From assembly GCF_025869515.1 (NCBI RefSeq), contig NZ_JAOZVR010000012.1:1-64000 (forward strand): a DNA stretch of 64,000 nt, read 5' to 3'. Made by a program: the position numbers and the translations under genes. Each line of letters begins with the position of its first letter. Position 1 is the first letter of the stretch. Positions 1 through 64,000 of this stretch are shown piece by piece. The DNA comes from Ferrovibrio sp. (GTDB lineage: Bacteria > Pseudomonadota > Alphaproteobacteria > Ferrovibrionales > Ferrovibrionaceae). The notes beneath the pieces are model-generated. The model had not been told where the DNA came from, searched no databases, and was given only the letters and a program-made list of their open reading frames with translations.

Positions 1-1
1 C

Positions 2-33
2 GTCCGGCCAGTGGCCGGACGCCGCTTTTTTTT
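2..33 (+). terminator. Rho-independent terminator of an off-window gene
   Basis: A perfect 8-bp stem (GTCCGGCC/GGCCGGAC, 3-nt loop) at 2-20 is followed by a run of T at 26-33. The T-run is on the plus strand, so it ends a plus-strand gene lying left of the window and faces the minus-strand chorismate mutase gene. Confidence 0.8.
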
Positions 34-38
34 ATGGA

Positions 39-401
39 CTAGGCTGTGGGTGCCTTGCTCTCGCTCGCGATCGCCTCGTGGTGGCGGATCACTTCCTTGA
101 CTATGAAGGCGAGGAATTTCTCGGCGAAATCGGGATCGAGCCTGGCCGCTTCGGCCAGTTGACGCAGGCGGGCGATCTGGCGCGCCTCGCGGGCCGGATC
201 GGCCGGCGGGAGCTTCTCGGTCGCCTTGAGCCGGCCGACCTGTTGCGTGCATTTGAAGCGTTCTGCCAGCAGATGAATCAAGGCCGCGTCGATATTGTCG
301 ATACTGTCGCGCAGGCGCAGCAATTCGGGATGCACAGACGCAGTCTGAACTGGCGTATTCGGCGTGCCCGAAGACTGGGGCGGAACTGCAGCGGAGGTCA
401 T
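39..401 (-). CDS. chorismate mutase (AroQ-type, monofunctional)
   Basis: Small all-helical chorismate mutase, which converts chorismate to prephenate for phenylalanine/tyrosine synthesis. The 120-residue product has the AroQ pattern: an N-terminal helix with LRDSIDNIDAALIHLLAERF, a KATEKLPPADPAREARQIARL segment holding the conserved Lys and Arg, and a C-terminal helix FLAFIVKEVIRHHE. The ATG at 401 is preferred because AGGA lies 6 nt upstream; the longer frame opens with TTG at 464 and adds a Pro/Ala-rich tail without a ribosome binding site. It stands alone, with no aro/phe/tyr gene beside it in the window. Family assignment is secure; which branch it feeds is not visible. Confidence 0.88.
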   Translation of the reverse strand: MTSAAVPPQSSGTPNTPVQTASVHPELLRLRDSIDNIDAALIHLLAERFKCTQQVGRLKATEKLPPADPAREARQIARLRQLAEAARLDPDFAEKFLAFIVKEVIRHHEAIASESKAPTA

Positions 402-489
402 CGGAAATCCTGCCGGCGGGAGGTTATGGGGCGCCCATGATGCTGCTGGCGCGCCGATGGTCAAGCCCGGCCGGCGGTGTGCCGGAATG

Positions 490-520
490 AAAAACGCCCC
501 CGCCGTAACTGGCGGGGGCG
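490..520 (-). terminator. Terminator of the ompW gene
   Basis: A 10-bp perfect stem (CGCCCCCGCC/GGCGGGGGCG, 6-nt loop) at 495-520 is followed on the minus strand by TTTTT (494-490). It lies just downstream of the OmpW stop codon at 574. Confidence 0.85.
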
Positions 521-573
521 CAGGAGGCCGTCATCGGTCAGGTGGGTGGAGCCCGGCCGATGACGGATCGGGA

Positions 574-1227
574 TCAGAATTTGTAACCCAAGCCGATGCC
601 GACTACCCAGGGATCGAGATCGGTGTCGGCATGAACGACAGTGCCGGCATTGGTGGTCACCGTGACGTCGGTGTTGAGGAAAATCTTCTTCACATCGGCG
701 TTGAAGTACCAGTTGCTGCCGAGGCTGTAGTCGAAGCCGGCCTGGAAGGCATAGCCCCAGGCATCGTCGTATTTCACGCTGCGCAGGCCGGCAGCCTTGT
801 TTTCATTATAGAATACGGCGTAGGTGACACCCGCGCCGACATAGGGACTGAACACGCCCTTCGGCATGAAGTGGTATTGCAGCGTCAAGGTCGGCGGCAG
901 CAGCCACACATCGCCCAGATCGACATTGCCGGAACTGCTGCCGTTCACAGCCATCTGATGCTTGGTGGTGGCGGCAATCAGCTCGGCAGCGATATTCGGC
1001 GTGATGAAGTATGAAAAATCGACTTCACCGGTCCATTCGTTGCTGGCACTGACCTTGCCGCCGATCACGGTCACGTCCGAGCTTTCGTCCGGCAGCAGTC
1101 CGATCATGCGGCCACGTACCATGAAGTCGCCGGCCTTTTTGCCATCCTCGGCCACGGCATCCATCGCCAAGCCGGCCAGAAGCAGCGCGGCGCCCGTGGC
1201 GGCCGCTAGAATTTTCCCGATACGCAT
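574..1227 (-). CDS. ompW: OmpW family outer-membrane beta-barrel protein
   Basis: Eight-stranded outer-membrane barrel of the OmpW family, thought to pass small hydrophobic compounds. The 217-residue product starts with a signal peptide (MRIGKILAAATGAALLLAG, cleavage near AVAE), then shows the OmpW hallmarks: GDFMVRGRMIGLLPDESS, FITPNIAAELIAAT, LLPPTLTLQYHF, FSPYVGAGVTY, a WYFNADVKKIFLNTDV strand, and a C-terminal aromatic residue (GLGYKF) typical of barrels recognised by BAM. The ATG at 1227 has GGAG 5 nt upstream; the longer frame from 1383 has an unlikely leader. It is a single gene with its own terminator. Confidence 0.92.
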   Translation of the reverse strand: MRIGKILAAATGAALLLAGLAMDAVAEDGKKAGDFMVRGRMIGLLPDESSDVTVIGGKVSASNEWTGEVDFSYFITPNIAAELIAATTKHQMAVNGSSSGNVDLGDVWLLPPTLTLQYHFMPKGVFSPYVGAGVTYAVFYNENKAAGLRSVKYDDAWGYAFQAGFDYSLGSNWYFNADVKKIFLNTDVTVTTNAGTVVHADTDLDPWVVGIGLGYKF

Positions 1228-1402
1228 ACTCGCTCCATTTCTTGTATTGCGAGCGTCAGACCGTGACGCCGCGGTCGCCTGCCGGGGGGAGGCAGCGGTG
1301 CGATTATCATGCTCGTGGCTGGAACGGGTGGCATTGACTGAAATCAAACAATGCCCGGCAGATCGGCGCGGCTGCGACACCATGGCGCAGGGTTGGCATC
1401 AC

Positions 1403-1918
1403 TCAGGGTATATGCAGGTCGATCCTGTAGCGCTCGATCTGGCTGTCGTCGTCGCGCTCAACGCCGATCACCGTGACATCGTCGCGCGTGGTCAATGCCG
1501 GCAACTGCGCCATCAGATAGGCATTGGCATGGCTGGCACCGGAGGGGCCGTCAAAAGCGATGCCGATGGCCGTCATGTGGCAATCGAGGCAATAGCCGGC
1601 CTTCATATAGTCATGTGTCGAGGCCAGGTCGTGAAACAGGATGCCCGCATTCTGTTCGGTGGCAGCCTGACGAATCTGCGCCGTGGTCATGTCCTGGCCG
1701 TCGATGCGGAAGGGCCGGTGATAAGCTTGGAAGAAGGTCCAGGCCAGCAGCAGGGCGGCCTTGGTCTTGCCGCTACCGGCCGGGCCCGAGACATACAGGA
1801 ATTGCGGCGCGCCGAGGCGATGCTGCAGGGTCTGAACCTGCAGGGGCGTGAAACCGAAATCCGACAATGAATGAAAGGTGCGCTGCGACATCCGTAAATC
1901 CCAAACTGGGCCCTTCAT
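1403..1918 (-). CDS. orphan GspE/PilB-like P-loop protein, short and divergent
   Basis: A 171-residue protein resembling only the middle of a type II/IV secretion ATPase. LRMSQRTFHSLSDFGF matches the stretch before the GspE P-loop. Walker A follows (GPAGSGKTKAALLL, residues about 45-58). A segment IRQAATEQNAGILFHDLAS sits where GspE has its Walker B and GEIRD box, but the catalytic Glu is absent. The N-terminal domains and the C-terminal metal-binding domain of GspE are missing. The ATG at 1918 keeps the homologous LRMS segment but lacks a ribosome binding site; ATG 1891 has a weak GGGA. No pilus or secretion genes lie nearby. Function unknown; it may be an ATP-binding remnant adapted to another role. 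Confidence 0.6.
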   Translation of the reverse strand: MKGPVWDLRMSQRTFHSLSDFGFTPLQVQTLQHRLGAPQFLYVSGPAGSGKTKAALLLAWTFFQAYHRPFRIDGQDMTTAQIRQAATEQNAGILFHDLASTHDYMKAGYCLDCHMTAIGIAFDGPSGASHANAYLMAQLPALTTRDDVTVIGVERDDDSQIERYRIDLHIP

Positions 1919-1927
1919 ACGGCTGTC

Positions 1928-1946
1928 ACACTAACAAAAGTAGTGT
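1928..1946. promoter_or_regulatory. inverted repeat upstream of the P-loop gene
   Basis: ACACTA-N7-TAGTGT, a 19-bp symmetric site in an AT-rich stretch 10 bp before the start of the GspE-like gene. The position suits an operator, but no neighbouring regulator is known to use it. Chance occurrence is possible. Confidence 0.3.
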
Positions 1947-2037
1947 TTACAAGGGTTTAAATCCGGTAACCCAGTTTTTGCACGTTAAGGCAGTGCTGCG
2001 GCGATGCCCCGCCAGCTATAGGCGGTTGAAACAGGGG

Positions 2038-3252
2038 TCAGGCGGCCTGGCGCCGCAGGTCAAGCCGCTGCCAGACGTCAAGCAGGGCGGCGGTCAGCGC
2101 CTGCATCATCGCATCGGTGTGCACGGGGGTCGGCGTGATGCGCAGCCGTTCAGTGCCGCGCGGCACCGTGGGATAATTGATCGGCTGAATGTAGATGCCG
2201 TGATCGCTCAGCAGCATGTCGGAGGCGGCTTTGCACAGAGCTGCATCGCCGACCATCACCGGCACGATATGGCTTTGGTTGACTAGGACCGGCAGGCCGG
2301 CATTCAGCAGCATGCGGCGCAGGGTGGCGGCGCGCTCCTGGTGGCGGGCGCGCTCGACCTGGCTGCGCTTGAGATAACGCACGCTGGCGGTGGCGGCCGC
2401 CGCAATCGCCGGTGGCATGGCGGTGGAGAAGATGAAGGCCGGTGCATAGGAACGCACCGCATCGATCATGATGGCGCTGCCGGCGATATAGCCGCCGACC
2501 ACGCCGAAAGCCTTGCCCAGGGTGCCCTGGATGATGTGGATGCGATGCATGGCCTGGTCGCGTTCGGCAATGCCGGCGCCATGGTCGCCATAGAGACCGA
2601 CGGCATGGACCTCGTCGAGATAGGTCATGGCGCCATATTTATTGGCCAGGTCGCAGATGGCGTGAATCGGCGCGATATCGCCATCCATCGAATAGACACT
2701 TTCAAAGGCGATCAGCTTCGGCCGGTCGGCCGGGATGCCCTGCAGCAGCTCTTCCAGATGCGCGACATCGTTATGGCGGAAGATGCGGCGCTCGCAACCG
2801 GACTGGCGGATACCTTCGATCATCGAGTTGTGGTTGTCGGCGTCCGAAAGAATGATGCAGCCGGGCATCAGCTTCGCCAGTGTGGCGAGTGAGGTCTGAT
2901 TGGCGATATAGCCCGACATGAAGACCAGCGCGGCCTGTTTGCCATGCAGGTCGGCCAGTTCACGTTCGAGTTCGACGATGGCGTGGCTGTTGCCGGAGAT
3001 GTTGCGGGTGCCGCCGGCGCCAGTACCGTATTGCTGCGCAGCCTGTTGCAGCGCCTCGACCACTACGGGATTCTGGCCCATGGCAAGATAATCGTTCGAG
3101 CACCACATAGTGATCTTGGCTGGGCCGATGCCGCTGTGGTTATCGGCCACAGGAAAGCTGCCGCAATTCCGGGCGAGTTCGGTGAACACCCGGTAGCGCT
3201 TCTCGCTGTGCAGTTTCTCGACTGCCTGGCTAAAGATGGCTTCGTAATCCAT
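2038..3252 (-). CDS. hemA: 5-aminolevulinate synthase
   Basis: Condenses glycine and succinyl-CoA to 5-aminolevulinate, the first step of haem synthesis by the Shemin route used in alphaproteobacteria. The 404-residue PLP fold-type I enzyme has the family length. It shows the glycine-rich substrate loop [10 protein letters not shown] (about 78-87), [13 protein letters not shown], the PLP Asp in [12 protein letters not shown] (about 211-222), and the Schiff-base lysine K247 in [13 protein letters not shown]. The start at 3252 gives the normal N-terminus [14 protein letters not shown], with only a weak upstream AGG. It is a single-gene unit; the gap to the flavin reductase at 3253-3402 can hold its promoter. 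Confidence 0.96.
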
Positions 3253-3402
3253 GGGGCCTGACTGGACGTCCTTGCTGGTGCCCGGATATTAGCGCCCCGG
3301 CGGACCGGATGGCTAGACCCGCCTGCCGGGGCCGGGCGCGGCGAGGGGTCGCAGGCACTATTGCGGTGCAATACCGATGATGGCATTGACCCAGATCATT
3401 CG

Positions 3403-4038
3403 TTATTTCGGCCGGAGCATCCGGAACATGGTTTCCGGCGTGGCCTCGAAGTAATCCGCCAGATAGCCCGAGCGCATGATTGGGCGCGCGGCGTCTGCGA
3501 CGAACAGGCCGTCCTTGATATAGGCCTTATTGATATGCACGCCGACCACCTGGCCCAGTGCCATCCAGGCCTGCAGCGGGCGGCCTTCCAGATCGTGCTG
3601 CTGGATCACTTGCAATAGCCTGCATTCCAGTGCGGTCGGGCTTTCCGCCACGCGGGGTACGGACACGTTGCGGCAGGCGGCCGGCGTCAGGCCGGCCAGA
3701 ACAAACTCATCCACATCGGTTTCCACTGTGGCTGAAGTCTTGTTCATCGCCTCGGCTAGCGGACGCGTCGCCAGGTTGGCGACGAATTCACCGGTTTCCT
3801 GGACGTTGCGGATACTATCCTTCCAGCCAGTGCTGCCGAAAGCGACAATCGGCGGCTTGTCGTGAAAGGCATTGAAGTAGCTGTAGGGTGCAAGATTGAC
3901 CCGACCCTTCGCATCGCGCGATGAAATCCAGCCGATCGGGCGCGGACCGACGATGGCCTTGAAAGGATCATGCGCCAGGCCATGACCCATGGCAGGGTCA
4001 TAAAAATGAATGGCATCGCTGGTACTGTCGGTGGACAT
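3403..4038 (-). CDS. flavin reductase-like (FMN-binding split barrel) protein
   Basis: A 211-residue protein of the DIM6/NTAB flavin-reductase family, which binds FMN in a split-barrel fold and typically supplies reduced flavin or acts as an oxidoreductase. Diagnostic segments are FKAIVGPRPIGWISSRDAKG (about 28-47), NLAPYSYFNAFHDKPPIVAFG, RNVQETGEFVANLATRPLAEAMN, and a C-terminal LGQVVGVHI strand. The ATG at 4038 is chosen because the first 33 residues of the longer frame are not family-like; GAG lies upstream. No monooxygenase partner is adjacent, so the substrate is unknown. The 151-bp gap to the plus-strand receiver gene serves as a divergent promoter region. Confidence 0.88.
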   Translation of the reverse strand: MSTDSTSDAIHFYDPAMGHGLAHDPFKAIVGPRPIGWISSRDAKGRVNLAPYSYFNAFHDKPPIVAFGSTGWKDSIRNVQETGEFVANLATRPLAEAMNKTSATVETDVDEFVLAGLTPAACRNVSVPRVAESPTALECRLLQVIQQHDLEGRPLQAWMALGQVVGVHINKAYIKDGLFVADAARPIMRSGYLADYFEATPETMFRMLRPK

Positions 4039-4189
4039 GCTCGTCTCATGCTGTTGTTGGCCATCGCGGGCGCGAATGATCGATGATAAAGTGGGTGAAA
4101 TAGCCGCCATCGTCCACCGCTGGATGTCGAAATCCAAGCCTTGCCGGCTAAGCCTTGCTCAACCGCCCCAACCATAATGCCCGAACCAT

Positions 4190-4714
4190 ATGTCGTTTGA
4201 CCTGACCCGACTGGATCTGCTGATCGTCGAGCCCGATTCGGATGTTGCTTCCACCTGGCGGCGGCTGCTGGCGACATTGCGCATCAAGCCGCCCAGCATC
4301 TTGCCCGGTGCGGCCCAGGCCTGGACGCTGCTGAAAGGCGCCCCGCAGGGGGCAGGCGTAGTTGGAGCAAAGGTGGATGTGATGATCTGCCGCTGGGAAT
4401 TACCGGACGATGACGGGCTCATGCTGATCGAGCGGCTGCGTCGCGATCCGGAGTCACCGGCCCCTTTCCTGCCGGCGATTGTGGTTACTGCGACCGTCAC
4501 GCGCGAGCGTGTGCGGCGGGCGCTGGATGCCGGCGTGCATGAAATCCTGATGCTGCCGCTGGTGCCGAAGGCCGTCGAAAGCCGGTTGCGCGAAGTGGTT
4601 GAACGACCGCGGAAATTCATCCGGGGCGGCGGCTATTTCGGCCCCGACCGACGGCGACAGGTGCGGGCCGATTATGCCGGCCCGTTCCGGCGCGCCGAGG
4701 ATCGCGCCAGATAG
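4190..4714 (+). CDS. receiver-domain protein lacking the phospho-acceptor Asp
   Basis: A 174-residue stand-alone CheY-like domain with the alphaproteobacterial C-terminal tail YFGPDRRR (149-156). The N-terminal acidic pair is partly kept (EPDSD, 14-18). The segment MICRWELPDDDG (65-76) aligns with the usual hhCDWxMPxxDG, so Arg68 (codon CGC) stands where the phosphorylated Asp should be. The conserved Lys before the K-P dipeptide is Leu122 (LMLPLV). It is therefore probably a pseudo-receiver that cannot be phosphorylated conventionally. It faces the HPt gene convergently with an 11-bp gap, suggesting a functional pair. The start lacks a clear Shine-Dalgarno. Confidence 0.82.
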   Translation: MSFDLTRLDLLIVEPDSDVASTWRRLLATLRIKPPSILPGAAQAWTLLKGAPQGAGVVGAKVDVMICRWELPDDDGLMLIERLRRDPESPAPFLPAIVVTATVTRERVRRALDAGVHEILMLPLVPKAVESRLREVVERPRKFIRGGGYFGPDRRRQVRADYAGPFRRAEDRAR

Positions 4715-4725
4715 AGAATCCGGTC

Positions 4726-5172
4726 CTAGGCGAAGCTTTTTTCGGCCACGGCCTTCAGGGCGTCGAGAATCTCCCGCCCCAGTTCTCCGGCGGGGCCCTG
4801 GATGCGGTTGTCGACCACGGTGCGCAGCGCCTCGACATGGGCATCGATCACGGCGCGGTCCACCTTCTGGCGCTCGATGGCGCGTTCGGTATACCGGCAG
4901 AGCAGTAGGCCGATATCGGTGATCAGGTGATAGCCAAAGGTGCTGCCCTGGCCCTTGATGTCATGGGCAACGCCATAGACCTCACGCAGGGCTGCGCCAT
5001 TGCTGCCGTCGGTGACGCCAGCAATGGCGGCATCCAGGCGCTTCAGATCATCGTTGACCCAGCCGATATACTTGTCCGACAGGCCCGCGACCGCGGCCTG
5101 GGCACTGGCAACCGCCGCACCGAATTCCTGGTCGGGGCGCGAGGGGGAAGGCTTGCCGCTGTCACTCGTCAT
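4726..5172 (-). CDS. HPt-domain histidine phosphotransfer protein
   Basis: A 148-residue helical protein with a histidine-phosphotransfer motif, VAHDIKGQGSTFG (68-80), in which His70 is the phosphorylatable residue and the following Lys/Gly/Ser match the HxxKGxS pattern. HPt proteins relay phosphate between receiver domains. The N-terminus (about 1-25) is polar and variable; the bundle covers about 35-140. It ends 12 bp from the receiver gene on the opposite strand. No hybrid kinase is in the window, so its donor is unknown. The intact His beside a receiver that has lost its Asp is the odd feature of the pair. Confidence 0.85.
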   Translation of the reverse strand: MTSDSGKPSPSRPDQEFGAAVASAQAAVAGLSDKYIGWVNDDLKRLDAAIAGVTDGSNGAALREVYGVAHDIKGQGSTFGYHLITDIGLLLCRYTERAIERQKVDRAVIDAHVEALRTVVDNRIQGPAGELGREILDALKAVAEKSFA

Positions 5173-5283
5173 GGGTTCGCCGGGGCACCAAGTTTAAGAA
5201 CGATTCTTGTTTGCCCGATATAAGGGGGGCGCCCGGCGGCCAAAGTCTAGGTTATCAACTGGTAACCTGTCCCTTCGAACGGG

Positions 5284-8200
5284 TTACTCGGCCGACTCGG
5301 CCTTGGCGGCTTCGACGTCCGGCCGTTTTTCCAGTTCGCTGAGCTTGCGGGCAATAAAGCCGGCCGGTTTGGTGAAGCGAGCGAGCAGCAGGTACAGCAC
5401 GGGCACCACGAAGAGGCTGAGCAGGGTGGCGAAGGTCATGCCGCCGACGATCACCCAGCCCAGCGCCGAGCGCGATTCGGCACCGGCACCATGGGCCACG
5501 GCCAGGGGCACCGCACCGAAGATGGTGGCGATGGTCGTCATCAGGATGGGGCGAAGGCGGACGATCGAGGAGTTGGTCACGGCCTCGGCAATGCTCTGAC
5601 CCTCATCCCGCAGCTGGTTGGCGAACTCGACGATCAGAATCGCGTTCTTGGCGATCAGTCCGATCAGCATGATGATGCCGATCTGGCTGTAGACATTGAG
5701 GCTTTGTCCCGCCAGCAACAGCGCGCCCAGGGCGCCGGTGACGGCCAGCGGCACCGAGAAGATGATGATGGTTGGATGGATCCAGCTCTCGAACTGGGCG
5801 GCCAGAACCAGAAACACGACGATCAGCGCCAGGGCAAAAGTCAGGAAAATCGCCGACGAGGAGTCCTTGAACTCGCGGCTCTGGCCGGCATAAGTGATGC
5901 GAGCCTCCGGTGGCAGGACTTCGGCCGCTATTGTGTCGAGATAGTCGAGCGCCTGCCCTATCGTGTAGCCTGGGGCCAGTGAAGCGGTAATCGTTACCGA
6001 ACGCAGGCGATCGGCGCGATTCAGCTCGCGCGCATTGGCGCCTTCCTTGAGCGTCACCAGGCTGGCGAGCGGCACAAGCTTTCCATTGGCGCCGCCGGCG
6101 CGGACGTAAATGTTGTTCAGGTCGCTGGGCGTGATGCGCTGTTCGGCCGGCGCCTGAACCAGAACCTTGTACTGCTTGCCTTCGCGCTGGAAGTTGGTGA
6201 CTTCACGCGAGCCCAGCATGGTCTCCAGCGTGCGGCCGATGGTCTCGACCGGCACGCCGAGATCGGCGGCGCGGTCGCGGTCGATCTCGACCTGAATTTC
6301 GGGCCGGCTCGGCTTGTAGCTCTTGTCGACATTGAGCAGGCCTGGATTCTGCAGGGCGCGCTCGAGCATGCGCTCGGCCCATTCATCGAGGACCGGATAG
6401 GTTGGCCCGCCGATCACGAACTGCACCGGCGCCTGCCCACCGGGCAGTCCCAGGCTGGGCGGGTTGATGGCGAAAGCGCGGACACCGGTGATCGCCAGCA
6501 GTTTGGGAAAGACCTCCTTCACCAGATCCTGCTGCTTGGTCTCACGATCGGACCAGTCTTTCAGTCGCACTACCATGAAGGCGGCATTGACCGGGGACGG
6601 GCGTCCGCCCCAGGCAGGTGCGATGAATGACTGCACCACGGTGGCATCGCCGCGTTCGACATAAGGCCGCAGCGCTTCCTCGACCTTGAGGATGTTGTTG
6701 CGGGTGTATTCGTAGCTGGAGCCTTCGGGTCCGGTGACCGAGACGAAGAAAACGCCGCGGTCCTCGGTCGGCGCGAATTCACGCGGCAGGGCCTGGAACA
6801 TCAGATAGGCCGCGACCGAAACGACGCCGCCGATGGCAAGAACCAGCACGGGTGCACCGAGCGCGCGGCGCAACAACCAGCCATAGCTGTTCGACATGCC
6901 GACGAAGAATTTCTCGGTCACATGATAGAACCGGCCTTCATCCTTGGCGTCATGCAGCAGTTTCGAACACATCATCGGCGTCAGCGTCAGGGCCACGAAG
7001 CCGGAGAAGAGCACGGAAGCCGCCACCGAGATGCCGAATTCGCGAAACAGGCGGCCGGTGTTGCCTTCCATCAGCGAGATCGGCACGAAGACGGCGATCA
7101 ACACCACGGTGGTGGCAATGACGGCAAAACCGATCTGGCGGGCACCGCGCAAGCTCGCCAGCAGCGGCGGTTCGCCCAGTTCGATACGGCGGTGGATGTT
7201 TTCCAGCACCACGATGGCATCATCCACCACCAAGCCGATGGCGAGTACCAAGGCTAGCAGAGTCAGCACGTTGATCGAGTAACCCAACGCGCCAATGATA
7301 ATGAATGATCCGATCACCGAGACCGGAATGGCGATGGCAGGGATCAGGGTGGCGCGCCATGAGCGCAGGAACAGGAAAATGACGCCGATCACCAGGCCGA
7401 GCGCGACCATCAGCGCGTGAAACACCTCGTAGATCGACTGGCTGATGAATTTCGACTGATCGTAGCTGACTTCCATGCGCACGCCGAGCGGCAGGCTGCC
7501 CTGCAGGCGCTCGACGGCCTTGGTCACACCGGTGGAAATCTCCATGGCATTGGCCTTGGATTGTCGGATGATACCCAGGCCGATGGCCGTAGTGCCGTTG
7601 ACGCGTTGCTCGGTGCGGTCGTCTTCGGCGCCGAGTTCAACCTTGGCGACCTCGCCGAGCCGCAGAAGATAGCCATCCTGTTCGCGCAGCACGATGCTGC
7701 GGAATTGTTGTGCGGTGCGCAGGCCGGATTCGGCCCGCACGGTGAACTCGCGCATGCTGCTCTCGACGCGACCGGATGGCAGCTCGACATTCTGCCGCCG
7801 GATCGCATCCTCTACATCCTGGACGGTGACGTTGCGTGCGGCCATGGCCATGCGGTCGAGATAGACGCGCATGGAATAGCGCCGCGCACCGTAAATATTT
7901 ACCGAAGCCACGCCATCGATGATGGAGAGCTGATCGAGCAGATACCGGTCGGCGTAATCGGTCAGTTCCAGCAGGTTCAGCCGGTCGCTGAACATCGAAA
8001 TGTAGATGATCGGGCGGGCGTCGGCTTCGGTCTTGGCAATCACCGGCTGGTCGGCTTCGGCCGGCAGTTTGGTGAGTACGCGCGATACCTTGTCGCGCAC
8101 GTCGTTAGCGGCAGAATCGACATCGCGGCTGAGATTGAACTCGATACTGATCGAGCTGGATTCCTCGCGACTGGCCGATGTGATCGAGCGGATGCCTTCG

Positions 8201-8421
8201 ATGCCAGCGACCGAATCCTCGATGATCTGGGTGATCTTGCTTTCGATGATTTCAGCCGAGGCGCCGCGGTAGATGGTAGTGACGCTGACCGCCGGCGGAT
8301 CGATATCGGGATACTCGCGCACCGCCATGCCGCGTAGCGCGAACAGGCCGAAAATGATCAGGATCAGCGACATTACGGTCGCGAAAACCGGGCGCTTGAT
8401 CGAAATATCCGAGAGAACCAT
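5284..8421 (-). CDS. RND efflux permease (AcrB/MexB-MdtB superfamily)
   Basis: A 1045-residue inner-membrane proton/drug antiporter of the HAE1 type, extruding compounds from the periplasm through a tripartite pump. The start MVLSDISIKRPVFATVMSLI is typical. It has the repeated six-helix halves with TM1 at about 10-30 and helices 2-6 from about 335; the proton-relay Asp pair is in LAIGLVVDDAIVVLENIHRR. The second half repeats with IMLIGLIAKNAILIVEFANQ. Length and order match the family. The adaptor gene lies 23 bp upstream in the same operon; no outer-membrane channel gene is present, so the pump must use one encoded elsewhere. Substrate cannot be read from sequence. Confidence 0.95.
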   Translation of the reverse strand: MVLSDISIKRPVFATVMSLILIIFGLFALRGMAVREYPDIDPPAVSVTTIYRGASAEIIESKITQIIEDSVAGIEGIRSITSASREESSSISIEFNLSRDVDSAANDVRDKVSRVLTKLPAEADQPVIAKTEADARPIIYISMFSDRLNLLELTDYADRYLLDQLSIIDGVASVNIYGARRYSMRVYLDRMAMAARNVTVQDVEDAIRRQNVELPSGRVESSMREFTVRAESGLRTAQQFRSIVLREQDGYLLRLGEVAKVELGAEDDRTEQRVNGTTAIGLGIIRQSKANAMEISTGVTKAVERLQGSLPLGVRMEVSYDQSKFISQSIYEVFHALMVALGLVIGVIFLFLRSWRATLIPAIAIPVSVIGSFIIIGALGYSINVLTLLALVLAIGLVVDDAIVVLENIHRRIELGEPPLLASLRGARQIGFAVIATTVVLIAVFVPISLMEGNTGRLFREFGISVAASVLFSGFVALTLTPMMCSKLLHDAKDEGRFYHVTEKFFVGMSNSYGWLLRRALGAPVLVLAIGGVVSVAAYLMFQALPREFAPTEDRGVFFVSVTGPEGSSYEYTRNNILKVEEALRPYVERGDATVVQSFIAPAWGGRPSPVNAAFMVVRLKDWSDRETKQQDLVKEVFPKLLAITGVRAFAINPPSLGLPGGQAPVQFVIGGPTYPVLDEWAERMLERALQNPGLLNVDKSYKPSRPEIQVEIDRDRAADLGVPVETIGRTLETMLGSREVTNFQREGKQYKVLVQAPAEQRITPSDLNNIYVRAGGANGKLVPLASLVTLKEGANARELNRADRLRSVTITASLAPGYTIGQALDYLDTIAAEVLPPEARITYAGQSREFKDSSSAIFLTFALALIVVFLVLAAQFESWIHPTIIIFSVPLAVTGALGALLLAGQSLNVYSQIGIIMLIGLIAKNAILIVEFANQLRDEGQSIAEAVTNSSIVRLRPILMTTIATIFGAVPLAVAHGAGAESRSALGWVIVGGMTFATLLSLFVVPVLYLLLARFTKPAGFIARKLSELEKRPDVEAAKAESAE

Positions 8422-8444
8422 GGCGCTGCCTCGTGCCTGCCGGA

Positions 8445-9569
8445 TCAGCTGGCGGATTTCTGGAGCGGGGCTCCCGATACCGGCGGCGAGCCGGATTGGG
8501 CGTTGGTCTGGCGCACGCGCGATCCGTCACGCAATTGCTGCAGTCCGGTGACCGCCACCTGATCGTCGGCGCGCAGTCCGTTGACGACCTGCGCCAGGCC
8601 GGGCAGGCGCTGGCCGATGGTGACGCGGGTGCGGGTGGCCTTTTCGTCACGGATCACGAAAACGAACTGCTCGCCGCCCTGCGCCAGCAGTGCTTCTTCC
8701 GGTACCATCAGGGCATCCGGTACTTTGCCGACACTGAGCGAAACGGTCATGAACATGCCGGGCTTCAGCGCATCGTCGCCATTCGGAATCTGGGCCCGCA
8801 CGCGGACGGCGCGGCTGGTGGGATCGATGCGGCTGTCGATGGTGGTGACGACGCCGTTGAATTTACGGTCCGGCATCGAGGTGGCGCGAGCGTTCACCAT
8901 ATTGCCGATCGTAACGCCGCCGAGCACCGTTTCGGGAATCTCGAATTCCAGCTTGATCACCGTGGTGTCGTCCAGCGTGGTGATCACGTCGCCGGGACGC
9001 ACGAGGGCGCCGAGGCTGACCTTGCGCAAACCGAGCTTGCCGGTGAAGGGGGCCCGGATCACGCTGTCGGAGAATTTCGCCTGCTCGGCACGCAGCCGGG
9101 CCTCGGCGCCTTCATAGGCCTTGGACAATTCGTCCAGCCGGGCCTGGGCGACGGCCTTGCTTTCGATCAGCTGCTTGGCGCGGTCGTAGGACATTCTGGC
9201 CGCATCGCGGGCAGCCCTCAGGGCGCCGATATTGGCGGTGCTTTCAGCGGCTTCCAGTTCCACCAGAATAACGCCGGTTTTCACCACCTGGCCTTCCAGG
9301 AAATTCAGCCGTTCGACGATCCCGGTCGCCTTGGCCGTGATGGTGACGGCTTCGTTAGCCTGGGCGGTACCGACGGCTTCAATGGTGCGGGTGATTTCCA
9401 TCCGCTTGACGGGCACCGCCTCGATCGGCAGGGCCGGAACATTACGGGCCACGGACTTAACGACATCGGTCTTGGTGCCGATGAACGGCAGGCTGTCACG
9501 ATAGATATATGCGAAAACGCCGCCGACGGCGATCACGCCGACAACCAGAACCTGACCCCAGACTTTCAT
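8445..9569 (-). CDS. RND efflux periplasmic adaptor (HlyD/MFP family)
   Basis: A 374-residue membrane-fusion protein linking the downstream permease to an outer-membrane channel. An N-terminal hydrophobic anchor (about 5-22) is followed by the lipoyl half-motif ANEAVTITAKATGIVERLNF, a coiled-coil hairpin (about 105-165), the second lipoyl half FSDSVIRAPFTGKLGLRKVS, then beta-barrel segments ending with KPGMFMTVSLSV. It has no lipobox Cys, so it is anchored by its TM helix. It is the first gene of the adaptor-permease operon. Its 232-bp upstream region is shared with the divergent deacetylase gene and has no adjacent regulator. Confidence 0.93.
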   Translation of the reverse strand: MKVWGQVLVVGVIAVGGVFAYIYRDSLPFIGTKTDVVKSVARNVPALPIEAVPVKRMEITRTIEAVGTAQANEAVTITAKATGIVERLNFLEGQVVKTGVILVELEAAESTANIGALRAARDAARMSYDRAKQLIESKAVAQARLDELSKAYEGAEARLRAEQAKFSDSVIRAPFTGKLGLRKVSLGALVRPGDVITTLDDTTVIKLEFEIPETVLGGVTIGNMVNARATSMPDRKFNGVVTTIDSRIDPTSRAVRVRAQIPNGDDALKPGMFMTVSLSVGKVPDALMVPEEALLAQGGEQFVFVIRDEKATRTRVTIGQRLPGLAQVVNGLRADDQVAVTGLQQLRDGSRVRQTNAQSGSPPVSGAPLQKSAS

Positions 9570-9801
9570 TGTCCTCTACCACCCTGGTGAAGTATCCCGA
9601 GCCGACCCGCCTCGCCCGTATTCCCCCGGAAGCGGCGCCAGTTTACCCGTTGCAGCGGGCTTGCTGATTTCGGCGCCTGCATGATCTATTGTATACGTCC
9701 TATTACACAAGGTCCTGCATTTTCTCTGGAAAGCGGGCCGGCCGGCGATAGTCAACGGCTTTGTGAAGGCCCGGGAGGAACGGAAAGCTCATGGAGCACG
9801 G

Positions 9802-10731
<930 letters not shown>

Positions 10732-10871
10732 ACAGGCTGGCCCGCCGCTGGAATCGGCCATGGGACTTGTGGGGCCGGCGGTGTTGCCTGATGGCCCCTC
10801 TGATTGCACTGGGCGCGCCATTTCTATACAACTCGGCCAACTTTTCAGCCGTTTCAACGCCGGAGCGAACC

Positions 10872-12554
<1,683 letters not shown>

Positions 12555-12565
12555 CCGTTCGGACG

Positions 12566-14158
12566 ATGAATCGTAAAGAGCGTCGCGCACAGAACAAGCC
12601 TGGTCGAAAGGGCGATCCTTTCCGCCTTCCTTCTGTTCCACCGCCGGCTCAGGTTGGTGTGCGTCCAGGTTTTGCCGGCATCAGCAACATGCTGCTGGGC
12701 ATGGGCGGCGTGAAGGCGGTGGCGCCGGCGGCAACACCGGCCGAAACCGTGATCGATCCGGTGCACAGCGCGCTGGCGCAGCTGCGACTGGCCGAGACCC
12801 TGGCGGCCAATCTGAATCGCTTGCAGCGTGCGCTGGCTGCCGCGTCGGCATCTGAATTCCAGCTGCATCAGATGGCCCGCCTGCAGCTGCGGCTCGACCG
12901 CCGCGCCGATGCGCTGATCACCTATCGCCGTATGCTCACGCTGCATCCCGGTCATGCCGAGGCCCGCCATATGGTGGCCGTATTGGCGGGAGAGGTGCCC
13001 GAGAAAGCCAATGAGGCCTATGTCGCGGCCCTGTTCGATGCCTTTGCCGACAGCTTCGATGAGAAGCTGGTCGACTGGCTCGACTATCGCGCGCCGCAGC
13101 ATGTCGCCGCCGCCACCCGCGCAGCACTTGATAAAAGTCCCGGCGTGGCGCGCGGCATCGATCTGGGTTGCGGCACCGGCCTGCTGGCTCCCGAACTGCG
13201 AGGTCTCGTCAAACGGCTCGATGGTATCGACCTATCGCCGAAAATGGTCGACAAGGCGCGGGCCCGGCGGCTGTATGACGAACTGACCGTCGGCGAGATC
13301 GTTTCCGAGCTGCAGAAACGCCCGCATGTCTATGAGCTGGTGGCGGCCGCCGATGTGCTGTCCTATTTCGGCGACCTGCGCGCGCTATTCGAAGCCGTGC
13401 GCGGCAGTCTGCCGGATGGCGGCCTGTTCGTTGCCACGGTGGAGAAGGGCAGTGGCGCCCGCTACCAGGCCGGCAAGACCGGCCGCTACCAGCATGGCGA
13501 AGCGTATTTGCGCAAGCGCGCAGCCGAGGCTGGTTTTGTAGTGCTCAGCTTCGATGAGATCGAACTGCGCAAGGAAGAAAACAAGCCGGTCCTCGGGTAT
13601 GTCTTTGCCCTGCGTGCGCAGGAAACACCTGAATCGCAGGCAGCCGCGCTGTCGGTCATGCCGCTTGATGACTTGCTGGCAGGCCTGGATATGCCGCATG
13701 CCGGCGTCGTAGTGGCGGCTGCGCAGCGCATGATCGGCAACGGCTTCGCTGTCGGCTGGGCCATTGATCTCGGTGGCTGTCTTGCAAGACACGCTGGTGA
13801 CCTGCGCCAGCTGAGCCAGCACCTCGACATGGTGGCGGAAGATTCGGCGCGCAGCCGCCGCGCCTTTGAAACCGGTTTGTATGACGACTGCGACAGCGGC
13901 GCCGTGATCCACTTCCTGGAAGACCGGCCGGATCACTACGATCTGATCATGGCTGCCGATCCCGCCGTTACCCAGGCCGATGCGGCGATTTTCTTCTCGG
14001 CCGTGAAGATTGCGCTGGCGGCGGCGGGCGTCTTCGTCGGTGTCTTTAACGGCGATGCGGGTGTTTTAAGCGAAACGGCCAAGGCCGAAGGGCTGTTCGT
14101 GCTCGCCGTCGAACCGCTGCTGGATGGCAGCGGCTTCTGTCTGATCGCGGAAAGCTAG
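12566..14158 (+). CDS. TPR-type methyltransferase with a second, degenerate methyltransferase domain
   Basis: A 530-residue protein. Residues about 65-140 form helical TPR-like repeats. A class I SAM methyltransferase follows (about 150-350) with motif I GIDLGCGTGLLAPEL (197-211) and the acidic residue in DGIDLSPKMVDKA, resembling the predicted TPR-methyltransferases of COG4976. Residues about 395-528 repeat this fold (WAIDLGGCLARHAGDL, then a YDLIMAADPAV segment matching YELVAAADVLS), but the glycine loop and acidic ligand are lost. The basic N-terminus (MNRKERRAQNKPGRKG) may contact nucleic acid. The target is unknown. It sits 11 bp after ettA, and its stop overlaps the convergent transporter's stop by 4 bp. 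Confidence 0.75.
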   Translation: MNRKERRAQNKPGRKGDPFRLPSVPPPAQVGVRPGFAGISNMLLGMGGVKAVAPAATPAETVIDPVHSALAQLRLAETLAANLNRLQRALAAASASEFQLHQMARLQLRLDRRADALITYRRMLTLHPGHAEARHMVAVLAGEVPEKANEAYVAALFDAFADSFDEKLVDWLDYRAPQHVAAATRAALDKSPGVARGIDLGCGTGLLAPELRGLVKRLDGIDLSPKMVDKARARRLYDELTVGEIVSELQKRPHVYELVAAADVLSYFGDLRALFEAVRGSLPDGGLFVATVEKGSGARYQAGKTGRYQHGEAYLRKRAAEAGFVVLSFDEIELRKEENKPVLGYVFALRAQETPESQAAALSVMPLDDLLAGLDMPHAGVVVAAAQRMIGNGFAVGWAIDLGGCLARHAGDLRQLSQHLDMVAEDSARSRRAFETGLYDDCDSGAVIHFLEDRPDHYDLIMAADPAVTQADAAIFFSAVKIALAAAGVFVGVFNGDAGVLSETAKAEGLFVLAVEPLLDGSGFCLIAES

Positions 14159-15048
14159 GGCGGTGGCGGTGTTGTCCAGCGCGTCAGCACCAGGCCGGCG
14201 ATCACCACCCCCGCGCCCATCAGCTGCACCAGCGAGACGTGTTCGCCGAGGAAAGCCACCGCGCTGATCATGGCGAAGACGGGGATCAGGTAGGAATAGA
14301 TCACCGACCGCGCGATGCCGAGGCGGCGAATGCCTTCATACCAGAACAGGTAGCCCAGTGCGCCCGCGAGTACGACGGTGTAGGCGAAGCTGGCCCAGTG
14401 GCTGGTCTGCATCGCCGCCCACGGCGCGTCGTTCCAGCGCCAGGCGATCACCGGCGTCATCAGCAGGGCGCCGAACAGCATCGACCAGCCGGAAACGTAC
14501 AGCGTGCCGAGCCGCTGCAGATAGGGCGGGGACAGTACGGAATAGAGCGCCCAGCAGAAGGCAACAGCCAGGAACATCAGGTCGCCCAGGATGTGGCCGC
14601 CTCCCACGGTGATGGCCGTCAGGCTGTTGTTGATCACGAGGAAGACACCGCCGAAGGACAGCACCACGCCGCCCCATGCCGGCAACGACAGACGCTGGCC
14701 ACGCAGGCTGTTCAGGATCAGGGCCCAGATCGGCGAGGTGGCAATCAGGATCGAGCCTTTCGAAGCGGTGCTGAGCGACAGCGCAGTGGACCAGACCAGC
14801 TGCATCAGGGTGATGCCGAGGAAACCGAAACCGAGCAGCGGCAGCAGATCGCGCCGCTGCGGCAGTTTCAGACCCTCGCGCCAGATGAGAATCCCCATCA
14901 GCGTGAAAGCGGCCAGCAGGTAGCGCGTGGAGGCGAAAATGTCGGGTGGTATGACGCCGAGTACATATTTTGCCGTCGGAAAGGTGTTGCCCCAGACGAT
15001 GACGGTGAGCAGCAGGTAGAGGTCGCCGCGTTCAAACCTGGGTTTCAT
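14155..15048 (-). CDS. EamA/DMT family membrane transporter
   Basis: A 297-residue protein with ten predicted TM helices in two EamA repeats, starting MKPRFERGDLYLLLTVIVWGNTFPTAKY and with the second repeat beginning near HILGDLMFLAVAFCWALYSVL. DMT/EamA proteins usually export amino acids or metabolites; the substrate cannot be told. Its start overlaps the MFS gene's stop by 4 bp (ATGA), so the two are translationally coupled. The 3' end overlaps the convergent methyltransferase stop. Confidence 0.9.
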   Translation of the reverse strand: MKPRFERGDLYLLLTVIVWGNTFPTAKYVLGVIPPDIFASTRYLLAAFTLMGILIWREGLKLPQRRDLLPLLGFGFLGITLMQLVWSTALSLSTASKGSILIATSPIWALILNSLRGQRLSLPAWGGVVLSFGGVFLVINNSLTAITVGGGHILGDLMFLAVAFCWALYSVLSPPYLQRLGTLYVSGWSMLFGALLMTPVIAWRWNDAPWAAMQTSHWASFAYTVVLAGALGYLFWYEGIRRLGIARSVIYSYLIPVFAMISAVAFLGEHVSLVQLMGAGVVIAGLVLTRWTTPPPP

Positions 15049-16244
15049 GCCGCAGGCCCCTGCTTGCCGTCATTACGTTCGGTTGCGCGCAGTCCGAGCG
15101 CCAGCAGCAGGCCGATGCTGCCGGCTGCCAGTAGCAGCCAGCGACCCTCACCCCAGCCGCCGAAATGCGCCACGAGCGCTGCCAGGGCCGGCGGCCCGAT
15201 GAACGAGCCGATATTCAGCAACTGCACCACCACGCCGTTGACGGTGGCGATCTCAGAGGCATCGCGGGCCTGCATCGGCACACCGGCTAGCACGGCGGCT
15301 GGCAGCATGCCGCCGAAGCCGCTGGCGGCCATGGCCAGGGCGATCTTGGTCAGCACCGGCAGGTCAGGCGCGAAAGACGCAGTGCCAAGCACACCCATGC
15401 CGAGGCTGACCGTGGCGATGATCAGCCAGCGTGGCAGGCCGCGATGCATGGCCGCGGCCGCAACCGTGGTGCCGACCGCATTGACCAATACGACGGCGGC
15501 GACGCCCAGCGCCAGAATGGTTTCGCTGCTCTGGCCGCTTTCCTTCAGATAGGTCGGAATCCAGGTGACGATGGAGAACCACTGCGTGGTGTAGCAGGCG
15601 AAGCAGCCGGCCAGCAGCCACGGTCCGGGACGGCGCAACACAGCGGCATTGAAGCGGCGCGGCGCGGCCTGCGCCACGTCTGCGGTCAGGCGCGGCAGCA
15701 GCAGAGCAGCAGCGAGAGGCAGCAGGGCCATCGCCAGCCACAGGCCGCGCCAGTCGAGCACGTCGTGGCTGACTGCCAGGGCACCCAGCATGCCGAGCGT
15801 GACGCCGAGCGGCATGTAGCTGCTCCAGAAACCGAGCGCGAGGCTGCGCTGCGCCGGCTGGGTGGCGGCCGTCACCAGGCTGGGGCCGCTGACCACGGTG
15901 ATGACGAAACCCAGTCCTTCCACCAGCCGTGCCGCCAGCAGCAGTACGGTGCTGTGGCTGAAGGCGCCGGCAAAGGAACCGAGTGCACTGATCAGCAGGC
16001 CCAGCATAAGGGCGCGGCGGCCGCCAATGCGGTCGCCGGCGAAGCCGGCCATGATGCCACAGGCGCCGCCCACCAGGCTGACCGAGGAGGCGACCAGGCC
16101 GCCCAGCACCAGGTCGAGGCCGAATTCGGCGCGCAACTGACCGAGCAGAGGCGGCAGTTTGCCGACCTGCATCGACACAATCACGCCGGCGGCAATGACG
16201 GCGGAAACCGCCTGCCAGTCGGTCCGATGGCGAGGTACAGTCAT
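15045..16244 (-). CDS. MFS transporter (CynX/NimT-like)
   Basis: A 399-residue major facilitator protein with twelve predicted TM helices. The loop 2-3 motif is GDRIGGRRALMLG, and the first half contains RLVEGLGFVITVVSGPSLV. The general pattern resembles the cyanate/nitroimidazole-type MFS group, but the substrate is unknown. ATG 16244 is preferred; the longer frame uses a TTG at 16283. It is the first gene of a two-gene unit with the EamA transporter. The terminator at 16308-16339 separates it from the binding-protein gene upstream. Confidence 0.88.
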   Translation of the reverse strand: MTVPRHRTDWQAVSAVIAAGVIVSMQVGKLPPLLGQLRAEFGLDLVLGGLVASSVSLVGGACGIMAGFAGDRIGGRRALMLGLLISALGSFAGAFSHSTVLLLAARLVEGLGFVITVVSGPSLVTAATQPAQRSLALGFWSSYMPLGVTLGMLGALAVSHDVLDWRGLWLAMALLPLAAALLLPRLTADVAQAAPRRFNAAVLRRPGPWLLAGCFACYTTQWFSIVTWIPTYLKESGQSSETILALGVAAVVLVNAVGTTVAAAAMHRGLPRWLIIATVSLGMGVLGTASFAPDLPVLTKIALAMAASGFGGMLPAAVLAGVPMQARDASEIATVNGVVVQLLNIGSFIGPPALAALVAHFGGWGEGRWLLLAAGSIGLLLALGLRATERNDGKQGPAA

Positions 16245-16307
16245 TGTTGCGGCGGACGGCTGGGATGCAGCGGGCAAAAACAAACCAAAGCGCGGAGAGG
16301 CGAAGAC

Positions 16308-16339
16308 GAAAAAAAGCGGCGGGTTCGCCCCCGCCGCTT
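16308..16339 (-). terminator. Terminator of the NMT1-type binding-protein gene
   Basis: A 10-bp perfect stem (AAGCGGCGGG/CCCGCCGCTT) at 16314-16339 is followed on the minus strand by a T run (16315-16309). It lies 27 bp after the stop codon at 16366. Confidence 0.85.
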
Positions 16340-16365
16340 CCTTGTAGCAGTTTTTCAGATGCCGA

Positions 16366-18947
<2,582 letters not shown>

Positions 18948-19062
18948 TTTCTCATAGGTAACTGGTGACGGCCGTCACGCCGCGACAACAGGCCCGCTTG
19001 GCGCGGAAATCCGCCGATGCTAAGCAGCCGGTGTCGCGGCCGCCCGGCCGGACAGGTCACGC

Positions 19063-19335
19063 ATGCCGACCACGGTAAAGAAACGTTCCGTCGTGGTTGG
19101 CGGCCACCGCACAAGTATCTCCCTTGAACAGGCTTTCTGGGAGGCGCTGCAGCAGTTGGCCGCCAGGGAAGGCAAGACCATCAACCAGATGGTCAGCGAT
19201 ATTGACGCTGCACGTTCGGGCAACCTGTCGAGCGCGATCCGGGTGTGGATTCTGGATCGGGCAGTCGAGGGGCTGTTGCAGCCATCGGGAACCGCCGCCA
19301 GAGCGGCCCCGCCGGCAGGGAAGCAAGAACAGTAG
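19063..19335 (+). CDS. ribbon-helix-helix domain protein
   Basis: A 90-residue protein of the ribbon-helix-helix family (PF13467-like), common in alphaproteobacteria. The core RSVVVGGHRTSISLEQAFWE gives the DNA-contacting beta strand and first helix, followed by LQQLAAREGKTINQMVSDID and LSSAIRVWILDRAV. The tail is low-complexity Ala/Pro. It probably binds DNA as a dimer; targets are unknown. It lies 74 bp before the RND adaptor on the same strand, so it might regulate or be co-transcribed with it, but this is only positional. Confidence 0.85.
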   Translation: MPTTVKKRSVVVGGHRTSISLEQAFWEALQQLAAREGKTINQMVSDIDAARSGNLSSAIRVWILDRAVEGLLQPSGTAARAAPPAGKQEQ

Positions 19336-19409
19336 CGTACGGCGTTCGGGGGATTGCCAGGTTCAATAGCGTATGCGCTCCCGCGCGGCCGTCCGCAGAA
19401 CAGGCGGCT

Positions 19410-20537
19410 ATGCGTATGACCCGATCCTCACACTCTGTCATGGCCATCACGGCCCTGGCCTCGTTCCTGCTGCTGGCGGGGTGCGAACGCGCCGCGCCGC
19501 CGCCCGAGCCGATCCGGCCGGTGCGCGTCACTACGGCATCGCCGCAGGTATTCGAGAGCCGCTCGAGCTATACCGGCGAAGTGCGTGCCCGCTATGAAAC
19601 CAACATAGCCTTCCGGGTCGGTGGCAAGATCGTCGCCCGCTATGTCGAGATCGGTTCCGAGATCAAGAAAGGCGCGCTGCTGGCCCGCCTCGATCCCGAG
19701 GATACCCGACTGGCGACGCAGAATGCCCGCGCCCAGCTCAGCGCCGCCCAAGCCAACTTCAACCAGGCCCAGACCGAGCTGCGGCGCTACAAGACGCTGT
19801 TCGACAGCAAGGTGATCAGCCAGGCCGAACTGGACCGCCGGCAGAACACCTACAACACGGCCGAAGCGCAGCTCGACAGTGCCCGCTCGCAGCTGCGCGT
19901 GGCGCAGAACCAGATGGACTACACCGAACTGCATGCCGATGCCGATGGCGTGGTGACAGCGATCGGCGTCGAGACCGGTCAGGTGGTTGCGGCTGGTCAG
20001 ACCGTGCTGAAGCTGGCGCGGCCGGAAGAGAAGGAAGTGGTGTTCAACGTCGCGGAAAACCGCCTCGACGAGTTGCGCAACGCCACGGCCATTGCCATCA
20101 GCCTGTGGGCGCAGCCGGAAAAGGAATACAGCGGCGTGGTGCGCGAGATTGCGCCCGGCGCCGACCCGGCCACCCGTACCTATGCAGTCAAGGTGAGCGT
20201 GCAGAGTCCGCCGCCCGGCATGCGGCTGGGCATGACCTCGACCGTATCGATCGTGCGCCGCTCGGATGCCTCAGTCGTGGCGCTGCCGCTGGCCGCGCTC
20301 TATCAGCAGGGCGCCGAGCCGGCCGTGTGGATCTATACCGGCCCGGCCGAAGGTGAGGGCACGGTCGCGCTGCGGCCGGTGAAGGTGGCCGCCTATATCG
20401 AGAAAGCCGTGCTGATCGCCGATGGCCTCAGGGAAGGCGAAAAGGTGATCACGGCCGGGGTGCACAAGCTGATCTCCGGCCAAACCGTACGCCTGTTGCC
20501 CGAAGTGCAGTCTGCCGCGGCGGGGAAGAAGTCGTGA
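19410..20537 (+). CDS. RND efflux adaptor, lipoprotein type
   Basis: A 375-residue membrane-fusion protein. The N-terminus has a lipoprotein signal ending in LLLAGC, so it is probably anchored by lipid in the inner membrane. It then shows YTGEVRARYETNIAFRVGGK (lipoyl half), a coiled-coil hairpin with DPEDTRLATQNARAQLSAAQ, LHADADGVVTAIGVETGQVV (second lipoyl half) and RLGMTSTVSIVRRSD in the barrel. ATG 19410 is used; internal ATGs at 19416 and 19440 would also keep the signal. It overlaps the permease gene by 4 bp. No outer-membrane channel gene follows. Confidence 0.9.
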   Translation: MRMTRSSHSVMAITALASFLLLAGCERAAPPPEPIRPVRVTTASPQVFESRSSYTGEVRARYETNIAFRVGGKIVARYVEIGSEIKKGALLARLDPEDTRLATQNARAQLSAAQANFNQAQTELRRYKTLFDSKVISQAELDRRQNTYNTAEAQLDSARSQLRVAQNQMDYTELHADADGVVTAIGVETGQVVAAGQTVLKLARPEEKEVVFNVAENRLDELRNATAIAISLWAQPEKEYSGVVREIAPGADPATRTYAVKVSVQSPPPGMRLGMTSTVSIVRRSDASVVALPLAALYQQGAEPAVWIYTGPAEGEGTVALRPVKVAAYIEKAVLIADGLREGEKVITAGVHKLISGQTVRLLPEVQSAAAGKKS

Positions 20538-23500
20538 GCCAGCATCCGTCTCCTGCAGCCGACGATGAGGGTGTCGGCCGTTTCAACCTGTCTGCCTGGG
20601 CGCTGCGGCATCGCTCGCTGATCGGTTTTCTGATGGTGCTGCTGCTGGTGGCCGGTGCGCTGTCCTACAACCAGCTTGGCCGCGCCGAGGATCCGGACTT
20701 TACCTTCAAGGTGATGATCGTGCGCACCAACTGGCCCGGCGCCACGGCGCGCGAGGTCGAGCAGCAGGTCACCGACAAGATCGAGAAGAAGCTGCAGGAG
20801 ACGCCTTATCTCGACAATGTGCGCAGCTATTCCAAGGCGGCCGAGTCGACGATATTCGTGACGCTGCGCGACAGCACGCCGCCCAAGGCGGTGTCCGGCG
20901 TGTGGTACGAGGTGCGCAAGAAGGTGGGCGATATTCGCCAGACCTTGCCGGCCGGCGTGCAGGGTCCCTATTTCAATGACGAATTTGGCGACACCTTCGG
21001 CACAATTTATGCCTTCACGGCGGATGGCTTCACCCATCGCGAGCTGAAGGATTACGTGGAAGACGTGCGCGAAGAACTGCTGCGCATCCGCGATGTCGGC
21101 AAGGCTGACCTGCTTGGCGTGCAACCCGAGCGTATTTTTATCGAATTTTCCAACAAGAAACTCGCCAATCTGGGCATCAGCCCGCAGCAGGTCATCGATG
21201 TGATCCAGGCGCAGAATGCCCAGACCGCATCGGGTGTGGTGCAGACCTCGTCTGACCGTATCGCCACCCGGGTCAGCGGCGATATCGAAAGCGGCAAGGC
21301 GCTGTCGGAACTTTCGATCCAGGCCAACGGCCGACTGATCCGGCTCGGCGACATCGCCGACATCAAGCGCGACTATGCCGATCCGCCGAGTCCGCGCCTG
21401 CGCTACAACGGCCAGGAATCGATCGGCCTTGCCATTTCGATGGCCAAGGGCGGCAACATGATCGAGCTGGGCAAGCAGCTCGACGCCACCATGAAGCGGC
21501 TGAAGGCCGATATGCCGATCGGCATCGAGATGCTGCAGGTGGCCGATCAGCCCACCGTGGTGCAGCGTTCGATTTCGGAATTCATGCAGGTTCTGCTGGA
21601 GGCCGTGGTGATCGTGCTGGGCGTGAGCTTCCTGAGTCTGGGGCTGCGCAGCGGCATGGTGGTGATGCTGTGCATTCCGCTGGTGCTGGCCATCACCTTC
21701 GTATGCATGCAGATTTTCAGCATCGATTTTCACCGCATCTCACTGGGTGCGCTGATCATTTCTCTCGGCCTTCTGGTGGATGACGCCATTATCGCGGTCG
21801 AGATGATGCAGGTGAAAATGGAGCAGGGCTTCGACCGCTTCCGTGCTGCCAGCTTCGCCTATACCTCGACCGCCTTTCCGATGCTCACCGGGACGCTGAT
21901 CACGGCGGCCGGTTTCGTGCCGGTCGGCTTCGCCAAATCCTCGGCCGGCGAATACACCTTTTCGATCTTCGCGGTGGTCACCATCTCGCTGCTGGTGTCC
22001 TGGGTGGTGGCGGTGATCTTCACGCCGTTCATCGGCTATACCCTGCTGCCGGCGCCGAAAGCCGGCCATGGCCACAGCGAGGACGTCTATCACCGCGGCA
22101 TCTACCGCTTTGTCCGCCCGATGGTGGAATGGTGTGTGCGTCGGCGCTGGATCGTGATCGGCGCCACGGCCGGCATTTTCGTGCTCAGTGTCTTCGGCTT
22201 CGGCCTCGTTCAGCAGCAGTTCTTCCCGTCCTCCAACCGACCCGAGTTGATGGTCGATCTTCGCCTGCCGCAGGGCGCCTCGATTGCCGCCACCGAGGCA
22301 GAGGCGCTGAAGCTGGAAGCCCTGCTGAAGGACGATGTCGATATCGTCAGCTACACCACCTATGTCGGCGCTGGTGCGCCGCGCTTCTACCTGCCGCTGG
22401 ATATCCAGCTGCCGAATGACAATTTCGCCCAGGTCGTGGTGCTGACCAAGGGCGATGCCGAGCGCGAGCGCGTGCGCGACAGGCTAATTGCCGCCTTCCA
22501 GGAGGATTTCATTCTGCTGCGCGGCCGCGTCAACCGCCTGGAAAACGGTCCGCCGGTCGGTTTCCCGGTGCAGTTCCGCGTCAGCGGCCCCAATCCGATG
22601 GAAGTGCGTCGCATCGCCTTCCAGGTCACCGATGTGATGCGGGCCAACCAGAATACGCGGGACGTCAACCTTGACTGGAACGAGCTGAGCAAGGTGGTGA
22701 AACTGGATGTCGATCAGGCCAAGGCGCGCCTGCTCGGCATATCCTCGCAGGACCTTGCCACCACGCTCAATTCCATCGTGTCGGGCCTGACGGTGACGCA
22801 GTATCGCGAGGGCCGTGAACTGATCGACGTGGTCGCCCGTGCCGAGGCGAGCGAACGGCTCAGCCTGACCGGTCTGAAAGACCTGAACGTGGCGGGCGCG
22901 GAAAGCACCCGGCCGGTGCCGCTCAGCCAGGTGGCGGAAATCGCCTATAAGCTGGAGGAAGGCATTATCTGGCGGCGTGATCGCCAGCCGGTGATCACCG
23001 TGCGTGCCGATATCGTCGATGGTATCCAGGCGCCGGTGGTGTCGATGCAGATCGAGCCGCAACTCAATGAGTTGCGCAAACACCTGCCGCCGAATTATCG
23101 CATCGTCATGGGCGGCGCCATCGAGGAGAGCGGAAAGGCCAATGCCTCGATCGGCGCGGTGGTGCCGGTGATGATCGGCATCATGGTCACGCTGCTAATG
23201 ATCCAGCTGCAGTCGGTATCGCGCATGTTGCTGGTGCTGCTGACCGCGCCGCTTGGCCTCATTGGCGTCACACTCGGCCTGCTGATCTTTAACGTGCCCT
23301 TCGGCTTCGTCGCCATGCTGGGCGCCATCGCGCTGGCCGGCATGATCATGCGCAACTCGGTGATCCTGGTCGACCAGATCGAACAGGATATCGCCGGCGG
23401 CGAAGCGGCCTGGGATGCCATCATTAATGCGACGTTGCGACGCTTCCGGCCGATCATCCTGACCGCGCTGGCTGCCATCCTCGGCATGATCCCGCTGTCG

Positions 23501-23632
23501 ACCAGCAATTTCTGGGGCCCGATGGCCTATACCATCATCGGCGGCCTTTTGGTGGCCACGCTGCTGACGGTGCTGTTCCTGCCGGCCCTCTATGCCGCCT
23601 GGTTCAGAGTGAAGCGACCCGCTGCCGCCTGA
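20534..23632 (+). CDS. RND efflux permease (second system)
   Basis: A 1032-residue RND permease, starting at a GTG that overlaps the adaptor stop (GTGA). TM1 is about 31-50, helices 2-6 fall at about 360-505, and TM7 is at about 540. The acidic relay lies in ISLGLLVDDAIIAVEMMQVK. The second half has MLGAIALAGMIMRNSVILVD and the C-terminal helices ending LFLPALYAAWFRVKR. It belongs to a different branch from the 5.3-8.4 kb permease (for example LGRAEDPDFTFKVMIVRTNW early on). Substrate unknown. It forms a coupled two-gene operon with the lipoprotein adaptor. Confidence 0.94.
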   Translation: MSQHPSPAADDEGVGRFNLSAWALRHRSLIGFLMVLLLVAGALSYNQLGRAEDPDFTFKVMIVRTNWPGATAREVEQQVTDKIEKKLQETPYLDNVRSYSKAAESTIFVTLRDSTPPKAVSGVWYEVRKKVGDIRQTLPAGVQGPYFNDEFGDTFGTIYAFTADGFTHRELKDYVEDVREELLRIRDVGKADLLGVQPERIFIEFSNKKLANLGISPQQVIDVIQAQNAQTASGVVQTSSDRIATRVSGDIESGKALSELSIQANGRLIRLGDIADIKRDYADPPSPRLRYNGQESIGLAISMAKGGNMIELGKQLDATMKRLKADMPIGIEMLQVADQPTVVQRSISEFMQVLLEAVVIVLGVSFLSLGLRSGMVVMLCIPLVLAITFVCMQIFSIDFHRISLGALIISLGLLVDDAIIAVEMMQVKMEQGFDRFRAASFAYTSTAFPMLTGTLITAAGFVPVGFAKSSAGEYTFSIFAVVTISLLVSWVVAVIFTPFIGYTLLPAPKAGHGHSEDVYHRGIYRFVRPMVEWCVRRRWIVIGATAGIFVLSVFGFGLVQQQFFPSSNRPELMVDLRLPQGASIAATEAEALKLEALLKDDVDIVSYTTYVGAGAPRFYLPLDIQLPNDNFAQVVVLTKGDAERERVRDRLIAAFQEDFILLRGRVNRLENGPPVGFPVQFRVSGPNPMEVRRIAFQVTDVMRANQNTRDVNLDWNELSKVVKLDVDQAKARLLGISSQDLATTLNSIVSGLTVTQYREGRELIDVVARAEASERLSLTGLKDLNVAGAESTRPVPLSQVAEIAYKLEEGIIWRRDRQPVITVRADIVDGIQAPVVSMQIEPQLNELRKHLPPNYRIVMGGAIEESGKANASIGAVVPVMIGIMVTLLMIQLQSVSRMLLVLLTAPLGLIGVTLGLLIFNVPFGFVAMLGAIALAGMIMRNSVILVDQIEQDIAGGEAAWDAIINATLRRFRPIILTALAAILGMIPLSTSNFWGPMAYTIIGGLLVATLLTVLFLPALYAAWFRVKRPAAA

Positions 23633-23647
23633 GGCGGCGGGGAGCGC

Positions 23648-24001
23648 TTACAGGCTCGACTCGAGCCTGACCTTGTCGGCCTTGACCTTGCTGGGCGTGG
23701 TCACCGGCTGATCGGTCCAGTCCTCGCCACCGGTGACCACGCAGGCGCGGCCGTCGGTGCTGGTGATCAGGATGGTCCAGGATCCGGTCTGGGAAACCAG
23801 CAGTTCGACGATGCGGTCGCCGACCACACCGGCGGCCTGCGGCTGCTCGCCGAAACGCTGATCCAGCATCTTGCCCATATCGTCGCGCAGGCCGCAGAGC
23901 AGTGGTTGCTGCTGCGCGCGGGCAGATGAGAGAATGGCGGCAATGGAAATAAGTGAGACGGCAGTGAACAGAAACGCACGAGATGAGACGGCCTTGCGCA
24001 T
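23648..24001 (-). CDS. small secreted protein of unknown function
   Basis: A 117-residue protein with a clear signal peptide (MRKAVSSRAFLFTAVSLISI, cleavage near ARAQ). The mature part carries CGLRDDMGKMLDQRFGEQPQ, GDRIVELLVSQTGSWTILIT and a second Cys in DGRACVVTGGEDW. The two cysteines may form a periplasmic disulfide. The ATG at 24001 has a perfect AAGGAGG 6 nt upstream, which rules out the longer frame. I recall similar short proteins annotated as hypothetical in alphaproteobacteria but know no function. It converges on the RND permease with a 15-bp gap. Confidence 0.75.
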   Translation of the reverse strand: MRKAVSSRAFLFTAVSLISIAAILSSARAQQQPLLCGLRDDMGKMLDQRFGEQPQAAGVVGDRIVELLVSQTGSWTILITSTDGRACVVTGGEDWTDQPVTTPSKVKADKVRLESSL

Positions 24002-24142
24002 GGCTGGCCTCCTTCGGTGTGCGCGTCCGCGTCGGGCAGACGCTTCTTTCACACCGACAAACTAGCGGACGATGCTTAAGGTTCCGTTTGCTGTGCTTTA
24101 GAGCCGTTACAAGCCTGTGATCGAATTATGCCTAAAATTGAG

Positions 24143-25156
24143 TCAGGCTGCATCGTTGAGATGGCAGGCCGACAGGCGGCCGGGCACGATCTCTTTCAGG
24201 GCAGGCACTTCGGTCCTGCAGCGGGCAAAAGCCTTCGGGCAGCGCGGATGGAAATGGCAGCCCGGCGGCGGGTTCAGCGGCGAGGGGATTTCGCCCTTGA
24301 TCGGCAGGTAGTCGCGCCGCTCGGCCACCAGTTTCGGCGCCTCCGCCAGCAGGGCCTGGGTATACGGATGATTGGGGGAGGCAAACAGCTGCTCGGTCGG
24401 TGCGCTTTCCACAACGCGGCCGAGATACATGATCACCACGCGGTCGGAGATGTGCTCGACAACCGACAGGTTGTGGCTGATGAACAGGTAAGTGAGGCCG
24501 AGCTGTTCGCGCAGATCCATGAACAGGTTCAACACCTGAGCCTGGATCGAAACGTCAAGCGCCGCCACGGCTTCGTCGCAAACGATGAATTTCGGCTGCA
24601 CGGCAAGCGCACGGGCAATGCCGATACGCTGGCGCTGGCCGCCGGAGAACTGGTGCGGATAGCGTTTGCGATAGCGCGGGTCGAGTCCGACCTGCAGCAT
24701 GATCTTCTCGACATAGGCACCCATCTCGCCGTGCTTGATCAGGCCATGCGCCACCGGCGCCTCGCCGATGATCTCTTCCACCCGCATGCGCGGGTTAAGC
24801 GAGGCATAGGGATCCTGGAAAATCATCTGCACGCCCAGCTTATAGGCGCGCTGCTCCGCGCTGCTGCGGTCGGCAACCGTCTTGCCGCGATACTGGATGC
24901 TGCCGTCGCTGGCTTCCATGATGCCGGCGACGATGCGCCCGAGCGTGGACTTGCCGCAGCCGCTTTCGCCCACCAGGCCGACCACTTCGCCTTCCTGGAT
25001 CGTCAGGTCGACATCGTTGACGGCATGGACGGCGCGTTCCTTCAGACCGGCGCCGAACAGGTTGGCGATCCTGGCGGCAATATCCAGACGCCAGACGAAA
25101 CGTTTGGAAATGCCCCTGAGTTCGAGGATGGGGCGTTCGAGAATGGGGGCGGTCAC
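24143..25156 (-). CDS. dipeptide/oligopeptide ABC transporter ATP-binding protein (DppF/OppF-like)
   Basis: A 337-residue ATPase of the peptide/opine/nickel ABC family. Walker A is GESGCGKSTLG, followed by QMIFQDPYASLNPRM (Q-loop), signature FSGGQRQRIGIARAL, Walker B FIVCDEAVAALDVS, the H-loop in FISHNLSVVEHI, and the C-terminal oligopeptide/Fe-S-like Cys region CHFHPRCPKAFARCRTEVP. GTG 25156 is chosen because it overlaps the upstream gene's stop (GTGA); longer frames would run inside that gene. It is the last gene of the four-gene operon. Confidence 0.92.
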   Translation of the reverse strand: MTAPILERPILELRGISKRFVWRLDIAARIANLFGAGLKERAVHAVNDVDLTIQEGEVVGLVGESGCGKSTLGRIVAGIMEASDGSIQYRGKTVADRSSAEQRAYKLGVQMIFQDPYASLNPRMRVEEIIGEAPVAHGLIKHGEMGAYVEKIMLQVGLDPRYRKRYPHQFSGGQRQRIGIARALAVQPKFIVCDEAVAALDVSIQAQVLNLFMDLREQLGLTYLFISHNLSVVEHISDRVVIMYLGRVVESAPTEQLFASPNHPYTQALLAEAPKLVAERRDYLPIKGEIPSPLNPPPGCHFHPRCPKAFARCRTEVPALKEIVPGRLSACHLNDAA

Positions 25157-26148
25157 GAGGCAACCTCCGCCGGGCTCAGCGGCATGGCATCGAAGGGGTG
25201 ATGGCAGCGGGCCTTGTGGCCCGGATTGAGCTCGGTCAGTTCCGGCATGGTGTCGCAAACGGCATCGGCGCGACCGCAGCGGGCCTTGAAGCGGCAACCC
25301 GGCGGCAGGTTCAGCGGCGCTGGCGCCATGCCGGGAATCTGGAACAGGCGTTTGCCGCGCGGCATTGCGCCGGGCACCGAGCCGATCAGGCCGCGGGTAT
25401 AGGGATGCTGCGGCCGTTCGATTACTGTGGCAATCGCGCCGGTTTCGACGATCTTGCCGGCATACATGACCATGATGCGGTCGGCCAGGCCGGCCACCAC
25501 CGAGAGGTCATGCGTGATCCAGATCAGCGCCGTGCCGGTATCGCGGCAGAGCTTGCGCATCTCATACAGGATCTGGCCCTGGATGGTGACGTCCAGCGCG
25601 GTGGTCGGCTCGTCGGCGATGATCAGGTCGGGTTTGTGCAGCAGGGCCGTGGCAATGGCGATGCGCTGGCGCATGCCGCCGGAGAACTGGTGCGGATAGG
25701 ATTTCAGCCGGTCTTCGGGGGCCGCGATGCCGACCGACTGCAGTGTCTCGATGCAGCGGGCGCGGGCGGCGGCCTCGCTGACCTTCTCATGCGCCTGCAC
25801 GGTCTCGATCATCTGGGTGTCGACGCGCAGCACCGGGTTCAGCGTCATCATCGGATCCTGAAAGATCATCGCGATGCGCGCGCCGCGCAGACTGCGCAGG
25901 CGGTCCGGACTGGCGGTGGTCAGTTCCTCGCCCTTGAACCTGACGCTGCCGGCAGCGATGCGGCCAGGCGGATCGATCAGGCCGAGGATCGAGAAGCCGG
26001 TGATCGATTTGCCGGAACCGGACTCACCGACCAGACCGAGGATTTCGCCGGCCTCGACGGAAAAGCTGACACCATCGACGGCACGCACGATGCCGTCGCG
26101 GGTCGGGAACTGGGTCTCGAGATTGTCGACCTGGAGCGTGGCGGTCAT
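25153..26148 (-). CDS. dipeptide/oligopeptide ABC transporter ATP-binding protein (DppD/OppD-like)
   Basis: A 331-residue ATPase partner of the preceding gene. Walker A is [11 protein letters not shown], followed by [18 protein letters not shown], signature [16 protein letters not shown], Walker [15 protein letters not shown], and the C-terminal [18 protein letters not shown] 26148 lies 7 bp after the DppC stop; a GTG at 26187 inside dppC is possible but gives a non-family leader. The two ATPases are expected to form a heterodimer under the two permeases. Confidence 0.92.
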
Positions 26149-26155
26149 GGAGCTT

Positions 26156-27076
26156 TTAGCGCTTGAGGCGGGGATTGAGGACGTCACGCAACTGGTCGCC
26201 GACCAGATTGATGGCGATGATGACGATGGTGAGGACCAGGCCGGGGAACAGCGAAATCCAGTAGACGCCGCTGAGCAGATAATCGAAGCCGTTGGCGATC
26301 AACATGCCCAGCGAGGGCTCGGTCACCGGCACGCCGAGGCCGAGGAAACTCAACGTGGCCTCCAGCGTGATGGCGCGGGCGATATTGATCGTGGCAATGA
26401 CGATCAGCGGCGGCAGACAGTTGGGCAGCAGATGCTTCAGCAGCATGCGGGTGCGGCCGAGTCCGAGGCAGCGGGCGGCCTCGATATATTCCTTGTTGCG
26501 CTCCACCAGCGCAGCGCCATGGGCGGCACGGGCAAAATAGGCCCATTGCACGGCGACCAGCGCGAAAATAACCTTGTCGACGCCATTGCCCAGCACGGCG
26601 AGCAGAATTAGCGCGATCAGGATGGCAGGGAAGGAAAGCTGGATATCGACTACCCGCATGATCAGCGCATCGATCTTGCCGCCGCTATAGGCCGCCAGCA
26701 GTCCGGCCACGGCACCGATGCCAAGCGCGGCCACCACCGAAACCACACCAACCATCAGGCTGATGCGCAGGCCATACAGCATGGCGCTCAGCATATCGCG
26801 GCCCTGGCCGTCGCTGCCCAGCAGGAAAGTGAAGCCTTCGCCCGACACTTCGCCCGGCGGCTGGCGCGCATCCATGATATCGAGGATCGCTAGGTCGTAG
26901 GGGTTCTGCGGCGAGATAAGCGGCGCCACCAGGGACGCGCCAATCATCAGCACCAGCAGCACGAGGCCAAGAATGGCCAGCTTGCTTTCGGCGAAGTCGG
27001 CGACGATTCGCTTCCAGGGCGCTTCGGTCTTGGCCAGCGGCGCAACGGCTGCCGGTGTCGTGGCAGTCTGGCTCAT
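26156..27076 (-). CDS. peptide-type ABC permease (DppC/OppC-like)
   Basis: A 306-residue inner-membrane permease with six predicted TM helices. The N-terminal OppC-type helix has AILGLVLLVLMIGASLVAPL, followed by LLGSDGQGRDMLSAMLYG and the cytoplasmic EAA loop around EAARCLGLGRTRMLLKHLLP, which docks to the ATPase. Its start overlaps the DppB stop by 4 bp (ATGA), showing translational coupling. Confidence 0.92.
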   Translation of the reverse strand: MSQTATTPAAVAPLAKTEAPWKRIVADFAESKLAILGLVLLVLMIGASLVAPLISPQNPYDLAILDIMDARQPPGEVSGEGFTFLLGSDGQGRDMLSAMLYGLRISLMVGVVSVVAALGIGAVAGLLAAYSGGKIDALIMRVVDIQLSFPAILIALILLAVLGNGVDKVIFALVAVQWAYFARAAHGAALVERNKEYIEAARCLGLGRTRMLLKHLLPNCLPPLIVIATINIARAITLEATLSFLGLGVPVTEPSLGMLIANGFDYLLSGVYWISLFPGLVLTIVIIAINLVGDQLRDVLNPRLKR

Positions 27077-28047
27077 TTCGCCTCTCCCAGACGCACGCGC
27101 GGATCGAGCACGGAATACAGGATGTCGACGATCAGGCTGATAATCACCAGCAGGAAGACGACGACGATCAGGTAAGCGACCACAACCGGACGGTCGAGGT
27201 GCACGATCGAGTCGATCAGCAGCTTGCCCATGCCGGGCCAGGAGAAGATCGTCTCGGTGATCACGGCAAAGGCAATCAGGCTGCCGAGCTCCAGGCCGGT
27301 GACCGTGGTGATCGGCACCATGATGTTCTTCAGGATATGGACGCCGATGACGCGACGTTCATTCAGACCTTTGGCGCGGGCGAATTTCACGTAATCCATC
27401 AGCATCACCTCGCGCGCGGTGGCGCGGGCCAGGCGGATGATGAGGGCGCATTTCGACAGGCCGAGCGTGAGTGCCGGCAGCGCGAGGTATTTCCAGCCTG
27501 CGAGTGACAGGAAGCTGACGTGGATGCCGAGTACTTCCATGGTGGGGCCACGCCCCGAAGCCGGCAGCCAGCCAAGCTGAACGGCGAACACCATGATCAG
27601 CATCAGGCCGACCCAGAAATTCGGCAGCGAGAAGCCGAGTACCGAACCGGCCATGATGGCACGCGCCGTCACGGTCTCATGGCGCAGGCCGGCATAGAGG
27701 CCAAGCGGCACGCCGATCACGACCGAGAAGAATGTGGCGATCAGCGCCAACTCCAGTGTTGCCGGCATGCGTTCGAGGATCAGGTTGATGGCCGGCTGGC
27801 CGAAGACGAAGGATTTGCCGAACTCGCCCTTCAGTGCCGAGAGCACGAAGGTGAGATACTGTTCCCACATCGGCCGGTCGAGGCCGAGCGATCTGGCGAT
27901 GGCTTCGCGATCAAGTTCGGTGGCTTCCGGGCTGACCAGAATCGCCAGCGGGTCGCCGATCATGTAGATGCCGACGAAAACCAGCACCGACATAACCGCC
28001 ATGACCAATGCCGCCTGCATCAGGCGTCTGATAATAAAAACGAGCAT
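27073..28047 (-). CDS. peptide-type ABC permease (DppB/OppB-like)
   Basis: A 324-residue permease starting MLVFIIRRLMQAALVMAVMS, the typical OppB/DppB N-terminus. The EAA loop is YVKFARAKGLNERRVIGVHI, and it ends with a conserved helix and LYSVLDPRVRLGE. It is the first gene of dppBCDF. The usual fifth gene for the periplasmic binding protein is missing from both ends of the operon, so the transported peptide, opine or other substrate must be chosen by a protein encoded elsewhere. Confidence 0.92.
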   Translation of the reverse strand: MLVFIIRRLMQAALVMAVMSVLVFVGIYMIGDPLAILVSPEATELDREAIARSLGLDRPMWEQYLTFVLSALKGEFGKSFVFGQPAINLILERMPATLELALIATFFSVVIGVPLGLYAGLRHETVTARAIMAGSVLGFSLPNFWVGLMLIMVFAVQLGWLPASGRGPTMEVLGIHVSFLSLAGWKYLALPALTLGLSKCALIIRLARATAREVMLMDYVKFARAKGLNERRVIGVHILKNIMVPITTVTGLELGSLIAFAVITETIFSWPGMGKLLIDSIVHLDRPVVVAYLIVVVFLLVIISLIVDILYSVLDPRVRLGEAK

Positions 28048-28364
28048 GACCTAAAGACGCCCCGACACCTGTTTTACCGGTGCCACTTCTGTGGTCGTTG
28101 ATCCGGCTTTGCTGCCCCAGCCTATACCGGAATCCTTTTGCAGTGCCTAGGTTTTCTTGGGGATAGCTCAATAACGCTGCGACATGGCTTTTCTCTGTCG
28201 ACAGGCGCCGGCAACAGTCAGAACGAGTGTCAGGTTGCGATAAGCGGTTGCGGTCGCCGCACGGACCAGCGACGCGATTGGTTCGCAAACGATCAGCGCC
28301 GCCGATCATGCAACCGGCGGCGCTGGGATGGTGTCGCAGCGGGACGTTGCCGCCCCGGCTGTCG
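28048..28364. other. intergenic region between trcR end and dppB start
   Basis: 317 bp without a credible gene. It should hold the dpp promoter near 28048-28140. A strong 11-bp stem (CAGCGCCGCCG/CGGCGGCGCTG, 10-nt loop) lies at 28294-28325, 40 bp past the TrcR stop. It lacks a good T run on either strand, so it is a weak terminator candidate for trcR. Confidence 0.4.
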
Positions 28365-28991
28365 TTACTCGTCGCTGCCTGCGGCTTCGGCCGGCGCTTC
28401 CGCGGCGGGCGAGCTGTCGGTCCGTGCCTTGGCGCGGGCTTCACGCGCCTCGCGCTTTTCCTTGTTGTCGCGGCGCTTGGCCGCGAGGATCAGCACGCGA
28501 TCCAGTTCGGTCTGGCTGCAGATGCCGAGATAGACCGGATCGCGCGGTTTGATATTGGCGTGATTGGGATGCGTGTGATTCTTCACGCGATCGATGGTCG
28601 CCTTGGTGGTGCCGAGCAGCTTCTGAATCTGCGCGGTTTGCACCTCGGGATGATACTTCAGCAGCCAGGCGATGGCGTCCGGGCGATCCTGGCGCTTGGA
28701 GACCGGCGTATACTTGGCGCCCTTGGTCTTCTGACGCTGCAGCGGCACGGTCGGTGCCAGCAGCTTCAGGTCGCCGCTCGGATCCTTCTCGCAGCGCTCG
28801 ATCTCGCCCGGGCCGAGCTGGCCGTTGGCAACCGGGTCCAGACCGACGATGCCGACCGCCACTTCGCCATCGGCGATGCCTTTCACTTCCAGCACATGCA
28901 GACCACAGAAGCGGGCAATCTGGTCGAAGGTCAGCTTGGTATTGTCGATCAGCCACACGGCAGTGGCTTTCGGCATTAACGGCAATGCCAT
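28365..28991 (-). CDS. trcR: cell-cycle transcriptional regulator TrcR (DUF1013)
   Basis: A 208-residue DUF1013 protein, a helix-turn-helix regulator that is near-universal in alphaproteobacteria and linked to cell-cycle transcription in Caulobacter/Sinorhizobium. It begins MALPLMPKATAVWLIDNTKL, then FDQIARFCGLHVLEVKGIAD and GLDPVANGQL. A second HTH-like region, IQKLLGTTKATIDRVKNHTH (about 125-150), follows. The C-terminus is a charged, Ala-rich tail. The ATG at 28991 has GAGGA 8 nt upstream, and the longer frame adds non-family sequence. It stands alone. Confidence 0.93.
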   Translation of the reverse strand: MALPLMPKATAVWLIDNTKLTFDQIARFCGLHVLEVKGIADGEVAVGIVGLDPVANGQLGPGEIERCEKDPSGDLKLLAPTVPLQRQKTKGAKYTPVSKRQDRPDAIAWLLKYHPEVQTAQIQKLLGTTKATIDRVKNHTHPNHANIKPRDPVYLGICSQTELDRVLILAAKRRDNKEKREAREARAKARTDSSPAAEAPAEAAGSDE

Positions 28992-29118
28992 GGGTAAAAT
29001 CCTCATCAGGCGGCCGGCCGCGGTCAGCAGCCGCCGCGGGGGGCGAAATCGCGCGACAATATAGTGCATCGGTCCCGGGGTGCAACCGCCCCGGGGGTGC
29101 TAAGTTGTTGTTTTTATG

Positions 29119-30114
29119 TCAAATCGTTAGCAAAACTTTGCCCACATGGTCGCCATGGTCGATCCGGGCATGCGCCTGGGCAGCCTCGGCCAGCGGAAAC
29201 CGGCTGTCGATGATGGCTTTCAGGCGGCCATCAGCAAAAGCCGGCCAGACGGTCTCTTCCAGGGCCCGGGCAATCGCGCCCTTGAAGGCAATCGGTCGCG
29301 GCCGCAGGGTCGAACCGGTCACCATCAGGCGTTTGCGCATCAGCAGGCTGAGATCGCCTTCACCCTTCGGCCCGCCCTGCACGGCGATGATCACCAGCCG
29401 GCCTTCCTCGGCCAGGCTTTTTATGTTGGGGGCGAAATATTTGCCGCCCACCATGTCGAGGATGACATCGACGCCCTTGCCATCGGTCAGTTCGCCGATG
29501 CGCGCGGCGAAATCCTCGGTCTTGTAGTTGATCGCTTTTTCGACGCCGAGGCTTTCGCAGAAACGGCATTTCTCGTCGGTGCCGGCGGTGGCGAAAATTC
29601 GTCGGGCGCCCAGCAGTTTCGCCAGCTGGATCGCCGCGACGCCGATACCGGAAGCGCCGCCATGGATCAGGATGCTTTCACCTGCCTTCAGCTGGCCGCG
29701 ATCGGCGATATTGCTCCACACGGTGAACCAGTTTTCCGGCAGCGCGGCGGCTTCGGCCATATCGAGGCCCTGTGGCACCGGCAGGCATTGTTCGGCTGGT
29801 GCCACGCAGTGGGTGGCATAGCCGCCGCCGGCAACCAGCGCGCAGACCTTGTCGCCGACCTTCCAGCGCTGTGCGCCGTCTCCCAGCGCGACGATCTCGC
29901 CGGCCACTTCCAGGCCCGGATAATCCGGTGCGCCGGGCGGCGGCGGATACATCCCTGAGCGCTGCAGCACATCGGGACGGTTCACGCCGGCAGCATGCAC
30001 CCTGATCAGCACTTCGCCGGCCGCCGGCTGCACCAGCGGGCGTTCAGCCGGTTTCAGCACTTCGGGGCCGCCGGGCTGGCTGATCTCGATCACGGTCATG
30101 GTCTGCGGCAGCAT
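29119..30114 (-). CDS. NAD(P)H-quinone oxidoreductase (zinc-less MDR, PIG3-like)
   Basis: A 331-residue medium-chain dehydrogenase/reductase family enzyme that lacks zinc ligands and reduces quinones with NAD(P)H. It shows MTVIEISQPGGPEVLKPAER at the start, VHAAGVNRPDVLQRSGMYPP, YPGLEVAGEIVALG, the nucleotide-binding loop HGGASGIGVAAIQLAKLLGA (about 146-165), and a PIG3-type TGSTLRPRPIAFKGAIAR near the C-terminus. It is a single gene in opposite orientation to the small DUF1192 gene. The physiological substrate is not visible. Confidence 0.92.
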   Translation of the reverse strand: MLPQTMTVIEISQPGGPEVLKPAERPLVQPAAGEVLIRVHAAGVNRPDVLQRSGMYPPPPGAPDYPGLEVAGEIVALGDGAQRWKVGDKVCALVAGGGYATHCVAPAEQCLPVPQGLDMAEAAALPENWFTVWSNIADRGQLKAGESILIHGGASGIGVAAIQLAKLLGARRIFATAGTDEKCRFCESLGVEKAINYKTEDFAARIGELTDGKGVDVILDMVGGKYFAPNIKSLAEEGRLVIIAVQGGPKGEGDLSLLMRKRLMVTGSTLRPRPIAFKGAIARALEETVWPAFADGRLKAIIDSRFPLAEAAQAHARIDHGDHVGKVLLTI

Positions 30115-30242
30115 CTGGGTCTCCTGAATGGCTGCCTGTCATCTAATCGGAGCTGGTGTTCGCGGCAAGTCGGCAGGTTTCGCTTTATCGCAGCTCCGGG
30201 CCGAGATTAGTATGATCGCGAAGTGAAACCGGGGAGGCCGGG

Positions 30243-30419
30243 ATGGACTGGGACGAGGCCGAGCGGCGCAAGCCGGCGCTGCCGAAATTCGATACGATGT
30301 CGATCGAGGATCTCGAGGAGCGGATCGTCGCACTTGAAGCCGAGATCGGCACCATCCGCGCTGTCATCAAGGCCAAGCAGGCGGCGCGCGGTTCCGCCGA
30401 CAACTTCTTTAAGAAATAG
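30243..30419 (+). CDS. DUF1192 family small protein
   Basis: A 58-residue protein, easy to miss by length. It has the DUF1192 pattern: an acidic start MDWDEAERRKPALPKFDTMS, a short coiled coil (IEDLEERIVALEAEIGTIRA) and a basic end with SADNFFKK. The ATG at 30243 has GGGAGG 5 nt upstream. Such proteins are common in Rhodospirillales/Rhizobiales and have no assigned role. Its last 11 bp overlap convergently with the end of the unknown gene on the minus strand. Confidence 0.88.
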   Translation: MDWDEAERRKPALPKFDTMSIEDLEERIVALEAEIGTIRAVIKAKQAARGSADNFFKK

Positions 30420-30894
30420 GCCGCTCAGCCGCGCGGATATGCGCCGGCATCAGGTCGTCCGTCGTGGTTCCTGCCTGCCGCAGGGCCACACGGCAAACCG
30501 TCACACCGGGCTCGGCCTGGCTCTGCAATACGATGAATTGCCCGCCGGCGGCGCGGGCCACGGCGCGGTCGTATTCCATCATGCGCCAGCAGGCTGAGAT
30601 GCGCCCGCTGCCGCGCAGCGGGCAGGGCGTTTCGATCCGGGCATAGACGGTGTCGGCGGTAACGGTTTCGATCGGCACCTGTCTGGCGCTGGGAAAGCCC
30701 TGCTGCCAGGCGCGGCCGAGCGCCGGCAGGTCGGCCGCCGGGCGGATGTTTTTGCGCCCGGTGGCCAGGCGGGCCAGCAGACGCGACCAGCCGAAGCTCA
30801 CCGGCTGGAAAACGGCCCAACGGGCCAGCAGGGCCGAAACGGCGAGCATGCTGGCCATGAACTGGCGGATGGCGACTTTGCGAAGCGGGGTCAC
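30409..30894 (-). CDS. hypothetical protein downstream of TetR
   Basis: A protein of about 161 residues that I cannot assign. The N-terminus (VTPLRKVAIRQFMASMLAVS) is weakly hydrophobic (a possible signal anchor at about 12-30). The distinctive part is TPCPLRGSGRISACWRMMEY, a Cys/Trp-rich stretch, followed by FIVLQSQAEPGVTVCRVALR. No start has a Shine-Dalgarno: GTG 30894 is my choice, with TTG 30912 and ATG 30858 as alternatives. It follows tetR on the same strand, separated by a perfect palindrome, so it is the likely target of that repressor. Confidence 0.6.
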   Translation of the reverse strand: MTPLRKVAIRQFMASMLAVSALLARWAVFQPVSFGWSRLLARLATGRKNIRPAADLPALGRAWQQGFPSARQVPIETVTADTVYARIETPCPLRGSGRISACWRMMEYDRAVARAAGGQFIVLQSQAEPGVTVCRVALRQAGTTTDDLMPAHIRAAERPIS

Positions 30895-30901
30895 ATTTGA
30901 G

Positions 30902-30926
30902 ACATATGACAAATATTGTCATATGT
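30902..30926. promoter_or_regulatory. perfect palindrome, probable TetR operator
   Basis: ACATATGACAA-N3-TTGTCATATGT: 11-bp perfect arms around a 3-bp centre, 25 bp in all. It is AT-rich against GC-rich surroundings and occupies most of the 40-bp gap between the tetR stop codon and the start of the unknown gene. Symmetry and size fit a TetR-family operator. Confidence 0.65.
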
Positions 30927-30934
30927 CAAAAGAT

Positions 30935-31567
30935 TCAGCGTGCCCGAACAGTTCTCACGATCATGTCGACGGCAGCAGTGGCGCGGTCGTGCCAGACGGT
31001 TTTGTCCAGATCGGCGGCCAGGCGCGGGTCATGAAAGCGGCTCATCAGGTCGTCGATGCTGACGGCGAGTTTTTCCGCCGGCTCGCCCCGGAAAGCGCCG
31101 GCCGTGCTGCCCTCGGCCAGCAGGCCGGCCAGATGGCGGCGGATATGGCTGCGATGCTGGCGCAGCAGCCCGGCGAGATTGCGCATCACCTCGTCCAGCA
31201 CTTCCACCAGACAGGGATCAGACAGGTAACGCCTTGTATTTTCTGCATCCATCAGCAGGAACGCCTGCAGCCGTGCGGCCGGGCTGCGGCCATGGTCGCG
31301 GGCGATCGCGGCCAGCCGGGTCTCGTCCTCGGCCAGCCAGCGGGTTGCCAGCCCCGCCACGATGGCGCGTTTGTTCTGGTAATGCCGGTAGACCGCTGTG
31401 CGGGCGATGCCGGCCTCGGCCGCAATGTCCTCGATGCGGGTGCGTTTGCCGCCCAGCCGGCGAAAACAGGCCAAGGCGGCATCCAGCAGCCGATCCTGAA
31501 CCGGTCCCGCCAGGCCTTCGGCGGGCGATTCAGGCTCGGCTTGTGACACGGCAGCCAATTTTGTCAT
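30935..31567 (-). CDS. TetR/AcrR family transcriptional regulator
   Basis: A 210-residue repressor. The N-terminal helix-turn-helix is at about 24-68 (LLDAALACFRRLGGKRTRIE, then DIAAEAGIARTAVYRHYQNK). The C-terminal part is helical and ligand-binding, with no recognisable ligand signature. ATG 31567 is used, giving a short polar leader before the HTH. It lies upstream of the unknown gene on the same strand, with the 25-bp palindrome between them. The divergent side carries the candidate small RNA and metY. Confidence 0.92.
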   Translation of the reverse strand: MTKLAAVSQAEPESPAEGLAGPVQDRLLDAALACFRRLGGKRTRIEDIAAEAGIARTAVYRHYQNKRAIVAGLATRWLAEDETRLAAIARDHGRSPAARLQAFLLMDAENTRRYLSDPCLVEVLDEVMRNLAGLLRQHRSHIRRHLAGLLAEGSTAGAFRGEPAEKLAVSIDDLMSRFHDPRLAADLDKTVWHDRATAAVDMIVRTVRAR

Positions 31568-31618
31568 GCCTCGACCATACAGGATTGCCGCCGCTTCACG
31601 AAATCTTAAGTGCGGCCG

Positions 31619-31717
31619 GCCATAGTCACCTCAGTTACCGATTTTAGTCCGGTCATAGTTTCCTCCCTGTTGGTTTTGACCTTCAGGCCGCCGGCCGCTT
31701 ACCGGCGGCCTTTTTTT
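31619..31717 (+). ncRNA. candidate trans-acting small RNA with anti-Shine-Dalgarno tract
   Basis: A strong plus-strand terminator (31685-31717) has no plus-strand gene before it, because tetR lies on the other strand. About 98 nt upstream is a weak promoter-like TTGCCG-N16-TAAGTG (31585-31612). The putative transcript has a small stem ACCG/CGGT (31637-31653), a single-stranded TCCTCCC (31661-31667) complementary to ribosome binding sites, then the terminator hairpin. This layout resembles alphaproteobacterial sRNAs with exposed CCUCC motifs. The 5' end is a guess. Confidence 0.4.
31685..31717 (+). terminator. orphan plus-strand terminator
   Basis: A 10-bp perfect stem (AGGCCGCCGG/CCGGCGGCCT, 7-nt loop) is followed by seven T. 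Only the plus strand has the T run. No plus-strand gene ends within 1.2 kb upstream. Confidence 0.85.
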
Positions 31718-31746
31718 GCGTGCCTGTTACATTCCGTTACATCTCC

Positions 31747-31776
31747 TTGACTGATCCGGGCACGGCGTGGATTAAT
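31747..31776 (+). promoter_or_regulatory. possible metY promoter
   Basis: TTGACT (31747-31752), an 18-bp spacer, then ATTAAT (31771-31776). Matches to sigma-70 consensus are 5/6 and 4/6. It would start transcription near 31783, about 108 nt before the metY ATG. Confidence 0.4.
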
Positions 31777-31807
31777 CGCCGCAGTTTCGAGGTTGAGGCA
31801 AGATTGT

Positions 31808-31848
31808 CGGGTCGCCCCGTCCGCCAGGATGAGGCGGCCCGCTTTTTT
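31808..31848 (+). terminator. terminator inside the metY leader
   Basis: CGGGTCGCC (31808-31816) pairs with GGCGGCCCG (31833-31841), 9 bp with one G-U. An alternative shorter hairpin is CCGCC/GGCGG within the same sequence. TTTTTT (31843-31848) follows directly. It lies 43 bp before the metY start on the same strand, so it would stop transcription before the gene unless overridden. Confidence 0.65.
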
Positions 31849-31891
31849 GTCTGCTACCCATGAGCTTGAGAAAATTGTCCGGGAGGGCGCC

Positions 31892-33205
31892 ATGCTGGAA
31901 CCCAAATTCTTCCGTTTCGATACGCTCAGCCTGCATGCAGGCCAGCAGCCCGATCCGACGACCGGCGCGCGCGCCGTGCCGATCTACCAGACCACCTCCT
32001 ATGTTTTCCGCGACGCAGATCATGCAGCCACACTGTTCAACCTTGAGCGCGGCGGCCATATCTATTCGCGTATCTCTAATCCCACTGTTGCGGTGCTGGA
32101 AGAACGTCTTGCGGCACTCGAAGGCGGGGTCGGCGCCGTTTGCACGGCATCGGGCCAGGCGGCGATGCACTTGGCCATCGTCACGCTGATGGGGCAGGGC
32201 GGGCATATCGTTGCCTCGCGCAATATATACGGCGGCAGCTACAACATTCTCGTGCATACGCTGCCGCGCTTCGGCATCACCACCACCTTCGTCGATCCGC
32301 GCGACCATGCGGCGATCAAGGCGGCGATCAAGCCCGAGACGCGGCTGGTGTTCGGCGAGATTCTCGGCAATCCGGGCCTGGAAGTGCTGGATGTGCCGGC
32401 GGTGGCCAAGATTGCGCATGACGCCAAAATTCCCCTGATGCTCGACTGCACCTTTGCCACGCCGTATCTGTTCCGCGGTTTCGAGCATGGCGCCGATCTG
32501 GTGATGCATTCGGTGACAAAATTCCTCGGCGGCCATGGTGTTGCCATCGGTGGAGCCCTGATCGATTCCGGCCGTTTCGACTGGGAATCCTCCGGCAAGT
32601 TCCCGACCCTGACCGAACCTTATGCGGGCTATCACGGCCTCGATTTTGCCGAGGAATTCGGCCCGGCCGCCTTCATCATGCGCGCGCGCGCGGAAGGCCT
32701 GCGCGATTTCGGCGCCTGCATGTCGCCGACCAATGCCTTCCACCTGCTGCAGGGCGTCGAGACGCTGCCGCTGCGCATGGCACGCCATGTTGAGAACAGC
32801 CGCAAAGTGGTAGCTTTCCTGAAAAGCCATCTGGCCGTCGCCTGGGTGTCGTATCCCGAACTGGAGGAACACCCGGATCACGCGCTGGCGAAAACACTGC
32901 TGCCAAAGGGCTGTGGCGCGGTGTTCTCCTTCGGCGTGAAGGGTGGGCGCGAGGCCGGCCGGGTGCTGATCGAAACGCTGCAGGTCTTCTCGCATCTGGC
33001 CAATGTCGGCGATGCCAAGTCGCTGGTGATTCATCCGGCCAGCACCACGCATCAGCAGATGAGCGCGCCCGAACTGAAGGCTGCCGGCATCGGTGAGGAA
33101 CTGGTGCGGCTTTCGGTTGGCCTGGAAGACGCGCAGGATCTGATCGACGATCTCAATCAGGCGCTTCGCGCATCGCAAAAGGCCGTCAAGGCAGCAGCGG
33201 AATAA
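31892..33205 (+). CDS. metY: O-acetylhomoserine sulfhydrylase / homocysteine synthase
   Basis: PLP enzyme of the Cys/Met metabolism family, making homocysteine from O-acetylhomoserine and sulfide. The 437-residue length fits MetY rather than the shorter MetB/MetZ. Key segments are [53 protein letters not shown], and the Schiff-base Lys210 in [11 protein letters not shown]. The C-terminal [13 protein letters not shown] and [17 protein letters not shown] also fit. The ATG at 31892 has GGGAGG 5 nt upstream. It heads a plus-strand run with the alpha/beta hydrolase and thiE. Its leader carries a terminator, suggesting attenuation. Confidence 0.94.
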
Positions 33206-33224
33206 GGCAAGAGGAAACGAAACG

Positions 33225-34019
33225 ATGTGGCTCGATGTAACGGGCAGGAAGATTTTCGCTGCCACCGGCGGCAAGCCTTTCGATGCGGCGAAACCGACCG
33301 TGGTGTTCATCCACGGCAATGCCTGCGATCACACCAGCTGGGCGATGCAGACGCGCTGGTTCGCCTATCACGGCTATTCGGTGCTGGCGGTCGACCTGCC
33401 GGGCAATGGCCGCTCAGAGGGCCCGATGCTCGAAAGCGTCGAGGCCTTCGCCGACTGGATGCCGCAACTGCTCGATGCTGCCGGCGTGCAGCAGGCGACC
33501 TTGGTCGGCCATTCGATGGGCGCGCTGATTGCGCTGGAAACCGCATTGCGCCATCCGTCGCGCGTCAGCAGGATTTCGCTGCTCGGCTTCGCTTTCCCCA
33601 TGGCGGTGAATCCCGAACTGCAGGCGTTGGCCGACAGCGGCGCCTATACGGTCGTCGAACTGATGAACGACTGGATGATCGCCAAGCGCAACCAGATCGG
33701 CAGCAACCGCGTGCCCGGATCGCATCTGCTGAACGGTAGCATCCGTCTGATCGATCGGGCGCCGCGCCACTGCCTGGCGCTTGGCTTCCGCCTGTGCAAC
33801 GCCTATCAGAACGGCAAGCAGGCGGTGGCGGCAATCACGGCACCCGTGCAGATACTGGCTGGCGAGCGTGACCAGATGACGCCGTTGCGTGCCGCGCGCG
33901 GCTGGGCCAAGGAATTCAGGAATGGCCGTATCGATGTACTGCCGGGTTGCGGCCATATGATGATGGGCGAACGCCCGGACGAGACGCTGGATGCGCTCAA
34001 AAGTTTCATTGCTGGATAA
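33225..34019 (+). CDS. alpha/beta hydrolase
   Basis: A 264-residue alpha/beta-hydrolase fold protein. The oxyanion-hole motif is FIHGNACDHTSW, the nucleophile elbow is GHSMG with Ser97, the acid Asp lies in LAGERDQMTP, and the catalytic His in GCGHMMM near the C-terminus. It is 19 bp after metY and 3 bp before thiE, so the three are likely one transcript. The metY context suggests it could cleave an ester metabolite, but substrate specificity cannot be inferred. Confidence 0.88.
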   Translation: MWLDVTGRKIFAATGGKPFDAAKPTVVFIHGNACDHTSWAMQTRWFAYHGYSVLAVDLPGNGRSEGPMLESVEAFADWMPQLLDAAGVQQATLVGHSMGALIALETALRHPSRVSRISLLGFAFPMAVNPELQALADSGAYTVVELMNDWMIAKRNQIGSNRVPGSHLLNGSIRLIDRAPRHCLALGFRLCNAYQNGKQAVAAITAPVQILAGERDQMTPLRAARGWAKEFRNGRIDVLPGCGHMMMGERPDETLDALKSFIAG

Positions 34020-34022
34020 GAG

Positions 34023-34688
34023 ATGGCCAAAGAATCTGTCAAAGTCGAACAGCGTCTGTATCTGATCACGCCGCCGGTCCTTGAGCCGGCCGTGTTTGCC
34101 GAAGACCTGAAAAAGGCGCTTGGCGCCGGTGATGTTGCCTGCCTGCAGCTGCGGCTGAAGGACGGTGAGCAGACTGCATCCGACAATGCCCTCCGGCGTG
34201 CGACCGAAGCCCTGCTGCCGATCTGCCACGAGTATGACGTCGCATTGCTGATCAACGACCGGCCCGATCTGGCGATCAAGTTCGGCGCCGATGGCGTGCA
34301 TGTCGGCCAGGAAGACGCGTCCTATGAGGAGGCGCGCCGCATCCTGGGACCGGATCGCATCGTTGGCGTCACCTGCCATGACTCCCGTCATCTGGCGATG
34401 GAGGCGGCCGAGGCCGGGGCCGATTACGTGGCCTTCGGTGCCTTTTTCGCCACCGATACCAAGCAACCCAAGACGAGGGCCGAGCCCGATCTGATCGCCT
34501 GGTGGGCCGACCTGATGGAAGTGCCCTGTGTGGCCATTGGCGGCATAACGGTGGAGAATTGTCCGGTCCTGATCGAAGCCGGGGCAGACTTTCTGGCGGT
34601 TTCCGCCGGTGTCTGGCGCCATCCCGAGGGCCCGGCCGAGGCGGTGAAAGCCTTTAACCGGGCAATTGCCAAGCACGGGCGGCGCTGA
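34023..34688 (+). CDS. thiE: thiamine phosphate synthase
   Basis: TIM-barrel enzyme joining hydroxymethylpyrimidine-PP and thiazole-phosphate to thiamine phosphate. The 221-residue product shows LYLITPP at strand 1, [30 protein letters not shown] with [39 protein letters not shown], and [25 protein letters not shown] stands where many ThiE proteins read LREK, so it belongs to a divergent branch. Other thi genes are absent and I see no TPP riboswitch. It lies 3 bp after the hydrolase. Confidence 0.88.
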
Positions 34689-34742
34689 TAGGTTCCGCCG
34701 CCTTTCCAGAACGAGCACCCGTCCCCCAATTTTTGGTCCCCA

Positions 34743-35531
34743 ATGGCCCTGCGATCCGCTTTGATCAATGCGATGGCAAACGCGGCGCGTAAAGCGCAGC
34801 GCAGCCTGATCCGCGACTTCAACGAAGTCGAGCACCTGCAGGTCTCGAAGAAGGGCCCGGCCGACTTCGTCTCTGCCGCGGACCGCAAGGCCGAGAAGGT
34901 TCTGCAGCAGGAGCTGTCCAAGCTGCGCCCCGATTTCGGCTTCGTGATGGAAGAGGGCGGCCGCATCGAAGCCAGGGACGGCAAGAGCTACTGGATCATC
35001 GATCCGCTCGATGGCACTACCAACTTCCTGCACGGCATTCCGCATTTCGCCATTTCGATCGGCGTGCAGCGCGAAGATGAACTGATCGCCGGCATCGTGC
35101 TGGATGTGGTGCGCGACGAGCTGTTCTGGGCTGAGAAGGGCGTTGGCGCTTATGTTAACGAGCGTCGCATCCGCGTTTCCGCCCGCCGCAAGCTGCCGGA
35201 AGCGGTGTTCGGCACCGGCATCCCGTTCCTTGGCAAGCCGGGTCATGAGCCTTTCCTGAAAGAAATGACCACGGTGATGGCCGAAGTGGCCGGTATCCGC
35301 CGCCTGGGTGCGGCGGCGCTCGATCTGGCCTATGTCGCCGCCGGGCGTTTCGACGGTTTCTGGGAAACCGGGCTGCAGCCCTGGGATATCTCGGCCGGTA
35401 TCGTGCTGGTGCGCGAGGCCGGCGGCACGGTCACCGATCTGGCCGGCGGCGAAAAGATGATGGAAACCGGCGGGATCATCGCGGCCAATGATGTTCTGCA
35501 TGCGCCGCTTACCAAGCTGCTCAAACCCTGA
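34743..35531 (+). CDS. suhB: inositol monophosphatase family protein SuhB
   Basis: Mg-dependent phosphatase of the IMPase superfamily, 262 residues. Metal and substrate motifs are MEEGGR (Glu ligand), WIIDPLDGTTNFLHGIPHFA (DPxDGT), and WDISAGIVLVREAGG near the C-terminus with the catalytic Asp. The N-terminal DFNEVEHLQVSKKGPADFVS is SuhB-like. SuhB also acts in ribosomal RNA antitermination complexes in E. coli; whether that holds here is unknown. It lies 54 bp after thiE and may be part of the same transcript. Confidence 0.93.
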   Translation: MALRSALINAMANAARKAQRSLIRDFNEVEHLQVSKKGPADFVSAADRKAEKVLQQELSKLRPDFGFVMEEGGRIEARDGKSYWIIDPLDGTTNFLHGIPHFAISIGVQREDELIAGIVLDVVRDELFWAEKGVGAYVNERRIRVSARRKLPEAVFGTGIPFLGKPGHEPFLKEMTTVMAEVAGIRRLGAAALDLAYVAAGRFDGFWETGLQPWDISAGIVLVREAGGTVTDLAGGEKMMETGGIIAANDVLHAPLTKLLKP

Positions 35532-35667
35532 TTTCGGGCCTGGATCAGTTTCAGCCGCACCGCACAAGGTGTTGATTTCCTGTCCTTGACGGCGGCTTGC
35601 CGGGTTGTCGGCTTTCACGGCCTCCGCTATCGTTCGCCACGTATTCGGGGTTAGGGGGACTTTTCCG

Positions 35668-36711
35668 ATGGCTGCCAGGCCGGTTTCGCATTCGCTTGCC
35701 GCCCTTTCGCTGGCATTCGGCGTCGCTGCCGGGATCATGCCTGCGCCGGCGCTGGCCCAGAATTACATCGGCAGCGGCAACATCCAGATCAATCCGCAGG
35801 CGCTCGATCAGCTGAGCGGCGGAAGACTCTCGGCGCCGGCTGCATCTCAGGCGCCATTGCTCGGCGCTACCGGTCGGGGCGGCAAGGCGGTCAAGCCGCC
35901 GTCGCTTGTCCCCATGGCCAGCCAGCCGGCCGGTCCGCAGCCGCTGCTCGGCGAAACCGGCAAGCCGGCCACTACCGCCACCATCAAACTGCGCCCGCCG
36001 CGGTCGTCTACCGCGACTCGTAAAGCCGCGGCCCCGAAGGCTCCGGCCCCTGCTGTTGCCGCTGCACCTTCGACGCCGGCTGCCGCACCGCCCGGCCCGG
36101 CGCCTGCCCCGCCAGCGGGCACGCCGGTGCCGGTGACGCCTGCGCCTCAGGCCGCGGCACCGACCGCTGCCCCGGCCACTTCACCGGCCCCGGCTCCCGT
36201 TCAGACGCCTGCGCCCGCCACGGCCCAAGCTCCTGCACCGACGCCGACGCCTGTGCCCACTCCTGCACCGGCGCCTGCTCCGCAGGCGGCCGCGCCGGCT
36301 GCTGCAACGCCGGCTCCTGTGCCGGCTCCTGTGCCGGCTCCGCCGCAGGTGGCGGCGGCACCCGTCGCGCCGCGTCCGATCCCGGCGCCGAGCGTACAGG
36401 GCGGTGTTGTCACCATTGCTTTCCCTGGTGGCCAGGGCGAATTGCCGGCTGGCGATCTCACTGCCCTCGATGCACTCGCCAAACAATATGCGACGGGTGA
36501 AGACCGCCTGCAGATTCGTGCCTATGCCACCAACAGCGTCAGCGATGGCGGCAGCGGTGCGCGGCGCCTGTCGCTGACCCGCGCTTTGGCGGTACGGCAG
36601 TATCTGATCGACAAGGGTATCCGCTCGACGCGGATCGACGTTCGCGCGCTGGGCGCACCGACGGATGGCAGTGCGGCCGACCGTGTCGAGATTGCGCCTG
36701 TCGGGCGGTAA
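35668..36711 (+). CDS. secreted OmpA-like protein with a long Pro/Ala linker
   Basis: A 347-residue protein. The signal peptide (about 1-31) ends ALAQ. Two short repeats follow (PLLGATG at 64-70 and PLLGETG at 93-99), then about 120 residues of Pro/Ala-rich linker (121-240), and a C-terminal OmpA-like domain (about 247-347) with TALDALAKQYATGEDRLQIR and RRLSLTRALAVRQYLIDKG. The usual peptidoglycan-binding GHTD is replaced by AYATNSVSD, so binding may be lost or altered. AGGGGG sits 9 nt before the ATG. It precedes the MotA/MotB-like genes and likely works in the same envelope complex. Confidence 0.78.
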   Translation: MAARPVSHSLAALSLAFGVAAGIMPAPALAQNYIGSGNIQINPQALDQLSGGRLSAPAASQAPLLGATGRGGKAVKPPSLVPMASQPAGPQPLLGETGKPATTATIKLRPPRSSTATRKAAAPKAPAPAVAAAPSTPAAAPPGPAPAPPAGTPVPVTPAPQAAAPTAAPATSPAPAPVQTPAPATAQAPAPTPTPVPTPAPAPAPQAAAPAAATPAPVPAPVPAPPQVAAAPVAPRPIPAPSVQGGVVTIAFPGGQGELPAGDLTALDALAKQYATGEDRLQIRAYATNSVSDGGSGARRLSLTRALAVRQYLIDKGIRSTRIDVRALGAPTDGSAADRVEIAPVGR

Positions 36712-36951
36712 ACCGGGTGACTGCCGGCCGGCGTTAACCGGTGCCCGGGGCTTTCCGTATCTGTATTGTCGCACATCTGGGGTTGATCCGGCTCGCGGCG
36801 ATGGGCGATCATTGGCCGGTTCGCTCCTTGATTCGTAAATGCGAATTCCAAGAGGCGGTTGCCGATCCTGGCCCGTAGCAAGCGGGCTGGCGCCCGGTGC
36901 CGTGAAAATGCCGTATTCGCTCCGTAACGCAGAAGCGGAAGGATGGATTGC

Positions 36952-38097
36952 ATGACCAAGCCTGGCCGTTTTCTGTTGCGCATGGTGCTGTTCCTCGCCG
37001 CCGTCGGCGTCGTGATTGCAGTGCTGCACAACACGTTGCTGCGCGCCTATATGGCGAATGTCGCGCTCAACAGTCTGATTGGTGCCATCCTGCTGATCGG
37101 CATCCTGTACACGTTCCGCCAGGTCTGGGAGATCGGCCGGGAAGCGAGCTGGGTCGAGGCCTGGCAGCGCGCCCAGCGCAGCGGTGGTGCCGGCAATATC
37201 GGCGAGCCGTCGAATCTGCTGGCCCCCCTGGCCCGCATGCTGGCCAATCGCGGGCCGCGCGGCTCGCTGCATGCCACGGCCACGCGTGCCCTGCTCGATT
37301 CGGTTGGGTCGCGCCTGGATGAAGGCCGCGAAATCTCGCGCTATTTCATTGGCCTGATGGTGTTCCTCGGCCTGCTCGGCACCTTCTGGGGCCTGCTGGA
37401 GACCATCAACGGTGTCAGCGATACCATCAACGGCCTGTCGCTCAATGCCAGCGAGGATATCAACGCGCTGTTCAGCAAGCTGAAAGGCGGCCTGGAAACG
37501 CCGCTGACCGGCATGGGGCTGGCCTTCTCCGCCTCGATGATGGGCCTTGCCGGTTCGTTGATCCTCGGCTTTCTCGATCTGCAGGCTGGCCAGGCGCAGA
37601 ACCGTTTCTACAACGACCTGGAAGAATGGCTCGCCGGCTTCACCCGGGTCGGTGGCGGCGCAGTGGCTGAGGGCGACCAGTCGGTGCCGGCCTATGTGCA
37701 GGCGCTGCTGGAACAGACTGCCGACAGTCTCGACAATCTGCAGCGCACCATGGCGCGCGGCGAGGACAGCCGCGGCCAGACCGGCGCCGCCCTGCTGCAG
37801 TTGAACGAGAAGCTCAGCCTGCTGACCGAGCAGATGCGTGCCGAACAGGGCCTGCTGCTGAAGCTGACCGAGCATCAGATCGAGATGAAGCCGATCATGG
37901 CCAAGCTGGCGCAGGGCACCGAGAGCGGTAATTTCGACTCCGCCAGCCGCGGCCATCTGCGCAATATCGACATCCTGCTGACCCGCCTGCTCGACGATGC
38001 GGCGCAGGGCCGCGCCAAGCTGGTCGATGACATGCGCTCCGAAATCAAGCTGCTGTCGCGCACCATTGCGGCCGCTGCCGACAACCAGCGCCGGTAA
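36952..38097 (+). CDS. MotA/TolQ/ExbB-like proton-channel protein
   Basis: A 381-residue inner-membrane protein. Predicted TM helices lie at about 7-26 and 36-52, then FIGLMVFLGLLGTFWGLLET (about 127-147) and MGLAFSASMMGLAGSLILGF (about 182-202), the last two forming the MotA/TolQ/ExbB channel domain. A long helical cytoplasmic tail follows (about 240-381). Unlike flagellar MotA it has a C-terminal coiled-coil extension. ATG 36952 has AAGGA 8 nt upstream; an ATG at 36943 overlaps that ribosome binding site. The MotB-like gene begins 6 bp downstream. It probably powers an envelope machine, not the flagellum. Confidence 0.82.
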   Translation: MTKPGRFLLRMVLFLAAVGVVIAVLHNTLLRAYMANVALNSLIGAILLIGILYTFRQVWEIGREASWVEAWQRAQRSGGAGNIGEPSNLLAPLARMLANRGPRGSLHATATRALLDSVGSRLDEGREISRYFIGLMVFLGLLGTFWGLLETINGVSDTINGLSLNASEDINALFSKLKGGLETPLTGMGLAFSASMMGLAGSLILGFLDLQAGQAQNRFYNDLEEWLAGFTRVGGGAVAEGDQSVPAYVQALLEQTADSLDNLQRTMARGEDSRGQTGAALLQLNEKLSLLTEQMRAEQGLLLKLTEHQIEMKPIMAKLAQGTESGNFDSASRGHLRNIDILLTRLLDDAAQGRAKLVDDMRSEIKLLSRTIAAAADNQRR

Positions 38098-38103
38098 GCG
38101 CCG

Positions 38104-39174
38104 ATGGCTCTCAGCCGCAGGCGTATCGACCATCAGAGCGCTGGTCCATGGCCCGGTTACGTCGATGTGCTGTCGACGCTGCTCATGGTCATCGTTTTCG
38201 TGCTGGCCGTGTTCATGCTGGTGCAGTTCTTTCTCGCCAATGCGATTTCCGGCCGTGACAAGGCCATCGAGGGCCTGCGTAGCGAACTGGCCGGGCTGGT
38301 CGAGCAGCTGTCGCTGGAAAAGCGTAACAATGCCCAGCTCAAACTTGACCTGACCAGCCTGCAGGCGACGCTGAGCAGTGCCAATGCGGAGCGCGATCAG
38401 CTGGCTGCCGTGCTGGCGGACAGCCAGGTGCGGGCGGACGAGGCCGAGAAGAAGCTGGGCGAGCAGCAGCAGATCGTGATCGACCTGCAGGGCAAACTGG
38501 TGTCCAGCACCGGCCAGCTGGATCAGGAAAAACGCCTGAGCGCCGAGGCGCGCAGCCAGGTCGACCTACTGAACCGGCAGATCCTGGCCCTGCGCGAGCA
38601 GCTCGGCCAGATCGAGCGAATCCTCAAGGAGAGCGAAGAGAAGGACAAAAACAACCAGGCGCAGGTCAGCGATTTGGGTAAGCGGCTGAATGCAGCACTG
38701 GCGCGCAAGGTCGATGAACTGACCAATTACCGCTCCGAATTCTTCGGCCGCTTGCGTCAGGCCCTGGGCAACCGCCGCGACATCCAGGTCGTCGGCGATC
38801 GCTTCGTATTCCAGTCGGAGGTGCTGTTCGACTCTGCCTCTGCCGAATTGAAGCCTGAAGGCCGCGAGCAGATCGGCAAGCTGGCCAAGACGCTGATCGA
38901 GATCAGCAGCAAGATTCCACCGGAGCTGCCATGGGTTCTGCGCGTGGACGGTCATACCGACAAACTACCGATCAGTACGGCGCAGTTCCCGTCGAACTGG
39001 GAATTGTCTTCGGCGCGCGCCATATCGGTGGTGAAGTTCCTCGCCAGCCAGGGCGTACCGGTCGAGCGGCTGGCGGCGACCGGCTTTGGTGAATTCCAGC
39101 CGTTGGATGGGCGTGAGGATCAGGTTGCCTTCCGCCGCAATCGGCGTATCGAGCTCAAGCTCACCGAACGCTGA
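38104..39174 (+). CDS. MotB-like peptidoglycan-binding protein with coiled coil
   Basis: A 356-residue protein with a MotB/TolR/ExbD-like architecture. A TM helix near the N-terminus (24-45) contains Asp21 in PGYVDVLSTLLMVIVFVLAV, the likely proton-carrying residue. A long coiled coil follows (about 50-200). The C-terminal OmpA domain (about 225-356) has DGHTDKLPISTAQFPSNWEL with SSARAISVV, all peptidoglycan-binding residues kept. With the upstream channel protein it forms a stator-like pair. No flagellar, Tol or Ton genes are nearby. Confidence 0.85.
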   Translation: MALSRRRIDHQSAGPWPGYVDVLSTLLMVIVFVLAVFMLVQFFLANAISGRDKAIEGLRSELAGLVEQLSLEKRNNAQLKLDLTSLQATLSSANAERDQLAAVLADSQVRADEAEKKLGEQQQIVIDLQGKLVSSTGQLDQEKRLSAEARSQVDLLNRQILALREQLGQIERILKESEEKDKNNQAQVSDLGKRLNAALARKVDELTNYRSEFFGRLRQALGNRRDIQVVGDRFVFQSEVLFDSASAELKPEGREQIGKLAKTLIEISSKIPPELPWVLRVDGHTDKLPISTAQFPSNWELSSARAISVVKFLASQGVPVERLAATGFGEFQPLDGREDQVAFRRNRRIELKLTER

Positions 39175-39204
39175 TCGGCGAACGTTAATCACAGGGCGCC
39201 AGAC

Positions 39205-39681
39205 ATGTTTGAGGAAGCCTTTCTCAAGGTCGGTGAACGCCTTGGCGCACTGCAGGCCAAGGTGGTGGTTGCTCTTTCTGGCGGCGCGATCATGCTGGCG
39301 ATCATGGCGGCAGCGGGCGTGTATGTCTGGATGCATCCGGTGCTGCATTGCCGGCAACAGAGTGCACTGCTGTTCTTCGGCACGGCTATTCGCCAGGGCA
39401 GCCATACCGGCCATATCGGCGGCGATGAGTGGAAGGGTTTTGTCGAATCCGCCATCGTGCCGCGTCTGCCCGATGGCTTCACCGTGCTGGAGGGGCAGGG
39501 TTTCTATCGCTCGGCCATTGACGGTGCGGCGGCGCGCGAGAGCACCTATATCCTGATGGTTGCCCATCGCAATGATGCGGATATCAACGGGCGGCTTGCC
39601 ACCATCGTCGAGGATTATAAGACACGCTTCCACCAGGAAAGCGTGCTGCGCCTCGATCAGTGCGGCGCCTATAAATTCTAG
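39205..39681 (+). CDS. DUF3574 family membrane-anchored protein
   Basis: A 158-residue protein. An N-terminal TM helix (about 20-43, VVVALSGGAIMLAIMAAAGV) is followed by a periplasmic DUF3574 domain: LLFFGTAIRQGSHTGHIGGD, EWKGFVESAIVPRLPDGFTV with LEGQGFYRS, and ESTYILMVAHRND. Typical DUF3574 proteins are lipoproteins or secreted; here it has a TM anchor. Two Cys (48 and 153) may pair. It lies 30 bp after the MotB-like gene on the same strand. Function unknown. Confidence 0.8.
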   Translation: MFEEAFLKVGERLGALQAKVVVALSGGAIMLAIMAAAGVYVWMHPVLHCRQQSALLFFGTAIRQGSHTGHIGGDEWKGFVESAIVPRLPDGFTVLEGQGFYRSAIDGAAARESTYILMVAHRNDADINGRLATIVEDYKTRFHQESVLRLDQCGAYKF

Positions 39682-39683
39682 CT

Positions 39684-40832
39684 TTAATTTTCGATCGGAC
39701 GCAGTTTGCCGGTGTCGAGCTGGCAGTCCAGCACGGTCGGCTGGAACACCGCTCCGATCAGCAGCCGGCCCTGCCGCTGTATGCCGACGCTGGCCCCCGA
39801 CAGCAGACTGCCCGGGTCGCCGAAGGCTTCGGCCGTATGCACGGCGCCGCGCGCATCGCGGCTGAGCCTCAGGATTATGCTCGGGCTTTCCTTCTCGGCA
39901 TTCATGGCATGGCCGATGAAGGCAAAGGCATTGGGATGTGCGGCGACCCAGAGATCGCCATTGGCATCGCGGCGCACATTGTCGGCGCCGCCGGGCAGCG
40001 GCAGGCTGCCGCTGCGCAGCAGCATGCCGCTGTTGGGTTCGCGCGTATAGGCCAGCAGCATGCGCCATTGTGTCGAGCCAACCAGCACGGTGCTGCCGTC
40101 GCCGGTGATTTCGATACCATTGGCAAAAGCGATATTGTCGGCCACCACGCGGGCGCCGCGACCGTCGTGATAGACCACGGTAGAACGCGACAACTGCAGC
40201 AGATTTTCCATCATATGCATCCAGCGCGGGCCAATGAAACCTATACCGCCACCACGATCATTGGTGAGGTAGAAGGATTCCGGCCCGGCGGCGGCAATGC
40301 CGTTGGGATGTATGAACAGGTCGCTTGCCACACTGCCGCGATGGCGCAGCGCCGGCACGGCGCCGACGGTCAACTGTACGGCAAAGATCTCGACGGTATG
40401 ACGATCGCTGCTGCGGTGATTGATCACATGCAGATAGACCTGACCATCGGTTGCGGTAAACAGGCTGAGGCCATGGGGATGCAGCACCAGGCTGGCGGGC
40501 AGTTCCAGACGGGTAAAGCGGCCGGGCCGACTGCTCATGTCGTAGAAATACAGTGCTCCGGGCGCCGCGCGGTCGCGGCGGTCCTGGCTCGATACGATGG
40601 CGCCGGGCAGCAGACCGGTACCCTCGGGCAGCAGGGCCATGTCTTCCGGGCCCGGTGGCGCGGCCACTGCCTCGCATTGTCCCGCCACAAAGGCTTCGGT
40701 GCTGCGATAGGCGCCAGAAAGCCAGATCGTGTAGCCGATATACAGCACCAGGGCGACAAGCAGGAAGCGCCACCAGAAGCGCATCAGCCGCCGCTGCAGC
40801 GGCTTCTCGTCGCGGCGCCTACGCGGCGGCAT
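39684..40832 (-). CDS. paraoxonase/arylesterase-like beta-propeller protein
   Basis: A 382-residue protein with an N-terminal membrane anchor (about 18-36, FWWRFLLVALVLYIGYTIWL) and a six-bladed propeller of the PON/SMP-30 superfamily. Family-like strands are HPHGLSLFTATDGQVYLHVI, FIHPNGIAAAGPESFYLTND, DNIAFANGIEITGDGSTVLV and GGADNVRRDANGDLWVAAHP, which carry the Asn/Asp calcium ligands. PONs hydrolyse esters and lactones; the substrate is unknown. ATG 40832 has GGAGG 9 nt upstream and overlaps the end of the ABC exporter gene by 14 bp, so it is coupled to it. Confidence 0.83.
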   Translation of the reverse strand: MPPRRRRDEKPLQRRLMRFWWRFLLVALVLYIGYTIWLSGAYRSTEAFVAGQCEAVAAPPGPEDMALLPEGTGLLPGAIVSSQDRRDRAAPGALYFYDMSSRPGRFTRLELPASLVLHPHGLSLFTATDGQVYLHVINHRSSDRHTVEIFAVQLTVGAVPALRHRGSVASDLFIHPNGIAAAGPESFYLTNDRGGGIGFIGPRWMHMMENLLQLSRSTVVYHDGRGARVVADNIAFANGIEITGDGSTVLVGSTQWRMLLAYTREPNSGMLLRSGSLPLPGGADNVRRDANGDLWVAAHPNAFAFIGHAMNAEKESPSIILRLSRDARGAVHTAEAFGDPGSLLSGASVGIQRQGRLLIGAVFQPTVLDCQLDTGKLRPIEN

Positions 40833-42630
40833 CGGCACCGGCCTCCGTATCTGGCCCCGGCCCGGCCATGAACTGCAGGCGGGCCAGGCGTGCATAAAGC
40901 CCGTCTTCCGCCATCAGGCTGTCGTGGCGACCGGAGGCGACGATGCGGCCCTGATCCATGACCACGATCCGGTCGGCCTTCTGCACCGTGGCCAGCCGGT
41001 GCGCGATCACCAGTGTGGTGCGTCCCTGCATCAGATGCTCCAGCGCCGTCTGCAGCTTGCGTTCGGATTCCGCATCCAGGGACGAGGTCGCTTCATCCAG
41101 CAGCAGAACAGGAGGGTCGCGCAGCAGGGCGCGGGCGATGGCTATGCGCTGGCGCTGGCCGCCGGAGAGGCGCACGCCACGCTCGCCAAGATACGTATCG
41201 TAGCCCTGCGGCAGGGCCTGGATGAAACCGTGCGCTGCGGCTGCCCCGGCCGCAGCCTGCACTTCGGCATCGCTCGCCTCGGGCCGGCCGTAGCGGATAT
41301 TCTCGGCCACCGTGGCGCCGAAGATCACCGGTTCCTGCGCCACCAGGCCGATATGGCGGCGCAGCGCGACCGGATCGAGCTGGGCGATGTCACAGCCATC
41401 GAAGCGGATATGTCCGGATTCCGGATCGTAGAAGCGCAGCAGCAACTGGAACAGCGTGGTCTTGCCGGCACCCGATGGTCCGACGATGGCAACGGTTTCG
41501 CCGGCGGCGATATCCAGGCTGAGGCCATCGACCGCGCGCATCTGCGGCCGGGCCGGGTAATGGAAGCGCACGGCATCGAATTGCAGGCGGCCGGTCGGCG
41601 GCGCCGGCAATTGCAGCGGGGTGACCGGCGCGCGAATGGCGGGCTCAGTGGCCAGCAACTGCATCAGTCGTTCGGCGGCGCCGGCGGCACGCTGCACATC
41701 GCCCCAGGTTTCCGACAGCGCTCCGACGGCAGACGCACCGACCACGGCATAGAATACAAAGGCACTGAGTTCGCCGGCCGACATCTCACCGGCAAACACC
41801 GCCTTGCCGCCGATCCACATCACGGCATTCACCGCGCCGAAGACCAGCAGCATCACCAGTGCGGTGAGCCAGGCGCGGGCGCGGATGCGCCGCACAGCGG
41901 TGCCGAAGGCGGCCTCGGCATGATTGCCGAAGCGGTCGGCTTCGCGGGATTCGTAGGTATAGGCCTGCACGGTGGTGATGGCGTTCAGTGTTTCGCCGGC
42001 CTGGGCTGCGAGGTCGGCGATGCGATCCTGGCTCTCGCGCGAGAGTTTGCGCAGGCGGCGGCCGAGAATAATGATCGGCAGCACCACGAGCGGAATCACC
42101 AGGGCGACCAGCAGAGTCAGGTGCGGTGAGGTGATGACCAGCAGGACGGCGCTGCCCACGAAGAGCAGGACGTTACGCAGCGCCACCGAGATCGAGGAGC
42201 CGACCAGGGTCTGGATCAGCTCGGTATCCGTGGTCAGGCGCGATAGCACCTCGCCGCTGCGCGTCGTCTCGAAAAAGACCGGGCTCAATTTCATGACATG
42301 GCTGTAGACGGCACGCCGGATATCGGCGACCACCCGCTCGCCCACCCAGGTGACGCAGTAGAACCGGGCAAAGGTTCCTGCCGCCAGAATGACGACAACG
42401 CCGAACAGCGCTCCGAAATAGAGGTCGAGATAATCACCATTGCCATGGCCGAAGCCGACATCGATGACACGGCGGATCGCCTGCCCGATTGCAAGCATGG
42501 CGCCGGAGGTGACGATCAAAGCAATCGTGGCGCCCGCCGCCATCCATCGATAGGGCAGGACAAAGCGGAAAATGTGCTTCAGCGCCGAGATCGGCGGGCG
42601 CTTGGGATCGGAGATATCGGCTGACGGCAT
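40819..42630 (-). CDS. ABC exporter with fused membrane and ATPase domains
   Basis: A 603-residue half-transporter of the type IV ABC exporter (MsbA/LmrA-like) group. Six TM helices lie at about 25-320, followed by a nucleotide-binding domain: Walker [16 protein letters not shown]-loop HIGLVAQEPVIFG, signature VRLSGGQRQRIAIARALLRD, Walker B PVLLLDEATSSLD, and H-loop VIAHRLATVQKADRIVV. It would act as a homodimer or with another half-transporter. ATG 42630 is used; the longer frame adds an unlikely leader. The substrate (lipid, peptide or drug) is unknown. It leads the two-gene unit with the paraoxonase-like gene. Confidence 0.9.
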   Translation of the reverse strand: MPSADISDPKRPPISALKHIFRFVLPYRWMAAGATIALIVTSGAMLAIGQAIRRVIDVGFGHGNGDYLDLYFGALFGVVVILAAGTFARFYCVTWVGERVVADIRRAVYSHVMKLSPVFFETTRSGEVLSRLTTDTELIQTLVGSSISVALRNVLLFVGSAVLLVITSPHLTLLVALVIPLVVLPIIILGRRLRKLSRESQDRIADLAAQAGETLNAITTVQAYTYESREADRFGNHAEAAFGTAVRRIRARAWLTALVMLLVFGAVNAVMWIGGKAVFAGEMSAGELSAFVFYAVVGASAVGALSETWGDVQRAAGAAERLMQLLATEPAIRAPVTPLQLPAPPTGRLQFDAVRFHYPARPQMRAVDGLSLDIAAGETVAIVGPSGAGKTTLFQLLLRFYDPESGHIRFDGCDIAQLDPVALRRHIGLVAQEPVIFGATVAENIRYGRPEASDAEVQAAAGAAAAHGFIQALPQGYDTYLGERGVRLSGGQRQRIAIARALLRDPPVLLLDEATSSLDAESERKLQTALEHLMQGRTTLVIAHRLATVQKADRIVVMDQGRIVASGRHDSLMAEDGLYARLARLQFMAGPGPDTEAGADAAA

Positions 42631-42840
42631 TGGCTTGTCTTGCTGAAAACTCAGGTGGTTATACCGACCGCAGCCCGGAGGGACAACGCGACGACCGATC
42701 CCCTGTGCACGCCGGTCGCGGGGCGCGACCTGCATACGACTGTATGATCATGTTATGAACGTCTATATTTCACTTTATGTTCTTATATTGCTATTATAGA
42801 TATCGATAAATTCTCCACCTCTCCTCTCAAGAGAGTTTCC

Positions 42841-44250
42841 ATGCTCGCCCTGCAGTCCCGCCTCGCCGCGCTCACCCTGCTCGCCACGATCTCTGCCTGC
42901 GTAACGCCCAAGTCGCCTCCACCCATTGCCGCCAAGCCAGTACAGCTGGCAGATGGGCGCACCATCGTGCCGGGTGAGCAGGCTGGACTGGATGGTCGTT
43001 CGATCGAACTGGCCCTCGTGCAGATAGATGTTCCGCGCGGCAAGGAAATCGGCCGGGTCTCCGGCGAGATCGGCACGATGTGCACCGGAATGGGGGTGAT
43101 GGGTCCGATCCATCAGCAGCAGCCGCGCAGCCAGGGCCGCAGCAGTGAATGGAGCGATACGTTTTATCGCGTGATGAGTGGCCATGGTTTCAGGGTGACC
43201 GGTGATCCCAGCCAGCTTTTTGATGCGCAGCGCGACGACGGAGGCGAACTGCAGTTCGGGCTCTCCATCACCGAGATGGACATGGACATCCGCGCGCTCT
43301 GCGATTTCACCGGCCGGTACATGGTTGGCATCCGTGGCAAGTCCCGCATCACAGTCGAATGGCAGGTTTTCGACCCGGTACGGCGGCAGGTCATCCTGCG
43401 CCAGCGCAACGAGGGCAGATTCGAAACCGCCGAGGCGATCGCGCCGGATCAAAAGGTGATGATGCAGCTCGCTTTCGCCGATGCCGCAAACCAGCTGGCG
43501 ACCTCGCCTGAACTGCGCCAGACGATGACGGAACGTGCGCCTCTGCCGCAGCCGGGCGCGCCTGCGGTTGTGCAAGACCGGTCGCGGATTTCGCTGCGTC
43601 GCGTGGCGCTGTCGCAACAGCCGATCAGCAATCATATCGACCGCCTGCGCAGTGCGACCGTATTGATCGAAACTGGGACCGGTAGCCACGGTTCAGGCTT
43701 CCTCATCACAGAGGAAGGACTGATGGTGACGAACAAGCATGTCGTGGGCGGTCAGCGGTTTGTGCGCGTGCGACTGGTCTCCGGCCGTGCGGTCGTAGGC
43801 GAAGTGCTGCGCGCACATGACCTGCGCGATGTCGCGCTGGTCAAGCTGGAAGGCAGTGGCTATCCGGTGATGGCGATCCGTGAAACGCCGGTGGCCGTGA
43901 CCGAGGAAGTCTACGTAATCGGCGCGCCGCAGATGAAGCAACTGGCCTGGACGGTGACGCGTGGCGTGGTCAGTGCCTGGCGGCCGGCACACCCCCCCAG
44001 TCGGCCATTTGACCTGATCCAGTCGGATGTCGCCATTCATGGCGGCAACAGCGGCGGCCCGATGCTCGACCGGCAGGGTAATCTGGTGGCCATTGCCGTG
44101 ATGGGCTGGGCTCCCGATCCCAACAACCCGTCAGCCAATACCAGTCTGAACGGTTTCATCCCGATTCTGGACGGGCTGGAAAAGCTCGGGCTGGAACTGG
44201 TCGACCCTGCCGAATACCAGCGCCGCCGCAACCTGACCGCCGGCCAGTAG
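42841..44250 (+). CDS. lipoprotein with C-terminal trypsin-like serine protease
   Basis: A 469-residue protein. The lipobox ISAC gives lipidated Cys20. Residues about 40-230 form a beta-rich domain like those of CsgG/DUF4410-type lipoproteins (SRITVEWQVFDPVRRQVILR and AFADAANQLATSPEL). A trypsin/DegP-type domain follows (about 270-460) with His300 (TNKHVVG), Asp330 (LRDVALVKL) and Ser404 (GGNSGGP). No PDZ is present. It is probably a periplasmic-facing lipid-anchored protease. The promoter region (42735-42820) is strikingly AT-rich. The SD is weak (GAGAG). Confidence 0.85.
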   Translation: MLALQSRLAALTLLATISACVTPKSPPPIAAKPVQLADGRTIVPGEQAGLDGRSIELALVQIDVPRGKEIGRVSGEIGTMCTGMGVMGPIHQQQPRSQGRSSEWSDTFYRVMSGHGFRVTGDPSQLFDAQRDDGGELQFGLSITEMDMDIRALCDFTGRYMVGIRGKSRITVEWQVFDPVRRQVILRQRNEGRFETAEAIAPDQKVMMQLAFADAANQLATSPELRQTMTERAPLPQPGAPAVVQDRSRISLRRVALSQQPISNHIDRLRSATVLIETGTGSHGSGFLITEEGLMVTNKHVVGGQRFVRVRLVSGRAVVGEVLRAHDLRDVALVKLEGSGYPVMAIRETPVAVTEEVYVIGAPQMKQLAWTVTRGVVSAWRPAHPPSRPFDLIQSDVAIHGGNSGGPMLDRQGNLVAIAVMGWAPDPNNPSANTSLNGFIPILDGLEKLGLELVDPAEYQRRRNLTAGQ

Positions 44251-44379
44251 TTAACAGATTGATTTGACAAAACTATTGGAGGCACCCGCTTCGGGCTTGC
44301 AGGGGGGGCCGCTTCGGGCTATAACGCCCGCCGATTGAGGAATTTGCGGGCTTTCCGGCGAAGGCCCAGGAGAACTGTC

Positions 44380-44607
44380 ATGAAGGCCGATATCCATCCC
44401 GATTATCACGAGATCAAGGTGCAGATGACGGACGGCACCGTCTACACCACCCGTTCGACCTGGGGTAAGCCCGGCGACACCATGATGCTCGACATCGACT
44501 CGATCTCGCATCCGGCCTGGACCGGCGGTCCGGCCCGTCTGAACGAAGCGGGCGGCCAGGTGGCCAAGTTCAAGAAGCGCTTCGGCAGCTTCGGCCTGAA
44601 GAAATAA
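44380..44607 (+). CDS. rpmE: 50S ribosomal protein L31
   Basis: A 75-residue L31, beginning [20 protein letters not shown]. It matches the alphaproteobacterial type that lacks the four zinc-binding cysteines. It ends with the basic [15 protein letters not shown] 44380 has AGGAG 7 nt upstream; the longer frame is wrong. It is single-gene with a strong terminator at 44650-44682. Confidence 0.96.
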
Positions 44608-44649
44608 TAGGCCGTAGTCGGACGATCTCCTGAGGCTGCGGCTTCAGTC

Positions 44650-44682
44650 AAAAAGGCGGCCGGTCACCCGGGCCGCCTTTTT
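44650..44682. terminator. Terminator after rpmE (bidirectional)
   Basis: A 12-bp perfect stem (AAAAAGGCGGCC/GGCCGCCTTTTT, 9-nt loop) 43 bp after the L31 stop. A and T runs flank both sides. Confidence 0.88.
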
Positions 44683-44813
44683 CATGCCTGCCGCCCTTTT
44701 GATTTCAGCCTGCCCTGCCATTTTCAGCTTCACCCGGCCACGTTTCATTAACTACGATGGTATTACGCCTGTGGGGCTGATCCAGCGACCCGGATCACGA
44801 GAACAGCGCAGCC

Positions 44814-45080
44814 ATGGCCCAGGTTTATCAATCCGCGTCCATCAAATTGGCCGACGAGATCATTACGGTGATCTATGTTTCCTATGCCGCCATTGCCACC
44901 GACGAGATGGCGGCGCGCTCGCTGGCGGCGATGAAACCGCTGTTCAAGAATTCCACGCTGGTTCTGGCTGCCCAGGGCGTCAATCTCGCGCCGGAATTCG
45001 TCGGCCCCAGACATGTGGTGGATTTCCTGCGCGGCCGGGCCCTGCATGATTTCAAGTGGTATCCGATCTCGGTCGGCTGA
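44814..45080 (+). CDS. small hypothetical protein
   Basis: An 88-residue protein I do not recognise. It is mildly hydrophobic in the first half (KLADEIITVIYVSYAAIATD) without a clean TM helix. The rest has an orderly alpha/beta pattern: STLVLAAQGVNLAPEFVGPR, then HVVDFLRGRALHDFKWYPIS. There is no clear SD before the ATG. It is a single gene between L31 and the hsp20 leader. The even codon use and amphipathic pattern support a real gene. Confidence 0.6.
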   Translation: MAQVYQSASIKLADEIITVIYVSYAAIATDEMAARSLAAMKPLFKNSTLVLAAQGVNLAPEFVGPRHVVDFLRGRALHDFKWYPISVG

Positions 45081-45129
45081 TCTTCGGCCGCCGCGGTTTT
45101 CGTCACTTGCGAAAAAAATGCACGACCCT

Positions 45130-45158
45130 CTTGAAGGCGACTTTTCCGCTTCCTAATT
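45130..45158 (+). promoter_or_regulatory. possible RpoH-type heat-shock promoter of hsp20
   Basis: CTTGAA (45130-45135), 13-bp spacer, CTTCCTAATT (45149-45158). The -35 matches the sigma-32 CTTGAA element; the -10 is a partial match. It would give a leader of about 115 nt, the length expected for a ROSE thermometer. Confidence 0.4.
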
Positions 45159-45200
45159 GACAGGCGTGCCGGACGCTCAATCGAGGTTCGGCTATGAACG

Positions 45201-45280
45201 GCGGCCCGGCGCATTCGCGGGAATGCCTCCCGCGTTCTGCGGGCCGCGCAACGGACTCATCGCTTGAAGGAGGATGACCC
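45201..45280 (+). promoter_or_regulatory. ROSE-like RNA thermometer in the hsp20 leader
   Basis: The leader folds into nested perfect stems GCGGCCCG/CGGGCCGC (45201-45208/45240-45247) and CGCGGG/CCCGCG (45216-45221/45229-45234). A terminal hairpin at 45257-45277 follows, in which TCATCGCT faces AGGAGGATGA and so covers the Shine-Dalgarno. TCGCT matches the UYGCU signature of ROSE elements, which melt on heating to free the ribosome binding site of small heat-shock genes. Confidence 0.65.
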
Positions 45281-45281
45281 C

Positions 45282-45761
45282 ATGCGTGCTTTCGACCTTT
45301 CCCCCCTGCTGCGTTCCAGCGTCGGCTTCGACCATGTGAACCGGCTGTTCGAACTGGCCAACCGCGTCGATGAGACGACCGCCAGCTATCCCCCCTATAA
45401 CATCGAGAAGCGCGGCGAAGACGCGTACCGGATCACCATGGCGGTGGCCGGCTTCAGCGAGAGCGAACTCGACATCACGGTCAAGGAAAACAGCCTGGTC
45501 GTCACGGGCAAGGCTGCCGAACAGGCGGTCGAGCAGGGCGAGCCGGTATCCTATCTGCACCGTGGCATCGCGCGCCGCGCCTTTGAGCGCCGCTTCGAGC
45601 TGGCTGATACCGTGAAGGTGGTCGGTGCCGAACTGAAGGACGGCCTGTTGCATATCGCACTGAAGCGCGAAGTGCCCGAAGCCAAGAAGCCGCGCCAGAT
45701 TCAAATCAACACGGCCGCCAATGGCGGCACGGTGATCGAGGCGCAGCCGAAGGCGGCCTAA
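45282..45761 (+). CDS. Hsp20/IbpA small heat-shock protein
   Basis: A 159-residue alpha-crystallin-domain chaperone that holds unfolding proteins. It starts with the IbpA-like MRAFDLSPLLRSSVGFDHVN and continues PPYNIEKRGEDAYRITMAVA, the crystallin core (about 36-130), the conserved GVNEL-type segment as DGLLHIALKREVPEAKKP, and a polar C-terminal tail QIQINT. The ATG at 45282 has AAGGAGG 8 nt upstream, buried in the predicted thermometer hairpin. It is a single gene, expected to be heat-induced. Confidence 0.93.
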   Translation: MRAFDLSPLLRSSVGFDHVNRLFELANRVDETTASYPPYNIEKRGEDAYRITMAVAGFSESELDITVKENSLVVTGKAAEQAVEQGEPVSYLHRGIARRAFERRFELADTVKVVGAELKDGLLHIALKREVPEAKKPRQIQINTAANGGTVIEAQPKAA

Positions 45762-45777
45762 TCAGGCTGCAATGAAA

Positions 45778-45807
45778 AACGGCCCCGGCATTGCTGCCGG
45801 GGCCGTT
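45778..45807 (-). terminator. Terminator between hsp20 and fba
   Basis: A 13-bp stem (AACGGCCCCGGCA/TGCCGGGGCCGTT, 4-nt loop). The minus strand continues with TTT, suiting the fba gene ending at 45834; it may also stop hsp20 transcription, though less well. Confidence 0.8.
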
Positions 45808-45833
45808 CGTATTTGTAGACCGGAAGGTGGCGC

Positions 45834-46865
45834 TTACGCGGCCTTGAACTCGCCTTCCAGTTTGGCCTCGTATTTGCCGAGCGCGGCCAGGCCGTTCAGG
45901 CGGGCACGGTGCAGATAGCCCTTCTGCGCATTCGCCACGTTGGCGGCCTTGCCGCCCCACAGCTTCAGCGGCAGGGCCTGCAGGGCGCGGCCATAAGAGA
46001 AGGTCAGCGCCCAGGGCAGGTTCGGATGACGGGCATTCATGGCGCCGAGATGGGCCGAGGCCAGTTCGTCGGACTGGCCGCCTGACAGGAAGGCAATGCC
46101 CGGCACGGCCGAGGGCACGCAACGCTTCAGTACCTGCACCGTGGCATCGGCGACTTCATGGACGCTGGCAACAGTCTTGCAGCTTTCACCCTGGATCACC
46201 ATGCCCGGTTTCAGGATGATACCTTCCAGCTGAACGTTATGCAGCGCCAGCATCTCGAACACGGTATGGAGGGTGCGCTCGGTCACGGCGAAGCTGGTGG
46301 CCAGGTCATGGTCGCCATCCATCAGGATTTCCGGCTCGACGATCGGCACGATATTGTTGGCCTGGCAGATGCCGGCATAGCGCGCGAGCGCCTCGGCATT
46401 GGCGACCAGCGCCTGGCGACTCGGCTTGCCATTGGCGATGTTCAGTACCGCGCGCCACTTGGCGAAACGGGCGCCGAGCTGGTGGTATTCGGCCATGCGC
46501 TTGCCCAGGCCATCGAGGCCTTCGGTGATCTTCTCGCCATCCGAGCCCGGCAGGGTCTGCACGCCCTTGTCGACCTTGATGCCCGGGATGATGCCGCGCT
46601 TGTTCAGGATGTCGACCAGCTGGGTGCCATCCTTGGCCTTCTGGCGCAGCGTCTCGTCATAGAGGATGACGCCGGAGATATACTTCTCGGCACCCTCGGC
46701 GGTGAACAGCATCTCGCGATAGTCGCGGCGGTTCTCTTCTGTCGAGGGGACGTTGATGCTCGACAGACGCTTTTCGATGGTGCTGGTGCTTTCGTCGGCG
46801 GCGAGGATGCCCTTGCCCGGCGCGACCATGCCCTGCGCAATCTTGTTCAGTTCCTTGAGGTTCAT
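45834..46865 (-). CDS. fbaB: class I fructose-bisphosphate aldolase
   Basis: Schiff-base aldolase of the animal/plant-like class I family, 343 residues, cleaving fructose-1,6-bisphosphate to triose phosphates. It has GKGILAADESTSTIEKRLSS near the N-terminus, VDKGVQTLPGSDGEKITEGL, IVEPEILMDGDHDL, and the Schiff-base Lys in GIILKPGMVIQG. The class is unambiguous; the symbol fbaB is used loosely for bacterial class I enzymes. GGGAG is 9 nt before the ATG. It follows gap and pgk on the same strand, with a terminator between pgk and fba. Confidence 0.93.
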   Translation of the reverse strand: MNLKELNKIAQGMVAPGKGILAADESTSTIEKRLSSINVPSTEENRRDYREMLFTAEGAEKYISGVILYDETLRQKAKDGTQLVDILNKRGIIPGIKVDKGVQTLPGSDGEKITEGLDGLGKRMAEYHQLGARFAKWRAVLNIANGKPSRQALVANAEALARYAGICQANNIVPIVEPEILMDGDHDLATSFAVTERTLHTVFEMLALHNVQLEGIILKPGMVIQGESCKTVASVHEVADATVQVLKRCVPSAVPGIAFLSGGQSDELASAHLGAMNARHPNLPWALTFSYGRALQALPLKLWGGKAANVANAQKGYLHRARLNGLAALGKYEAKLEGEFKAA

Positions 46866-46907
46866 GTCATTCAGCTCCCGATACGTCTTCAGTCAGGTCC
46901 GTTAAAA

Positions 46908-46947
46908 CAAAAAAATCCGGCCCTGTTTTCCCCTGGGGCCGGATTTT
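46908..46947 (-). terminator. Terminator after pgk
   Basis: A 12-bp perfect stem (AAAATCCGGCCC/GGGCCGGATTTT) at 46912-46947 with a T run on the minus strand (46915-46909). It lies between the pgk stop (46957) and the fba start (46865). Full termination would make fba depend on its own promoter in this short gap. Confidence 0.8.
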
Positions 46948-46956
46948 ATCACGCAT

Positions 46957-48171
46957 TCACTTGGCAGCCACTGCGGCCGGTGCAGCCAGGGCGGCCACAC
47001 CGGGCAGTTCCTTGCCTTCCAGCCATTCCAGGAAGGCGCCGCCGGCCGTCGAAACATAGGAAAACTCTTCCGCCACACCGGCATGGCGCAGGGCCGCCAC
47101 CGTGTCGCCACCGCCGGCCACGCTGAGCAGGCGACCCGAGGCGGTCAGCGCCGCCGCAGTCCGTGCCACGGTGACGGTGCCGGCATCGAAGGGCGGAGTC
47201 TCGAAGGCACCCAGGGGGCCATTCCAGACCAGGGTTTTGCAGTCGGCCAGGATGGTGCCCAGGCGGGCAGCGGCTACCGGGCCGATATCCAGGATCATCG
47301 TATCGGCCGGCACGCGTTCCGCCGGCACCACCTTGCTGGGGGCGCCCTGCCTGAATTCGCGCGCCACGACGACGTCATCCGGAAGAATGATGGCGCAGCC
47401 GCGGGTGACGGCATCGCGCAGGATGTCGCGCGCGGTATCGGCCAGATTCTTCTCGCACAGGCTTTTGCCGACTTCGCGGCCTTGGGCGAACAGGAAGGTG
47501 TTCGCCATGCCGCCGCCGATGATGATCTTGTCGACCTTGCCGAGCAGGTTGCCGAGCAGCTCCAGTTTGGTGGAGACCTTGGCACCGCCGATCACGGCGG
47601 CAACCGGCTTCTCCGGCTTGTCCAGCGCGGCCTCAAGATGCTTCAGCTCCACCTCCATGTTGCGGCCGGCATAGGCCGGCAGCAGATGCGCCACGGCCTC
47701 CGTGGAGACATGGGCGCGATGGGCGCAGGAGAAGGCATCGTTGACGTAGATATCGCCCAGCGCTGCCATCTGCTTGGCAAATGCCAGGTCGTTCTTCTCT
47801 TCCTCGGCATGGAAGCGGGTGTTTTCCAGCAGCACGACGCCACCGGGCTTCAGCCTGGCAATCGCCGCCCTGGCCGGCTCGCCGACGCAATCCTCGGCGA
47901 AGGGGATGGAAGAGCCCAGCGCGGTGGCGAGCGCGGCCGCCACCGGCTTGAGCGACATTTCCGATACCGGCTTGCCGTCCGGACGGCCGAAATGCGACAG
48001 CACGACAACCTTGGCACCCTTGCGCGACAGTTCGTGCAGGGTGGGCAGGATGCGGCTGATGCGCAGATCATCGGTGATCCGGCCGTCCTTCATCGGGACG
48101 TTCAGATCGACGCGCACCAGCACGGTCTTGCCGGTGACGTTGACATCATCGAGAGTGCGGAAACCGGCCAT
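46957..48171 (-). CDS. pgk: phosphoglycerate kinase
   Basis: Transfers phosphate from 1,3-bisphosphoglycerate to ADP. The 404-residue product has the whole family pattern: [88 protein letters not shown] and the C-terminal nucleotide loop [16 protein letters not shown]. It lies 22 bp after gap, forming an operon with it. Confidence 0.97.
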
Positions 48172-48193
48172 GTGGGCTGCTCCTGCCTGGCCG

Positions 48194-49198
48194 TTAGAGC
48201 TTGGCCATCGCCACCGCAGTATCGGACATGCGGTTGGAGAAGCCCCATTCGTTGTCGTACCATGACACCACGCGCACCAGATTGCCGTCCATCACCGTGG
48301 TCTGCTTCAGGTCGAAGGTCGAGCTGGCCGGATTGTGGTTGAAGTCGCTGGAGACCAGCGGCTGGTCGTTGACGTCGAGGATGCCCTTCAGCTTGCCGGC
48401 GGCAGCCTTCTTGACGGCATCGTTGATCTCTTCGACCGTGGTGTTCTTCTTGGCAATGAACTTGAAGTCGATCAGCGACACATTCGGGGTCGGCACGCGG
48501 ATCGACGAGCCGTCCAGCTTGCCCTTCAACGACGGCAGCACCAGGCCGACGGCCTTGGCGGCACCGGTGGTGGTCGGGATCATCGACAGCGCCGCGGCGC
48601 GGGCGCGGTAGAGATCCTTGTGCATGGTATCCAGCGTCGGCTGGTCGCCGGTATAGGCATGGATCGTGGTCATGTAGCCCTTCTCGATGCCGACGGCGGC
48701 ATCAAGCACATAGGCGACAGGGGCCAGGCAGTTGGTGGTGCACGACGCGTTCGAGACGATGGTGTGCTCGGGCTTCAGCTGGTCGTGGTTCACGCCGTAG
48801 ACGACGGTGAGGTCGGCATTGGTGGCGGGCGCAGAGACCAGCACCTTGCGGGCGCCGGCGGTCAGGTGCAGGGCGGCCTTTTCCTTGTCGGTGAAGATGC
48901 CGGTGCATTCCAGCGCGATGTCGACCTTCAGCTCCTTCCAGGGCAGCTTGGCGGGATCGCGCTCGGCCGTCACCTTCATGAAGCCGCGACCCACATCGAT
49001 CGCATCGCCCTTGGTTTCGACCTTGCCGTTGAAGCGGCCATGCACGCTGTCATAGCGGAACAGATGGGCGTTGGTCTCGACCGGGCCGAGATCGTTGATG
49101 CCGACGACTTCGATATCCGTGCGGCCGCTTTCGATGATGGCGCGCAGCACATTGCGGCCGATGCGGCCGAAACCGTTAATCGCAACCCGAACCGTCAT
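48194..49198 (-). CDS. gap: glyceraldehyde-3-phosphate dehydrogenase, type I
   Basis: NAD-dependent glycolytic enzyme, 334 residues. N-terminal Rossmann motif [15 protein letters not shown], catalytic Cys in [18 protein letters not shown], and [19 protein letters not shown] in the catalytic half. The ATG at 49198 has GGAG 8 nt upstream; the longer frame from 49258 is not family-like. It is first in the gap-pgk operon. Confidence 0.97.
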
Positions 49199-49337
49199 TT
49201 TTTCATTCTCCGATGGGATGGCGTGACGGGCGGAAACCGGGCGGCGTAAACTGCCCATAACCGTCCTTTTTCGGGGCTGGGTTTAGCCCCTTTGTGGGTG
49301 AGTCGCAAGACGAGCACGGGGATATCACGGCCTCCGC

Positions 49338-50036
49338 TCAGGCCCCCTGCATCAGCCCGTAGGGGAAGGGGGTCCACCAGCCGGCTTTCAGGCCGGCGGC
49401 GCGCAGGCCGGCCCCGATCCATTCGTTGCAGGTGCGAAACGGGCTGTAACGCCCTGTTGCCTCATAGAAGACGTCGTCCAGGCTGAATCCCGGTTCTGGC
49501 AGGGGTTGCGGGCGGCCATCGCGCCCGGCGGCGAAGCCGGCCTGAATATACGCCGCCAGGGCGTGATATTGCAGGGCATCAACCTCCAGGCGCCGGACCG
49601 TGAGCTGGGGGTCGGCCAGGGCTCCTTCAGGCACCCGCATCACATGCATGGCCGCCGGGCCACGGCCCAACAGGGCGGCCATGGCCAGATCGGGCCGGAA
49701 ATCCACCGGGCGGCGGGTTGCCAGGTAAAAATCTCGGTCCCCCCAGCCGAAGGCGACATAATCGCCCTCGGCGATTCGCCCGGCCAGCGCGCTGTCACCC
49801 AGCCAGGCAGTCCAGTCGGTCTGGTCCTGTCCTGTCTGTTCCGGGCGAGCCGGCAGCGCGGCCCAGACATGCCAGCCGTTCGAGATCAGGTAAACGGGCA
49901 CCACCGGCTGCCCGGGCAGCGGCTGGCGGTGCGGGGCGGGTAGCAGGCCAAGTCCCAGTGCCGCCACGCCATACAGGGCGGGTATCGCAAGAAGGCCGAG
50001 AAGAAGGATCGCCAGCAGGCGACGGACGCTGCGCAT
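49338..50036 (-). CDS. DUF2459/TIGR02117 family protein
   Basis: A 232-residue protein with an N-terminal TM anchor (about 7-31). The body has the DUF2459 landmarks: YLISNGWHVWAALPARPEQT, DYVAFGWGDRDFYLATRRP, a variable middle, and C-terminal RTCNEWIGAGLRAAGLKAGW. The conserved His/Cys/Asn residues hint at a papain-like or related hydrolase fold, but no function is established. It stands divergent to the PagL gene, sharing a 178-bp promoter region. Confidence 0.82.
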   Translation of the reverse strand: MRSVRRLLAILLLGLLAIPALYGVAALGLGLLPAPHRQPLPGQPVVPVYLISNGWHVWAALPARPEQTGQDQTDWTAWLGDSALAGRIAEGDYVAFGWGDRDFYLATRRPVDFRPDLAMAALLGRGPAAMHVMRVPEGALADPQLTVRRLEVDALQYHALAAYIQAGFAAGRDGRPQPLPEPGFSLDDVFYEATGRYSPFRTCNEWIGAGLRAAGLKAGWWTPFPYGLMQGA

Positions 50037-50214
50037 GGAGCCCTTTCTTGACGGAAAAATGTGGCGAGAATGAAGCGCGGCAGCACCAAGAATGGCCGAA
50101 TCGGTCGATAAGCCCTTGGCGGTACAGCATCTCCTTGTTTAGTATCCTTTGCATACGATCTGTGGTGCAGAACAAGGGACCGGCAGGACCGGCCTTACAG
50201 GTTGGGGGGTAGTA

Positions 50215-50736
50215 ATGTTCCGTTTTTTGCCTCGTCTTGCGGCAGCTGCAGTTGCCGCTTGCCTGATGACCGCTGTCGCGCCGGCTGCGCAGGCACAGGA
50301 TAAAGGCGGCGTCGATCCGTCTTTCCTGGCCATTAGTGCGGGCTATCATGACATCGCCGACGATCACGACGCCTTCGAAGGTCGTGTCGAATATCGCCAC
50401 GGCGAGAAGTTCTGGATATTCAAGCCGGTGGTCGGTGTGCTCGCAACGAGTGACGAAGCGGTCATGGGCTACGCCGGCGTGCTGGTCGACATCTATTTCG
50501 GTCGCCGCTGGGTGCTGACCCCGGCCTTCACGCCGGGCCTGTATCGCAAGGGCGATGGCAAGGACCTGGGCGGCACGATCGAATTCAAATCGCAGATCGA
50601 ACTCAGCTACCGCTTCGACAACCGGTCGCGCCTGGGAGTCGGCATCAGCCATATCTCCAATGCCAGCATCTATGACAGCAATCCCGGTACCGAGACGGTC
50701 TTCCTGACCTACACCCTGCCGCTCGGCGGACGGTAA
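50215..50736 (+). CDS. pagL: lipid A 3-O-deacylase PagL-like
   Basis: Outer-membrane beta-barrel esterase that removes the 3-O acyl chain of lipid A. The 173-residue product has a signal peptide (about 1-27). The active-site triad is clear: His146 and Ser148 in GISHISNASIY and Glu160 in NPGTE, with the same spacing as His126/Ser128/Glu140 of Pseudomonas PagL. ATG 50215 has GGGGGG 5 nt upstream. Such enzymes modulate LPS recognition and envelope properties. It is a single gene. Confidence 0.88.
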   Translation: MFRFLPRLAAAAVAACLMTAVAPAAQAQDKGGVDPSFLAISAGYHDIADDHDAFEGRVEYRHGEKFWIFKPVVGVLATSDEAVMGYAGVLVDIYFGRRWVLTPAFTPGLYRKGDGKDLGGTIEFKSQIELSYRFDNRSRLGVGISHISNASIYDSNPGTETVFLTYTLPLGGR

Positions 50737-50954
50737 CCGCTGCGGCATGACGGGGTGCCGGCGGACAGGCGTTCGCCGCGAGTCCGTTGTGCCGCGGCTT
50801 TTCTGATCGGCGTGACACGTCGGCGTGCCCAGTTTCGCGCTCTCGCCCCGGCGGCCATGCTCGCGTAGGTCGCCTGCATGCGAAGCCCAGTATCTGGCAG
50901 TCGTGACATCATGTGCATGCCGACGCTGAGCCTGGTGGTGCGTAGCGCCGATAT

Positions 50955-51836
50955 TCAGAATCCGAAACCGCCCGGATCCAGGCCGACTTGCTGCCAGATT
51001 CCGGCAGGCGTGATGCCGGCAGCACGCAGATCGCGCAGCGCCGGCGCATTCCTGCGTTTGGCCAGCCGCTCGCCGCTGTCAGTCAGCAGCAGCCGGTGAT
51101 GCGCATAGGCCGGTGCCGGCCAGTCGAACAGTGCCTGGAGCAGGCGATGCAGATGCGTGGCGCCAAACAGGTCATTGCCGCGGGTGACCAGCGTAATGCC
51201 CTGCAGCGCATCGTCGTGGCATACGCAGAGATGATAACTGGCCGGAATCTCCTTGCGCGCCAGCACCACGTCACCGAAGCCCTGCGCCAGCAGCTCGGGC
51301 ATTACCGATTGTGCGCCGGCCTCCTCGTCATGCCAGCGTAGCGGCCAGTTTCCGGTATGCCGGCACGCGGCAGCGATATCGAGGCGCAGCGCATAGGCCT
51401 CGCCCGCCGCGATACGCTCCGCACGTTCGGTCGCGCCAAGATGCCGGCAGGTGCCGGGATAGACCGCGCCCTCGAAACCATGGGGCGCATGACCGGCGGC
51501 AGCGATCTCGGCCTGGATTTGCTTGCGGGTGCAGAAGCAGGGATAGAGCAGGCCGCGCTGGCGTAAGGAGTCGAGTGCTGCAGCGTATTCAGCGAAATGC
51601 TGCGACTGCCGGCGCACCGGCTGCTCCCAGCTGAGGCCCAGCCAGGCAAAATCCTCAAGGATCGCTGCCGCGAATTCCGGCCGGCAACGGGTGATGTCGA
51701 TATCCTCGATGCGCAGCAGGAAGCGCCCGCCGGCCTGCCGGGCGCGCAGGAAGGCGATGCCGGCGGCATAGGCATGGCCGGCATGCAGGTAGCCCGTCGG
51801 GCTTGGCGCGCAGCGCGTAACGATGTCAGACTGCAT
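50955..51836 (-). CDS. gluQ: glutamyl-Q tRNA(Asp) synthetase
   Basis: GluRS-like paralogue (293 residues) that attaches glutamate to queuosine of tRNA(Asp). It has only the catalytic part of GluRS: HIGH-like YLHAGHA near the N-terminus (APSPTGYLHAGHAYA), a zinc site CFC ... YPGTC, VTRGNDLFGATHLHRLLQAL and a KMSKS-like RLAKRRNA. The anticodon-binding domain is missing, as expected. It is divergent to the AlkA-like gene with a 23-bp gap. Confidence 0.93.
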   Translation of the reverse strand: MQSDIVTRCAPSPTGYLHAGHAYAAGIAFLRARQAGGRFLLRIEDIDITRCRPEFAAAILEDFAWLGLSWEQPVRRQSQHFAEYAAALDSLRQRGLLYPCFCTRKQIQAEIAAAGHAPHGFEGAVYPGTCRHLGATERAERIAAGEAYALRLDIAAACRHTGNWPLRWHDEEAGAQSVMPELLAQGFGDVVLARKEIPASYHLCVCHDDALQGITLVTRGNDLFGATHLHRLLQALFDWPAPAYAHHRLLLTDSGERLAKRRNAPALRDLRAAGITPAGIWQQVGLDPGGFGF

Positions 51837-51859
51837 GGGCGATTCTCATTCTGCAGCTT

Positions 51860-52570
51860 ATGGCAAATCTCCTACCCGTCGCAAAGCCCGACTCCCGCAA
51901 GCGCACCAAGGTGGCGCTGGAGCAGCTCTGCGCCCACGAGCCGCGCTTCGCCGAGGCTTTTGCCGCCGTTGGCTTCATTGCCGATCGCCGCCGGCCGGCC
52001 GATTTCGCCAATCTGTGCCGCATCGTGATCGAGCAGCAGATTTCCGTGGCCGCCGCCGCCACCATCTGGGGCCGGCTGGAAGCCGCCGTGCAGGGCCGTG
52101 CCAACGGCGTCTTCAGCCCGGAGCGGGTGCTGAAACTGAGCGAGGCGCGCCTGCGCGCCTGCGGCCTCAGCGGCCCGAAGGTGCGCTATGTGCGCAACAT
52201 GGCACAAGCGGCGAAAAGCGGAGCCATCGACTTCGCCCTGCTGCCACAGCTCGAAGACCATGCAGCCATGGCCATGCTGACCGAGGTGAAGGGCATCGGC
52301 CGCTGGACGGCGGAAATCTTCCTGATGTTCGCGCTCGACCGCGAGGATATCTGGCCGGCGCATGATGTGGCGCTGCAGGAAGCCGTGAAACGGCTGTTCG
52401 GGCTGAAAGCGCGGCCCGATGTGAAGAAGATGGACCGCATGGCGGAAAACTGGCGGCCGCATCGCGGCGTCGCGGCCAGGCTGCTGTGGCGCTATTATGC
52501 CGTGACGGCCAAGCGCCTCACCACCGATCACATCGACAAGGCTGCGTCTGCCAAGAAAGCATCCGCATGA
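51860..52570 (+). CDS. DNA-3-methyladenine glycosylase II (AlkA-like)
   Basis: Base-excision glycosylase with an HhH-GPD fold, 236 residues. The segment RIVIEQQISVAAAATIWGRL, the hairpin-helix-hairpin LTEVKGIGRWTAEIFLMFAL, and the catalytic Asp169 in WPAHDVALQEAV are clear. It lacks the N-terminal domain of E. coli AlkA, like many alphaproteobacterial members. It removes alkylated purines from DNA. It is translationally coupled to the following esterase by an ATGA overlap. Confidence 0.9.
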   Translation: MANLLPVAKPDSRKRTKVALEQLCAHEPRFAEAFAAVGFIADRRRPADFANLCRIVIEQQISVAAAATIWGRLEAAVQGRANGVFSPERVLKLSEARLRACGLSGPKVRYVRNMAQAAKSGAIDFALLPQLEDHAAMAMLTEVKGIGRWTAEIFLMFALDREDIWPAHDVALQEAVKRLFGLKARPDVKKMDRMAENWRPHRGVAARLLWRYYAVTAKRLTTDHIDKAASAKKASA

Positions 52571-53274
52571 GCATCGACGGTCCTCGTCTGGCGCCTCTCA
52601 AAGGCCCCGCCCGTAAGCTGGTCGTGCTGGTCCATGGCTATGGTGCCGATGGCGATGACCTGATCGAGTTGGGGGCGCAGTGGCGCAACGTATTGCCCGA
52701 CGCCGCCTTCGCGGCACCGCATGCACCGGCGATGATTCCGGGATTTCCGCCTGGCATGGCAGGCGGCCGGCAGTGGTTTGCGCTCGATGCCTACGATCCG
52801 AACCTGCTGCGCCGCGACCCGCATCAGACTGCGGCGATCTACGCCACCATGCAGCGCGCGGCCGAACAGGTGGCGCCGGCGCTTGAGCAGTTTCTGGATG
52901 CCGAGTTGAAACGGTACAATCTTGACCCCGGTGATCTGGCGCTGGTGGGATTCAGCCAGGGCACCATGATGGCACTGCATATCGGCCTGCGCCGTGATCC
53001 GGCACCGGCCGCCATCCTGGGATATTCCGGGGCGCTGCTGGGCGGTGCGGGGCTGGAAAAGCAGATTCGCAGCCGACCGCCGATCCTGCTGATCCATGGC
53101 GATGCTGACGAGATTGTGCCGATCGAGGCCATGCATGCGGCGCTGAATGCACTGAACGCTGCCGGATGTCCGGCCCGGTTCCATGTCAGCCGTGGGCTCG
53201 GCCATGGCATCGACGGCCAGGGCCTCAGCCTCGGCGGTGCCTTCCTCGCCGAATCCTTTGCCCGCCCTAGATGA
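52567..53274 (+). CDS. carboxylesterase/phospholipase family alpha/beta hydrolase
   Basis: A 235-residue esterase of the YpfH/lysophospholipase group. The oxyanion segment is VVLVHGYGADGDDLIELGAQ, the nucleophile is Ser130 in GFSQGTMMAL, the acid Asp is in LIHGDADEIVPIEAM and the catalytic His in GLGHGID. The ATG at 52567 overlaps the glycosylase stop by 4 bp; the longer frame would lie within that gene. Substrate unknown. Confidence 0.9.
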   Translation: MSIDGPRLAPLKGPARKLVVLVHGYGADGDDLIELGAQWRNVLPDAAFAAPHAPAMIPGFPPGMAGGRQWFALDAYDPNLLRRDPHQTAAIYATMQRAAEQVAPALEQFLDAELKRYNLDPGDLALVGFSQGTMMALHIGLRRDPAPAAILGYSGALLGGAGLEKQIRSRPPILLIHGDADEIVPIEAMHAALNALNAAGCPARFHVSRGLGHGIDGQGLSLGGAFLAESFARPR

Positions 53275-53389
53275 GAGTGGGGTGATGCCTTGTGGACAAC
53301 CCGTCCGGCTTACAAAATAAGGTAGTTGTCATGATGCGGTAACCCCGCATATGGTAAGGGCAATACGGCGTTTCGGAACTGGGGAAGCA

Positions 53390-53935
53390 ATGAACCCTGA
53401 GAGTTGCCCGGCGTTGGTTTTGAATGCGGATTACCAGCCGCTGTCTTATTTCCCGCTTTCGGTCTGGCCGTGGCAGGAAGTGGTCAAAGCGGTCTGCATG
53501 GATCGTGTCACGATCCTCTCCGAATACGATCAGGAAATTCACTCGCCCAGCATGCGCATGCGCCTGCCCAGCGTGGTGGCACTCAAGCGCTATATCGCTC
53601 CGGCCCGGCGGCCGGCCTTCACCCGGTTCAACCTGTTTCTGCGCGACCGTTTCTCCTGCCAGTATTGTGGCAGCCGGCATGAACTGACTTTCGACCATGT
53701 GATCCCGCGCTCGCGCGGCGGGCTGACGCGCTGGGACAATGTGGTGGCCGCCTGTGCGCCCTGCAATCTGACCAAGGGCGGGCGCATGCCCAACGACTGC
53801 CACATGCATCCGCGCATTCGCCCGCATATGCCGACCGTGCAGGAGTTGCAGCTGAACGGGCGGGCCTTCCCGCCCAATTTTTTGCACGAGAGCTGGCGCG
53901 ACTTTCTTTACTGGGACAGCGAGCTGGAGCCGTAA
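53390..53935 (+). CDS. HNH endonuclease family protein
   Basis: A 181-residue protein with an HNH fold of the common alphaproteobacterial housekeeping type. The N-terminal part (ALVLNADYQPLSYFPLSVWP, then WQEVVKAVCMDR) is followed by the HNH zinc/metal core: FSCQYCGSRHELTFDHVIPR, SRGGLTRWDNVVAACAPCNL and TKGGRM. The two CxxC pairs bind zinc, and the His in FDHV is catalytic. Such genes are chromosomal and not tied to restriction or phage. ATG 53390 is used, with GGGGA upstream. Confidence 0.9.
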   Translation: MNPESCPALVLNADYQPLSYFPLSVWPWQEVVKAVCMDRVTILSEYDQEIHSPSMRMRLPSVVALKRYIAPARRPAFTRFNLFLRDRFSCQYCGSRHELTFDHVIPRSRGGLTRWDNVVAACAPCNLTKGGRMPNDCHMHPRIRPHMPTVQELQLNGRAFPPNFLHESWRDFLYWDSELEP

Positions 53936-53949
53936 GGCGCGGCAGCCTG

Positions 53950-54507
53950 CTAAACGCGTTCGGACAGCCAGATGGCGCTGCGCGTAATCGCCTTGATGCC
54001 TTTCGACAGCAGAGCGTAGCCCGGGGCTTCGGCGGCACCCTCGGCACGTGCCGTGTCGCGGTGGTTCACTTCATCGGCGCGGAACTGCTCGATGGTGGCG
54101 CGCAGCTCAGGCTCGGCATCGCCCAGCTTCTCCACCTGTCGTCCATAATGCTGGTCGATCACTTCCTCGACCGCTTCGGTGCAGGCCATCGCCGCCTTCT
54201 CGCCCAGTAGCGCGCTGGCGGCACCGAGCGCGAAGCCACCGACATGCCACAGCGGCGAAAGCAGGGTGGGACGCACGCGGCGCTGCGGCAGCAGGCGGTC
54301 GAAGGCATCCAGATGCGCCTGCTCCTGCTCCAGCATATGGCGGATGGTCGGCGTCGACGGCGCCTTTTTCAGCACCGCGAGCTGGCCCTCATAGATGCGC
54401 TTGGCGCCGTATTCGCCGGCATGGTCGACGCGCAGGATGCGTTCCAGCAGGGCGCGCGGATCGGGATCGCCCGCCAGGCGTCGCTTTTCCATCCCCGGCT
54501 TGTGCAT
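53950..54507 (-). CDS. coq7: demethoxyubiquinone hydroxylase Coq7
   Basis: Di-iron hydroxylase of ubiquinone synthesis, 185 residues. Iron ligands fall in ILRVDHAGEYGAKRIYEGQL, EQEQAHLDAFDRLLP, EAVEEVIDQHYGRQVEKL and RADEVNHRDTARAEG. A hydrophobic LWHVGGFALGAASALLG segment suits membrane association. ATG 54507 has AAGGAGG 6 nt upstream and touches the DsbB stop (TGATG); ATG 54510 is the alternative. It is last in the yqaA-dsbB-coq7 operon. Confidence 0.95.
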   Translation of the reverse strand: MHKPGMEKRRLAGDPDPRALLERILRVDHAGEYGAKRIYEGQLAVLKKAPSTPTIRHMLEQEQAHLDAFDRLLPQRRVRPTLLSPLWHVGGFALGAASALLGEKAAMACTEAVEEVIDQHYGRQVEKLGDAEPELRATIEQFRADEVNHRDTARAEGAAEAPGYALLSKGIKAITRSAIWLSERV

Positions 54508-54998
54508 CATTGGCCTCCTTTTGCCCGGTGGGCCGCCATCAGGGCAAAGCCGGCCAGCACAGCCGACCACAGCGCATTCCAGCCGGCCATGGAAAGGCCG
54601 AGCACGCGAATGGCGGCTTCGTCGCAGCGCACCACCGGCGCGGCCATCAGCTGCGCCCGCAGGTCTTCCAGCGTAGTGGCGGTCGGGCCGCCGCCGCAAC
54701 TGGTCAGTCCCGGCCACCATTTCCACTCAACGCCGGCATGGAATACGCCGATGCCGCCGGTGACAACGAAGCTTAATGCAGCGAGCACCAGCAAGGGGGC
54801 ACGCAAGCGTGGCAGCGCCAGGGCAGCAAGGCCGAACAGGATGGCGGCACCATAGGGCCAGCGTTGCCACAGGCAGAGTTCGCAGGGCGCCAGGCCGAAG
54901 CCGTATTGCGACACAAAAACCAGGCCGAGCGTAAAAACCGCCAGTGCGGCAATGCTGAGGCCGGAGCGGCGGGGATCGAGCAGCGGGTCAAGGATCAT
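54507..54998 (-). CDS. dsbB: disulfide bond formation protein DsbB
   Basis: Inner-membrane quinone-linked oxidase that reoxidises DsbA, 163 residues with four TM helices. The first redox pair is Cys39/Cys42 in APCELCLWQRWPYGA, followed by the second pair Cys101 (GLTSCGGG) and Cys125 (VVRCDEAA). The WQRWPY motif is typical. No dsbA gene is in the window. It lies 9 bp after yqaA and overlaps coq7; both oxidise through quinone. Confidence 0.93.
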   Translation of the reverse strand: MILDPLLDPRRSGLSIAALAVFTLGLVFVSQYGFGLAPCELCLWQRWPYGAAILFGLAALALPRLRAPLLVLAALSFVVTGGIGVFHAGVEWKWWPGLTSCGGGPTATTLEDLRAQLMAAPVVRCDEAAIRVLGLSMAGWNALWSAVLAGFALMAAHRAKGGQ

Positions 54999-55007
54999 GG
55001 CGTTCAG

Positions 55008-55589
55008 TCAGAAAGCATAGCGCACGACGACAAAACCGCCAATCAGCGCAATCAGGAAGATCCAGCCCAAAATAGTGAGTCGCTTTTCGATGAAGTCCTG
55101 GATCGGCGCGCCATAGGCGCGCAGCAGACCGGCCAGCAGGAAAAAGCGCAGGCCGCGTGTGGTGATCGAGGCGATAATGAAAACCGCCAGGCTGAAATGC
55201 GCGGCCCCGCTGGCGATGGTGACGATTTTGTAGGGGATCGGCGTCAGGCCCTTGATCAGGATGATCCACACGCCCCATTCGGCATAGGCGTCTTCGAAGG
55301 CCTGCCATTTCTCGCCATAGCCATAGAGATCGATCACCCAGCGGCCGAGCGTTTCCAGCAGGAAATAGCCGATGGCATAGCCGAACAGGCCGCCGATCAC
55401 CGAGGCGATGGTGCAGATCGCCGCATAGCGGAAGGCCCGGCTGCGATCGGCCAGGCACATCGGAATCAGCATCACATCCGGCGGAATCGGAAAGACCGAG
55501 CTTTCCAGGAAGGACACGACGGCCAGTGCGCGATCGGCATGGGGGCGCGCGGCCTGGCGCATGGTCCAGTCGTAAAGGGCACGAAACAC
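55008..55589 (-). CDS. YqaA family (DedA/VTT-like) membrane protein
   Basis: A 193-residue inner-membrane protein of the VTT/DedA-related YqaA group. It has FLESSVFPIPPDVMLIPMCL, then GGLFGYAIGYFLLETLGRW, LIKGLTPIPYKIVTIASGAA and several C-terminal helices. DedA-type proteins are linked to phospholipid movement and membrane homeostasis. It heads the operon with dsbB and coq7. Confidence 0.92.
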   Translation of the reverse strand: MFRALYDWTMRQAARPHADRALAVVSFLESSVFPIPPDVMLIPMCLADRSRAFRYAAICTIASVIGGLFGYAIGYFLLETLGRWVIDLYGYGEKWQAFEDAYAEWGVWIILIKGLTPIPYKIVTIASGAAHFSLAVFIIASITTRGLRFFLLAGLLRAYGAPIQDFIEKRLTILGWIFLIALIGGFVVVRYAF

Positions 55590-55737
55590 GGGCGGAAGGC
55601 TCCAGCAGGCGTCTGGCGAGGCAGGCCTCGTGTATGCCGGAGCCGGCCCGGCTTGTCCATGCGCCCCATGGCCGCGGGTATGACAAAGGCGTGTTTCTCC
55701 GCCGTTTCCCGCCCGCGAGTTCGCGCCGGGCTGGGCG

Positions 55738-55765
55738 TTGATTCAGGCCCGACCTTGGGTAATAT
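55738..55765 (+). promoter_or_regulatory. promoter of tRNA-Leu
   Basis: TTGATT (55738-55743), 16-bp spacer, TAATAT (55760-55765), about 30 bp before the tRNA. Each hexamer matches the sigma-70 consensus at 4 of 6 positions. Confidence 0.5.
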
Positions 55766-55794
55766 CCGCCCCGGCTGCGCGCCGGTGATACCGG

Positions 55795-55881
55795 GCCCCA
55801 GTGGTGAAATTGGTAGACGCGACAGACTCAAAATCTGTTGTCCGCAAGGGCGTGCTGGTTCAAGTCCGGCCTGGGGCACCA
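55795..55881 (+). tRNA. tRNA-Leu (anticodon CAA)
   Basis: An 87-nt class II tRNA. Acceptor stem GCCCCAG/CTGGGGC pairs fully, with encoded CCA at 55879-55881. The anticodon stem ACAGA/TCTGT carries the loop CTCAAAA (anticodon CAA, reads UUG). The long variable arm TGTCCGCAAGGGCG and T-loop GTTCAAGTC are typical of leucine tRNAs. No integrase or direct repeat suggests use as an attachment site. Confidence 0.95.
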
Positions 55882-55931
55882 CCACCTCGCAAGCGATATC
55901 ACTTCGCAAGCAATATGACGCTGCCGACATG

Positions 55932-55967
55932 AAAAAGCCGGACACCCGCAAGGATGTCCGGCTTTTT
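55932..55967. terminator. terminator after tRNA-Leu (bidirectional)
   Basis: A 13-bp perfect stem (AAAAAGCCGGACA/TGTCCGGCTTTTT, 10-nt loop). It ends the tRNA transcript on the plus strand and serves the csbD gene on the minus strand. Confidence 0.88.
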
Positions 55968-55984
55968 CATTTAGAATGGCGATG

Positions 55985-56170
55985 TCAGTGCTTCTTTACT
56001 GCATCGCGCACGGCATCCTTGGCGCCGCCCACGGCATTCTGGATCTTGCCCTCGACCTTGTCGGCACGGCCCTCGGTTTCCAGCTTGGCATCGCCGGTGA
56101 GTTTGCCGGCGGCTTCCTTGAGGCTGCCCTTGACCTGCTTGGCACTGCCTTCGATGCGATCCTTGTCCAT
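55985..56170 (-). CDS. CsbD family stress protein
   Basis: A 61-residue CsbD protein, MDKDRIEGSAKQVKGSLKEA then AGKLTGDAKLETEGRADKVE, with the KG/GK-rich repeat pattern. CsbD proteins are general-stress proteins of unknown biochemical role. ATG 56170 has AGGAG 6 nt upstream; ATG 56173 is too close to it. Upstream lies a perfect EcfG-type promoter (56204-56228), so it is likely part of the general stress response. Confidence 0.93.
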   Translation of the reverse strand: MDKDRIEGSAKQVKGSLKEAAGKLTGDAKLETEGRADKVEGKIQNAVGGAKDAVRDAVKKH

Positions 56171-56203
56171 CATGCGCTCCTGTCCGTTGGTTGACGTATA
56201 CAG

Positions 56204-56228
56204 AACGCTATGCGGCCTATGTCGTTCC
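56204..56228 (-). promoter_or_regulatory. EcfG-type general stress promoter of csbD
   Basis: On the minus strand GGAAC (56228-56224), 16-nt spacer, CGTT (56207-56204). This fits the alphaproteobacterial GGAAC-N16/17-CGTT consensus exactly and lies 34 bp before the csbD start. Confidence 0.65.
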
Positions 56229-56307
56229 GGACAAAATGCCGCAGTGTCGCAAGCACCGTTTTCCGCCGTTTGTCAAACGCGGCTTAGCTTCCTGCAGCTC
56301 TGTTTTC

Positions 56308-56331
56308 GGAACACACCGGAAGCGAAAGGTT
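56308..56331 (+). promoter_or_regulatory. possible EcfG-type promoter of the HPF/RaiA gene
   Basis: GGAAC (56308-56312), then 15 nt, then GGTT (56328-56331). The spacing is one short and the -10 imperfect. It is 34 bp before the gene, and the divergent partner has a perfect site. Confidence 0.35.
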
Positions 56332-56364
56332 ATAAAATGCATCCAAAGCAGAAGGAGATGTCAT

Positions 56365-56751
56365 ATGGCACAGACCGGTATGGATCGGCCGTTACAGATC
56401 GTCTTTCGCAACATGGAAAGCTCGCCTGCACTCGACGCCGCGATCCGGCAGCGGGTCGAGCGCCTGCGGCAGCAGGCCCATATCACTGGCTGCCGCGTGG
56501 TTGCCGAAATTCCGCATCGCAGTGCCGGGGGCGCCAAACCGCCATTGGCAATTTCGGTCGAGCTTGAATTGCGTGGCCGGCCGGCCATTGTGGTGAAGGA
56601 CAGCGAAACCCGCCGCGAGGCGAAGGGCGACCAGCTTGCGGTGGTGACGCATGTGTTCGAAGCTGTCGAGCGTCAGCTGCGCGAGGCACATGGCGGTCGC
56701 AAGGGGGCCGCGCGACAGCTGGCGGAGGATGGTTCGATTTCTCTCGGCTGA
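56365..56751 (+). CDS. HPF/RaiA family ribosome-associated protein
   Basis: A 128-residue protein of the HPF/RaiA (sigma-54 modulation) family, which binds the 30S decoding centre in slow growth. It has LQIVFRNMESSPALDAAIRQ, RVERLRQQAHITGCRVVAEI and DQLAVVTHVFEAVERQLREA. It is short and lacks the C-terminal dimerisation domain of long HPF. ATG 56365 has AAGGAG 7 nt upstream. It is divergent to csbD and may be stress-induced. Confidence 0.85.
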   Translation: MAQTGMDRPLQIVFRNMESSPALDAAIRQRVERLRQQAHITGCRVVAEIPHRSAGGAKPPLAISVELELRGRPAIVVKDSETRREAKGDQLAVVTHVFEAVERQLREAHGGRKGAARQLAEDGSISLG

Positions 56752-56762
56752 CGCTTGCTGCT

Positions 56763-58211
56763 TTAATCGGCAGCACTGAGCGGCCGGGCGACATCTTCCA
56801 GCGCCCGCCGCTCGGCCGCCACGCCCCAGATCGCCTGCACGATGCCGGCAAGCAGCATGATCGCCGCGCCCAGCAGGTAGCCGGCAAAGACACTGTTGCG
56901 CGATCCGGTTTCGATCAGCGCGCTGAACAGCAGCGGCGCGGCAACGCCGCCGATGCCGGTGCCGATGGCATAGAAGATCGCAATCGCCAGCGCGCGGATT
57001 TCAAGCGGGAAGGTCTCACTGACCGTCAGATAGGCCGAACTGGCGGCAGCCGAGGCAAAGAAAAAAACGATCGTCCAGGCGATGGTCTGCGTCATGCTGT
57101 TGAGCAGGCCCTGCTGGAACAGCCAGCCGCTGACCGCCAGCAGCAGGCCGGAGAGCATGAACGTACCGGCGATCATGGGGCGGCGACCGATCGTGTCGAA
57201 CAGCCGGCCGAGCAATAGCGGTCCCAGCACATTGCCCAGGGCGAAAGGCAGGATATACCAGCCCACGGCGCCGGCCGGTACGGCGTAAAAATCGGTCAGC
57301 ACCAGGGCATAGGTGAAAAAGATCGCGTTGTAGAAAAACGCCTGCGCCGCCATCAGGCTCAACCCGACCAGGGCCCGGCGGCGATGACGGCGGAACAGGA
57401 TATCTGCCAGTTCACGAAGATCGACGTGGCTGCGGCGGCGGATGCGGAGCCAGGTTGATGGTTGGCCGGACAGTGCAGGTCCATGGCGTTCGATACCGGC
57501 TACCACGATTTCGGCGTCCTGTATCCGACCGTGGGTCATCAGCCAGCGCGGGCTTTCGGGTATCCATCGCCGCATCAGCAAAATCGGGAGCGCCAGCACC
57601 GCGCCGATCAGGAAGCAGATGCGCCAGCCCCAGTCAGATTCACTGGCGACACCGAATACACCTGTATCGAGCAGCACCAGCGAGCCGGCGGCGCCCCTGG
57701 CGGCGCCGATCCAGAAGGTGGCGGTGATGGTCAGGTCGCGCCAGCCCCGGTAGCGGGCCGGGATCAGTTCCTGGATGGTCGAATTGATCGCGGTATATTC
57801 GCCGCCGATACCGGCCCCGGTGAGAAAACGGAACAGCGCGAAGCTCCACAGATTCCACGACAGGGCGGTGCCGGCAGTGGCCAGCGCATAGAGCGCCAGG
57901 GTGATGAAGAACAGCTTGCGGCGGCCGAGCCGGTCGGTCAGCCAGCCGAAATACAGCGCGCCCAGCACCGCACCGGCGAGGTAGGCGCTGCTGGCCAGGC
58001 CTATCTCGACATTGCTGAAGGCCAGACTCGGGCTTTCCTTCAGCGCTCCGGCCACTGCCCCGGCCAGGGTCACTTCCAGCCCGTCCAGAATCCAGGTGAT
58101 GCCCAGGGCCACCACCACGAGGCTGTGAAAGCGAGTCCAGGGCTGGCGGTCGAGCCGGCAGGGGATATCCGTGCGGATATCTGCAGCGCTTTCGACCGGC
58201 CGTTCGGTCAT
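56763..58211 (-). CDS. MFS transporter (sugar-porter/metabolite-H+ symporter type)
   Basis: A 482-residue protein with twelve predicted TM helices. It has ITWILDGLEVTLAGAVAGAL, GWLTDRLGRRKLFFITLALY (loop 2-3 motif), FRFLTGAGIGGEYTAINSTI, PESPRWLMTHGR (mid-loop) and GRLFDTIGRRPMIAGTFML. This pattern is typical of symporters for organic acids or sugars. It is divergent to the crotonase gene across a 126-bp region carrying the MarR-type site, which suggests import of an aromatic acid. That is inference from position only. Confidence 0.88.
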   Translation of the reverse strand: MTERPVESAADIRTDIPCRLDRQPWTRFHSLVVVALGITWILDGLEVTLAGAVAGALKESPSLAFSNVEIGLASSAYLAGAVLGALYFGWLTDRLGRRKLFFITLALYALATAGTALSWNLWSFALFRFLTGAGIGGEYTAINSTIQELIPARYRGWRDLTITATFWIGAARGAAGSLVLLDTGVFGVASESDWGWRICFLIGAVLALPILLMRRWIPESPRWLMTHGRIQDAEIVVAGIERHGPALSGQPSTWLRIRRRSHVDLRELADILFRRHRRRALVGLSLMAAQAFFYNAIFFTYALVLTDFYAVPAGAVGWYILPFALGNVLGPLLLGRLFDTIGRRPMIAGTFMLSGLLLAVSGWLFQQGLLNSMTQTIAWTIVFFFASAAASSAYLTVSETFPLEIRALAIAIFYAIGTGIGGVAAPLLFSALIETGSRNSVFAGYLLGAAIMLLAGIVQAIWGVAAERRALEDVARPLSAAD

Positions 58212-58271
58212 GCCGGGATTGGCCCTGTCGAGGCCGGAAAGGTGCGGATTTCCGGGCTGGATTCTGTCGTC

Positions 58272-58309
58272 TTGCCATCCGGACAGAAATCGTTATGCTT
58301 CATAACAAT
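58272..58309 (+). promoter_or_regulatory. crotonase promoter overlapped by a MarR-type site
   Basis: A -35 TTGCCA (58272-58277), 16-bp spacer and TATGCT (58294-58299) form a plausible promoter. The 18-bp site GTTATGCTTCATAACAAT (58292-58309) overlaps its -10 and start point. On the minus strand it reads ATTGTTATGAAGCATAAC and matches the site beside marR (62936-62953) at 14 of 18 positions. Confidence 0.6.
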
Positions 58310-58337
58310 TATGGACAAAGCAAAAAAGATAGTCACC

Positions 58338-59153
58338 ATGCGTCTCGACCCCGCCGACCGCCATACCGCCGCCAATCTCGGCCTGCCCGCCACCTTGTCG
58401 GTCAGCGTGGAGGGCGACATCGCTGTGCTGAAACTGCAGCGCGTGGAAAAACGTAACGCTCTGGATAACGTCACGGTTCTCGGGCTGCAGGCATTTTTCC
58501 TCAATCCGCCGGCTGGCGTGAAGGTGGTGGTGCTGGATGGTGAAGGCGAGCATTTCTCTGCCGGCCTCGATCTGAGCGCGACGCAGGAATTGTCATCGAC
58601 CGACGGGGTGTTCCACTCGCGGATGTGGCATGAAGCTTTTCGCCACATCCAGTTCGGCAAGGTGCCGGTGATTTCCGTGCTGCATGGTGCAGTCATCGGT
58701 GGCGGCCTGGAGCTGGCGGCCTCGACCCATGTGCGCGTGGCTGAATCCTCGGCCTTCTACGCGCTGCCGGAAGGCCAGCGCGGCATTTTCGTGGGCGGTG
58801 GTGGTTCGGTCCGCATCCCCAAGCTGATCGGCACCGCCCGCATGATGGACATGATGCTGACAGGACGCGTCTACAATGCCGAGGAAGGCCACGCCATTGG
58901 CCTGTCGCAGTATCTGGTCGGCCCAGGCGAAGGCATGAAGGCGGCGATGGAACTGGCGCGCAAGATCGCCGCCAATGCGCCGATGACCAATTTCGCCGTC
59001 ATGCATGCACTGCCGCGCATCGCCGACAGCTCGCCCGAAGCCGGCTACATGATGGAAGCGATGATCTCGTCGATTGCCCAGGCCGATATCGAGGCGAAGA
59101 CGCGCATCCGCGACTTCCTCGAGAAGCGTGCCGGCAAGGTCGGCAAGAAGTAA
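58338..59153 (+). CDS. crotonase/enoyl-CoA hydratase family protein
   Basis: A 271-residue crotonase. The oxyanion-hole segment is GEHFSAGLDLSATQ. Both hydratase glutamates are present: Glu125 in GAVIGGGLELA and Glu145 in YALPEGQRGIFVGGGG, so it is probably an active hydratase rather than a lyase-only relative. The start is uncertain: ATG 58338 leaves room for the promoter, while ATG 58311 would lie only 5 nt after its start point; neither has a good SD. It lies 97 bp before the fcs-like ligase, in a hydroxycinnamate-type CoA pathway. Confidence 0.88.
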   Translation: MRLDPADRHTAANLGLPATLSVSVEGDIAVLKLQRVEKRNALDNVTVLGLQAFFLNPPAGVKVVVLDGEGEHFSAGLDLSATQELSSTDGVFHSRMWHEAFRHIQFGKVPVISVLHGAVIGGGLELAASTHVRVAESSAFYALPEGQRGIFVGGGGSVRIPKLIGTARMMDMMLTGRVYNAEEGHAIGLSQYLVGPGEGMKAAMELARKIAANAPMTNFAVMHALPRIADSSPEAGYMMEAMISSIAQADIEAKTRIRDFLEKRAGKVGKK

Positions 59154-59250
59154 GTCTAACGGCCAGACCGCGCATACCGCGGCGGCCATACCCCCACCAG
59201 AGGGGCCCCAGCAGAGGGCGACAGAACAGACTCGGGAGGAGTCACCGCGT

Positions 59251-61116
59251 ATGAGTCATCCGCATCGCCAGGTCAATTACGGCCGCGCCGATACAGAATT
59301 CACCCGGTTGCCGGATGGCACCATCCTGATGCGCTCGCCAGAGCCGCTGGATGCCTATCCGGATAAACTGACCGAGCGCCTGCTGCACTGGGCCAGGGTA
59401 GCGCCGGAGCGCATCTTCATGGCGCAGCGTGCCGGCGATGGCAGCTGGCGCCGGCTGAGCTATGCCGATCTGCTGCGCAATGTGCGCGCCGTCGGCCAGG
59501 CCCTGCTGGATCGCGGCCTGTCGGCCGACCGTCCGGTGGCGATCCTGTCGGATAACGACCTGGAGCATGTGCAGCTGGCGCTCGCAGCGCAGTATGTCGG
59601 TGTGCCGTCGGCGGCAATCTCGCCGGCCTATGCCCTGGTCTCCACCGATCATGCCAAACTCAGGCATGTGCTCGGCCTGCTGAAGCCGGGTCTGGTTTTT
59701 GCGGCTGACGGCACGCGCTATGCGGCCGCGATTGCCGCTGCCGTGCCGGCGGATGTGGAAGTGGTGGTGACAGCCAATCCCCCCGACGGCCGGATGACGA
59801 CGACTTTCGAAACGCTGCTGGCGACAGCGGTCACCGATGCGGTCGAACGCGCCCATGCCGCTGTCACGCCGGATACGGTGGCGAAATTCCTGTTCACGTC
59901 GGGCTCCACCGGCATGCCCAAGGGTGTGATCAATACCCAGCGCATGCTGTGCAGCAATCAGCAGATGATTGCCCAGTCGCTGCCGGTCTTCGCCGAAGAG
60001 CCGCCGGTCTTCATCGACTGGCTGCCGTGGAATCACACCTTCGGCGGCAACCACAATATCGGCATTACACTCTACAACGGTGGCTCGCTCTATATCGACG
60101 ACGGCAAACCAGTGCCGGCCCTGATCGAACGCACGGTGCGGAACCTGCGCGAAGTCGCGCCGACGGTGTATTTCAATGTGCCCAAGGGCTTTGAAATGCT
60201 GGTGCCCTATCTGCGTGACGACAGGGCATTGCGCGAGACGTTTTTCAGCCGCCTGAAGATGATTTTCTTCTCCGGTGCCGCCCTGCCGCAGCATGTCTGG
60301 ACCGCGATGGAAGACCTGGCAGTCGAGACCATCGGCATGCGGATTCCGATCATCAGCGGTCTGGGCGCCACCGAAACCGCACCCTTTGCGCTCTGCGCCA
60401 ACTGGCCGGTCGATCGTTCCGGCATCATCGGCCTGCCGGTGCCGGGCCTCGACCTGAAGCTGGTACCGAACGGGCAGAAGCTGGAAGTGCGCGTGCGCGG
60501 CCCGAATATCACGCCGGGCTACTGGCGCATGCCGGAGATCAGCGCCAAGGCCTTCGATGAGGATGGCTATTACAAGATGGGCGATGCCGCCCGCTTCATC
60601 GATACAGACAAGCCTGAAAAGGGCCTGATGTTCGATGGCCGCATCTCAGAGGATTTCAAGCTCACCAGCGGTACCTGGGTCAGCGTCGGACCGCTACGCG
60701 GCCGCTTCATCGCCCATTTCGCGCCCTTCGTGCGCGATGTGATCATCGCCGGCCATGACCGCGATACGCTGGCGGGCATTGTGATTGTCGATCTCGACAA
60801 TTGCCGCGCGCTGTGTCCCGATCTGCCGGCCGATGCCGGCCTTGCCCAGATCGCACACGATCCGCGCGTGCGCCACCGCTTTGCCGAATTGCTGGGCAGC
60901 TTTGCCCAGCAGGCTACCGGCAGTTCCAGCCGCATCGAGCGGATCCTGCTGCTGGATGAACCACCCTCACTTGATGTCGGTGAGGTTACCGACAAGGGCT
61001 CGATCAACCAGCGCGCCGTGCTGGATCATCGTGCGGCCCTGGTCGCCGATCTTTATGCCGCGCAACCCTCTCCCCGCGTGATCACTGCCAAGGTAAGCAT
61101 CGCCCATGTCGCGTAA
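59251..61116 (+). CDS. feruloyl-CoA synthase-like acyl-CoA ligase
   Basis: A 621-residue AMP-forming ligase of the ANL superfamily, matching the feruloyl-CoA synthase branch. It has the ATP loop [40 protein letters not shown], the acyl-AMP-binding [20 protein letters not shown], and [20 protein letters not shown] near the hinge. It activates ferulate/p-coumarate or a related acid with CoA. GGGAGGAG lies 9 nt before the ATG. It overlaps the thiolase gene by 11 bp. Exact substrate is inferred from neighbours. Confidence 0.9.
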
Positions 61117-62362
61117 ACCCGGTCTCGCCCAAGCTTATGAGGATATCTGGCTGCTGGAGGGCGTGCGTACACCCTTTGCCGACTATATGGGCGCACTGGC
61201 CGATGTGTCGCCGATTGATCTCGGTATCAAGGTGGCGAAGGAAGTGCTGAAGAAGGCCGATATGCCGGCGGCCGATATCGGCACTGTCGTAGCCGGCAAC
61301 ATGGCGCAGGCGTCATACGATGCCTATATGCTGCCGCGCCATGTCGGGCTTTATGCGGGTGTGCCCATCGAAGTCCCGGCGCATCTGGTGCAGCGTGTCT
61401 GCGGCACCGGCATCGAGGCGATCATGCAGGCTGCCGGACAGATTTCGATGGGGCAGACCGAAGTCGGCCTGGTGGTGGGGGCGGAATCGATGAGCCGCAA
61501 TCCGGTCGCGGCCTATACCCATCGCAACGGCTTTCGTCTGGGGCAGGTCGAGTTCAAGGATTTCCTCTGGGAAGCCCTGATCGATCCCGCCCCGGGCATC
61601 ATGATGGGGGATACGGCCGAAAATCTGGCGCGTGAATACCAGATCACTCGCGAAGAGGTGGACCAGTATGCCGCCGAGAGTTTCGACCGGGCGGTGAAGG
61701 CGAAGGCAGACGGCTATTTCAGGGGTGAGATCGCGCCGGTCGCCAGCGAGGAATTCGCACTGGCGGGGTATCACAGCCGCGGCATCAAGCTGAGCCGCAA
61801 GATGCCGGAAGTCACCGAAGACACTCATGTGCGGCCCTCGCCGGTGGAGGCGCTGGCCAAGATCCGCCCGGCTTTCGGCGGCGTGCAGACTGGCGGCAAT
61901 TCTTCCGCCGTGGTCGATGGCGCAGCGGCGGCCATCGTCGTTTCCGGCGATTATCTCCGTACCAAGGGGCGCACTGCGCTTGGCCGCGTGGTGGCGGGCG
62001 CCAGCGTTGGCGTGCGGCCGGAAATCATGGGTATCGGTCCGGTGCCGGCGATCCAGGCGCTCTGCGCCAAGGCCGGGATCGGCGTGGATGACATCGATCG
62101 TTTCGAAATCAACGAGGCTTTCGGTGCCCAGGTCATGGCCTGCATGCGCGCCCTCAATATCCCGCGCGAGAAGCTGAATGTGAATGGCGGCGCCATTGCC
62201 ATCGGCCACCCGCTGGGCGCCACCGGTGTGCGCCTGTCGGTGACGGTCGCGCGCGAGCTGAAGCGTTCCGGGTTGCGCTATGGCGTGGCCTCGGCCTGTA
62301 TCGGCGGCGGACAGGGTATCGCCCTGCTGATCGAGAATCCTGACGCTGCCAGGAAACACTAG
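61106..62362 (+). CDS. acetyl-CoA acyltransferase (thiolase)
   Basis: A 418-residue thiolase. The nucleophile is Cys99 in QRVCGTGIEAIMQAAGQISM; the other catalytic residues lie in INEAFGAQVMA, AIAIGHPLGATGVRL and SACIGGGQGIALL. It cleaves a 3-ketoacyl-CoA. Next to the ligase and crotonase it would shorten the hydroxycinnamoyl side chain by two carbons, giving a benzoyl-CoA-type product and acetyl-CoA. A 3-hydroxyacyl-CoA dehydrogenase is missing from the cluster. Confidence 0.93.
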   Translation: MSRKPGLAQAYEDIWLLEGVRTPFADYMGALADVSPIDLGIKVAKEVLKKADMPAADIGTVVAGNMAQASYDAYMLPRHVGLYAGVPIEVPAHLVQRVCGTGIEAIMQAAGQISMGQTEVGLVVGAESMSRNPVAAYTHRNGFRLGQVEFKDFLWEALIDPAPGIMMGDTAENLAREYQITREEVDQYAAESFDRAVKAKADGYFRGEIAPVASEEFALAGYHSRGIKLSRKMPEVTEDTHVRPSPVEALAKIRPAFGGVQTGGNSSAVVDGAAAAIVVSGDYLRTKGRTALGRVVAGASVGVRPEIMGIGPVPAIQALCAKAGIGVDDIDRFEINEAFGAQVMACMRALNIPREKLNVNGGAIAIGHPLGATGVRLSVTVARELKRSGLRYGVASACIGGGQGIALLIENPDAARKH

Positions 62363-62372
62363 GCCGTAAGCA

Positions 62373-62864
62373 CTAAGCCAGCGTCGTCAGTTTATCCAGA
62401 AGGTTGAGCAGCAGCTGCTTGTCGGCGCTGCCCAGCACGGCCTCGACGCGTTTCTCATGCTGTGTCAGCAGATGGCGATAGGATTCCTTGAGGAAGCCTT
62501 CGCCTTTGGGCGTCAGATACAGTGCATTCGAGCGGCGGTCGCCCGGTGCTGCCGCGCGGCGGGCCAGTTTGCGTTGCTCCAGTTCATCGAGCAGCGCCAC
62601 GAAATTGGCACGGTTGATTCCCAGCGCTTCGCTGACGCGCGACTGTTTCAGCCCCGGATTGGCGGCGATGATTGCCAGCACCGAGAATTGCGCCGGGCGC
62701 AGCTCGAAGCCTTTCATCGCGATCAGGAAATCCTGGAAGACCGCGAGTTGGGCGCGGCGCAGGCGATAGCCCAGCAGATTGTCGAGCAGGCCAAGATCGA
62801 TCGGCTGCTTTTCGTCTGCGACTTCGGCTGTGGCGGGTGTGGTTTTGCGGCGGGGAGCGGCCAT
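62373..62864 (-). CDS. MarR family transcriptional regulator
   Basis: A 163-residue winged-helix regulator. The DNA-binding core is LRPAQFSVLAIIAANPGLKQ, SRVSEALGINRANFVALLDE and LEQRKLARRAAAPGDRRSNA, followed by YLTPKGEGFL. The N-terminal LLGYRLRRAQLAVFQDF is typical of MarR proteins tied to aromatic catabolism (for example CouR, which senses p-coumaroyl-CoA). ATG 62864 is used; the longer frame runs through the operator. Its start is 72 bp from one MarR-type site, and a second copy lies at the crotonase promoter, so it is probably the local repressor. Confidence 0.92.
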   Translation of the reverse strand: MAAPRRKTTPATAEVADEKQPIDLGLLDNLLGYRLRRAQLAVFQDFLIAMKGFELRPAQFSVLAIIAANPGLKQSRVSEALGINRANFVALLDELEQRKLARRAAAPGDRRSNALYLTPKGEGFLKESYRHLLTQHEKRVEAVLGSADKQLLLNLLDKLTTLA

Positions 62865-62935
62865 GGCTTCCGGTTTAGACAAAATCAGCCGGCCTGACAA
62901 TCGACATGACGAAATTCCGATAATCGGCCTGCAGT

Positions 62936-62955
62936 ATTGTTGTTCAGTATAACAA
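62936..62955. promoter_or_regulatory. MarR-type operator between marR and the thioesterase gene
   Basis: ATTGTTGTTCAGTATAAC (62936-62953) matches the site at the crotonase promoter at 14 of 18 positions. It contains TTGTT-N6-AACAA symmetry (62940-62955). A TATAAC -10-like hexamer (62948-62953) sits inside it, in a 162-bp divergent region. Confidence 0.6.
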
Positions 62956-63026
62956 ATAAGGTTGGCCGGGCTTGACCACCGAGACCTGACCGCCAGAATA
63001 CCGGAATAGTTGGGAGACAAACCAAT

Positions 63027-63440
63027 ATGAAAACCCATATTCACCGCGTGCCCATCGAATGGGGTGATGCCGATCCGGCCCGGATCGTGTTCTATCCGCG
63101 CTATTTCGCCTGGTTCGATGCCTCGACGCGGCATCTGTGGGAAAGTGTCGGTATCGACATGCGCACGGTGTTCGATCGGTATGGCGTGGTCGGCATTCCG
63201 ATTGCTGAGGCGAATGCCAAATTCCTCAGCCCGTCGAAATTCGGCGACGTGATCGAGGTGCACAGTTCAATCCCGGACTGGGGCGAGAAGCATTTCACCG
63301 TCCGTCACCAGATCTTCAATGCCGGTGTGCTGGCCGTGGAAGGCTATGAGCGCCGCGTCTGGGCGGCAGAGCGCACTGACAAGCCCGGCCGGCTGAAAGC
63401 CCTGCCGGTGCCGGAGGAGATTCGCAACCTGTTCGAGTAA
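63027..63440 (+). CDS. 4-hydroxybenzoyl-CoA thioesterase family protein
   Basis: A 137-residue hot-dog-fold thioesterase. It has the 4HBT signature VPIEWGDADPARIVFYPRYF (8-27) with the catalytic Asp in GDADPARIV, then AWFDASTRHLWESVG and FGDVIEVHSSIPDWG. It would release CoA from an aromatic acid such as 4-hydroxybenzoyl-CoA, the expected end product of the upstream ligase-hydratase-thiolase path from p-coumarate. GGGAG lies upstream of the ATG. It is convergent with iclR. Confidence 0.87.
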   Translation: MKTHIHRVPIEWGDADPARIVFYPRYFAWFDASTRHLWESVGIDMRTVFDRYGVVGIPIAEANAKFLSPSKFGDVIEVHSSIPDWGEKHFTVRHQIFNAGVLAVEGYERRVWAAERTDKPGRLKALPVPEEIRNLFE

Positions 63441-63444
63441 GTAT

Positions 63445-64000
63445 TCAGGCCAGCGCCATGCGGATGCCTTCCGCGGCATAGAGTAACGGAGAGAGGTAGC
63501 GCTGCTGCATTTCTTCCGCGCTGATGCGGCTGGCATGGCCGCTGACATTCATGGCGGCCAGCACGCGGCCGGCCTGGTTGCGGATCGGCACGGCGATCGA
63601 ACGCAGGCCGATTTCCAGTTCCTGGTCCACCATGGCATAGCCGTCGCGGCGCGCCTCGCTGATGCGCTCGCGCAACAGGGCAGGGTCGGTGATGGTGTGC
63701 GGGGTCAGCGGCTTGAAGCTGGCCTCGCTGAAAAACTGTTCCAGTTCGCTCGGCCGCAGGTCGGACAGCAGTACGCGGCCCATCGAGGTGCAGAAAGCCG
63801 GCAGGCGGGTGCCGATGCCCAGTGCCACCGACATGATGCGCTTGGTCGGCACGCGGGCGACATAGACGATGTCGCTGCCTTCCAGCACCGAGATCGAGCA
63901 GGATTCGTTCACCTGCTCGGTCAGCCGCTCCATGAAAGGCTGGGCGCGTTCCCAGATATGCATCGAGGTCAGAAAGGCGAAACCGAGTTCCAGCACGCGC
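63445..64000 (-). CDS. IclR family transcriptional regulator (5' part beyond the window)
   Basis: A partial gene; only the C-terminal part, about 185 residues, is inside the window, and its start lies beyond 64000. It has the IclR effector domain: RVLELGFAFLTSMHIWERAQ, then ISVLEGSDIVYVARVPTKRI, TRLPAFCTSMGRVLLSDL, GYAMVDQELEIGLRSIAVPI and VLAAMNVSGHASRISAEEMQ. This is closest in style to the PcaR/PobR-type IclR proteins of aromatic degradation. The helix-turn-helix is off-window. Context suits control of a downstream protocatechuate-type route. Confidence 0.9.
   Translation of the reverse strand, partial: RVLELGFAFLTSMHIWERAQPFMERLTEQVNESCSISVLEGSDIVYVARVPTKRIMSVALGIGTRLPAFCTSMGRVLLSDLRPSELEQFFSEASFKPLTPHTITDPALLRERISEARRDGYAMVDQELEIGLRSIAVPIRNQAGRVLAAMNVSGHASRISAEEMQQRYLSPLLYAAEGIRMALA

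Follow-up and report, generated by a model that had tools for sequence, protein, structure and literature searches.

We identify, directly upstream of metY in Ferrovibrio sp., a locus that probably encodes an independently transcribed, trans-acting anti-Shine-Dalgarno small RNA (sRNA) of ~86 nt that would repress uptake and catabolic genes and appears to be of a metY-linked type. As judged from the DNA of the window (the whole 64,000-nucleotide stretch that was analysed) and of its relatives, the conserved small-RNA locus at this position is real and very probably transcribed; its kind, an anti-Shine-Dalgarno sRNA, is an ordinary one. The RNA would be transcribed separately from metY (from ~31632 to 31717), its unpaired CCUCCCU core would pair with GGGAGG ribosome-binding sites, and the terminator after the core, being of Hfq-binding type, would presumably engage Hfq (an hfq gene is present in the genome). 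Such pairing would block translation, chiefly of solute-binding (uptake) and catabolic genes, in the mode of AbcR and NfeR1 in rhizobia; in S. meliloti, the anti-Shine-Dalgarno motifs of AbcR1/2 and NfeR1 act at the ribosome-binding site of mRNAs for solute-binding proteins, which they repress (PMC8844928). On this reading, many Alphaproteobacteria keep such an RNA upstream of metY, and the window RNA would be its Ferrovibrio form. Detailed work on sRNAs that tune nutrient uptake in this anti-Shine-Dalgarno fashion has been done mostly in rhizobia and related bacteria; a version that stays at the methionine gene metY in 14 family-level groups suggests that sulfur amino acid metabolism and uptake control have long been connected. 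A sequence-only reading of this DNA had proposed a trans-acting sRNA layout, and this is supported by the sequence, by synteny, by covariance models and by the predicted targets.

Architecture of the predicted sRNA locus

The locus and its surroundings comprise the following features.

30935..31567, minus strand: divergent TetR-family regulator (PF00440 and PF17935)
31594..31612, plus strand: conserved promoter-like box CTTCACGAAATCTTAAGTG (TTCAC-N6-TTAAG)
31621..31626, plus strand: putative -10-like hexamer CATAGT, from the alignment of relatives; no sigma-70 consensus match
31632..31717, plus strand: predicted small RNA, a conserved block between the -10-like site and the terminator in nine relatives (start approximate, ~+-5 nt); model matches at 31641-31717 (R1) and 31607-31717 (R2)
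31658..31672, plus strand: anti-Shine-Dalgarno core GTTTCCTCCCTGTTG, predicted to be unpaired and accessible; TTxCCTCCCTGTTG invariant in ten aligned orthologues
31685..31717, plus strand: intrinsic terminator, its stem retained with altered sequence in relatives
31747..31848, plus strand: second conserved element, with promoter-like TTGACT/ATTAAT, GAGGTTGAGGC (31789-31799), a GC hairpin and a T-run
31892..33205, plus strand: metY, O-acetylhomoserine aminocarboxypropyltransferase (NF006004, 799 bits)

The sequence-only reading had described a strong plus-strand terminator without a preceding gene, an exposed TCCTCCC complementary to ribosome-binding sites, and a position upstream of metY, all of which hold. 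The terminator stem has 10 pairs (9 of them G-C, 31685-31711) and is followed by T7 up to 31717; the flanking TetR gene lies on the minus strand, and the nearest plausible plus-strand ORF on the 5' side (58 aa) ends at 30419, leaving 1.2 kb of plus strand free of genes. TCCTCCC occupies 31661-31667, with a mean unpaired probability of 0.71 for CCUCCCU in the predicted fold. A 121-nt stretch folded better than its shuffles (z -2.6), the terminator contributing most, and Rfam at its own cut-offs reported one tRNA only in the whole window.

The upstream parts are better read differently from the weak promoter and small 5' hairpin first proposed. A sigma-70 consensus search gave 0 promoters (0.9 expected by chance), and the better candidate is the conserved promoter-like box, which reads TTCAC-N6-TTAAG in the window and in eight of the nine Ferrovibrio relatives and has TTCAT in the ninth (G004); the hairpin falls mostly within sequence that conservation marks as promoter. 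Because this box and the -10-like hexamer (GATACT, CATACT or TAAAGT in relatives) lie upstream, the alignment suggests a start site near 31632, so that the proposal of a small RNA stands while its 5' end is likelier here than at 31610-31630. Lying between the divergent TetR gene and the sRNA, the box also forms an imperfect palindrome (CACgaAAtcTTaaGTG) and could possibly be an operator; against this, similar boxes persist in G006, where a TetR homologue was not found. A TetR-type gene occupies the equivalent place in most, not all, Ferrovibrio.

TCCTCCC might instead merely complement a minus-strand ribosome-binding site (GGGAGGAAACTATG) belonging to a small ORF ahead of the TetR gene, and the arrangement GGGAGG-AAACT-ATG with a 16-codon frame does have that appearance. 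We regard this as exceedingly unlikely: the frame runs to 16, 3, 3 and 19 codons in G000 (the window's genome), G001, G002 and G005, and the ATG is lost in more distant relatives, whereas the core and the plus-strand terminator persist. A minus-strand leader peptide is accordingly refuted by the alignment, its frame not being conserved.

Conservation within Ferrovibrio

Both GTTTCCTCCCTGTTG and a strong terminator are kept upstream of metY in 9/9 Ferrovibrio relatives. Conservation beyond the terminator, which the sequence-only reading had set as a test of its proposal, is evident at two depths, GTTTCCTCCCTGTTG being invariant in the genus and CCTCCCTG recurring in 13 further family-level groups. 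The terminator stems differ among Ferrovibrio species yet still pair; in a ten-sequence alignment, 91% of stem cells are paired, with both-side changes at two pairs (a modest covariation). Four relatives share 80-88% identity with the window across 158-288 bases spanning the sRNA stretch, and in three of these four the sequence from terminator to metY is largely deleted.

An exact search with the core in named genomes recovered real Ferrovibrio-type loci upstream of metY (including UBA7691 and CROMO_A_67). Matches in Leisingera, Tabrizicola and one actinomycete look like the ribosome-binding sites of opposite-strand genes, and so are target-like; the remaining exact matches are probably due to chance.

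A probable metY-linked RNA across Alphaproteobacteria

We scanned 97 metY upstream regions from Alphaproteobacteria, strand by strand, for a CCTCCC-type core with a terminator close behind, and define here as metY-linked anti-Shine-Dalgarno RNAs those in which a CCTCCC core and a terminator lie on the same strand no more than 600 nt ahead of metY. This layout, which the window RNA shares, was present in 31/97 regions from 14 family-level groups (the G099 match is doubtful), in 0 on the reverse strand and in 0 in each of five rounds of dinucleotide shuffling. Neighbours on the far side of the RNA vary by lineage (TetR, quinone oxidoreductase, 3-hydroxybutyrate dehydrogenase-like, sugar kinase, metallo-hydrolase), leaving metY as the constant neighbour. 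In G151 and G239, the gene 5' of the RNA resembles 3-hydroxybutyrate dehydrogenase (a fragment, under the model cut-off); S. meliloti MmgR also concerns polyhydroxybutyrate (PMC7143759).

Same-strand linkage to metY in so many groups, together with a terminator that in G001 ends only ~60 nt ahead of metY, could also point to a metY leader, starting at the upstream box, whose terminator acts as an attenuator or riboswitch governing read-through into metY. This is improbable, since the conserved part is a short unpaired C-rich stretch rather than a folded sensor, Rfam gave no riboswitch or leader match, another promoter-like element and terminator intervene in most relatives, and the RNA lies anywhere between 113 and 426 nt from metY.

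Returning to the separate small RNA, we built a covariance model (R2) from fifteen members of the metY-linked group with Ferrovibrio excluded. Its sole good match in the 64 kb window was 31607-31717 (24.5 bits, E 2.2e-4 at 107 kb; next match 7.4 bits), so that the window RNA is recognized by a model free of its own genus, albeit one that is not specific, canonical mmgR RNAs scoring alike (21-26 bits). Among Ferrovibrio relatives, six scored 21-33 bits and G004 10.6 bits (the G006 and G007 loci were not reported); G017, from another genus of the family, reached 53.7 bits. The like scores of mmgR RNAs and the window indicate that the core design is common to both, and assignment to the metY-linked group therefore rests on sequence and position jointly.

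A second conserved element between the sRNA and metY

In many genomes the gap between sRNA and metY holds a TTGAC promoter-like box, a GC hairpin that ends in a T-run and, as a short conserved stretch, GGCAAGTTGAACAGGG or ACAGGTTGAGG (in Ferrovibrio, GAGGTTGAGGC). This second element (fold z -4.0 in the window, where 31747-31848 has no Rfam match) was found in 31/97 metY upstream regions, namely in 18/30 with the sRNA versus 13/67 others (counts that ignore kinship). Predicted pairing of this stretch with the sRNA core is strong in several lineages (-43.3, -39.0 and -35.5 kcal/mol in G045, G138 and G349, respectively; z -4.2 to -4.6). In seven genera, each from a different family, the energies of cognate pairing added up to -226.6 kcal/mol (permutation mean -191.7), a sum that only the real assignment reached (1 of 5040; 2 of 5040 for the spacer part alone), with element stretches picked by eye as homologous. 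That the real assignment beats all permutations indicates that the two vary together, making the element a candidate RNA-RNA partner and, in our view, the most interesting lead to emerge.

Such covariation raises the prospect that the adjacent element is the main partner of the sRNA, as a sponge or a target within the metY leader, with general repression secondary. The permutation result and the single-genome z-scores speak for this, but the stretches were chosen by eye, and in Ferrovibrio the two pair only weakly (-11 to -12.5 kcal/mol, the window at -12.5, versus -27.6 to -38.1 in the seven other genera), so that the window does not carry the complementary second element seen elsewhere in the metY-linked group; the element is moreover absent in G001, G002 and G005. 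Weak pairing and element loss exclude this as the main role in the genus, and we hold the proposal unlikely, preferring repression in trans. The element itself could serve as a sponge, could be a target site in the metY leader, or could be an RNA in its own right. Tentatively, and with more doubt than belief, we envisage two matching tandem small RNAs upstream of metY in many Alphaproteobacteria, in which the GGCAAGUUGAACAGGG of the terminator-ended element would mimic the ribosome-binding site of a target; as a sponge or a sensor, the element would couple the repression of nutrient uptake to the metabolism of methionine and sulfur. In Ferrovibrio the sRNA would have been kept and the element eroded or lost.

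Predicted targets

Genome scans for targets used sequence patterns only. The pattern AGGGAGGAA-N1-8-ATG precedes nine genes in the genome, 5/9 of which encode solute-binding proteins from four families (TctC, DctP twice, SBP_bac_8 and Peripla_BP_6); the other four encode a DUF1302 protein, an acyl-CoA dehydrogenase, a MaoC protein and an altronate dehydratase-type protein. Control AAGGAGG sites gave 0/10 solute-binding proteins. In six relatives the pattern again returned solute-binding proteins and acyl-CoA enzymes, three species sharing a LivJ-like gene, while SBP_bac_8-like and MaoC genes each recur in two (all assigned by resemblance only). The comparison involves few genes, and AGGGAGGAA may be no more than a common feature of genes for solute-binding proteins.

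The perfect 12-nt complement CAGGGAGGAAAC occurs in the window's own genome only opposite the window RNA and one paralogue, and no target carries it; with the exact complement confined to two sRNA loci, pairing with targets would be shorter. The seed is common to the window RNA and canonical mmgR, such that targets are not assignable to one RNA and the two regulons would overlap.

Relationship to known sRNA families

The window RNA reaches neither of two Rfam gathering cut-offs, scoring 23.6 bits against suhB/MmgR (RF00519; cut-off 41; orthologues 25-32 bits) and 18.6 bits against BjrC1505 (RF02356; cut-off 50). The BjrC1505 cut-off is passed by the metY-linked RNAs of four genomes (64-73 bits in G184, G058 and G280, 57 bits in G018), so Rfam already includes part of the metY-linked group, as BjrC1505. 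BjrC1505 has the same core and terminator layout as the window RNA, although the highest-scoring member recovered (G026, 91 bits) does not lie next to a metY gene. The literature searched, which covered few subscription journals, held no account of BjrC1505 function or of its metY link; nor did it describe metY linkage for RNAs of this kind.

MmgR/suhB (alpha-r8) resembles the window RNA in having GUUUCCUCCCU, a short spacer and a GC terminator at about equal length; it differs in its spacer (AGAC, versus GUUG in the window RNA) and in a conserved 5' hairpin, which is not seen in the window RNA. A separate canonical mmgR lies in the same genome (G000:C77:61041-61114, 74 bits). Two more CCTCCC-plus-terminator RNAs also occur there (G000:C95:44750-44833, L073, and G000:C49:45965-46044, L074), with orthologues in other Ferrovibrio.

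Unpaired anti-Shine-Dalgarno motifs are likewise shared with AbcR1/2 (alpha-r15) and NfeR1 (alpha-r14), but the window RNA is shorter, carries one motif (a single CCUCCC) instead of two or three, and is neither tandem nor beside lsrB, its one copy lying between TetR and metY where AbcR has two motifs and tandem copies at lsrB. Most likely the window RNA works like MmgR, BjrC1505 and AbcR, and we assign it to none of them. Upstream of metY in G312 and G389 (one family), in the region of the metY-linked RNA, an extra CTCCTCCC sits in the loop of a possible upstream hairpin, as in AbcR, from which AbcR and the metY-linked RNAs may be of common origin.
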